From positions 1 through 34,101 of the IMG/VR virus record IMGVR_UViG_3300035701_000156: DNA of 34,101 nucleotides; one strand, given 5' to 3'. The DNA comes from a virus. The translations under genes were made by a program, and so were the position numbers. The notes under the pieces are model-generated. The model made no database searches. It worked only from the letters and a program-made list of their open reading frames with translations, and was not told the DNA's origin. Shown here one piece after another: positions 1 to 34,101 of the stretch. Numbering within the stretch: the first letter of the stretch is position 1; each line of letters opens with the position of its first letter.

Positions 1-129
1 GATGATAAAATTTAACGCATAGTTACCGGTAGAAATCCAGTCTGTGGGGTCGTTAAAACCGATACCCAGTCCTTCAATACTTTTAGTAATATTTTTTCGA
101 AATTTAGAAATATCAAAACTTTTCACCAT
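1..129 (-). CDS. uvsX: UvsX/RecA-type recombinase, N-terminal fragment (runs off the window edge)
   Basis: Only the first 43 codons lie in the window. The start ATG at 129-127 is preceded by an AAGGAAT ribosome site. The visible peptide ends DWISTGNYALNFII, the segment just before the Walker A loop in the recombinase of divergent T4-like phages. The family forms filaments on ssDNA and performs strand exchange during recombination-dependent phage replication. The gene lies 12 nt after the stop of a homing endonuclease, and gp32, its partner in recombination, is the next gene upstream. The catalytic core is outside the window, so the call rests on this short N-terminus and on context. Confidence 0.72.
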   Translation of the reverse strand, partial: MVKSFDISKFRKNITKSIEGLGIGFNDPTDWISTGNYALNFII

Positions 130-141
130 ATTAATTCCTTT

Positions 142-1749
142 TTAAATTATTAATTGCCATTTTATCTTACCGGCATCCCAAATTCTATCATATCCAAGTG
201 ACACCATTAATTCAGCTTCTGTATTATTTTTTACATCGATATTAAATTTTTTTGCTATTTTAGTCTTCATATAATTCTGTCGATTTTCACGTAATATATA
301 GTCTTTTGTATACCAATATGCAGCTTTTAATATGGCTACATTTGTAAATCCTGCAGCCTTATATAAATTACCAGTGGAATGTCTATTATCTGAAAATGAT
401 ATAATTCTTCCATGGTAGTTTAGTTTACGAATAATATATGTTAACAATTTACTAAATAATCCCGGATAACTTGCAGAAGTGTCTGTTGCAAATCGTGTTA
501 TTTCTAAATAAGAAGTTCGAGTCAACCACGATATTACCCCAACTAATTTATTATCATAAAATGCACCCACAGATTCGTTTCGTGCCTTACTTGATCCTTG
601 AATATGGTATGTTTCAAGAAAGGTTGATTCTTCATTATATGAAATTGGAAGTATTATTATTTTTCTTGCGCCTATGACGTTAACGGGAGCATGAATTATA
701 TATCTAATTTTTGCTTTTATTAAATCAATTGATTGTATTAGTTCATCTTCGAAATACTGAAATAGATTAATTCCACGCTCTTTACACATCTTCCATTTTA
801 AAAAATGGTAATCTGGTCCCTTTCCCATTGATTCACTATGCCAATAATTACCATTTAATTCTATAGCTACATTAAAGTCTGGTAAATAAAAATCTAATTC
901 ATATGGTGGAATGATCTTTTTTGAATTACATATCACCTGAACATTTAATTTCTTTAAATATTCTGATATAATTAATTCCCATTTACTATATGTTGAATCA
1001 ATTAATAATTTTTTACAATCATAAATTTCTGTATATTTATTAATTGTATTAGGATCAACATGTAATTCACCTGCCGCATATTGAATTGTTTTCCCGGTTA
1101 TAAATTTAATGAATGTTTCTTTATTAAGTAATATTTGTAACTGTTCTTTTGTTTTATTAATATATGAAGAATTTTTAACCCCATATTTTTTTTGTACTGT
1201 TTTTATATATTTTGCACGATTATTAAAATTTGTATTACTGTGATTTTTTAATTTTGTTGATTTTAATTTTTCTTGAAATACTGCGAGTTTAATAGGATAT
1301 TCAGTGCCATATTTAATCAGACAGGTTTGTCTGGCTTTATTTCGAATTATAGATGACCAAGATGCCTGTTCTACTCCAAATTTTTTGAAATTAGTGGTCT
1401 TTGTTTTTTTAATATATTCAGTTGTTTGTGCATAACTCGGAACTCCGTATCTAAATATATTGGTCAATTTTGATTTATTAGGTGCATCATTAAAATGACA
1501 TTTGCATTTATTTCGTTTACCGCAATATGCGAATCCTTTATTAAACCATGTAAATTTTTTTGTATTACAATTTTCACATATAGGTGTTACATTATTTAAA
1601 TAACAATATACTGCTGCTGCAATTGTTATATTAAACTGATCCATTATGGGAGTTATAATTTTCATTATAGATGTATTATTTTTTATTTTAATAGCCCAAG
1701 ATTTTGGATTAGGTGTCTTGGCAATAATTGCAAGAATAGTATCACGCAT
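142..1749 (-). CDS. Free-standing Vsr-like homing endonuclease with C-terminal GNAT-like domain
   Basis: 535 residues. A Cys cluster near residues 58-84 (CENC, then CGKRNKCKC) could bind zinc. Several short repeats of the type KYGVxxxS follow at about 99-195, as seen in phage HEN-like proteins. A Vsr/EDxHD-type nuclease core lies at about 284-304, with Asp in ELDFYLPD and Glu in AIELNGNYWH. The C-terminal third (about 360-480) looks like an acetyltransferase (GNAT) fold with the segment SFSDNRHSTGNLYKAAGF. The same nuclease-plus-GNAT order occurs in the plus-strand endonuclease at 15686-17227. The gene sits between gp32 and uvsX with no intein or intron boundary, so it is a stand-alone insertion. 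No clear ribosome site precedes its ATG; a 13-bp hairpin ends 7 nt upstream and could mask the start. Homing activity is inferred. Confidence 0.75.
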   Translation of the reverse strand: MRDTILAIIAKTPNPKSWAIKIKNNTSIMKIITPIMDQFNITIAAAVYCYLNNVTPICENCNTKKFTWFNKGFAYCGKRNKCKCHFNDAPNKSKLTNIFRYGVPSYAQTTEYIKKTKTTNFKKFGVEQASWSSIIRNKARQTCLIKYGTEYPIKLAVFQEKLKSTKLKNHSNTNFNNRAKYIKTVQKKYGVKNSSYINKTKEQLQILLNKETFIKFITGKTIQYAAGELHVDPNTINKYTEIYDCKKLLIDSTYSKWELIISEYLKKLNVQVICNSKKIIPPYELDFYLPDFNVAIELNGNYWHSESMGKGPDYHFLKWKMCKERGINLFQYFEDELIQSIDLIKAKIRYIIHAPVNVIGARKIIILPISYNEESTFLETYHIQGSSKARNESVGAFYDNKLVGVISWLTRTSYLEITRFATDTSASYPGLFSKLLTYIIRKLNYHGRIISFSDNRHSTGNLYKAAGFTNVAILKAAYWYTKDYILRENRQNYMKTKIAKKFNIDVKNNTEAELMVSLGYDRIWDAGKIKWQLII

Positions 1750-1756
1750 GATAGTT

Positions 1757-1787
1757 ATAATAACCGCTACTAAATAGCGGTTATTAT
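1757..1787 (-). promoter_or_regulatory. Perfect 13-bp hairpin just upstream of the endonuclease start
   Basis: Arms ATAATAACCGCTA and TAGCGGTTATTAT flank the 5-nt loop CTAAA (plus-strand reading). No U-tract follows in the minus direction, so a classical terminator for gp32 is unlikely. It ends 7 nt before the endonuclease ATG at 1749, so it may limit translation or act as an RNA-processing site. Role inferred. Confidence 0.5.
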
Positions 1788-1799
1788 GATTTCTCTAAT

Positions 1800-2756
1800 T
1801 TAAGCTTTCGCTGTTGCCTGACGACTACGTATTGCAGCTAAAATATCCTTAGCTCGTGAACTAGCACCAATTTCTGCTACAGGTGCATTTTCTACAACAG
1901 GAGACGGTGCAGCTTCGGCTTTTGCTACAGGCGCATTATCTGTTGCAGCCGCAGTAGTCTCTGCCGCCTGATTGTTGAAACCCGATGGCTTATAATATTG
2001 ACCCCACTTTTCCATATCAAATGCGTCACCATTTACAGATGCTTCAAACATTTCTGTGATAACCTTTATCTCAACTTCGCCTGGTTTTTTAGGCAAAAAG
2101 TCTTTAAGATTGAACAAACCATATTGTTTGATTGCGGCTAATTCTTCATCTGACAATGCTCGTTCACGACGCGACCAAGTAGATGTAGAATAATCTGCAT
2201 ATCCACCTTTGCTAGTTTTGACAATTTTGAAATCAATTCCGTGAACATAATCTGTCGGAAGTTCACTCATATCTGGATCCATTAATGCGGCTTTGATAAT
2301 GTTGAAAATCTGACTACCAATAATGAATCTACGAATTGGGTTCTCTGGAAGTTTCCCGGTTTCTTGATACTTACTATCAACAACAAATCCTTGGAAAAGG
2401 TAACTTCTCTTTTTCCAATATGCGCGACCTTGTGCTTCTAAGCTCTTATCCTTAAACCAAGGACGGACTTCAGTTAACACTGGACAAGATTCTCCCCACA
2501 TTTCCATGCAAGGAACTGGTACAGTTACGGGTTTAGAATTTGTTTCATTACGAATTCCTGCGAACGGCAATTTAATCATCGCGCGTTCGATCCAAAAGAA
2601 TGTATTATTTGGATCACCGTCTGGAAGGTATCTTACAGTTGCCGTTTGTCCTTCTGCAATATTCCAGTGCGGGTATATTTGATTGTCGCCTCCGTTGAAT
2701 CCGGAGGTTTGTGATGCTGCTTGAAGTTTTGCTCTAATTTCTTGAAGTGTGGCCAT
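1800..2756 (-). CDS. 32: Single-stranded DNA-binding protein, T4 gp32-like
   Basis: 318 residues from the ATG at 2756, chosen because a strong AAGGAGAA ribosome site lies just upstream; an in-frame ATG at 2786 would put that site inside the gene. The protein coats ssDNA and organises replication, recombination and repair. Conserved stretches include NTFFWIERAMIKLPFAG, CMEMWGESCPVLTEVRPW and ENPIRRFIIGSQIFNIIKA, typical of gp32 from Pelagibacter-type T4-like phages. The paired Cys at CMEMWGESC may belong to the zinc site. The last 50 residues are Ala/Pro-rich and end in a basic tail (RAKDILAAIRSRQ) instead of the acidic tail of T4 gp32. The upstream region carries a late-type promoter box and two hairpins. 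Confidence 0.9.
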   Translation of the reverse strand: MATLQEIRAKLQAASQTSGFNGGDNQIYPHWNIAEGQTATVRYLPDGDPNNTFFWIERAMIKLPFAGIRNETNSKPVTVPVPCMEMWGESCPVLTEVRPWFKDKSLEAQGRAYWKKRSYLFQGFVVDSKYQETGKLPENPIRRFIIGSQIFNIIKAALMDPDMSELPTDYVHGIDFKIVKTSKGGYADYSTSTWSRRERALSDEELAAIKQYGLFNLKDFLPKKPGEVEIKVITEMFEASVNGDAFDMEKWGQYYKPSGFNNQAAETTAAATDNAPVAKAEAAPSPVVENAPVAEIGASSRAKDILAAIRSRQATAKA

Positions 2757-2784
2757 GGTAATTCTCCTTTTTGTTTTAAATGCC

Positions 2785-2839
2785 ACTTCTCATTAGCCTA
2801 CTGACTAATGGAAGTTATGTGCATTAATTAATTATGCAC
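2785..2839 (-). promoter_or_regulatory. gp32 mRNA leader with two hairpins
   Basis: Hairpin 1 (2819-2839) pairs GTGCAT with ATGCAC. Hairpin 2 (2785-2815) pairs CATTAG with CTAATG and ACTTC with GAAGT around one bulged base. A late-type box at 2845-2852 predicts a transcript start at about 2839, which would make hairpin 1 the extreme 5' end of the RNA. T4 gp32 represses its own mRNA through a folded 5' leader, so this is a candidate autoregulatory leader. Folding and function are inferred. Confidence 0.45.
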
Positions 2840-2844
2840 GTTTT

Positions 2845-2852
2845 TATTTATT
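2845..2852 (-). promoter_or_regulatory. Candidate late promoter AATAAATA for gp32
   Basis: The minus strand reads AATAAATA, one mismatch to the T4 late box TATAAATA, in the gap between the 872-residue gene and gp32. The predicted start falls about 83 nt before the gp32 ATG. Chance matches are common in such AT-rich DNA. Confidence 0.35.
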
Positions 2853-2869
2853 ATAGCAAGAGGGAAATG

Positions 2870-5488
2870 CTATTTTTTTATGCCAGAAAGCTTCAAAATA
2901 TCCTGAAAGGTTTTATCTTCGTTCCAACCACTTGATCCAGTTGCGGATGTATCTTGATCATATTTTAAGTCGGCTTTTTTTCTTTCTTTCTTATTTGCCG
3001 AATTTTTACTTACTAATTGATCAACTGATCCTGTTGCAGTTGTGGCCTTATCGTACTTTTCATTATCTTTTTTCTTATCGTCTATGCCTTCTTTCTTTGC
3101 ACCTTTGTTCACCGTGGCGTTTCCGTAATGAAATTTTTCAGTTTTGTCGCGCTCTCTCTGTTTTTGATCTTGCTGGCGATTATATTCTTGTCGTTTTTTT
3201 TCAACTTCTTTCTTATGGCTAGATACTTCGTTTGTACCTTCTTTCTTCGCACCAATTTTGGCTGCTGCGGCGGCTTTTTCTTTTTGTTTCCAGTTCTTAA
3301 TGTAATCTTTTTTACCTACTATCGTTTTATCAAATTCTGCTTTTTGTTTACGTTTTCCGGTAGAACCCTTAACTGGATCCCATGGTTGTTTCTTTGAATG
3401 GTTGGATCCTTCTCCCATACTCTCTTTTGCACGTCTTGCCCTATCTTTGTGCAATTCATATTTCCCTTTATGGTGTCTAGCCAAAACATGATCACCAGTT
3501 GCTACAGCATCACAATAAGATTTATGTGCTGAACGTGCCATTTCTTCATCAGTAGCATTCATTGGATCTATAGGGGATTCATCCATTTCTTCAGATGGCT
3601 CAGATTTTGCACGTTTAGATTTTTCTTTGTGCATTTCGTATTTTTCTTTGTAATGTCTTGCCATAACATGATTACCGTTTGCTATAGCGGCACAATACGC
3701 TTTATGCGCCATTCTTGCTAATTCAGCATCAGATGCGTTTGATTCGTCCATGTCTGGAACAGTTTCAACATCACCGTCTTCATCTGGTTGTAAACGTCCG
3801 TATTGATCAGGGTCATCTTGATCGTGATCAACGTTATCTTCAGGCCCCCGAGGAGCATGAATCTCATTTTGTTTTTCTTTTAACGAATGCACTAATCTTT
3901 CTGCAAGATCCCCGGCCCAATCACCTAACTCTTTTCTGACTTTAGTGACAACACCAGTCTCGCCTAACGGAAATGTGTTATCTTCTTTATTATAGTGACT
4001 TTTCACTAGCTCAGCAATATCAAGTAACGTAGGTTTTTCAACTAATTGTTCGTCGTTTTCACCACCTTCTTCATCTTCGGGTTTCTTATCTCCTACTACA
4101 GGTTCTTCTGATCCTGGTTCTTCTGATCCTGGTTCTTTAAATCCTAATTGTTTTGCTGCATCCGGATCTTTTTTGTTTAACCAGGCAAAAATCGTTGGTT
4201 TAGGATCTGCAGTCGGATCAATTTTAGATAGTTGTTCCAATGCTGAGTCTAAGTCTGAATCTGTAATACCTATTCCTTGGAGTGCTTCTACCGCACTCAC
4301 TCCGTCAACACCTAATGTCAAGTCATTATCTATTAACTGTTTTAAACTTTGGAGAATATCGTCTGGTATCTTTCCTTCAATAACAGATTCGACCCATTCC
4401 TCAAATGGCTTAACTGTTTCAATTCCCTCATTATTACATTCACATGGATCTTCGTTACAGGCTTCACATTTTTCTTTACTATTCTCACCTATATGATTAT
4501 CTAAATCTATTTCACCCGTTTCTTGCATAATAGAATGTATCAATGGAAAGAATTGAGTTAGGTCTTCTTGGAACGTACTTACTGTAAATTTATTTTTATA
4601 ATCTTCCATCGTTGCTTGATCAAGTACAACGCTATCTCCACTTGTTATATGAGCCATACTTTCTTTCCAAGTTTCATAATGACGTTGTTTGCTTAGGTTT
4701 GAAACATGTTGACGTAAGTTTTCTAACTTAGTTGAGGCCCGACCTAGCATTTCGCTGGCTTCTGCCTGCATCGTATCTCGATGTTTTCCTGCATGTCGTT
4801 GCAATGCTCGTAGTTGAGCAATATCTTCACTCATCTTAATAATAGCTTTACCACAATCATCATATGGACGCCCACCATTGGCAACGTGTCGCTGCATTGC
4901 CTTAGCACCAGCGATATGGATGAAAGGATATTTGTAACGTTCACCTTCTGAATTTTCAACATATAGAGCTTCAATATTTCTCGAACGCGCACCTCTTATT
5001 TCCTCATCAACTGACTTATTGTGGCGGATTATAAGACGTGTTTTTTCTAGAGGAAGGTAGCTACTCTTAGTGCTACCAAACATTTTATTTTCTGACATAT
5101 TCTCTTCCTTAGTCCCTACCGAAGCAAGGTATTGAAAATCTTCTTTATTTAAATTTGATTTGGTAATATCGCGGGTATCAAATCTTAATAATCTACGTTT
5201 TGCAAAGTTTCGCATTTCTCTTAAAAAATCATACCATATTTTCTGTGTAAATGGGTCGGAACTTTCTAAGATACTTTGGCCATAAAACACTTTTAATGCA
5301 CCACGTTCGTTAATAGATATACTAACACGACCTAGATTGTTCCCTTCGATAGTAAAATTAAAGTCAAAAAATCTGGCATTTTGGGGATCAGACGTTGTAT
5401 TACCATCCTCATCGCCCATTTCTAATTTAGAAAAACGGCTTCGAATTTTATCGAAAAGATCTTGTGAAATGAGGTCTATAGCGTTCAT
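2870..5488 (-). CDS. Large phage protein of unknown function with tandem 60-residue repeats (probable virion-associated)
   Basis: 872 residues. The N-terminal ~300 residues look folded (FFDFNFTIEGNNLGRVSIS, YDFLREMRNFAKRRLL) and resemble an unnamed protein family of marine T4-like phages. A Cys cluster CEACNEDPCEC lies at 341-351. An acidic linker with PGSEE repeats follows at about 450-480. Two homologous copies of a 45-residue unit occur at 584-628 and 644-688 (AHKAYCAAIANGNHVMARHY versus AHKSYCDAVATGDHVLARHH). The last 170 residues are Lys-rich and end FQDILKLSGIKK. The motif DHDQDDP is echoed as HDQDDP in the protein encoded at 10102-11784. A perfect TATAAATA box ends 4 nt before the ATG. 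The gene directly follows the last terminase fragment. Function unknown; a role in the head or packaged contents is only suggested by context. Confidence 0.7.
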   Translation of the reverse strand: MNAIDLISQDLFDKIRSRFSKLEMGDEDGNTTSDPQNARFFDFNFTIEGNNLGRVSISINERGALKVFYGQSILESSDPFTQKIWYDFLREMRNFAKRRLLRFDTRDITKSNLNKEDFQYLASVGTKEENMSENKMFGSTKSSYLPLEKTRLIIRHNKSVDEEIRGARSRNIEALYVENSEGERYKYPFIHIAGAKAMQRHVANGGRPYDDCGKAIIKMSEDIAQLRALQRHAGKHRDTMQAEASEMLGRASTKLENLRQHVSNLSKQRHYETWKESMAHITSGDSVVLDQATMEDYKNKFTVSTFQEDLTQFFPLIHSIMQETGEIDLDNHIGENSKEKCEACNEDPCECNNEGIETVKPFEEWVESVIEGKIPDDILQSLKQLIDNDLTLGVDGVSAVEALQGIGITDSDLDSALEQLSKIDPTADPKPTIFAWLNKKDPDAAKQLGFKEPGSEEPGSEEPVVGDKKPEDEEGGENDEQLVEKPTLLDIAELVKSHYNKEDNTFPLGETGVVTKVRKELGDWAGDLAERLVHSLKEKQNEIHAPRGPEDNVDHDQDDPDQYGRLQPDEDGDVETVPDMDESNASDAELARMAHKAYCAAIANGNHVMARHYKEKYEMHKEKSKRAKSEPSEEMDESPIDPMNATDEEMARSAHKSYCDAVATGDHVLARHHKGKYELHKDRARRAKESMGEGSNHSKKQPWDPVKGSTGKRKQKAEFDKTIVGKKDYIKNWKQKEKAAAAAKIGAKKEGTNEVSSHKKEVEKKRQEYNRQQDQKQRERDKTEKFHYGNATVNKGAKKEGIDDKKKDNEKYDKATTATGSVDQLVSKNSANKKERKKADLKYDQDTSATGSSGWNEDKTFQDILKLSGIKK
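3425..3739 (-). repeat. Tandem 180-nt repeat inside the 872-residue gene
   Basis: Two diverged copies (3739-3605 and 3559-3425) encode about 45 matching residues each, with a 60-residue period. Each contains the pattern N-A-[ST]-D-x-E-x-A-R-x-A-H-K-x-Y-C and ends in a Lys/Arg-rich helix. This is an internal duplication of a small helical module. Confidence 0.75.
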
Positions 5489-5492
5489 CCTG

Positions 5493-5500
5493 TATTTATA
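5493..5500 (-). promoter_or_regulatory. Late promoter TATAAATA, 4 nt before the ATG at 5488
   Basis: An exact match to the T4 late box on the minus strand, followed by CAGG and then ATG. With T4 spacing the transcript would begin at or next to the start codon, giving a leaderless or nearly leaderless mRNA. Confidence 0.65.
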
Positions 5501-5508
5501 TCAGTTTA

Positions 5509-6906
5509 TTAAAATGTACTCACATAGATCGGTAGAGGTAGATCATATTCTTCTAACCCAGTATGATCTCGCATTTTTTCATAAATCATAGGATCCCATT
5601 CTTGCAGTAACATAATCATACGTACCGCTAATAATAAGCTAGATACAAGATCGTCATATTGCCCTGTCTTTGCTTCAAATGTTATACCATTTGCAACGAA
5701 ACTTTTTAATTCACTTACTAGAGGCTTGCTGTTAATTGTAATTTGACGGCTTTCAACTAGTTGTTTTAATTTAGCACAGGTTGCTATTTTTGCAGGATGA
5801 GTGGTATTAAACCCCTTTCTAAACCTGCGAGCATGTCCTTTCTTTATAGGTTCTGATAGAAATAATCCGGGGAAAGATTCTTCACCTAATTCATTTATTG
5901 CAACAATTGCAGATTCTCCTAAGGTATTATTTTCTACGCTATAATAAATGCTACTGGTTACCCCTATATCTTTACATTTACCATCGACATATTTGACTAA
6001 TTCTCTAAGTATTCTTGCCTGAGATTGAACAGGGGTTGTATTATGGCGCCATTCACCGACCTGAATTAATGTAGGTAATTCTATAATTTCTATTGCCGCG
6101 TAATCACCACCAGTTCCTAAACTAGGATCTAAACTAAAAATATATGTACATGCTGGATTAATTGATTTATACCAACGTGCTTGACCCATTTTCATAATAG
6201 GTTCTATACCATCTAAGTTTGATAAACTGATACTGTTTATTAATGTTTCATCAAAGACTAAGAATTTACAGCAATGTTCTCGCTCAAATCTTTCAACTCC
6301 TACCCTGCTTCGTTCAGCTTGCGCCCATGCTTCATCTCGATCTGGATGTTCACTCCAAATTGCTTTAAATGGTGCGAATCCATTGCGGCCTACCTCAGTT
6401 TGATTTCCATATTCATCAAATAGTTTATTTGCTTCATTCCATATCTGTGCAAACTGATCTTCATCACTGTTCGGTGTAGATGTAATAATTGCTTTACCAC
6501 CTGTTGCTAATGTTGGACTAATTGAGGTCCAAAATTCTACAGCAATATTTGGCTCAACATAAGCAAATTCATCACAATTTTTTGTTATAAAACAATTATT
6601 TACAATAAATCTATGTAACTTGTCACTAACCTCGATCATATCATAGACAGTTGTTGGTTTTAATTTTTCTATAGAAATTATTTGTATAGATCCGTTTACG
6701 GTATCTATATACTCCCCAACTTTCAGATCCTTTAATTGTATTTTTACGTTTTGTTGAAAAAAATAATGGCCGGATGTTGCTTCAACAATCTCATTATTTG
6801 ATAAGGTTAATTTATAGGTTATTTTATCAGTAGTGCGGGTAATACCTTTAAAATCCTGCCAGCCCGATGGCGTTAAGATTTCATATTCAATGTTTTCAGC
6901 AAACAT
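5509..6906 (-). CDS. 17: Terminase large subunit, fragment 3: split-intein-2 C-piece fused to Walker B/nuclease extein
   Basis: 465 residues. Residues 1-110 are the C-terminal piece of intein 2: it opens MFAENIEYEILTPSGW, carries a block-B-like TSGH and a block F DMIEVSDKLHRFIVNN, and ends CFITKN before +1 Cys. The penultimate residue is Lys where inteins usually have His. Residues 111-465 are terminase: Walker B acidic pair in CDEFAY, motif III ITSTPN, then the RNase-H-like nuclease with Asp in SLDPSLGTGGDY (260), Glu in SVENN (325) and Asp in GQYDDLVSS (418-419). The product should be joined by trans-splicing to fragment 2. Translation starts inside the endonuclease gene (34-nt overlap), with AAGGGA as ribosome site. 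The C-piece start resembles the known AceL-TerL intein. Confidence 0.9.
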   Translation of the reverse strand: MFAENIEYEILTPSGWQDFKGITRTTDKITYKLTLSNNEIVEATSGHYFFQQNVKIQLKDLKVGEYIDTVNGSIQIISIEKLKPTTVYDMIEVSDKLHRFIVNNCFITKNCDEFAYVEPNIAVEFWTSISPTLATGGKAIITSTPNSDEDQFAQIWNEANKLFDEYGNQTEVGRNGFAPFKAIWSEHPDRDEAWAQAERSRVGVERFEREHCCKFLVFDETLINSISLSNLDGIEPIMKMGQARWYKSINPACTYIFSLDPSLGTGGDYAAIEIIELPTLIQVGEWRHNTTPVQSQARILRELVKYVDGKCKDIGVTSSIYYSVENNTLGESAIVAINELGEESFPGLFLSEPIKKGHARRFRKGFNTTHPAKIATCAKLKQLVESRQITINSKPLVSELKSFVANGITFEAKTGQYDDLVSSLLLAVRMIMLLQEWDPMIYEKMRDHTGLEEYDLPLPIYVSTF

Positions 6907-7808
6907 AATATTTCCCTTACGTCAGTATCTCTTGAAGATTCCCATATATAATATGTGATTATTCCTCGTAATTTATATAATGCTTTTGCTTTCATATAAT
7001 CATATTCTAAAACTTCTTGTGCTGTTTTTCTTTTGCCGCACGGCGGATTCCAACTGTTCCATTGTTCTTCTGATAAAGTAGGATCGGCATGCCATGCATG
7101 GGATTGATATTCAATTGTGATCTTATGATCTGGTATAGTTAGGTCATAAAAGAAACAATTTCCAGAATCTGTATCTTTTATACTATATTCTGATTGATCA
7201 AAATAATATTTTATATTATGTTCTTCTAAAAAATCTAAAATTGATTTTAATATCTTTTTTGATATCTTACTGGCCCCAACCACTCGAGAAATTCCTTGAG
7301 AGAGTAATTTTTCTTTTTGTTTCTTATGAGCATTTTGTTCAACAGTCAATCCATTAGGTAATACTGTTGTTAATCTTCCTATCACTTGTCGTTGATATCC
7401 ATTTCTACCAAATGCATCAATATTTTTCATGTGTGTGTCACGAGTTTTTTGACCTTTGCGTTTATATCCAGAAATACCATCTTTATCAACTGATTTTAAT
7501 ATTCGTCGAGCCTTTACCTGTCCGAGTTCATACTTAGTTAATCCAGTTTTTAAATCTATTCTATGTAAACCTTTTCTAATATTTTCCGTATGAGCTCGGC
7601 ACCTTCTTTGAGTAGCAGGATATTTTTGGTCATATTCATCCAACGACATTTCTAATACTTTAGTAATGTAATCAGAACGAATAATTAGCATTCTTTGTTT
7701 GCTAACGGGGCAGATTACATAATCTTCACCCTCAATTAATCCAGTTTGGTAAAGTTTTAAATTACGAATTTGATTACGTTTAATAAATTGTTCAATTTTT
7801 GTTTTCAT
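6873..7808 (-). CDS. Vsr-like homing endonuclease inside fractured intein 2
   Basis: 311 residues, in a different reading frame from the intein pieces. The N-terminal two thirds are basic and without a recognised domain, containing a GISGYKRKGQK / RNGYQRQVIGR pair that may be a DNA-binding repeat. The C-terminal part (about 200-300) has the nuclease core: Asp in FFYDLTIPD, Glu in ITIEYQSHAWHADP, then a helix with EYDYMKAKAL and the strand ITYYIWES. The expected role is to cut intein-less terminase genes and spread the element. It differs clearly in sequence from the endonuclease in intein 1. No strong ribosome site precedes the ATG; instead an exact TATAAATA box ends 5 nt upstream, which suggests leaderless late expression. 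Confidence 0.8.
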   Translation of the reverse strand: MKTKIEQFIKRNQIRNLKLYQTGLIEGEDYVICPVSKQRMLIIRSDYITKVLEMSLDEYDQKYPATQRRCRAHTENIRKGLHRIDLKTGLTKYELGQVKARRILKSVDKDGISGYKRKGQKTRDTHMKNIDAFGRNGYQRQVIGRLTTVLPNGLTVEQNAHKKQKEKLLSQGISRVVGASKISKKILKSILDFLEEHNIKYYFDQSEYSIKDTDSGNCFFYDLTIPDHKITIEYQSHAWHADPTLSEEQWNSWNPPCGKRKTAQEVLEYDYMKAKALYKLRGIITYYIWESSRDTDVREILCLLKTLNMKS

Positions 7809-7813
7809 GTAAT

Positions 7814-7821
7814 TATTTATA
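7814..7821 (-). promoter_or_regulatory. Late promoter TATAAATA, 5 nt before the endonuclease ATG at 7808
   Basis: An exact T4 late box on the minus strand, located between the stop of terminase fragment 2 (7836) and the endonuclease start. The spacing TATAAATA-ATTAC-ATG puts the predicted +1 on the A of ATG. Control elements arriving with the endonuclease have been described for fractured-gene loci. Confidence 0.7.
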
Positions 7822-7835
7822 CGAAGGCAAATTCA

Positions 7836-8582
7836 TCACTCGATAATTTGATTTGGATTGTACAATCTCTGATATAGATTTCGTAATGTAATTTCCTCCT
7901 CAATTAATGTTTTTTTATTTCGTATTTTTACAGTAGTTTCTCCATTCAAACAATATAATAAAGAAACAGACATACCACGACCTGTTGTCTCTGTAGTTGT
8001 TTGTGCAACTATACGACTACCGTTATCAAATTCGATACTCTGTTTATTATAGCTTGTAACTCCACAACGAATATGATCCGGGCATAATTCATATGCGTAT
8101 CGCAATCTCAACATAATTTCTTGAGCACCAGTATACTTGTGTGCTGCGATTAAAATCGTACTGTTATCAACAAACATCGCATACCATAAGAGATAACCTA
8201 CTGCGGTAGTAGTATTATGGCTTAATATATCATTTGAATAAAATCTATGATCTAAGGAATCAACCCCAACATCAAACATTTTTTCGCATTGTCCAGATGC
8301 TATTACTGACACAACTGGTTGAGGACCATTAATTGTCTGCACTTTATGAGCAGTAGTGAGATCTTTGACAAATATTTCATTCATATTTTCATCAAAAACT
8401 ATATGATCATCAGCACATTTTAAAATTAATCCGTTTATTAATGTTAAAGTATAAACTTCATATTCGATTGTTTGTTTTATATCATCGAGAGGTTCCCAAC
8501 CCGAATCAGTTTTAATATTCCATTCGTCGAGATCAATTACATCTTCAAATTTTCTGATTACTTGATTAGAAAGTTGATACAT
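7836..8582 (-). CDS. 17: Terminase large subunit, fragment 2: intein-1 C-piece + middle extein + intein-2 N-piece
   Basis: 248 residues in three parts. Residues 1-123 are the C-piece of intein 1, with a block-B-like CADDH (Ala where Thr is usual), block F MFDVGVDSLDHRFYSND and a canonical end ILSHN before +1 Thr. Residues 124-210 are terminase ATPase from TTTAVGYLLWYAMF (Walker A after the Lys) through AAHKYTGAQEIM to GRGMSVSLLY (the hydrophobic strand of Walker B). Residues 211-248 are the N-piece of intein 2, starting CLNGETTVKI and ending at the stop. This fragment must splice at both ends. It starts inside the end of the first endonuclease gene (25-nt overlap), with only a weak ribosome site (AAGAAG). 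Confidence 0.9.
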   Translation of the reverse strand: MYQLSNQVIRKFEDVIDLDEWNIKTDSGWEPLDDIKQTIEYEVYTLTLINGLILKCADDHIVFDENMNEIFVKDLTTAHKVQTINGPQPVVSVIASGQCEKMFDVGVDSLDHRFYSNDILSHNTTTAVGYLLWYAMFVDNSTILIAAHKYTGAQEIMLRLRYAYELCPDHIRCGVTSYNKQSIEFDNGSRIVAQTTTETTGRGMSVSLLYCLNGETTVKIRNKKTLIEEEITLRNLYQRLYNPNQIIE

Positions 8583-9758
8583 TTATCTATGACTTCTTGT
8601 TTGTTTTGTTTATATTCTTGTTCTGCGATATGTAACACTTGAAACCCTGCATGTTTAATTGCAATATCTCGTGCCTGTTCACGCTGAGGATTTGCTTTTG
8701 CTGAACCATGCCAATAATTACCATCGAATTCTATTATTTTTTTTAAACAAACATCAATAAAATCTGGTAAAATAAATGATTTTTCTAATTTTAATCTATA
8801 TTCTTTATTTTTATATTTTTTCATATTCTCACGTTCATATGTAGCAAAGTATATATTTTCTTTATCATTTAATTTTTGTATTAAAGAATTAAATAATTCT
8901 TGAGATATTTTTGAAAAATTTTGTTTTTTGAATGATTTTATCCATTTTTCAGTTTTTGCTAGGTGGCGGCGTGTACCATCCTCTTCTCCATACTTATTAA
9001 TAAAATATTTGAGATCTCGAGTCTGAGAGTGGGATTGCAATTTTTTAGCTTCTTCAATATTACCATTTGTTTGTAACATCCAATATTCAATAGTATTGAT
9101 ATATTTTTCTGGGTGATCTTTTCTTGATTGTCTTATATTCTTTACATGTTGTTCATTCCATTCTTTATTATATCCATGAATAAATTTTTTACTAAACTTT
9201 GAAAATTTTCCGTTATGTTGATATCCTGGATTATTGTTTCCCTGATTCATTTTTTTAATTTTATCACATGTAATTTCTGGTAATTGTAATTTTATTTTCA
9301 TATCTTTTGACGAAATGAATCCGTGCATTTTAGCATGTTGTTGAGTAATTTGTTTAACATGAGAAGTACAAAGAGGGCATTTAATATAATCAATATTTTC
9401 AATTCCTGTATTTTTGTTTTTTAACATCAGATCACTCCAGCATTTCACGCTACAATATTTTGCTCTTTTATTTCCTATAAAAGGTAAATTACAATTTATA
9501 CAAACTAATTGCCGTAAATTACTTTGTGTTCTGAATATCATTCGACATTTGATTGAACAAGTTTTAGCCACATTTGATTTGGTAAGAAAAATTTTATTGC
9601 ATAACTTACAATGTTTTTCTTTCGTATTGTGAGATGTCTGGTAATGTATGTCCGTCTCTTTTTGCTTTTTCATATTCGTATAATTTTCCAACTGGGATAT
9701 CATATATTTTTCCTGTATATTTGTTCATTATGCATATATTTATACTTTTCTCAAAACA
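8214..9758 (-). mobile_element. Fractured intein 1 element: split intein plus free-standing endonuclease, inserted in Walker A
   Basis: The element spans the first intein Cys codon (9758-9756) to the terminal Asn codon (8216-8214), 1545 bp. It holds a 50-residue N-piece ending at TAA 9608-9606, an out-of-frame endonuclease (9703-8558) and a 123-residue C-piece (8582-8214). Removal restores GRQLGK + TTTAVG, the terminase Walker A motif, corresponding to SRQLGKTT in T4 gp17. Confidence 0.9.
8558..9703 (-). CDS. Vsr-like homing endonuclease with zinc-finger N-terminus, inside fractured intein 1
   Basis: 381 residues. The N-terminus has several Cys pairs (CKLCNKIF, CSIKC, CINCNLPF, CSVKC, CPLC followed by HAKMH), consistent with zinc-binding DNA-recognition modules. 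The nuclease core is near the C-terminus: Asp in SFILPDFIDV, Glu and His in KIIEFDGNYWHGSA, then a terminal helix/strand FQVLHIAEQEY. The start at 9703 is favoured because AGGAAA lies 8 nt upstream, whereas the next Met (9673) has no such site. The first 98 nt therefore overlap the intein N-piece in another frame, and the last 25 nt overlap fragment 2. The likely job is homing of the intein element into empty terminase genes. Confidence 0.82.
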   Translation of the reverse strand: MISQLENYTNMKKQKETDIHYQTSHNTKEKHCKLCNKIFLTKSNVAKTCSIKCRMIFRTQSNLRQLVCINCNLPFIGNKRAKYCSVKCWSDLMLKNKNTGIENIDYIKCPLCTSHVKQITQQHAKMHGFISSKDMKIKLQLPEITCDKIKKMNQGNNNPGYQHNGKFSKFSKKFIHGYNKEWNEQHVKNIRQSRKDHPEKYINTIEYWMLQTNGNIEEAKKLQSHSQTRDLKYFINKYGEEDGTRRHLAKTEKWIKSFKKQNFSKISQELFNSLIQKLNDKENIYFATYERENMKKYKNKEYRLKLEKSFILPDFIDVCLKKIIEFDGNYWHGSAKANPQREQARDIAIKHAGFQVLHIAEQEYKQNKQEVIDKCINFLIK

Positions 9759-10022
9759 TTTCCCTAATTGCCTCCCTAATAAATTCGCACTGAATCTATT
9801 TTTATGATAATTTTCTAGTAATTTTTGTTGATAATCATATGCGTGATATCGTAATTTACCTCTTAATGGATGTTGAATATAGAAGAAATTTTCTAAAAAA
9901 TAATCTGGGCCAGTATCAAGATCCTGACATTTCAGTAAATCTTGAATATCATTTTCTGTCCAACGTTGAATAGTATGTGGACGTTTTATCAACACCCCAT
10001 CAAAGTAATTTTTTGAAGCCAT
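9606..10022 (-). CDS. 17: Terminase large subunit, fragment 1: N-terminal extein fused to intein-1 N-piece
   Basis: 138 residues. Residues 1-88 are the N-terminal terminase region, ending YDYQQKLLENYHKNRFSAN and then LLGRQLGK, the first part of Walker A. Residues 89-138 begin with the nucleophile Cys (CFEKSINICIMNKYTGK) and form the intein N-piece, ending at TAA. The ATPase P-loop Lys is thus the last extein residue. Alone this polypeptide cannot bind ATP; it should be joined to fragment 2 by trans-splicing. Terminase packages DNA into the prohead by ATP-driven translocation and cuts the concatemer. A terminator followed by a late-type box (TGTAAATA, 4 nt before ATG) stands in front, so the gene starts its own transcription unit. 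Confidence 0.9.
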   Translation of the reverse strand: MASKNYFDGVLIKRPHTIQRWTENDIQDLLKCQDLDTGPDYFLENFFYIQHPLRGKLRYHAYDYQQKLLENYHKNRFSANLLGRQLGKCFEKSINICIMNKYTGKIYDIPVGKLYEYEKAKRDGHTLPDISQYERKTL

Positions 10023-10026
10023 ATTG

Positions 10027-10034
10027 TATTTACA
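10027..10034 (-). promoter_or_regulatory. Late-type promoter TGTAAATA, 4 nt before the terminase ATG
   Basis: One mismatch to TATAAATA on the minus strand, followed by CAAT and ATG. It lies directly after a strong terminator, a layout expected for a new transcription unit. No ribosome site fits between box and ATG, again pointing to a leaderless mRNA. Confidence 0.5.
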
Positions 10035-10037
10035 AAT

Positions 10038-10061
10038 AAAATAGCCCCGGAGGGCTATTTT
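10038..10061 (-). terminator. Rho-independent terminator (10-bp stem)
   Basis: AAAATAGCCC and GGGCTATTTT form a perfect 10-bp stem with loop CGGA. In the minus direction the stem is followed by U-rich sequence, so it ends transcription of the 560-residue gene upstream of the terminase. The A/T flanks make it usable in both directions. Confidence 0.85.
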
Positions 10062-10101
10062 TGTCTTTATAAGTTACCGACACGCGGTAGTTTGTTTAAC
10101 T

Positions 10102-11784
10102 TCAGGCACCTTCTTCTCTTTTTAAATTTTTCCACATTGCAGCGGCCGCAACTGCTTTGCCTTTTTCTTTGCTACCATATTTCTTTGCCGCTTTAGAAGC
10201 CACCTTATCAAAGTTGCCTTTTCCGATATCTTTACCAGACTTTGCTTTCTTAACCACTGAAGATTTTTCTTTTTTAGATAATCCAGCACTTGGTTTCCCT
10301 TCACGTACGTCGGCTTTCGAAAAGAATTTTTCATGTGCTTTTCCATATCCTGCTTTACGTTTTAATTCTATACCTTGATGTGCTTTGGCTGTACCATAAT
10401 CTCCGCTATTACGTGCTACTCGTGCCGCTGTACCATGCCTATTATAATCTTTAAACGCGGCATCGGCGTAATTACCTAATGTTCCTTTGCTTAATTCGTT
10501 CGTTTGTACTTCGTCAGAAGAGTGAGTTTCTGAAGTTACCAATCCGATTACTTTTGCTTCATTATCTAAAGAATGTAATCTCTGCATTACTCTGATCTTT
10601 GTACCTTTATCTAAACCTGGACTACGTAATATGTCTTGCAATGCTTTCCTGCGAGCCATGTAATCTTCTTTATCAGCTATCTGAGTGTCTAATTCTAAAA
10701 GTATTTTAGAAAATACTTTATCAGTTGCTTCTTTTATTTTTTTTTCCTTAGATGTTTCAGTAAATTTTTTATAATCTGTAAATAATATTGATTCTGTAGT
10801 ATCTATAACTTCATGAACTGGATTAACGGCTCTTACTGGCAATTCACCAAATGAGTTATTAATATCCCCTAACTGTTTTACAGGATCTTGTTTTATTCTT
10901 TCATGTGGACTATTATCAAAAGATCGATTCATTGAATCTTCATCCATCTCTGGTTCATCAGTTGAGACATCAATCATATCACGCATTGGTGGCATCATAT
11001 TTCCATCATTGTGTTCTCCTCCTGGTTCTTTTTCTATTGCAGCAACAGCAACTGGTTCTTCTGGCTCCATTTGTCCAGCCGGTTCTATTGGCATGTGTTC
11101 TGGTCCAACTTGGTGTACCCCTGCTAAACTCATAATATCTTTTAACATACCTGATATTTCTTGTCCACTGGTTGCAGTAATACTAATATCTTCGTTTGTT
11201 TTTTCTTTGGTTAGTCCACACTCTTCTATCGTTTTTCTAACTCCTGATAGATAACGCAAGCTTTCTAAGGACAATGTCTCATACGTGTTTTCTTTTTTCA
11301 TGTCTATTCCTTCCATTGGCGCTGGATCATCTTGATCATGCGGATCTTGTGAATTATGTTGATTGCTGGCAGCGATCATTTGTTTTAATACAGAGTCAAA
11401 TCCCTTAATTGCCTGGTCATGAAACATAGCGACTTTATAAGATTTATACTTTTGAACCATTTCCTTAGCTTCTTGTCTAAGTTTTTTTATTACTGATATT
11501 AGTTTTCTCGGATCATCACCCGCTACTGCTTTGGCAATATCTCTATATGTTCGACCACCATAGTTACCTGTTCTAAAAATTGAATCATAATAAGGGTGGT
11601 CGATTCCGAATGCTTCATCAACTGCGGTGTCTTGTGTATCACCGTTAACATTTGAAAGTGGACTCATCGAAGAACCGCTAGTTGCCGGCATCATATTTCC
11701 CAACTCTTCTGATACTGGTTTACTTATATCTGTATTTTTAGAATCTAATTCAGCCAGTCGAGTTATAACATCACCCATATTCAT
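10102..11784 (-). CDS. Acidic phage protein of unknown function with basic C-terminus (probable virion protein)
   Basis: 560 residues, low complexity in places. The N-terminus MNMGDVITRLAELD has a Leu-x-Glu that could be a prohead-protease site. Residues ~50-135 contain a globular-looking helical segment (YDSIFRTGNYGGRTYRDIAK, then KLRQEAKEMVQKYKSYK). Two short motifs, LRYLSGVR (176-183) and IMSLAGV (217-223), resemble the ILKLSGI at the end of the 872-residue protein. A long acidic Pro/Met-rich linker follows. The last 60 residues are Lys-rich with FDKVASKAAKKYGSKEKG, a tail type often seen in T4-like marine phage proteins. The start at 11784 has an AGGAAA ribosome site. It lies first after the gp16/gp4 block and ends at a terminator. 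Function not recognised. Confidence 0.65.
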   Translation of the reverse strand: MNMGDVITRLAELDSKNTDISKPVSEELGNMMPATSGSSMSPLSNVNGDTQDTAVDEAFGIDHPYYDSIFRTGNYGGRTYRDIAKAVAGDDPRKLISVIKKLRQEAKEMVQKYKSYKVAMFHDQAIKGFDSVLKQMIAASNQHNSQDPHDQDDPAPMEGIDMKKENTYETLSLESLRYLSGVRKTIEECGLTKEKTNEDISITATSGQEISGMLKDIMSLAGVHQVGPEHMPIEPAGQMEPEEPVAVAAIEKEPGGEHNDGNMMPPMRDMIDVSTDEPEMDEDSMNRSFDNSPHERIKQDPVKQLGDINNSFGELPVRAVNPVHEVIDTTESILFTDYKKFTETSKEKKIKEATDKVFSKILLELDTQIADKEDYMARRKALQDILRSPGLDKGTKIRVMQRLHSLDNEAKVIGLVTSETHSSDEVQTNELSKGTLGNYADAAFKDYNRHGTAARVARNSGDYGTAKAHQGIELKRKAGYGKAHEKFFSKADVREGKPSAGLSKKEKSSVVKKAKSGKDIGKGNFDKVASKAAKKYGSKEKGKAVAAAAMWKNLKREEGA

Positions 11785-11786
11785 TG

Positions 11787-12389
11787 TTATTTCCTAAGAC
11801 CTTCGGCTGGTTTTAAAACACTACTTTTTCCTGCTTCTGTATCTGTATTAAATTTTGCGGCAGTTTGTTCAGGAATAACTTCACCGCGTTCTTTACGTTG
11901 AAGTTTTAGAATATCATTTAGTTCTTTAACAAATCCGGAGTTATATTTGTCTCCGTAAAATTCTTCAAATTTAGCATTTGGTGATTCTTTATATTCAGAA
12001 TCGGTTAATAATGCTTCTTTTCTTTTCTCATCCTTTGGTGCTTGATACTCTTCGTATGGCTCATCTGGTCTACGAACAACTACCGCATCTTTTGTAAGAT
12101 TCATATTAGAAGTAATATATTCTTGTAATTCCCACTGGGTAGAAGGGTAATCTAGAGTAACTTCGTAAATACTAACTTCTGCATTTTTTATTCTTGGAAA
12201 ATCTAAAGGTAATGCTTGTATTGGTGTTTTACCTACTTTTTTAAATCCGCTTACTTGGAATTTACTCAGTAAGGCCTCCATTGTACCTTCTTGTTCTTTA
12301 GAAACCTCTCCCGCAACTTTAATGCGAAAATCATACTTTTTAGAGCCCTCTGATAGATAATCTTTGAAATTTTTCATATTGGTGTCCAT
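11787..12389 (-). CDS. Probable virion protein with T4-type capsid-targeting N-terminus
   Basis: 200 residues; function not recognised, though similar proteins accompany gp16 in marine T4-like phages. From the internal Met5 the start reads MKNFKDYLSEGSKK, which resembles the capsid-targeting peptide of T4 internal proteins (MKTYQEFIAEA), cut by the prohead protease after Leu/Ile-x-Glu. The middle has a ferredoxin-like feel: FRIKVAGEVS, then EVSIYEVTLDYPSTQWELQEY. The C-terminal part (130-200) is charged and probably disordered. The stop is 3 nt before the next gene. A GATAAATA box, made from the end of gp16, lies 6 nt before the ATG at 12389; Met5 at 12377 is an alternative start. Confidence 0.65.
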   Translation of the reverse strand: MDTNMKNFKDYLSEGSKKYDFRIKVAGEVSKEQEGTMEALLSKFQVSGFKKVGKTPIQALPLDFPRIKNAEVSIYEVTLDYPSTQWELQEYITSNMNLTKDAVVVRRPDEPYEEYQAPKDEKRKEALLTDSEYKESPNAKFEEFYGDKYNSGFVKELNDILKLQRKERGEVIPEQTAAKFNTDTEAGKSSVLKPAEGLRK

Positions 12390-12394
12390 ATGAG

Positions 12395-12874
12395 TTATTT
12401 ATCAAGTTTTTTAAGTTTTTCAAGGATACTATTCCGATCAGTCATAATAAAACCTTTCCCGTCAATGCTTCTTTCTCGCGGATATTGATCCTTTTTTTCT
12501 TCTATTGCTAGTTTTTTTAATTGTAGATCTACCATTTTTAATTTTTTATCAATCTTTAAAGATTTGGCATTAATAGCGGCATTCATCATATTAGCTGCCA
12601 CTTCGAACATTCTGGCTCCATAACGAGCTTCGACATTCATCCCTAAATCCATTAAATCATCGTATGCTTTCTCTGCTTTATTAGCTAAACTATCTAATTC
12701 AGAGTCACTCATATCACCTAGTCCCTTTACTCTAGGTAATGCTGCTGAAATCTTATCAAACTCTTCAAGTTTTTCTTGTAGATTAATCGTAGGAATAATA
12801 GGCAGTTTTTCCGCAGTGATCACTTTTTCTTCTATTGATTTGATATCTAACAGTTCTTCCAATTTCTTTGTCAT
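12395..12874 (-). CDS. 16: Terminase small subunit, T4 gp16-like
   Basis: 159 residues, close to the 164 of T4 gp16. It is largely helical: an acidic N-terminus (LEELLDIKSIEE), a central helical pair (GDMSDSELDSLANKAEKAYD, then ARYGARMFEVAANMMNAAI) and a Lys-rich coiled segment. Small terminase forms rings that regulate the large subunit and help recognise or start packaging. It overlaps gp4 by 4 nt and has an AGGTAA site upstream. The call rests on size, helical pattern, the MFEVAANMM-type core and position next to gp4 and the large terminase. Confidence 0.72.
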   Translation of the reverse strand: MTKKLEELLDIKSIEEKVITAEKLPIIPTINLQEKLEEFDKISAALPRVKGLGDMSDSELDSLANKAEKAYDDLMDLGMNVEARYGARMFEVAANMMNAAINAKSLKIDKKLKMVDLQLKKLAIEEKKDQYPRERSIDGKGFIMTDRNSILEKLKKLDK

Positions 12875-13311
12875 ATTTTTTTACCTGTGTGATATAATTG
12901 GTGTTCAGTGATGATTCTAAATTGCATGCCATTCTGTTTACAATATGCCCTGGCCACTTCCCATTTCACCATATTTCTAACATACTGGGCTTGGTTGTAT
13001 TTATTTTTACCTACATTCTCTTTCAATGTTTGATTTGCAGGCTTAATTTCCCATACTTCTGCTCTTTTTTTCTTTTGATTGTCTTCGAATATAACAAGAA
13101 AATCTGGTACATAAATTGTATTCTTACCAGTTAATGGATCTCTATAAGGTATTCTTATACTTTCACTTGCCCATTGGAGTATGGCGTTGTTTTCGTCGCA
13201 CATTTTACATACACTTAATTCCCAAGAACTTCTATAGGTTGGATTTTTTAAACCTATATATTTTTCAGGATTTTTTAAATTGTATTTTCCTTGACTATAC
13301 TTAAAACTCAT
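12871..13311 (-). CDS. 4: Head completion protein/nuclease, T4 gp4-like
   Basis: 146 residues, matching the length of T4 gp4 (150). Shared landmarks are YRSSWE near residue 27, WASESIRIPY near 48, and the PD-(D/E)xK-type core with Asp in IYVPDFLV and Glu-x-Lys in EVWEIKPAN. The C-terminal FRIITEHQL matches FRILTEDGL of T4 gp4. The protein completes the filled head before tail joining and has a nuclease fold. Its start overlaps the stop of the upstream gene by 4 nt, consistent with translational coupling, and it overlaps gp16 by 4 nt. Confidence 0.85.
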   Translation of the reverse strand: MSFKYSQGKYNLKNPEKYIGLKNPTYRSSWELSVCKMCDENNAILQWASESIRIPYRDPLTGKNTIYVPDFLVIFEDNQKKKRAEVWEIKPANQTLKENVGKNKYNQAQYVRNMVKWEVARAYCKQNGMQFRIITEHQLYHTGKKI

Positions 13312-13688
13312 AATAAAATATTTCGTGCAACCTCATCTGATGGGAGGTATTTCTGTGTCACTCCAATTAAACTTGTTTTGAATCTATTATAATTTAAAAT
13401 TTCAGCAACAAGTCCGCTAATTGCTACATTAGTTAATCCCTTTAACGTTCCCATAATTTCCATTGGATTATAATTATCTTTTTTTGCTTGTTTAAGAATT
13501 GTTATAGCAGTTGATTCTGCCGCAACATCATCAAATCCTCTTTTTTGAAAAAATCCGGTCATTACAATCAATTCATCATTATTAAGGTTGATGGTTGGTT
13601 GATAATATTGATCAAATACTAGTACAGTAGGGTCAGAACTTGATGCTGTTCTTTCTTGAGGAATATTATTAGAATTCTGAGATGTCAT
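13308..13688 (-). CDS. Conserved phage protein of unknown function
   Basis: 126 residues. A disordered N-terminus of about 35 residues precedes a compact helical domain: LNNDELIVMTGFFQKRGFDD, AESTAITILKQAKKDNYNP and VAEILNYNRFKTSLIG. The same pattern (helix, FF-x-K-[RK]-GF, AITILKQAK, EILNYNR) recurs in marine T4-like phages next to structural genes, without an assigned role. A TAGGAAA ribosome site precedes the ATG. It sits 1 nt after the tube-like gene and overlaps gp4 by 4 nt, so it belongs to the morphogenesis operon. Confidence 0.65.
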   Translation of the reverse strand: MTSQNSNNIPQERTASSSDPTVLVFDQYYQPTINLNNDELIVMTGFFQKRGFDDVAAESTAITILKQAKKDNYNPMEIMGTLKGLTNVAISGLVAEILNYNRFKTSLIGVTQKYLPSDEVARNILL

Positions 13689-13689
13689 A

Positions 13690-14856
13690 TTAATTTCCTA
13701 GCTGTGACTGAGTTGCCTGTGTTTGGTTATTTGTGCTAGAGTTTTTACCAGTGAAAAAATTTGCGCCTATAGGTGCTGTTGTTTGAGTAACTCCAGGTAT
13801 TGCCCCTTGAGGAGAATGCGCCGCTGAAATACCACCCAACACACCCCCTAATATACTAAAACCTTCTTGTGTTACTCCAGCGACAGACATGTTGCTAACA
13901 TTTCTACCTATATTAGCTCCTTTTATAACAGTGTTCAACATATCCATTGGGCTTGCTCCTGGATTATTAAGATCCCCAAAAATTTCAATTGCCCCTGGTA
14001 TAATACCCCCAGGCCCAAATAAACTATTTGTTCCTACCCCACCAATACTTAACGGGCTAGGACTATTATCATAATGATCTCTATTGAATCCAGGGGTGTC
14101 TGCGGTTATTTTATTTGATTGACTAGTATTATAAATTAATGTTTCGTATTCTACAGTCATCTTGCTAGTCATAAGACGATTACCTTCAGTTTGATTCAAT
14201 TGGTCATGTGCCCATTCTTTTATTTTAGGATTAACTATTTTAAAAGATGTATACTTTTTCTTATGGAGTTGATAAACATCTATCGATGTAAAGAAAGGAA
14301 CACCTTGATTATTATTATCTAAACCATAAGAATAACTTGTTTGCTGATTATGTTCACTATACTTTGAATCAGTATATTTTGGTACTATTGTTGGAGCAAC
14401 GGTAAGTTTTCCACTATCAACACTATCTGCAAAATAATATTGATAATAACTTTTCCATAAATCTATAGTAACATTCGCCATATCATCGTGAAAGACTAAT
14501 GATATTGGACTATAATTAATTTTCTTTTGAATAATCGTTTTTCTATTGTATTGATTCAGGGTTTCAGTATCAATTGTAAATTTAGGAAGATCAACACTTT
14601 TGGCTAATAATCCGATATTTCCTTTATATCTCTTATACCAAGTTTCAAGACTTCTACGTAAAGCGGCAGGGTAAAGAGAATTATTAAATTGTAATAAAAC
14701 TGGATTGATGTTTAAAACTACATAATAAATCCATGCTGCTTTTGGAGTGAGCTCGTAAGAATTAGTAACATACAATCTTGAAGCATGTTGAAAATCCTTA
14801 AGATTCCCTGATCCATTAACTGCCTGTTCGAGAAAATTTACGAAAGCATTTGCCAT
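13690..14856 (-). CDS. Tail-tube-fold protein, probable baseplate-tube junction or tube cap (gp54/gp48 type)
   Basis: 388 residues. The N-terminal ~200 residues follow the tail-tube pattern also found in the neighbouring gp19-like protein: a strand with DLPKFTIDTETLNQYNRKT, then INYSPISLVFHDDMANVTID, comparable to PVSIVIRDDVSGAV in the tube protein. The C-terminal ~150 residues are Gly/Ser/Asn-rich and look flexible. In T4 the junction protein gp54 (320 residues) and tube cap gp48 (364) are tube-fold paralogues, so this is the likely class; which of the two cannot be decided here. GCTAAATA ends 5 nt before the ATG and a terminator precedes that box. Confidence 0.55.
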   Translation of the reverse strand: MANAFVNFLEQAVNGSGNLKDFQHASRLYVTNSYELTPKAAWIYYVVLNINPVLLQFNNSLYPAALRRSLETWYKRYKGNIGLLAKSVDLPKFTIDTETLNQYNRKTIIQKKINYSPISLVFHDDMANVTIDLWKSYYQYYFADSVDSGKLTVAPTIVPKYTDSKYSEHNQQTSYSYGLDNNNQGVPFFTSIDVYQLHKKKYTSFKIVNPKIKEWAHDQLNQTEGNRLMTSKMTVEYETLIYNTSQSNKITADTPGFNRDHYDNSPSPLSIGGVGTNSLFGPGGIIPGAIEIFGDLNNPGASPMDMLNTVIKGANIGRNVSNMSVAGVTQEGFSILGGVLGGISAAHSPQGAIPGVTQTTAPIGANFFTGKNSSTNNQTQATQSQLGN

Positions 14857-14861
14857 ACCAT

Positions 14862-14869
14862 TATTTAGC
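14862..14869 (-). promoter_or_regulatory. Late-type box GCTAAATA, 5 nt before the ATG at 14856
   Basis: It retains the TAAATA core with two mismatches at the first positions. It follows the tail-tube terminator and has the same 5-nt spacing to the ATG as the exact TATAAATA boxes at 7814 and 22526. Confidence 0.4.
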
Positions 14870-14874
14870 CAAAT

Positions 14875-14904
14875 AAAAAAGGCGTAAAATATACGCCCTT
14901 TTTA
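14875..14904 (-). terminator. Rho-independent terminator after the tail tube gene
   Basis: GGCGTA (14881-14886) pairs with TACGCC (14892-14897) around AAATA. The minus strand continues with a run of U after the stem, and the A-tract on the other side could serve the opposite direction. Confidence 0.8.
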
Positions 14905-14918
14905 TATAATTATTGTTA

Positions 14919-15545
14919 TTAACCTGTAGCTAATGTACGAACTGTACGTCCAACCGCTGCACCAATACCAATCGGTACACCAACTGTATTAACTTGAATA
15001 GCATTGTCAAATACAATTGATAAAGTAACATCTAATGCCTCACTAGATTTATAATCACCACCTTTATATTCAGCTGCTTGCAGGTAACAACCATCTAATT
15101 CAAATGTTTCTAAAACAGTCGGCTCAAATGCTCCATTGCCACCATCCATTATTTCAATGAGGGTAACAAATTTATAATCAATACCGCTGGCAGCAGAACT
15201 TTGTTCGAAGAAATCAAATTGTTTCTGAATTTGTTCTCCAACTAATTTGCTAACAGCACCAGATACGTCGTCACGAATTACAATTGATACAGGATTCCAT
15301 TTTGGTTTTCCTGCATAATGTATTCTGCTATTGTAAACATCTAAGGTTATATCATCAAATTCTACCTTAGGACGTCCTGCGGTCATTACTTGTTTTGTTA
15401 ATTCTGTTGTTGGTTGGCTAACTCCAAAGTTTTGGAATAATACGCGGAAACGATACAACAGTTTCGGCATTAATAAACCTTGATTGTTAGCACTCTGATC
15501 CGTTGATAACGGAACACCTAATTTGCTTAAACTAGAAATTGCCAT
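14919..15545 (-). CDS. 19: Tail tube protein, T4 gp19-like
   Basis: 208 residues (T4 gp19 has 163). It forms the inner tube of the contractile tail. Landmarks are LMPKLLYRFRVLFQNFG near the N-terminus, GRPKVEFDDITLDVYNSRI, the core WNPVSIVIRDDVSGAVSKL, and the late strand YKSSEALDVTLSIVFDNAI. The ribosome site GAGGAG lies before the ATG, and a GCTAAATA box gives a leader of about 18 nt. It is followed by its own terminator, as expected for a protein needed in many copies. In most relatives the sheath gene is the direct upstream neighbour; here a plus-strand endonuclease cassette separates them. Confidence 0.87.
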   Translation of the reverse strand: MAISSLSKLGVPLSTDQSANNQGLLMPKLLYRFRVLFQNFGVSQPTTELTKQVMTAGRPKVEFDDITLDVYNSRIHYAGKPKWNPVSIVIRDDVSGAVSKLVGEQIQKQFDFFEQSSAASGIDYKFVTLIEIMDGGNGAFEPTVLETFELDGCYLQAAEYKGGDYKSSEALDVTLSIVFDNAIQVNTVGVPIGIGAAVGRTVRTLATG

Positions 15546-15568
15546 CTAATTGCTCCTCATCTTAACAA

Positions 15569-15576
15569 TATTTAGC
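15569..15576 (-). promoter_or_regulatory. Late-type box GCTAAATA for the tail tube gene
   Basis: Minus strand, 23 nt before the ATG at 15545, leaving room for the GAGGAG ribosome site. It shares the TAAATA core with the other boxes. Confidence 0.45.
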
Positions 15577-15644
15577 ATTCTTTGAAAAAATAATTAACTA
15601 CGTAATTAATTCAATTCACATTTAATTTTAGATTTTATAAAAAT

Positions 15645-15652
15645 ACTAAATA
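15645..15652 (+). promoter_or_regulatory. Late-type box ACTAAATA for the plus-strand endonuclease
   Basis: The same ACTAAATA octamer stands before the tail sheath (20596-20603) and the gp13-like gene (22509-22516). The predicted start is at about 15658, followed by an AAGGAA ribosome site and the ATG at 15686. Confidence 0.45.
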
Positions 15653-15685
15653 TTTGCACTAATAGTTAATGAAGGAACTATACCA

Positions 15686-17227
15686 ATGTCAATTTCTTGT
15701 AAAATTTGTGATATCGAATTTGAAAAAATTATCCCATGGCAACATTTAAAATTACATAATATATCTACTTCTGATTATAAAAAACAATATAATTGTTCTG
15801 TATATAGTCAAAATACATTAGATAAATTTAAATCAAGAATTCCCCACAATAAAGGAAAAAAAATTACCGATGTTAATCAATTATTAAAAATTAAAGAGGC
15901 TATTAATAAAAGGGAACACCGTTATCAACAAGGAGAATTTAATAGAGGTTCTACAAAAACGATAGAACAAAAAGAAGTATTGAGTAAAAGAACAAAAGAA
16001 TATGCTAATAGACATAAAGAAGAGATGATTGAGAGAGCGCATAAAGCTGTAGAAACAAAAATTAAGAACGGATATGATTTTGGTAAGAATATGAGAGGTA
16101 AAACGCATTCTCAGGAAACTAAAGAAAAAATTAAAAATAAATCAATTAATATAATTCAGGAAAAAACAATACGCTTCTATAAAAACATTTTAGAAAAATT
16201 ATTAGAATTAGACTTATCGCTAATTGGACCTATCACGGAGACTCAGCTAAACTTAGAATGTAATAAATGTCATACTAAATTTTCATTTACCAAACAATAT
16301 TTTACACCATCAAAATTTAAAACATCTATGTGTCCTATTTGTTTTCCTAGAACAATAGCTCGAAGTAGGGGGGAATTAGAATTATTTAATTTTATAAAAT
16401 CTTTATCTCCAGATGCTATTTCTGGTTACAGAGAAAAATATCATTCAAAAGAAATTGATATTTTTATTCCTTCATTGAATATAGGAATAGAATTTAATGG
16501 ATTATATTGGCATTCAGAGCCTGCATTATTAGCAAATAACAGATCTCCAAAATCAGACTTCATTAAACAACAGACATTTATTGATCAAGGAGTTCGTATG
16601 ATTATTATATTTGAAGACGAGTGGAGTAATCATAAAGAAATCGTTAAGAGTAGAATTTCTAATATTTTGAAAAGAACAACAAATTCAATTTATGCCAGAA
16701 AATGTCAAGTAAAAGAAGTATCAAGTATAGATTCCGCAGCATTTTGTAATATTAATCATATTATGGGTAAAGGTCGAAGTAATTTTAGAATAGGATTATT
16801 TTATGATGATAAATTAGTGTCATTGATGACTTTTACTAAAAATAATTTATCAAGAAAGTCAAAAGATACATGGGAAATTAATAGGTTCGCATCTTTATTG
16901 AATACCAATGTAGTTGGGGCAGCAAGTAAGTTATTCAAATTCTTTTTGAAAAATATTGATCCTGTTAAAGTAATATCTTATGCGGATAATCGTTGGTCGA
17001 CTGGAGAATTATATAAACATTTGGAATTTAAAAAAATTAATAACGGAACTCCAAATTATTGGTATATTCAATCTAATATATTACAAAGAATACATAGATT
17101 TACATTAAGAAAAACAAAAAAAGATGATCGTAATTTAACAGAATTTCAAATCCGAACCAATCAAGGATATACTCGAATTTGGGATTGTGGTAGTTCTAAA
17201 TGGCTCTGGAGTAAAGCAGGTATATAA
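15686..17227 (+). CDS. Free-standing Vsr-like homing endonuclease with NUMOD-like and GNAT-like domains
   Basis: 513 residues. It opens with a zinc-finger-like CKICDIEF...HLKLHN. A basic helical region with GKTHSQETKEKIKNKS (NUMOD3-like) is at about 140. A zinc ribbon CNKCHTKF...CPIC is at about 190-220. The Vsr-type core follows at about 255-280 (EIDIFIPSLNIGIEFNGLYW then HSE). The C-terminal GNAT-like part (IGLFYDDKLVSLMTF, SYADNRWSTGELYKHLEF) matches that of the endonuclease at 142-1749. It has its own promoter box, an AAGGAA ribosome site and a terminator that contains its stop codon. It is inserted opposite to its neighbours between tail sheath and tail tube, and nothing suggests an intron or intein. 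Confidence 0.8.
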   Translation: MSISCKICDIEFEKIIPWQHLKLHNISTSDYKKQYNCSVYSQNTLDKFKSRIPHNKGKKITDVNQLLKIKEAINKREHRYQQGEFNRGSTKTIEQKEVLSKRTKEYANRHKEEMIERAHKAVETKIKNGYDFGKNMRGKTHSQETKEKIKNKSINIIQEKTIRFYKNILEKLLELDLSLIGPITETQLNLECNKCHTKFSFTKQYFTPSKFKTSMCPICFPRTIARSRGELELFNFIKSLSPDAISGYREKYHSKEIDIFIPSLNIGIEFNGLYWHSEPALLANNRSPKSDFIKQQTFIDQGVRMIIIFEDEWSNHKEIVKSRISNILKRTTNSIYARKCQVKEVSSIDSAAFCNINHIMGKGRSNFRIGLFYDDKLVSLMTFTKNNLSRKSKDTWEINRFASLLNTNVVGAASKLFKFFLKNIDPVKVISYADNRWSTGELYKHLEFKKINNGTPNYWYIQSNILQRIHRFTLRKTKKDDRNLTEFQIRTNQGYTRIWDCGSSKWLWSKAGI

Positions 17228-17242
17228 CCTGCTTTACTTTTT
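17210..17242 (+). terminator. Terminator embedding the endonuclease stop codon
   Basis: AGTAAAGCAGGT and ACCTGCTTTACT form a perfect 12-bp stem around ATATA, followed by TTTT. The TAA stop at 17225-17227 overlaps the loop and second arm. It ends plus-strand transcription immediately before the convergent tail sheath stop (17241). Confidence 0.85.
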
Positions 17243-20200
17243 AGAGACCGGCTTTAATTGAACCAGTATTTTTCAAACGCAGCGGAATATAAATAAATTC
17301 AACGGCTTTAACTGGTTCAATAGCAATGTCTAACCATAGTTCACTGCGGTCGATTCTAGAATTTGTGTTGTTAGACTTATCGCATACAACGATAAAGTCA
17401 TACAATGCACGTTGACCTACTAATTCTAGTAATAAACTTTCCGCCGCTGCTTTGATTTCATCGCGTGTTATCTTATCATTTGGTTCAAATAAGAATGGAC
17501 GAGCTAAAATCTCTAATTGTCGACGTAAGTAACAAACCAACCTAGCAACATTTATTCTATCTTGAGAAGTTGCATTAGGAGCACGAGTATAATTTCCGTA
17601 ATTAACAATGCCTATACCAGGAAAGGTTGCAATCGGATTAATTTTAACTTCAGCTAATACATCTCGAATTGCTTCGGGCAATGATACTGGAACAAATTCC
17701 CCATCAACTACGGTGCCTACAGAAGTTGCATTATCTATATTACCTCGATTTGTCCCGGCCGGTGCAAACCATTCATAACTTTTTGCATCACTGTTTACAA
17801 TCATACGTAATATCATATGACTTGGCGGAACTACTATAAAGTTTCCTGTATTATCATTGGTAAAACCGCTCGGATAGAACATTGCCATATATTCACTATA
17901 GCTAACAGCACCAACGTCTCCATTATCAACAGCATTATTTGAATTATGTCCCCAGGCGGATAGCGAAGTACCATCTGATAATAACCTAAATGGTGTATCT
18001 CCAACAACAAATCCTGTTAAATGTCTATCAGTGTCAAACGCAATCATATTTTGAATTGCTTCGACATATCCAGGACAAGCAATTAAATTAAACGTTAGTT
18101 TATCAGTATCACGTATTTCCTGATTAGTATCAATTAATGATTTGAACGATTCAACAACCACGCTACGTTGAGCATGGCGACCAAATGATCCGCTACCATC
18201 AGTATTATTAGGACTGGTAGTTACCCAACGATCTGCGAAGTATTCATTATTAGTAGTATCCATGACATCATCATTATATCGAGCATTTTTACCTTCGTTG
18301 TCATAAATGTTAATATAATTTACTACGTATTTTTTGACATTAAATCCGCTGCGACGTAAATTCCATAAACGCATCCCTTGTGGATATAAGGCAGGATCTG
18401 GCGCATCTGGGTCTAAGTAATTACTGGTTAATAGGTCCTTAATTTTTGCCGGTTCTGATGCTTGGCCCGAAGCGGCCCAACGAGCATCCCTATATAACCA
18501 CCCAGTAGGTCCTGTGTTATCTGTTGGATCTTGTTTAATCCATTTTGAAGAAGTACCATTCCAGACATATATATCGAGACCATATCTATCAATGTCAGCG
18601 GTGCTAATCCAAAGGTCACCCTCGACAAGATCAGTGTCATCACTTTGTGTTAGCGGAGCAAGCGCGGCGATTTGTGGACCGGCAGGATCAGAACTTGGGA
18701 AAGCATTTAAATATCCAATCCAAGTAGTACCATTATGATACATGATATCAACCTCATCAACAACTGAACTATACCAAAGTCGATTATTTTCCGGTACAGT
18801 AAATGGAGCATCTGCCATAGGTTCAAACACCAATGGTTTCCAATTACTTGCTCTCCAAGTATATGAATCACCATCATATAGACCAACATTGTATAGATTT
18901 GCTGTTCCTGTCTTAGTTGTCATATTATAAGCTGTGAAGCCTAATGCGGTTAATGGCGAATTAGTTCCATCTTTCAATTTAAAGTCGCCACCTAATTTAT
19001 GACTTAAACTAAATGTATTTGCCACAGTATCATAATTTGCTGAAACATTGACTAACCCTGCTGCGCTGACCGCAGTTGTAATTCCAGCAGTTGTACTGCC
19101 TGCAGGGATTGTTACCACTGTTGACGAAGAGTAAACTGCGCTATTTGCCAACGTTTCTTTTATTGAGAAAGTAGATGTGGATGAAATAGTAGCGGTAGTA
19201 GTTACCATAACCTTAGTTGGACTTGATGCATTACGTCGATGCAATTTAAATTCAGCTAATTTAACTGAACTAGTCGAAGCACCTGTTCCGTGATCATAGT
19301 TGCTTTCAATAAACACCGTTCCTGCCGAAATATTTTTCCCACCCACTTTATCTAAATCATAAATCGCTGCTTCTGGACTTGCGTAAATAGGGTCTGAAAT
19401 TGTTCCCCAGCTTTTTGTTGAACCATTGTAATATTTGAGAACCCATGCTGCTCCATTATTAGGAGAAGTTGTTTTGACATATACTGATCCGGTAGGATTT
19501 TTTTCTGTACCATATTGTGGATACTGTGTATGAGGTTGAACTGATAACGTAACGGCACCGTATGTTCCGGATGTGAATCCTAATGCTTCTGTTGATGTCG
19601 TACCATATCCTAATTTAATTTTTCCATCTACATTGATACTGTTAGATGCAGCATTTGCGTCTGCAAACAAGGATAGGTAACCATTAACAACTCTAGCATT
19701 TACACCTTTATTATACATTACAGCATTAATACTAGTTGCGACACTTGCTACGTCTACACTTCCACTTAATGTAACTGTAGTACTGTTAATAGAAATTGAT
19801 ACACTTGCTGTAGAAATAGCACCGAAACCAGTACTAGTCACAACTGGCCAGCTACTTTGCCAGCAAGAGCTAGTGAATCCGGTTGTGCTGAAATTCAATT
19901 CTAAATTAGAACCAACCACAACCCATCGATTATCTGTATTCTTGAACCATAATTGATTAGTATTTTCACTTGTTATGACCATAGTGTAAGAACCTTTGGT
20001 CCCAAAAGAAGCTTTTGGTGTCCATATTCCACCGCTTAGATCTGCAACAGTTTTCTTATTATCATTATCAATTATTAAAGGTACTTGGTCAACAAATACT
20101 TTATTAACGGCATCCCATTCGCTAACACCGTATAAAGAATTATTTGTGTCTATCCAATAAGTACCGCTAACTGGCTCACCATTTGGAGTACTGGCTTTGG

Positions 20201-20564
20201 CTGTTAATTGACTTAAGTCTACATCAGAGCGAACAATATATGCTTTTGAGGAAACTCCTAGTAAACTATACGCAGCCTGTAACCCATATTCATTAAGTTC
20301 TCCACCGTTTATAGGATTGTTGTTAGAGTCAGTATAGAATAATGGAGTACCAAACGTATCAGCTAAATCACGTTGACTCGTAATAGTATAAACCACACCT
20401 GCATTAGCGGCTAATGTTCCTGGTGCGGTTCCTGTTCCACTAGCATTTGGTTTGTTTGCGGCAGATGCCACAAATATCATTGGGACTGTTCCAGGGCCTG
20501 CTGGTGTATAAAAACTTTCATCAATTACTGTTACCTCAACGCCTGGTGATTGTAGTGTCTTCAT
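17241..20564 (-). CDS. 18: Tail sheath protein, T4 gp18-like, unusually long
   Basis: 1107 residues against 659 in T4 gp18. The conserved start QSPGVEVTVIDESFYTPA and the C-terminal part (YGNYTRAPN, NVARLVCYLRRQLEILARPF, EVKINPIATFPGIGIVNYG, ending in strand VEFIYIPLRLKN) identify a contractile sheath. Residues ~115-720 hold a large insertion with two similar modules (about 245-340 and 450-560), each ending in an LGFT motif (EALGFTSG, TALGFTAY). They are Ser/Thr-rich and are followed by WNG- and YYNG-type short repeats. The insertion probably sits on the outside of the sheath. AAGGAG precedes the ATG, and ACTAAATA lies further upstream. Confidence 0.9.
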   Translation of the reverse strand: MKTLQSPGVEVTVIDESFYTPAGPGTVPMIFVASAANKPNASGTGTAPGTLAANAGVVYTITSQRDLADTFGTPLFYTDSNNNPINGGELNEYGLQAAYSLLGVSSKAYIVRSDVDLSQLTAKASTPNGEPVSGTYWIDTNNSLYGVSEWDAVNKVFVDQVPLIIDNDNKKTVADLSGGIWTPKASFGTKGSYTMVITSENTNQLWFKNTDNRWVVVGSNLELNFSTTGFTSSCWQSSWPVVTSTGFGAISTASVSISINSTTVTLSGSVDVASVATSINAVMYNKGVNARVVNGYLSLFADANAASNSINVDGKIKLGYGTTSTEALGFTSGTYGAVTLSVQPHTQYPQYGTEKNPTGSVYVKTTSPNNGAAWVLKYYNGSTKSWGTISDPIYASPEAAIYDLDKVGGKNISAGTVFIESNYDHGTGASTSSVKLAEFKLHRRNASSPTKVMVTTTATISSTSTFSIKETLANSAVYSSSTVVTIPAGSTTAGITTAVSAAGLVNVSANYDTVANTFSLSHKLGGDFKLKDGTNSPLTALGFTAYNMTTKTGTANLYNVGLYDGDSYTWRASNWKPLVFEPMADAPFTVPENNRLWYSSVVDEVDIMYHNGTTWIGYLNAFPSSDPAGPQIAALAPLTQSDDTDLVEGDLWISTADIDRYGLDIYVWNGTSSKWIKQDPTDNTGPTGWLYRDARWAASGQASEPAKIKDLLTSNYLDPDAPDPALYPQGMRLWNLRRSGFNVKKYVVNYINIYDNEGKNARYNDDVMDTTNNEYFADRWVTTSPNNTDGSGSFGRHAQRSVVVESFKSLIDTNQEIRDTDKLTFNLIACPGYVEAIQNMIAFDTDRHLTGFVVGDTPFRLLSDGTSLSAWGHNSNNAVDNGDVGAVSYSEYMAMFYPSGFTNDNTGNFIVVPPSHMILRMIVNSDAKSYEWFAPAGTNRGNIDNATSVGTVVDGEFVPVSLPEAIRDVLAEVKINPIATFPGIGIVNYGNYTRAPNATSQDRINVARLVCYLRRQLEILARPFLFEPNDKITRDEIKAAAESLLLELVGQRALYDFIVVCDKSNNTNSRIDRSELWLDIAIEPVKAVEFIYIPLRLKNTGSIKAGL

Positions 20565-20595
20565 TATTAAATCTCCTTAACGGATCACTTTCATG

Positions 20596-20603
20596 TATTT
20601 AGT
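20596..20603 (-). promoter_or_regulatory. Late-type box ACTAAATA for the tail sheath
   Basis: Minus strand, 31 nt before the ATG at 20564. The intervening leader contains AAGGAG. The octamer is identical to those at 15645 and 22509. Confidence 0.5.
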
Positions 20604-20622
20604 AATGACCGTGTTTTTTAGG

Positions 20623-20640
20623 GTTAAATAATCTTAAATA
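20623..20640 (+). promoter_or_regulatory. Two TAAATA boxes before the HNH gene
   Basis: GTTAAATA (20623-20630) and CTTAAATA (20633-20640) lie in tandem on the plus strand, about 30-47 nt before the HNH start. Either could drive the gene. Weak evidence, because the core is common in AT-rich DNA. Confidence 0.25.
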
Positions 20641-20669
20641 AAGGGCACGTAAAAGGGCGCGATTTTGAT

Positions 20670-21020
20670 ATGAGGGGGCTATGTAAGACTTGTAATAAAA
20701 GACCGATAGCTATAAACTATCGCAAGAATGGAAAAATCTATTATAGAACACAGTGTGATCACTGTGCGAGATCAGCTAAGGAAGGAACCCCGCTTTGGTT
20801 TAAAGCAGGGTATAAAAAACAAACTAAATGTGATCGTTGCGGATATTCAAGCAAATATTCTCAACAATTTGATGTTTACCATATAGACGGGAATCTACAA
20901 AATTGTAGATATGGTAATCTTAAGACTATTTGTGCTAACTGTCAGCGGGTAATTTATCTACTACATTTACCATGGCGGCAGGGAGATTTAGTCCCCGACA
21001 CGCCCTCATTTAATATGTAG
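20670..21020 (+). CDS. Small HNH-endonuclease-like zinc protein
   Basis: 116 residues. Two N-terminal Cys pairs (CKTC and CDHC) form a zinc site, and a second set CDRCGY...CANCQ frames an HNH-like core FDVYHIDGNLQNCRYGNLKT. Such small proteins are frequent as free-standing genes in T4-like phages and are annotated as HNH endonucleases or homing enzymes. The gene is on the opposite strand from its neighbours and its end overlaps the dNMP kinase end by 11 nt. No strong ribosome site is visible. Whether it cuts DNA is not known; the first His of HNH appears to be the one in YHIDG. Confidence 0.65.
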   Translation: MRGLCKTCNKRPIAINYRKNGKIYYRTQCDHCARSAKEGTPLWFKAGYKKQTKCDRCGYSSKYSQQFDVYHIDGNLQNCRYGNLKTICANCQRVIYLLHLPWRQGDLVPDTPSFNM

Positions 21021-21690
21021 TCTCAAACATAAGGATTGATCTTATCTGTTCATAAAGGTCTTGCAATGATCCATTGTTATCAATTTTATAGTCAATATCA
21101 CAACCAATCCATGCCCATTCACTCGGGTGTATTTTATATCGAAACTGACTTTCTTCTAGATCAGCAACAATTCGCATAGTTCGTTGGGTGCCATGATCAG
21201 CATTATTGAATTTTTTAGCCCATTCATACCAAACTGGACATTCTCCTCGTTCTACTTGAATTATAATACCTCCTTGGTTCTGAATAGCTTTTATTTCGTT
21301 AGGGAAACGCACATCTGAGATGACAATATCAGTGGGGGGAATAACACCCTGATTAAGTTTTCGAAGTTTATTTTCTAAACTGGCTACCCAAATATCATCA
21401 TGAAAATGTTGGCGGCAAACCTCAGTTCCCCACTGTTGTAATACCCAACGAGGATTTAATTGGCTATTCTTTAATCGTTCAGCCCACCATGGATCTACTT
21501 GCTCTCTCCATTGTCTAGCATAGTCGGATCGCCCTTCTAGTAAGGTTCGATCCCAGCCAAATACTACTGATACTACATCTTTAAGGACGCCGGCAAATGA
21601 TTCTCTATAAAAATAATGGGTATTAACCAATATATCTGCCGCAGTATCTTTTCCGGACCCTATGGAACCAACGAGGCCGATGAGTTTCAT
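21010..21690 (-). CDS. 1: Deoxynucleoside monophosphate kinase, T4 gp1-like
   Basis: 226 residues. It phosphorylates dNMPs to dNDPs to feed phage DNA synthesis. The start MKLIGLVGSIGSGKDTAAD holds the P-loop GSIGSGKDT, as in T4 gp1 (SGVKRSGKDT). Further family features are the segment FAGVLKDVVSVVFGWDR, the LQQWGTEVCRQHFHDDIW region and VISDVRFPNEIKAI. It ends NNGSLQDLYEQI, like the T4 NDGSLEELFSKI. GGAGAT is the ribosome site. A 26-nt AT-rich hairpin region (21707-21732) separates it from the neck gene upstream. Confidence 0.85.
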   Translation of the reverse strand: MKLIGLVGSIGSGKDTAADILVNTHYFYRESFAGVLKDVVSVVFGWDRTLLEGRSDYARQWREQVDPWWAERLKNSQLNPRWVLQQWGTEVCRQHFHDDIWVASLENKLRKLNQGVIPPTDIVISDVRFPNEIKAIQNQGGIIIQVERGECPVWYEWAKKFNNADHGTQRTMRIVADLEESQFRYKIHPSEWAWIGCDIDYKIDNNGSLQDLYEQIRSILMFETTY

Positions 21691-21706
21691 AATATCTCCA
21701 TATAGT

Positions 21707-21732
21707 GCTAATATTATATATTATATATTAGC
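21707..21732 (-). terminator. Hairpin between neck gene and dNMP kinase
   Basis: GCTAATAT and ATATTAGC pair around a 10-nt AT loop. No G/C-rich stem and no distinct U-tract are present, so this is a weak terminator or processing site at best. Confidence 0.35.
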
Positions 21733-21744
21733 CTATCACAAAGG

Positions 21745-22503
21745 TCAACCTATCACGAAATACATGGGTTGTTGGTTATCAAAGTTGTTGGTTAATTCAA
21801 GATCTAGTTTTTCCGTTGCTGCAAGACCTTCAGCTTTTAAAGCGGCACCATTTAAGCTAGTTCCACCCTGAGGACCTGCGATAGTTTGAAATTTTTCGCG
21901 GGCTTCGCCTAATATAATTTTTGCGGTTGCTGAAGCATAATCTCTGATCCATAATCCGGCATAATTATCTTGAAATAGATTGAAATCTGGTCTGAAATTA
22001 TACATCCACATTAAAACGCTTTCTTCAGTTCTTGGACGTTGCATTACTGTAAGCTTTTTAGTAGTAGGATTAAATGTAAAATTGATAAAGCTTCCAAACA
22101 TCTTACCAACTAAATTTTGATAACTTGCAAATGCAAAATAAGTTCCTAACCCACCCATATTAGAACTAGATAACAAATAGGTATTTGAGTATGCTAAATT
22201 GAATGGTTCAAATAAACTGCCGCCATCCCCCCCGCCCGATCTTGAACCTATTGAACGTCTAAAAAGCTGCCTCACCTGCATAACTTCCTTAGGGAGAAAA
22301 TACTCATTTGTATCTACCTGTAATGTTATAAACCCAAAACTTTCTTCAGTAGAATTTTGACTACGTTGTCGATATCGCAATAGTGCTTTATCAATAGCTG
22401 TATTATAGTCCGAGGGATCTAATTCTACATCTATCATGCTACCACCGAGCATGGTTTTAATGTAGTCTATCACGATCTTACGTTCATTATCTAAGTCGTT
22501 CAT
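21745..22503 (-). CDS. 13: Neck/head-completion protein, gp13-like
   Basis: 252 residues. The pattern matches the neck protein of marine T4-like phages: NERKIVIDYIKTMLGGSMID at the start, then ALLRYRQRSQNSTEESFGF, TNEYFLPKEVMQVRQLFRR, MFGSFINFTFNPTTKKLTV, LMWMYNFRPDF and GEAREKFQTIAGPQGGTSLN. In T4, gp13 and gp14 seal the filled head and prepare the tail-attachment site. The identification as gp13 relies on this family resemblance and on gp14- and gp15-like genes nearby. ACTAAATA ends 5 nt before the ATG, and the gene is divergently transcribed from the next one. Confidence 0.65.
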   Translation of the reverse strand: MNDLDNERKIVIDYIKTMLGGSMIDVELDPSDYNTAIDKALLRYRQRSQNSTEESFGFITLQVDTNEYFLPKEVMQVRQLFRRSIGSRSGGGDGGSLFEPFNLAYSNTYLLSSSNMGGLGTYFAFASYQNLVGKMFGSFINFTFNPTTKKLTVMQRPRTEESVLMWMYNFRPDFNLFQDNYAGLWIRDYASATAKIILGEAREKFQTIAGPQGGTSLNGAALKAEGLAATEKLDLELTNNFDNQQPMYFVIG

Positions 22504-22508
22504 ATTGA

Positions 22509-22516
22509 TATTTAGT
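22509..22516 (-). promoter_or_regulatory. Late-type box ACTAAATA, 5 nt before the ATG at 22503
   Basis: ACTAAATA-TCAAT-ATG on the minus strand. It lies back to back with the plus-strand TATAAATA at 22526-22533. No ribosome site can fit, so a leaderless transcript is predicted. Confidence 0.5.
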
Positions 22517-22525
22517 TCAATTTCG

Positions 22526-22533
22526 TATAAATA
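22526..22533 (+). promoter_or_regulatory. Late promoter TATAAATA, 5 nt before the ATG at 22539
   Basis: An exact T4 late box on the plus strand: TATAAATA-TATGC-ATG. It drives the 22539-27574 plus-strand operon. The predicted +1 is the A of the start codon. Confidence 0.65.
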
Positions 22534-22538
22534 TATGC

Positions 22539-23420
22539 ATGAAATTAAAAAGTTGTCAAATTTTCGCTATACTCTGCGAGGGTGCTATCCTTGAAGTCAG
22601 TTCTTCTATGGATTTGGTTAAACGATTTCGTGGAGGGCCACAAATTGTCTCTTATCTGCATAAAAAAGCAGGATTAGGACACAATCAAGAATATAAACAG
22701 ATCGATAAAATCTCCTGGAATGTTCTTAAAGATGCTAGTAAGGGAGCTTGGGTATTAATGAGATATCCGAGAGGCATAGGCGCTATCAGACAAACTGACG
22801 GTAATTACGAAGCTTTGGCGAGCCAAGGTCAAGAACCAACTACGTTTAAGAGTGGTAGAGGTGGGAATATTTTAGATTTCTTAAAAGGAGAGTTGGGTGG
22901 TAATCCTATATCTTTATATGTTGGTATAGATACCGGTGAAGTCATCAATAAACGAACAAAGAGAAAATCATATACTAGTAAATCAAAATCATCTACATTT
23001 GATTATGCTACCTTAATGGTAAAATTTAAACCATTATGGGTCAAGGCTATTTTCGCTGCCAAAGAAGATGTTAGAGGTATGATAGGAACAATGATTAAGA
23101 ATGGAGCTCATTGGAAACTCGATGAAAAAATTAAACGTTGGCAATCATTAGAAAATGCATTAGATAATTTAGAAGGATCAAATCCATCGTTTGAAACTGC
23201 AGGTCTTATAAAAAGAGCAGTAGTAGATGCTGTAATATTTGCGGCCGGGTACTTTTATCCAAATGAAACCGGAAATATTTCTAAACCATATCGTTCGAGT
23301 AGTGTTAATTCTGAAAAAAGTACAGGTCCTCAACATATTCTTGATGATATATCTAAAGGAGATACTAAAAAACTTGGTGCAGTGTTATCATTTTTTAAGA
23401 AAAGGTTAATTACAGGATGA
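22539..23420 (+). CDS. Phage protein of unknown function, candidate capsid-packaged protein
   Basis: 293 residues. The first residues MKLKSCQIFAILCEGA contain Ile-Leu-Cys-Glu followed by Gly, which fits the T4 prohead-protease rule (Leu/Ile-x-Glu before the cut). The body starts around SMDLVKRFRGGPQIVSYLHK and contains DKISWNVLKDASKGAWVLMR and RGGNILDFLKGELGGNP; this pattern recurs in unnamed marine phage proteins. No catalytic motif was recognised. The C-terminal half is basic and helical. It is the first gene of the plus-strand operon and overlaps the next start by 4 nt (ATGA). Confidence 0.6.
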   Translation: MKLKSCQIFAILCEGAILEVSSSMDLVKRFRGGPQIVSYLHKKAGLGHNQEYKQIDKISWNVLKDASKGAWVLMRYPRGIGAIRQTDGNYEALASQGQEPTTFKSGRGGNILDFLKGELGGNPISLYVGIDTGEVINKRTKRKSYTSKSKSSTFDYATLMVKFKPLWVKAIFAAKEDVRGMIGTMIKNGAHWKLDEKIKRWQSLENALDNLEGSNPSFETAGLIKRAVVDAVIFAAGYFYPNETGNISKPYRSSSVNSEKSTGPQHILDDISKGDTKKLGAVLSFFKKRLITG

Positions 23421-24424
23421 GATTATTACAATTAATTACTGAAGCCAATATAATTAAGAAAATTATAAAAGATCCGAAAACAATCAAGATGTTAGGTATA
23501 GCAATGCGCCATGATCATACCCTACCTAACGTAGTTGTTGCTAAGTTAGGACCTAGGCCAACTGATGAAGAATTGGCAACTGCGTGGAGTGATCTCTTAG
23601 ATAACGCCTTGCGGAGTAGTAATCACGGTGATTTATCAAGAGATGGTAAATTTGATGATTGGCTATTAAGATTATATATAAATGGACTAGCTGATTGGGA
23701 AGATATTAGTGGTGAAGCCGTAGATGCATTAGGTGTATGGAGTGTTTTAAGTGTCCGAGGAAAATTAAGACCCGAAGATCAAGATTTCAATAAATTTAAA
23801 AATATTAGTCGATTAGATCGTATCAAAAATGATCGACAATATAGAATTGACTTAGATAGAATTAGCAAATCGGCTGAAATTGAAAGAATTAAAAAAACTA
23901 AAGAAGAAATAGTCATCATTAGTAATGAACGTTTTCATGTTATTATCCCATTAAATTATGGTTCTTGCTATGTGTTTAATAATGCAGACGGATATCAAGG
24001 AAATTTCTGTACCGGCTCTAGCCAGGGTTTAAGTACTTGGTTTCCAAAGTACTCCACTGGAGGTATCATTGTAAGTATTTTTGATAAAACAAATCAAGAT
24101 TCTAAGGATGGTAAATGGCAACTCCATGCTTCTTCTAGCTCATTATATAATGCCGATCAAGATGATAGAAATAATACACTAAAAAATGATACAAGGTTTG
24201 CTGAACTATTTCCAGGATTGATGAAACAAATAGTAATAGGTATTGAACAACATGCCGATGAAATTAAGAAAAGATCAGAAGGCATAGTAACAGGTGGATA
24301 TGATATTGCCAAAGAAATTTCAAAAATTAAAACTGCTTTTCCGATATCATATACTTCTGAAGTCCCTGATGCGATGGAACCTAATACGGCGGAACCTAAT
24401 ACGGCAGGCGGCACAGTTGGGTAA
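23417..24424 (+). CDS. Phage protein of unknown function with capsid-targeting-like N-terminus
   Basis: 335 residues. MRLLQLITEANIIKK has Leu-Ile-Thr-Glu before Ala, a good match to T4 capsid-targeting peptides. Residues ~165-235 contain IISNERFHVIIPLNYGSCYV, NFCTGSSQG, YSTGGIIVSIFDK and GKWQLHAS. This order (start of a strand, a Cys-Thr pair, then GG-hydrophobic-DK and WQLH) resembles a domain found in various phage and PcfJ-type proteins whose function is not established. The tail repeats AEPNTA. The ATG overlaps the upstream stop (ATGA), so translation is coupled. The protein could be packaged with DNA and injected; that is inference. Confidence 0.58.
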   Translation: MRLLQLITEANIIKKIIKDPKTIKMLGIAMRHDHTLPNVVVAKLGPRPTDEELATAWSDLLDNALRSSNHGDLSRDGKFDDWLLRLYINGLADWEDISGEAVDALGVWSVLSVRGKLRPEDQDFNKFKNISRLDRIKNDRQYRIDLDRISKSAEIERIKKTKEEIVIISNERFHVIIPLNYGSCYVFNNADGYQGNFCTGSSQGLSTWFPKYSTGGIIVSIFDKTNQDSKDGKWQLHASSSSLYNADQDDRNNTLKNDTRFAELFPGLMKQIVIGIEQHADEIKKRSEGIVTGGYDIAKEISKIKTAFPISYTSEVPDAMEPNTAEPNTAGGTVG

Positions 24425-24435
24425 GGGAAACTACG

Positions 24436-25632
24436 GTGACTAAACTTTCACTTTATCGTCCTGAAAAAGGTAACGATTTTAAGTTTTTGGACTCTGTAAT
24501 TAATGAGCAATTCCAGGTAGGGGGGGTTGATTGTTTAATTCATAAGTACCTTGGTCCTGTAAATCCTATCACTACAGGTACTAGTACACCGTCTGTGCCC
24601 ATTAATACCAATCCTATTCCTGAACTAGGTATACAAGATTTAGTGTTTATGGAAAATCGTGACAGACATTATGATCCTGATGTTTATAGAATCAGAGGAA
24701 TCTATACCATGCTAGATAACATCTTTAATTTATCTCAGTTTGGATTGTTTTTACAAAACGATGAAATTTTAATGCATTTTCATTTACGTAGTTCTTTTGA
24801 AGCATTAGGTAGAAAAATAATGTCGGGTGATGTTATTGAGTTACCGCATCTCAAAGATGAGTATGCCCTTGATGATTCTATGGTTGCATTAAAAAGATTT
24901 TATGTAATTACAGAAGTTACACGACCAGCGACTGGATTTAGTCAGACATGGTATCCTCATTTATTGAGGGCCAAGTGTCAACCCCTAGTAGATAGCCAAG
25001 AATTTAAAGAAATCCTTGATGCACCAGGCGGAGATGGTAACAAAACATTACGAGATATTATTAGTTCTTATGATAAAAGCATTGAGATTAATAATGCTAT
25101 TATTGCTCAAGCAGAGGCTGATGCGCCACTTAGTGGATATGATACTCATAGCTATTTCGTCATTCCAACAAGAGAATCTGGGTTAGTTGATATAGGTGAT
25201 ACTAGTGACGATATCGATACCGCAGATAGTGATACTGCGGCAATGGATGCTACCATGGTTCTACGTGCCCCAAAAAGAGATTTATACGTCGGATATCTAA
25301 CTGGAGATGGGTTGCCGACTAATGGCGCTCCGTACACATTTGGTACTAGTTTTCCAGATCCGTCTGTTGCAGGACAATTTCATCTTAGAACAGACTTTTT
25401 CCCTAATAGATTATTTAGGTGGAATGGAAAACATTGGATTAAATTTGAGGATAGTGTGCGTATGACTTTAACTAATAAACCGATAGACGGATTACCTGCT
25501 GATCCTGGTGTAACGAGACAAACACAGAGAACTTCTTTTATTAATAATAACAGCACAGCTACAATTGGTGGTAAAGTTATACCCGAACGACAATCGTTAA
25601 GTAAAGCTCTTCGTCCTACGGCTGATAACTAA
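24436..25632 (+). CDS. 14: Neck protein, gp14-like (probable)
   Basis: 398 residues, longer than T4 gp14 (256). GTG start at 24436 with AAGGGA upstream. The N-terminal half carries the pattern FLQNDEILMHFHLRSSFEAL, SGDVIELPHLKDEY and KRFYVITEVTRPATGFSQTW, comparable to the gp14 pattern in which a marked strand, a declared 'level of input' segment and YKLSCELF-type end occur. RAKCQPLVDSQEF ends the core. The C-terminal 200 residues are extra and include RLFRWNGKHWIKFED, a short WNG unit also seen in the gp15-like and sheath proteins. gp14 completes the neck with gp13. The call depends on these patterns and on the gp15-like gene next to it. Confidence 0.5.
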   Translation: MTKLSLYRPEKGNDFKFLDSVINEQFQVGGVDCLIHKYLGPVNPITTGTSTPSVPINTNPIPELGIQDLVFMENRDRHYDPDVYRIRGIYTMLDNIFNLSQFGLFLQNDEILMHFHLRSSFEALGRKIMSGDVIELPHLKDEYALDDSMVALKRFYVITEVTRPATGFSQTWYPHLLRAKCQPLVDSQEFKEILDAPGGDGNKTLRDIISSYDKSIEINNAIIAQAEADAPLSGYDTHSYFVIPTRESGLVDIGDTSDDIDTADSDTAAMDATMVLRAPKRDLYVGYLTGDGLPTNGAPYTFGTSFPDPSVAGQFHLRTDFFPNRLFRWNGKHWIKFEDSVRMTLTNKPIDGLPADPGVTRQTQRTSFINNNSTATIGGKVIPERQSLSKALRPTADN

Positions 25633-25662
25633 TAATATGTATATTTACAAAGTGTGGTAAAA

Positions 25663-25669
25663 AAGGAGG
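25663..25669 (+). promoter_or_regulatory. Strong ribosome site AAGGAGG without a matching start codon
   Basis: AAGGAGG lies before the gp15-like gene, but no ATG, GTG or TTG in a usable frame follows within 5-13 nt. Downstream, one frame reads V-R-S-R-N-I-F and the neighbouring frame Y-F-Y-D-A-Q-I, as if the gp15 start were split between two frames. Confidence 0.55.
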
Positions 25670-25743
25670 CGACGACTTAACATCGTTGTAAGATCTCGGA
25701 ATATTTTTATGACGCGCAGATAAAACGATACCTAGTCCAATTC

Positions 25744-27135
25744 ATGCGATTAATGAGTGGATTTAGTTATAAGGATGCCAACGGTAAACTCGTACAGGTC
25801 CCTGTTCGTTACGGAGATATGACCAGACAAGTAGCATCTATTATAAACAAAAATTCTGAGAATGTTATTCCGAATGCCCCATTTATAGCATGTTATATTA
25901 AAGATTTAAAATTTGATCGCACACGTATGCAGGATCCAACATACGTTAATAATTTACGAATTAGAGAGAGGGCACTTGACGAAAATGGAAATGAGTATCT
26001 AAATAAGCAAGGATTAAATTATACCGTAGAAAGATTAATGCCCACCCCTTATAATATTACATTTAATTCTGATATATGGACAACTAATTTAGATCAAAAA
26101 TTACAATTATGGGAACAAATTACGGTATTGTTCAATCCTAGTATGGAAATTCAAACCAATAATAATTATATAGATTGGACCAGCCTAAGTTATTTAGAAA
26201 TAACAGATAATTCTGTATTTGAAACTAGGACAGTCCCTCAGGGTGTTGAAAATAATATTAGTATAGCAACATTACAATTTACAGGACCGGCTTGGATTAC
26301 TACTCCTGCCAAAATTAAAAAATTAGGTATTATCACTAAAATTATTTCTAGCATATTTGATGAGCCGATAGGAACAGGAGAAATTGGTGGATATGAGGAT
26401 GCACTTCTCGGAGGTGATATCTTTAAAGATCTTACACCTATTGCTAGGATTGTTATTACTTCAAGTGATTGCGATCTTTTAGTATTAAACAATACTGCGG
26501 TATTAGTCCGCACAGACGAAAAAAATGTTAGCGAAGGATGGCTTGATGTTAATTCGGTATCAGATCGACCATCGTGGTTAAACTTGCTTGATTTACATCC
26601 TGGTCAATTTAAATCAGGCCTAAGTGAGTTGCGTTTTACTAAACCCGACGGCAATGAGATTGTAGCATATATTAGTTTGAATCCAACTGATGAATCATTA
26701 ATGTCATTGAATATTGATAAAGATACAGTACCAGGAAATACTATATTAACTGATCAGTCTAATACATATAGTAGGGGAACAATAGATGCAATTGTTAATC
26801 CTCAAACCTTCAATCCTAACTCTGTCCAGGGTCAAAATATAGATCGACGATATCTTATTCTTGAAGATATTAATATTAATTCTTATTTTGGAGAAGGAGG
26901 ATATGATGGTCCAGATGCATGGAAAGGACAGAACGGAGATTTTCAAGCACATGCCAATGATATAATACAATGGGATGGAAATAATTGGTCAGTTTTATTC
27001 GATTCTACATCAATAACCGAGTTCACTTATATAACTAATATATATACAGGGATACAATATAAGTGGGATGGACGGCAATGGACCAAATCCTATGAAGGCT
27101 TATATGACAAATTAAACTGGAGACTTATCCTCTAG
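25744..27135 (+). CDS. 15: Tail completion/sheath stabiliser protein, gp15-like, with damaged or unusual N-terminus
   Basis: 463 residues from the first ATG. Landmarks match T4 gp15 (YFYNSSFRRYATLMGDLFSN, RVPITYASKEH): here QFMRLMSGFSYKDANGK and LVQVPVRYGDMTRQ, followed by ERLMPTPYNITFNSDIW and ITVLFNPSMEIQT. The same frame is open upstream to 25681 and encodes EYFYDAQIKRYLVQ just before the ATG, the true gp15 N-terminus, so the natural protein must start earlier. No standard start codon exists in that frame. The C-terminal region (~400-463) has WDGNNW and WDGRQW units. gp15 caps the tail and binds the neck. It is an operon member between the gp14-like and Nudix genes. Confidence 0.65.
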   Translation: MRLMSGFSYKDANGKLVQVPVRYGDMTRQVASIINKNSENVIPNAPFIACYIKDLKFDRTRMQDPTYVNNLRIRERALDENGNEYLNKQGLNYTVERLMPTPYNITFNSDIWTTNLDQKLQLWEQITVLFNPSMEIQTNNNYIDWTSLSYLEITDNSVFETRTVPQGVENNISIATLQFTGPAWITTPAKIKKLGIITKIISSIFDEPIGTGEIGGYEDALLGGDIFKDLTPIARIVITSSDCDLLVLNNTAVLVRTDEKNVSEGWLDVNSVSDRPSWLNLLDLHPGQFKSGLSELRFTKPDGNEIVAYISLNPTDESLMSLNIDKDTVPGNTILTDQSNTYSRGTIDAIVNPQTFNPNSVQGQNIDRRYLILEDININSYFGEGGYDGPDAWKGQNGDFQAHANDIIQWDGNNWSVLFDSTSITEFTYITNIYTGIQYKWDGRQWTKSYEGLYDKLNWRLIL

Positions 27136-27148
27136 TAAAAGGTTTCTT

Positions 27149-27574
27149 ATGAACGAAATAGTGTGTTCTGGAGGTTTATTTTTATCTAGAGATACAAAAA
27201 GATTTTTGTTCTTACTTAGAACACAAGGTAAAACTGCAGAAAGTTGGGGATTGGTTGGGGGGAAAAAAGAACCACATGATCAATCCCCATACGATACATT
27301 AATTAGAGAAGTTACTGAAGAAGTTGAAAAAACACCTCAAATTAAAAAAGTCGTACCTCTCGAATTGTTTACAAGTAATGATCAACATTTTCAATATAAT
27401 ACCTATGTTTTAGTTGTAGATAGAGAATTTATACCTACCCTTAACAAAGAACATGGCGGGTATGCGTGGTGTGATTTAGGAAGGTGGCCAAGGCCGTTGC
27501 ATAGAGGTGTGAAAATAAGTCTAAGCAACAAGATCATTAAAACTAAACTTGAACTCTTGTTGAGCCTGATTTAA
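27149..27574 (+). CDS. Nudix-type hydrolase with altered Nudix box
   Basis: 141 residues. The Nudix region reads GLVGGKKEPHDQSPYDTLIR followed by EVTEEVE, which resembles GGKxEPGESx...REVxEE of the family. It has one extra residue and a Gln in place of the first catalytic Glu; the RE..EE part that binds the metal is intact. The family hydrolyses nucleoside diphosphates linked to another group, so a role in cleaning or remodelling nucleotides or sugar-nucleotides is plausible. AAAAGG is the ribosome site. Its last 54 nt overlap tail-to-tail with the APS-kinase-like gene on the other strand. Confidence 0.7.
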   Translation: MNEIVCSGGLFLSRDTKRFLFLLRTQGKTAESWGLVGGKKEPHDQSPYDTLIREVTEEVEKTPQIKKVVPLELFTSNDQHFQYNTYVLVVDREFIPTLNKEHGGYAWCDLGRWPRPLHRGVKISLSNKIIKTKLELLLSLI

Positions 27575-27988
27575 AATTTGATTAGAGATATACTGTGACC
27601 ATCCTTCCCCGAATTTTTCAGTTACTCTAAAATCATATTTTTTTGGAGGAGTAAACATTTTGTTGGTATCATCAAATCGGCTTTCTTTAATAGTATCTAC
27701 CCAAATGGTCCAATGTGCTTCAAAGTTTTCCCGTTGTTCTTCTAATGGTGCAATAAAATCACAAATTACATAATCTGTAATCGCTGTATCAGCTAATGCT
27801 TTCATTCGAATACTCTGGCGAATTCTACCGGCAGGACTGAAATCCCAATCATTGTATTTTTTTCTAACGATATCCGCATTGATCCAGGTAATTGGTGCGT
27901 TAAGGATTAGAAATTGATCCACTATACATTTTGTTAGATAAGTCTTACCTGCGCCGGGAAGACCCATTACCAAAATACGTTGCACCAT
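27521..27988 (-). CDS. APS-kinase-like P-loop kinase
   Basis: 155 residues. The Walker A loop is GLPGAGKT (9-16). WINADIVRKKYNDWDFSPAG followed by RIRQSIRM and VICDFIAPLEEQRENF match the APS-kinase pattern (D-x-R..., DWDFS..GR..Q..RM, DF.CP..E.R). APS kinase turns adenylyl sulfate into PAPS, the sulfate donor for sulfotransferases. A sulfotransferase gene lies in the same strand block (30078-30893), so a shared pathway is likely. It could instead be a related nucleotide kinase; no substrate was shown. No good ribosome site precedes the ATG. The convergent overlap with the Nudix gene is 54 nt. Confidence 0.7.
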   Translation of the reverse strand: MVQRILVMGLPGAGKTYLTKCIVDQFLILNAPITWINADIVRKKYNDWDFSPAGRIRQSIRMKALADTAITDYVICDFIAPLEEQRENFEAHWTIWVDTIKESRFDDTNKMFTPPKKYDFRVTEKFGEGWSQYISNQILNQAQQEFKFSFNDLVA

Positions 27989-28004
27989 ATTTTATCGAAA
28001 TATA

Positions 28005-28301
28005 TTATGCTGTAATTTTAGTTGCAAGAACATCTAATAAATCTGCATTTGCCCAAGTGTCACGAATAGCGTCATATGCCTCGTTTTCCCAAATAACGAA
28101 ATTACGACCGCCGGATCCACGCAGTTGTGAACCACCTGGGCCATCTTGTTGTGTAAATGGGCCTAATTCAACTTCTACTCTAACAAAGCGATTTACAATA
28201 TCTTCAACTATTCGTGTTACACGCCACTCTGTTGTGACTACACGTTCTGCTAAAACAATTTCTTGTGCTGCTGTTGCTACCTGATTAATTTGTGATGGCA
28301 T
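28005..28301 (-). CDS. Small phage protein of unknown function
   Basis: 98 residues. It begins MPSQINQVATAAQEIVLAER, continues with beta-rich TTEWRVTRIVEDIVNRFVRV followed by EVELGPF, and has RNFVIWENEAYDAIRDTWAN near the end, the pattern of small unnamed proteins in marine T4-like phages. AAGGAAAA is a good ribosome site, and AATAAATA at 28330-28337 is a possible promoter. It sits between the glycosyltransferases and the APS-kinase-like gene with 16 nt to the latter. Not recognised. Confidence 0.6.
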   Translation of the reverse strand: MPSQINQVATAAQEIVLAERVVTTEWRVTRIVEDIVNRFVRVEVELGPFTQQDGPGGSQLRGSGGRNFVIWENEAYDAIRDTWANADLLDVLATKITA

Positions 28302-28328
28302 TGTCGGTTTTCCTTTAAAATAGATATA

Positions 28329-29300
28329 TTATTTATTTTTCTCTACAGAGTTTAGGAAATTCCTCCATTCCCAAATTCGTTGATCCCACGTCCAAAATTC
28401 GTTATAATGCAAGCTTTGCTTTCGAATATGCGTCTGAACATGGTCACTCCAATAATTATTTATTGCTTCGTTCAATACCATTGCATATCTTGAAGCTAAT
28501 ACAGGTCGATTTGGGCCATATGTAACATATATTGGCCAATCGCCGCATGTTTCTGGTAAGGCGCCGAGGTTCGTAGTAACAACATTACAGCCGGCCGCAA
28601 GAGCCTCAATTGCGCTCATACAACTTGTTTCTTCAAAGGTATTAGGATAGGCAAAAATATGAGCATTTTTTACGGCTGCTCGTACCTCTTCATTTGTTGC
28701 ATATCCTTTAAAATTAACACCGGGCATATTTCTTGCGGTGTCAAATAATTCGTCAAACTGACCTTTTGTTATATTTTGAAAATTTAATCCGTAAATTTTA
28801 GTACTAGAATATATGTCTAATTCTATATCTTGTCGATTTAATAATCTAAATGCTTCTAATACTACATCTAGGCCTCGCCACGGAGTTGATGTATAAATTA
28901 ACTTTAATTTCTCGGTTTTATTTCTTTCAACAAATTTAACTGGATGAGTTGCATTTTTAATTATAACACTTTTATAGGCAGGAATATGAAACCTAGTTCT
29001 AAATTCATTATATTGCCAATGACTTACCCAAACATAATAATCGATGCAATTGGTAAAATTTTCATCTGCTAATAATGTAACGCTTTCTTCATTCCAGTTT
29101 AATTGTTGCCATATTATGTTAATCTTTTTAGGATCTAAATATGCGAAGTTACAATGACTCAATACCATATTGACGTCTTTATCCCAACCCTTATCTAATT
29201 TACTTTCTAAAGTATAATAGGCAAGTTCGCTGCCACCCATTGGTTTTGGAAGTGGTTCGTTTATATCATTTGTAGAGGGATTTGATTCCATTGAGTCCAC
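28329..29300 (-). CDS. Glycosyltransferase, GT4-like (GT-B fold)
   Basis: 323 residues. LPKPMGGSELAYYTLESKL marks the N-terminal glycine loop. VWVSHWQYNEF, SVIIKNATHPVKF and KLIYTSTPWRGLDVVLEAF follow, with NAHIFAYPNTFEETSCMSA and then IEALAAGC, the GT4 E-x7-E nucleotide-sugar motif. The protein is short for GT4, as is usual for the phage versions. It should transfer a sugar from a nucleotide donor to a glycan; acceptor unknown. It overlaps the upstream GT2-like gene by 35 nt, and no ribosome site precedes its ATG, consistent with coupling. Confidence 0.82.
   Translation of the reverse strand: MDSMESNPSTNDINEPLPKPMGGSELAYYTLESKLDKGWDKDVNMVLSHCNFAYLDPKKINIIWQQLNWNEESVTLLADENFTNCIDYYVWVSHWQYNEFRTRFHIPAYKSVIIKNATHPVKFVERNKTEKLKLIYTSTPWRGLDVVLEAFRLLNRQDIELDIYSSTKIYGLNFQNITKGQFDELFDTARNMPGVNFKGYATNEEVRAAVKNAHIFAYPNTFEETSCMSAIEALAAGCNVVTTNLGALPETCGDWPIYVTYGPNRPVLASRYAMVLNEAINNYWSDHVQTHIRKQSLHYNEFWTWDQRIWEWRNFLNSVEKNK
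28330..28337 (-). promoter_or_regulatory. Late-type box AATAAATA before the 98-residue gene
   Basis: Minus strand, overlapping the stop region of the glycosyltransferase upstream. The predicted leader is about 23 nt and includes AAGGAAAA. Confidence 0.35.
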
Positions 29301-30090
29301 TGGTCTTGTTAATAAATCTATTGAGACTATTGTTTCCGTAGTTTGGATTTTCCCAATTCAATGTAGGTTGAGAACGAGGTTGTATTTGAGGTGCTGATGT
29401 TCTAATTTTTTCTAACCATTGATTAAAATTACCCGTATATTTCTTCATACCGATATGATTGCAAGTCATTTGGGGGTCTAACCATGTGGAAATTCCAGCA
29501 CTCTTAAGCTTCTCACACACCCATATATCTTCACTTATTAAATCATTATTTCTAACAACAACCTCGAATATCATTTTGCGTATCTTATTGTATTCTTTTT
29601 CTTCGTAAGATTCACTATTGTCCCATAACCATTGAATAGCACGTCGACTAAATCTTAAAAATCCTGCACCTAATCCGTCTACTTCAATTAATCCGGTTAA
29701 ATTATTGGGTTGTTTATTCGTATCAAGTAATTTAACAACATACAGTTCGGCATCTCCTTTTTTGGGATAGGTTCCCCCTACTACATCCACCGGATATTCT
29801 AATAATTTAAAGATCCAATCGGGTTGCCATTCAATATCACTATCAATGAATATGAGATCATCACATTCCATACCCAATGCCAATGAAATTAAATCATTTC
29901 GTGCTCGTTGAATTAATGCATCGTAGCTAAGCCATATAGGGAAGATTTCTATACCCCTTAACATACTTTGCCTAATAGTTTCAATTAGACCGTTGACATA
30001 CCATACTTCAAGTTTCCCATCATAGCACGGGGTACCGATCAGTACTCTACGAGCTTTTTTAGTTGCTTCTGGTTCAGTTATTCTATCCAT
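29266..30090 (-). CDS. Glycosyltransferase, GT2-like (GT-A fold)
   Basis: 274 residues. The N-terminus RRVLIGTPCYDGKLEVWYVN begins the nucleotide-binding domain. DALIQRARNDLISLAL is followed by DDLIFIDSDIEWQPDW, where DSD is the metal-binding DxD. DGLGAGFLRFSRRAI and SEDIWVCEKLKSAG, with TWLDPQMTCNHIG, complete a GT-A-type active site. It overlaps the sulfotransferase by 13 nt and the GT4-like gene by 35 nt, so all three are probably translated together. The acceptor is not known. Confidence 0.8.
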   Translation of the reverse strand: MDRITEPEATKKARRVLIGTPCYDGKLEVWYVNGLIETIRQSMLRGIEIFPIWLSYDALIQRARNDLISLALGMECDDLIFIDSDIEWQPDWIFKLLEYPVDVVGGTYPKKGDAELYVVKLLDTNKQPNNLTGLIEVDGLGAGFLRFSRRAIQWLWDNSESYEEKEYNKIRKMIFEVVVRNNDLISEDIWVCEKLKSAGISTWLDPQMTCNHIGMKKYTGNFNQWLEKIRTSAPQIQPRSQPTLNWENPNYGNNSLNRFINKTSGLNGIKSLYK

Positions 30091-30893
30091 AATATTTGGC
30101 TCTTTATATGATCAAACTCCATTTTCCAAAAACTACTCTGACTATATTGTAACCAGAGGTCTTCTGGAATTATTGGTCGACGCTGTGTAAATTCTACTTT
30201 CTTCCTTATACGATGTAGACCTGCGATATTGGTTTGCGCATCAAACTCATCATAACTATCTTCAACATCGTTAAAATCGTGTTCAAACCAGGGCTCACCT
30301 AGGAATTCATAAATTCGTTTCATTGTTGATAACGGATTTTTACTTATTGCTTCATAATCTATAACACATAACATGTTTTTTTCATTACTGTATAATGCTT
30401 GTCGTAGAGCAACTAATGGCCCTTGCACATATCCTCCTTCATTTCCCATTAAGGTATGTGTTCTTTCATATACAGTGAGTAGGTCCCTATGGTGATATAA
30501 TGCTTTTATTGTGTAGGGATTTTTAGAATTGAGTTGTTCAAAACTATCTAATATCCAAGGAATATCTCTAATACAAATTAATATTTTACTATTTGGGAAC
30601 AGATCTTTAATTAAAGCGGTTGTTGACGTCCATGATCTATTTGTATTAAAACATATTTCTGGCTTATTTTGATAAAATAAACCAAATAATCCTCTAATTA
30701 ATTCAGTTCTTTTTGAGACAGGGACTGCTGCCTCCATTCCTACACTTTGATGAGTAACCTGTAACATATTTCTTACATAATCATAAAGTGGATCAGAGAT
30801 TGCTGCGTGAAATCTTGGATTCTGTTTTAATATAGAACTTAATAATGTTGATCCAGATCTAGGAAGGCCTGATATAAAGTGATATTTTTGCAT
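30078..30893 (-). CDS. Sulfotransferase (PAPS-dependent type)
   Basis: 271 residues. The 5'-phosphosulfate-binding loop SGLPRSGSTLLSSIL lies at 8-22. KILICIRDIPWILDSFEQL fits the 3'-phosphate site, and YEFLGEPWFEHDFNDVED the C-terminal region of Stf-type enzymes. It should transfer sulfate from PAPS to a hydroxyl on a sugar or lipid. It is embedded between the NodU-like carbamoyltransferase (1-nt gap) and the GT2-like gene. An APS-kinase-like gene 2 kb away may supply PAPS. Confidence 0.83.
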   Translation of the reverse strand: MQKYHFISGLPRSGSTLLSSILKQNPRFHAAISDPLYDYVRNMLQVTHQSVGMEAAVPVSKRTELIRGLFGLFYQNKPEICFNTNRSWTSTTALIKDLFPNSKILICIRDIPWILDSFEQLNSKNPYTIKALYHHRDLLTVYERTHTLMGNEGGYVQGPLVALRQALYSNEKNMLCVIDYEAISKNPLSTMKRIYEFLGEPWFEHDFNDVEDSYDEFDAQTNIAGLHRIRKKVEFTQRRPIIPEDLWLQYSQSSFWKMEFDHIKSQILWIE

Positions 30894-30894
30894 T

Positions 30895-32589
30895 TTATTT
30901 ACTTACCAACAATCCTTCGTCTGGTAGATACAGGTATTGCATTTTTGAACGCATAATTGTACTGATCGCATCTTGTAATGTTTCAACCAACGGCTCACCG
31001 GCTAAATTAAAACTAGTATTAAATAACATAGGTACTCCAGTGGACTCATAAAATTTAGTAATTAAGTCATAATAATTAGAATTTTGTAATCTATTCACTG
31101 TTTGTATTCTACAGGTTCCATCTATATGAGTTATGGCCGGAATAGTACCGATCATTTCAGCCCGTACCTTAACAGCATATAGCATAAATGGGCTACTCTT
31201 TAAACCTTTCATATCAAACCAAGTTGATGCATGTTCTTCTAAAATACTTCCAGCAAATGGACGGAACCATTCGCGACCCTTAATCATGTTCACTATGTCT
31301 TTTCCGTTAGATACGCGAGGATCAAATAATATACTACGATTTCCTAATGCTCTAGGTCCAGCCTCAGCACAACCACTAAACATTGCTACTATATTTTTAT
31401 CGGTCAACAACTTGGCTATTGTTTCGGGAGATGCTCTTGATAGTTTAAGATTATTATCTGTAGATATATCTGCTAAATTACTATAATCTGGCTTCGCACC
31501 TAAATATATATGTTCAAGAGCTCTTTTTTGGGTACTTTGACTATGTGTATACCATGCATACAATGCTAATCCGATAGAGGTTCCACCGTCATGACTAACC
31601 GGATCTATATAAATGTTAAGGTTAGGAAAACGTTCTTTATAATAATAATTAGCTACACAGTTAAGAGCATAGCCACCGGCCATCACAATATTTTGTTGTC
31701 CTGTTTTCATAGCGGCAAATTCTATAAGATCGCCTACCATTTTTTGTGTTTCTTGTTGGATATGCCAAGCAATGTTTTTATCTACCTCTCTTAATTTGCT
31801 GAAGTCAAAATGCCAAACTACTGGATCTTGTATACGACGAAGATATTCAAATCTATTTTCATCTATAAACGCTCCTGCAGGATACATCGGAATTAAAAGA
31901 TTTTTGTTTCCTTTTCCTTCTACGAAAAAGGGCGGTATGTTAGGGTCATGTTTACCGTATGGTGCCAGCCCCATTGTTTTACCGGCCTCAATAAATCCGA
32001 ACCCCAAATAGTGGCTAACTGCCTCATATGCTTTAGTAATTGTCACACTATTGTCAAATTCTTCAAGTCCATTATTAAAATATTTGCTACCACCATCTGC
32101 ATAACGTTTATAAATCGGAGTAAAGTGAGATGGATAGCTACATGTATAAACACTTTCTGTTTCAAACCCCGAGGTTATCCAATTCCCGTCTTTGTCGAAA
32201 GAATGCCCGCTACCTGCACCATCAACAATTACTGCGCAGGCAGTATCAAATCCACTGTTATAAAATGCACCTACTGCATGACCGAGATGGTGTTGATGTC
32301 CTAATATTGTTACTTTAACATTTGGATTATATTTTCGAACTAATGCCGTATAGGCGTCTTCCATCGTCCATGGTAATTTGGATAATTCAGATGTAGTTCC
32401 CCCTATAATTAATTCGTCTATAGGAGTAGATTCTAAACATTGTAACATAGCTCTAAACGGATTTCCATCATATTTCATCCTACTATATCGTTCCTCTTCA
32501 GAGTAGAAAGTAAGTTCACCATTAATAACTAGAGCAGCTGAACCGTTATGTCCAGGTTGTATTCCTAAAATAACATACGGCTTCTTCAT
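30895..32589 (-). CDS. NodU/CmcH-type carbamoyltransferase
   Basis: 564 residues, the usual length of the family. The N-terminal Kae1-like domain has LGIQPGHNGSAALVINGEL, the metal-binding HQHHLGHAVGAFY (98-110) and VIVDGAGSG. The C-terminal half has GPRALGNRSILFDPR, RPFAGSILEEHASTWFD and MLFNTSFNLAGEPLVE. These enzymes transfer carbamoyl from carbamoyl phosphate, via a carbamoyl adenylate, to a hydroxyl on a sugar or antibiotic. The start overlaps the stop of the GT9-like gene as TAATG, so the pair is translationally coupled. Together with the sulfotransferase this recalls Nod-factor decoration, although the substrate here is unknown. Confidence 0.88.
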   Translation of the reverse strand: MKKPYVILGIQPGHNGSAALVINGELTFYSEEERYSRMKYDGNPFRAMLQCLESTPIDELIIGGTTSELSKLPWTMEDAYTALVRKYNPNVKVTILGHQHHLGHAVGAFYNSGFDTACAVIVDGAGSGHSFDKDGNWITSGFETESVYTCSYPSHFTPIYKRYADGGSKYFNNGLEEFDNSVTITKAYEAVSHYLGFGFIEAGKTMGLAPYGKHDPNIPPFFVEGKGNKNLLIPMYPAGAFIDENRFEYLRRIQDPVVWHFDFSKLREVDKNIAWHIQQETQKMVGDLIEFAAMKTGQQNIVMAGGYALNCVANYYYKERFPNLNIYIDPVSHDGGTSIGLALYAWYTHSQSTQKRALEHIYLGAKPDYSNLADISTDNNLKLSRASPETIAKLLTDKNIVAMFSGCAEAGPRALGNRSILFDPRVSNGKDIVNMIKGREWFRPFAGSILEEHASTWFDMKGLKSSPFMLYAVKVRAEMIGTIPAITHIDGTCRIQTVNRLQNSNYYDLITKFYESTGVPMLFNTSFNLAGEPLVETLQDAISTIMRSKMQYLYLPDEGLLVSK

Positions 32590-33524
32590 TATTTTATTTT
32601 ATTTTCAATATCAGTAACAATTTTGTTATAAATGTCTACGATTTCATTTTCATCAAAATCCATCATACGGTCATTATAACGATCTGCTAATACACTATCT
32701 AATCCTGTAATTCTAATAGGACTATATTTTTTAATGCCGGCTTTTTCAATAATCTGAAACCAATTTGGATAGCTAGTATTAACTGGAAATGTACTACCGA
32801 AAATTACAGTTCCGGGGGTATTTGTTGCACGGGCCATATGTTGACCAACAGAGTCAACTCCAACGAAATAATCAGAGCATTCTATTAATGCTGCCCACAT
32901 ACGTAGATCAGTATTTGGTGGTAATTTAACTGTGAATGTATCTGTGACTATTTGTAATGGTTGTTCCCCAAAAAATACCATATTATATCGAGCAGCTAAT
33001 TTTTTAACTAAACTAATGTATGCATCTGGACTAAGGCTACGACTTGCAGAGTCTACAATGTCTGCCCTATCCAACGTTGCTCCGCGACCAAATGGTTGTA
33101 TTATAATAGTTTTAGGTTTTTGTTGTTGTTGTCGAATATCAGCAATAGTGTTTGCGGCCCATTTTTCTTCAGATTTACTAAAAATTAATTTAGGGATTGT
33201 TAAATCACTATGATCTTCGGTCTTATTAATTTCTTGATCGAATGCTTCTACAAGGCTGATTTCTTGTCGAAAATAAGCAGGAACCCTATAGGGTTCTGGA
33301 CTTATTATTTCACTGGCTTTTGATATAATATTATTCCATAATCCCTTAGTATCAGCACCATATGTGCGTTCTTGGAACTCTGGAATACTCCATAATAAGG
33401 GGTCCCATGCTGGAATAATAATATACCATTCCCGTGTAGGATTATTTTTATGATATTTTAATAAAGCCGGAATGGCAGCGATAACACGCCCAGCCCCGCC
33501 ATCAATATAAATTATTGTCGACAT
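32589..33524 (-). CDS. Glycosyltransferase, GT9-like (heptosyltransferase family)
   Basis: 311 residues. The start IIYIDGGAGRVIAAIPALLK resembles the glycine-rich opening of GT9. KTIIIQPFGRGATLDRAD and YFVGVDSVGQHMARATNTPG, followed by TVIFGSTFP, match the donor-binding signature (VGVDSG..H.A.A...P.V.LFG.T). Members add heptose or other sugars to LPS core; in a phage the target could be host surface glycan or a phage glycoprotein. AAAAAGG precedes the ATG. The stop overlaps the NodU start. Confidence 0.75.
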   Translation of the reverse strand: MSTIIYIDGGAGRVIAAIPALLKYHKNNPTREWYIIIPAWDPLLWSIPEFQERTYGADTKGLWNNIISKASEIISPEPYRVPAYFRQEISLVEAFDQEINKTEDHSDLTIPKLIFSKSEEKWAANTIADIRQQQQKPKTIIIQPFGRGATLDRADIVDSASRSLSPDAYISLVKKLAARYNMVFFGEQPLQIVTDTFTVKLPPNTDLRMWAALIECSDYFVGVDSVGQHMARATNTPGTVIFGSTFPVNTSYPNWFQIIEKAGIKKYSPIRITGLDSVLADRYNDRMMDFDENEIVDIYNKIVTDIENKIK

Positions 33525-33559
33525 CTAATACCTTTTTTATTACTTATGCCATCACATTA

Positions 33560-34101
33560 TCAGTTTAAAAATTCTCCAATTTTAAACCAAGTAGATATGT
33601 TTTTTATTCCATATATTTTTCCATTTTCGATCTTTAAATATTTTCTATCAATTAATGAAAAATATGAATTAGCAATAGAATTCCATTCAGCAAATACTTT
33701 TTTATATATAGGATGTTCATAACACCATATCCATGTATCTGCATATAAAGATGGATTAATACATTTGTTAGTTTGAAATCTCATTGGATCATAGTCTGGT
33801 CGAACTATTGATTTTGTGATTTTAGTATATTCTATAAAAATTTCTCTGATGTGCATGTTCTCAATAATTCTTATAGGATGTTTTTTCTGATCAAATACAG
33901 TCTTTATTTTATGTGCCATTTCAATTGCAATATTCGGCATAGATGGAGTGAAATAGAAATATTCAATATTTGTTCCGTATAACGATGGAGATACATTATG
34001 TCTCACAGAACCGTCATGAAACATAATATAACAATTCTTATCTTTCTTTAGTATATTTGGTTTATCTACTCCATATATATAACCAATTCTTTTTCCTTTA
34101 T
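33560..34101 (-). CDS. C-terminal part of a larger phage protein (possibly PP-loop/asparagine-synthase-like), cut by the window edge
   Basis: The frame is open to the window edge; the visible ~180 residues begin RIGYIYGVDKPNI and continue EYFYFTPSMPNIAIEMAHKI, followed by KTVF. Such segments occur at the end of phage proteins annotated as PP-loop ATPases or asparagine-synthase-like, from memory. The catalytic N-terminus is not in view, so the function stays uncertain. An internal ATG at 34024 is not the start, because the homologous pattern continues upstream. It lies 35 nt before the GT9-like gene and probably belongs to the same operon. Confidence 0.55.
   Translation of the reverse strand, partial: KGKRIGYIYGVDKPNILKKDKNCYIMFHDGSVRHNVSPSLYGTNIEYFYFTPSMPNIAIEMAHKIKTVFDQKKHPIRIIENMHIREIFIEYTKITKSIVRPDYDPMRFQTNKCINPSLYADTWIWCYEHPIYKKVFAEWNSIANSYFSLIDRKYLKIENGKIYGIKNISTWFKIGEFLN

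What the first reader, a model, noticed from the sequence alone, without database searches (positions are those of the whole stretch)
5509..10022. Terminase large subunit broken twice: three genes, two split inteins, two wedged endonucleases
Terminase reads through as 88 residues (10022-9759), 87 residues (8213-7953) and 355 residues (6576 to the stop codon at 5509). Each junction is flanked by intein pieces on different polypeptides: CFEKSIN...KTL with MYQLSN...SHN, and CLNGETT...IIE with MFAENI...TKN. An out-of-frame Vsr-like endonuclease lies between the halves at both junctions. Single 'fractured' genes with a split intein and a free-standing endonuclease are known from metagenomes (Dassa et al. 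2009, from memory). Two consecutive fractures in one gene would force three-part protein assembly by two orthogonal trans-splicing reactions. I do not recall a description of this double arrangement.
Basis: partly seen in the sequence, partly recalled or inferred. Interest (0 to 1): 0.95.

Follow-up and report, generated by a model that had tools for sequence, protein, structure and literature searches.

The report
Phage packaging motor gene, doubly split
In this bacteriophage fragment the gene for the motor protein that packs DNA into the virus head is broken into three separate genes whose products carry matching halves of two different self-splicing protein elements, so the working motor must be glued together from three pieces; related phages do the same with up to four pieces, which appears not to have been described.

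Summary
On the minus strand terL (T4 gp17 type, 530 residues) is encoded as 88+87+355 residues on three polypeptides. The breaks lie in the P-loop (GRQLGK|TTT) and at Walker B (LLY|CDE), each flanked by an intein N-half and C-half, with an intact endonuclease ORF wedged in each break. The joined sequence matches 80 uninterrupted relatives across both sites. The two inteins are different lineages (21-34% identical to each other, 42-71% to same-site inteins elsewhere), and each endonuclease belongs to a site-specific family. The window sits inside a clade of unbroken terL, so both breaks are recent gains. It is not unique: terL broken at two of three sites occurs in about eleven lineages, including isolated Salicola phage SCTP-2, whose complete genome holds terL only as three scattered genes; four lineages have four pieces, one with no endonuclease left. 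A fused form of the site-2 intein, 95-97% identical to a split one, also exists. Two trans-splicing reactions making one terminase is the best explanation; no splicing was shown experimentally. Caveat: IntC2 ends Lys-Asn, not His-Asn, though this is conserved in six lineages. New variant of the known 'fractured gene' kind.

The parts
9759..10022 (-). TerL N-terminal extein A (88 aa, ends at P-loop GRQLGK)
   Evidence: PHROG 5989/36964 terminase; alignment with contiguous relatives
9606..9758 (-). IntN1 (50 aa, Cys1) with stop codon; N-half of the site-1 split intein
   Evidence: 47-residue match at 53% to the same place in L082; collinear with contiguous site-1 intein of L102
8558..9703 (-). 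EN1, 381 aa, PD-(D/E)XK-like (DUF559/MTES_1575) putative homing endonuclease, overlapping IntN1 and IntC1 ORFs
   Evidence: Pfam; homologues at the same break in 13 other loci, E down to 3e-83
8214..8582 (-). IntC1 (123 aa, ends LSHN, +1 Thr); C-half of the site-1 split intein
   Evidence: profile vs PDB inteins E 3e-11; predicted fold best match VidaL, Z 12.9
7953..8213 (-). TerL middle extein B (87 aa, TTTAVG...SLLY)
   Evidence: PHROG 5989 E 3e-31; T4 gp17
7836..7952 (-). IntN2 (38 aa, Cys1, CLNGETTVKIRNKKTLIEEE...) with stop codon; N-half of the site-2 split intein
   Evidence: 61-71% identical to IntN2 of L110, L121; conserved motif
6873..7808 (-). EN2, 311 aa putative homing endonuclease
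   Evidence: PHROG homing endonucleases, weak; 54-57% identical to the ORF at the same break in L121, L183, L181
6577..6906 (-). IntC2 (110 aa, ends ITKN, +1 Cys); C-half of the site-2 split intein
   Evidence: CatC consensus atypical intein 6dsl; 55-60% identical to IntC2 of L110, L121
5509..6576 (-). TerL C-terminal extein (355 aa, Walker B, motif C, nuclease domain) with stop codon
   Evidence: PHROG 36964 E 2e-77; gp17 3ezk E 5e-19; motifs located

Best explanation
A T4-type large terminase gene was invaded at two sites, the P-loop and Walker B codons, by two different inteins, each carrying its own site-specific homing endonuclease as a separate gene between the intein halves. Three polypeptides are made: A-IntN1, IntC1-B-IntN2, and IntC2-C. 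IntN1 pairs with IntC1 and IntN2 with IntC2; each pair folds into a Hint domain and excises itself, joining A to B through Thr+1 and B to C through Cys+1. The product is a normal 530-residue terminase whose ATPase active site exists only after both ligations. Shown by sequence: the pieces, the junctions, the intein and terminase homology, recurrence in other phages. Inferred: the splicing, the pairing specificity and the homing.
For: Joined exteins align across both breaks with 80 uninterrupted relatives, 68-80% identical, and both junction strings match. The IntC halves match PDB inteins by sequence and, for IntC1, by predicted fold. The same inteins occur fused: at site 1 in L102 and L103, at site 2 in L195, the latter 95-97% identical to the halves split by an endonuclease in L174. 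Same-site inteins of other phages are 42-71% identical, the two inteins of this locus 21-34%, so they are two elements, not a recent duplication. EN1 relatives sit at site 1 in 13 other loci and EN2 relatives at site 2 in 9 other loci, as homing predicts. The window lies within a clade of unbroken terL, nearest L002. SCTP-2, a complete isolate genome, holds terL only as gp534, gp267 and gp224 on different strands up to 211 kb apart, with no intact copy. The middle piece IntC1-B-IntN2 stays 61-64% identical between window, L111 and L121 with synonymous sites saturated or nearly so.
Against: No splicing was measured. IntC2 ends Lys-Asn instead of His-Asn, a change that can slow C-terminal cleavage; but ITKN is kept in six lineages and SHQ in six others, so it looks like a functional variant. 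IntC1 and IntN2 on one chain could pair in cis and circularise B; the AlphaFold model of the middle chain, folded without its partners, has one permuted match to a SICLOPPS intein. The window is a 34 kb fragment, so another terL elsewhere in this phage cannot be excluded, and no second contig with the same break was found.
Confidence: 0.86

Rival explanations
1. The three polypeptides are never ligated but associate non-covalently into a working terminase, as in the gene-in-pieces ribonucleotide reductase of an Aeromonas phage; the intein halves are relics.
For: Non-covalent working of a gene broken by a homing endonuclease is known (PMC10448857, citing Friedrich 2007). IntC2 lacks the usual penultimate His.
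Against: Intein Cys1, the block B His, terminal Asn (or Gln) and +1 nucleophile are kept at both sites and in other loci. The site-1 break leaves 50 extra residues on the P-loop lysine, which would disturb ATP binding unless removed.
Confidence: 0.06
2. The gene is dead or decaying and the phage uses another terminase, encoded elsewhere or by a co-infecting phage.
For: The window is only a fragment of the genome.
Against: All ORFs are intact, the catalytic motifs are present, relatives show dN/dS of 0.25 or less for the pieces where it could be estimated (most synonymous distances saturated), and SCTP-2 has no other terL in a complete genome.
Confidence: 0.05
3. The breaks are assembly or sequencing artefacts.
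For: Single contig; no reads could be mapped; an exact 33-mer from the A/IntN1 junction was not found elsewhere in IMG/VR.
Against: Each break holds about 0.8-1 kb of intact endonuclease ORF homologous to ORFs at the same place in other contigs. The same kind of break is reproduced in near-identical contigs of different assemblies, e.g. L083/L084, L110/L111, L121/L180, L116/L117, and in the isolate SCTP-2.
Confidence: 0.02
4. The breaks are removed at RNA level (group I or II introns).
For: Homing endonucleases also live in phage introns (general knowledge).
Against: No Rfam match in the window at gathering threshold, and the flanks translate into conserved intein halves in frame with the exteins.
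Confidence: 0.01

Closest known systems
Fractured genes (Dassa et al. 2009, from memory; not readable here)
   Same: Conserved phage enzyme gene broken by a split intein with a free-standing endonuclease gene between the halves.
   Different: Described, as far as I recall, with one fracture per gene; here two in one gene, and up to three in relatives.
AceL-TerL, GOS-TerL and Cat atypically split inteins (PMC11766414)
   Same: TerL host protein, very short IntN (25-37 aa) and long IntC (about 104 aa); IntC2 is a sequence relative of CatC, 6dsl.
   Different: Those are single split inteins; here a second, different one (IntC1, nearest fold VidaL) breaks the same gene, and IntC2 ends Lys-Asn.
Salicola phage SCTP-2 terL (GenBank MF360958; gp534, gp267, gp224)
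   Same: TerL in three genes broken at the same two sites with homologous intein halves.
   Different: Genes scattered over 211 kb on both strands, plus a third, contiguous intein. Annotated three times as 'terminase large subunit'; no discussion of it found.
Engineered multi-fragment assembly with orthogonal split inteins (PMC7090010)
   Same: Several split-intein pairs used together to ligate three or more polypeptides in order.
   Different: Engineered from unrelated inteins; here it is natural and concerns an essential enzyme.

Membership tests
T4 gp17-type large terminase | P-loop, Walker B, motif C and nuclease aspartates in one joined sequence | tested here: met
   GRQLGKTT 83, LLYCDE 173, STP 208, SLDPS 323, YDD 482 in the joined exteins; homology
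Intein (Hint) at site 1 | Cys1, block B His, C-terminal His-Asn, +1 Cys/Ser/Thr, Hint fold | tested here: met
   CFEK..., ADDH, LSHN|T; VidaL Z 12.9, rmsd 2.9, 112 aligned
Intein (Hint) at site 2 | Cys1, block B TxxH, C-terminal Asn, +1 Cys | tested here: met
   CLNG..., TSGH, TKN|C. The usual but not essential penultimate His is Lys here, conserved in six lineages
Fractured gene | Gene broken by split intein halves on different polypeptides with an endonuclease gene between | tested here: met
   Both breaks
Fractured gene | Endonuclease of the Vsr-related family (half of the described loci, from memory) | tested here: inconclusive
   EN1 matches DUF559 (E 6e-6) and MTES_1575; EN2 has only weak PHROG matches; no PDB sequence match for either
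Split intein | Trans-splicing activity | not testable with these tools
   Needs co-expression of the pieces
AceL/GOS-TerL atypical split type | Short IntN, long IntC, sequence homology, split before block B | tested here: met
   38/110 aa at site 2, 50/123 aa at site 1; CatC by profile E 2e-9
AceL/GOS-TerL atypical split type | Same insertion residue in TerL | not tested

The most novel reading that the evidence does not exclude
Terminase genes of many phages are natural multi-part proteins: two or three mutually non-crossing split inteins of separate descent join three or four polypeptides, the breaks outlive the endonucleases that caused them, and in SCTP-2 the pieces have scattered over the genome. 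Nature would then have evolved ordered multi-fragment trans-splicing under selection for orthogonality.
Probability: 0.7. Interest if true: 0.82.

Novelty: new variant of a known kind. Interest (0 to 1): 0.74.

Why it matters
An essential motor ATPase cut through its own P-loop and Walker B motif must be rebuilt by two protein-ligation reactions before the phage can pack DNA. If correct, these loci are naturally selected sets of two or three split inteins that must work side by side in one cell, which protein engineers now assemble by screening. They also show the steps of gene breaking side by side: empty site, fused intein, split with endonuclease, split without endonuclease, and scattered genes.

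Tried and rejected
Artefact, RNA introns (no Rfam match) and decay were considered and rejected as above. A viral-contig scan with IntC2 alone found nothing; the profile A3 was needed. PDB sequence searches with EN1 and EN2 gave only chance-level matches. The AlphaFold model of the fused site-2 intein of L195 was poor (pLDDT 55); its intein matches in Foldseek are weak support only. Some apparent extra breaks in relatives need care: at L121/L180 site 3, L083/L084 site 3 and L182 site 2 the two halves are in one frame separated by a single stop codon, so one base decides split or fused; L110/L111 and L147 do not have that weakness. Dassa 2009 and Bachmann and Mootz 2015 were not held. The terL tree is a quick tree with long branches and biased sampling of empty sites, so I use only the window's nesting and the fact of recurrence, not its counts of changes.

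Full report
WHAT IS THERE. On the minus strand, in one tight cluster, lie five ORFs: terL-A+IntN1 (10022-9606), EN1 (9703-8558), IntC1+terL-B+IntN2 (8582-7836), EN2 (7808-6873) and IntC2+terL-C (6906-5509). EN1 overlaps the end of the first gene and the start of the third; EN2 overlaps the start of the fifth. The three terminase parts match PHROG terminase families at E 8e-11, 3e-31 and 2e-77, and the second and third match T4 gp17 in the PDB. Joined, they give 530 residues with the P-loop (residue 83), Walker B (173), motif C (208) and nuclease aspartate motifs (323, 482) in order. The record is the whole 34,101-base IMG/VR contig, so the rest of this phage genome is unknown. Relatives lie on contigs up to 353 kb, so a large phage is likely.

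EXACTNESS OF THE JUNCTIONS. A scan of IMG/VR with the joined terminase found 460 relatives; the best 80 are 68-80% identical, and the 82 full-length ones in hand are single uninterrupted frames. Their commonest sequences at the two sites are NMLGRQMGKTTTAVGYL and GMSVSLLYCDEFAYVEP; the window's predicted products NLLGRQLGK|TTTAVGYL and GMSVSLLY|CDEFAYVEP are the same apart from two conservative changes at site 1. This is what scarless ligation requires.

THE INTEINS. Profiles of IntC1 and IntC2 homologues match solved inteins (gp41-1, VidaL, CatC) at E 3e-11 and 2e-9. The AlphaFold model of the middle polypeptide (pLDDT 76) contains a Hint fold, best matched by VidaL (Z 12.9, rmsd 2.9, 112 aligned), and a stretch of gp17 ATPase. 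Both splits are of the atypical kind, short IntN (50 and 38 aa) and long IntC (123 and 110 aa), as in AceL/GOS/Cat-TerL (PMC11766414). That IntN and IntC belong together is shown by fused versions: L102 and L103 carry the site-1 intein in one frame, and L195 carries the site-2 intein in one frame, 95% and 97% identical to the two halves that an endonuclease gene separates in L174.

TWO INVASIONS, NOT ONE. Within the window, IntN1 and IntN2 are 21% identical and IntC1 and IntC2 34%; same-site counterparts in other phages are 42-71% identical. The endonucleases also track the site: EN1 relatives occupy the site-1 break in 13 other loci (plus one at site 3), EN2 relatives the site-2 break in 9 others (their wider cluster also takes in three site-3 endonucleases), at up to 57% identity. 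On a terminase tree the window is nested among unbroken terL genes, next to L002, so both breaks were gained recently on its branch, singly or together.

HOW COMMON. Loci fetched through IntC1 and IntC2 profiles were classified by profile search of all frames. Three terL sites are used: P-loop, Walker B, and one near residue 279. Broken at 1+2: window, L144, SCTP-2. At 1+3: L112-L114, L116/L117, L123, L159/L160, L213. At 2+3: L182, L191, L198-L200. At all three, giving four polypeptides: L110/L111, L121/L180, L147, L083/L084. The third break of L121 and L084, and site 2 of L182, is a single in-frame stop codon and so less secure. In L110/L111 none of the three breaks holds an endonuclease, so the breaks outlive it. 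L110 and L112, about 90% identical in DNA, differ by presence of the site-2 intein and of the site-3 endonuclease. Near-identical contigs from different assemblies repeat the breaks.

AN ISOLATE. Salicola phage SCTP-2 (MF360958, 440 kb, complete) has gp534 (A-IntN1, 429 kb, minus), gp267 (IntC1-B-IntN2, 256 kb, plus) and gp224 (IntC2-C, with an extra fused intein, 216-218 kb, minus), and no other terL. Lab-grown Campylobacter phages such as F341 likewise have terL in two distant genes broken at site 2. So isolated phages live on split terminase alone.

SELECTION. Between lineages the middle piece is 61-67% identical while synonymous sites are saturated or near it; dN/dS where it could be computed is about 0.10-0.25. 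These pairs may have inherited or separately acquired the same inteins, so this shows constraint on the pieces, not the age of the arrangement.

WEAK POINTS. IntC2 ends ITKN|C. The usual penultimate His is absent, but ITKN is shared by the window, L110, L121, L181, L182 and L183, and SHQ by six others, which argues for a working variant. The middle chain has the order IntC-extein-IntN, that of engineered circularisation (SICLOPPS); cross-pairing of IntC1 with IntN2 would make a dead-end ring, so orthogonality should be kept by selection. In the AlphaFold model, folded without partners, a permuted match to a SICLOPPS intein appears at Z 9.0; this may be forced by the missing partner. No splicing was measured.

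LITERATURE. Searches of the held open-access library found fractured genes, AceL/GOS/Cat-TerL, intein clustering in terminase ATPase motifs of mycobacteriophages (PMC5050341), a split DNA polymerase intein in phage MIJ3 compared with one of SCTP-2 (PMC6892783) and engineered orthogonal sets (PMC7090010), but no natural gene with two fractures. Key papers under other licences were not held, so priority is not certain.

VERDICT. Observation confirmed; interpretation supported; a new variant of a known kind, with the wider finding that multiply fractured terminases recur and reach four pieces.

Noticed in passing
L118, L127, L143, L156 (around 3837-10295 in each locus): Site-1-type IntC halves also sit at the P-loop of a gp46/SbcC-like ATPase (LSHN|TT or LSHN|ST) in many contigs, and in a helicase-like gene in L087/L089; the same intein family breaks several P-loop proteins.
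   Followed up: partly
L144 6037-6666, L192 301-1125, L193, L190, L137: An ATPase-domain-only terminase paralogue, lacking the nuclease domain, lies directly upstream of the fractured terL.
   Followed up: no
window 142-1749 (-), 15686-17227 (+), 20670-21020 (+): Two free-standing homing-endonuclease-like genes (phrog_3339/559) and one HNH gene, besides EN1 and EN2: five endonuclease genes in 34 kb.
   Followed up: partly
L096/L101 (Campylobacter phage F341 1489-2817 and 108149-108865): 38 Campylobacter phage records carry a site-2 IntC-like start on the terL C-part; in F341 the N-part lies in a distant gene, so terL is split and scattered in isolates.
   Followed up: partly
L210 (Vibrio phage VP-1, 1308-4650): terL with a fused site-1 intein and a site-3 break in which a GIY-YIG-like endonuclease is fused in frame to the IntN half.
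   Followed up: no
L177 (Agrobacterium phage Atu_ph07, 4489-6680): terL split at site 1 into two adjacent genes without any endonuclease.
   Followed up: no
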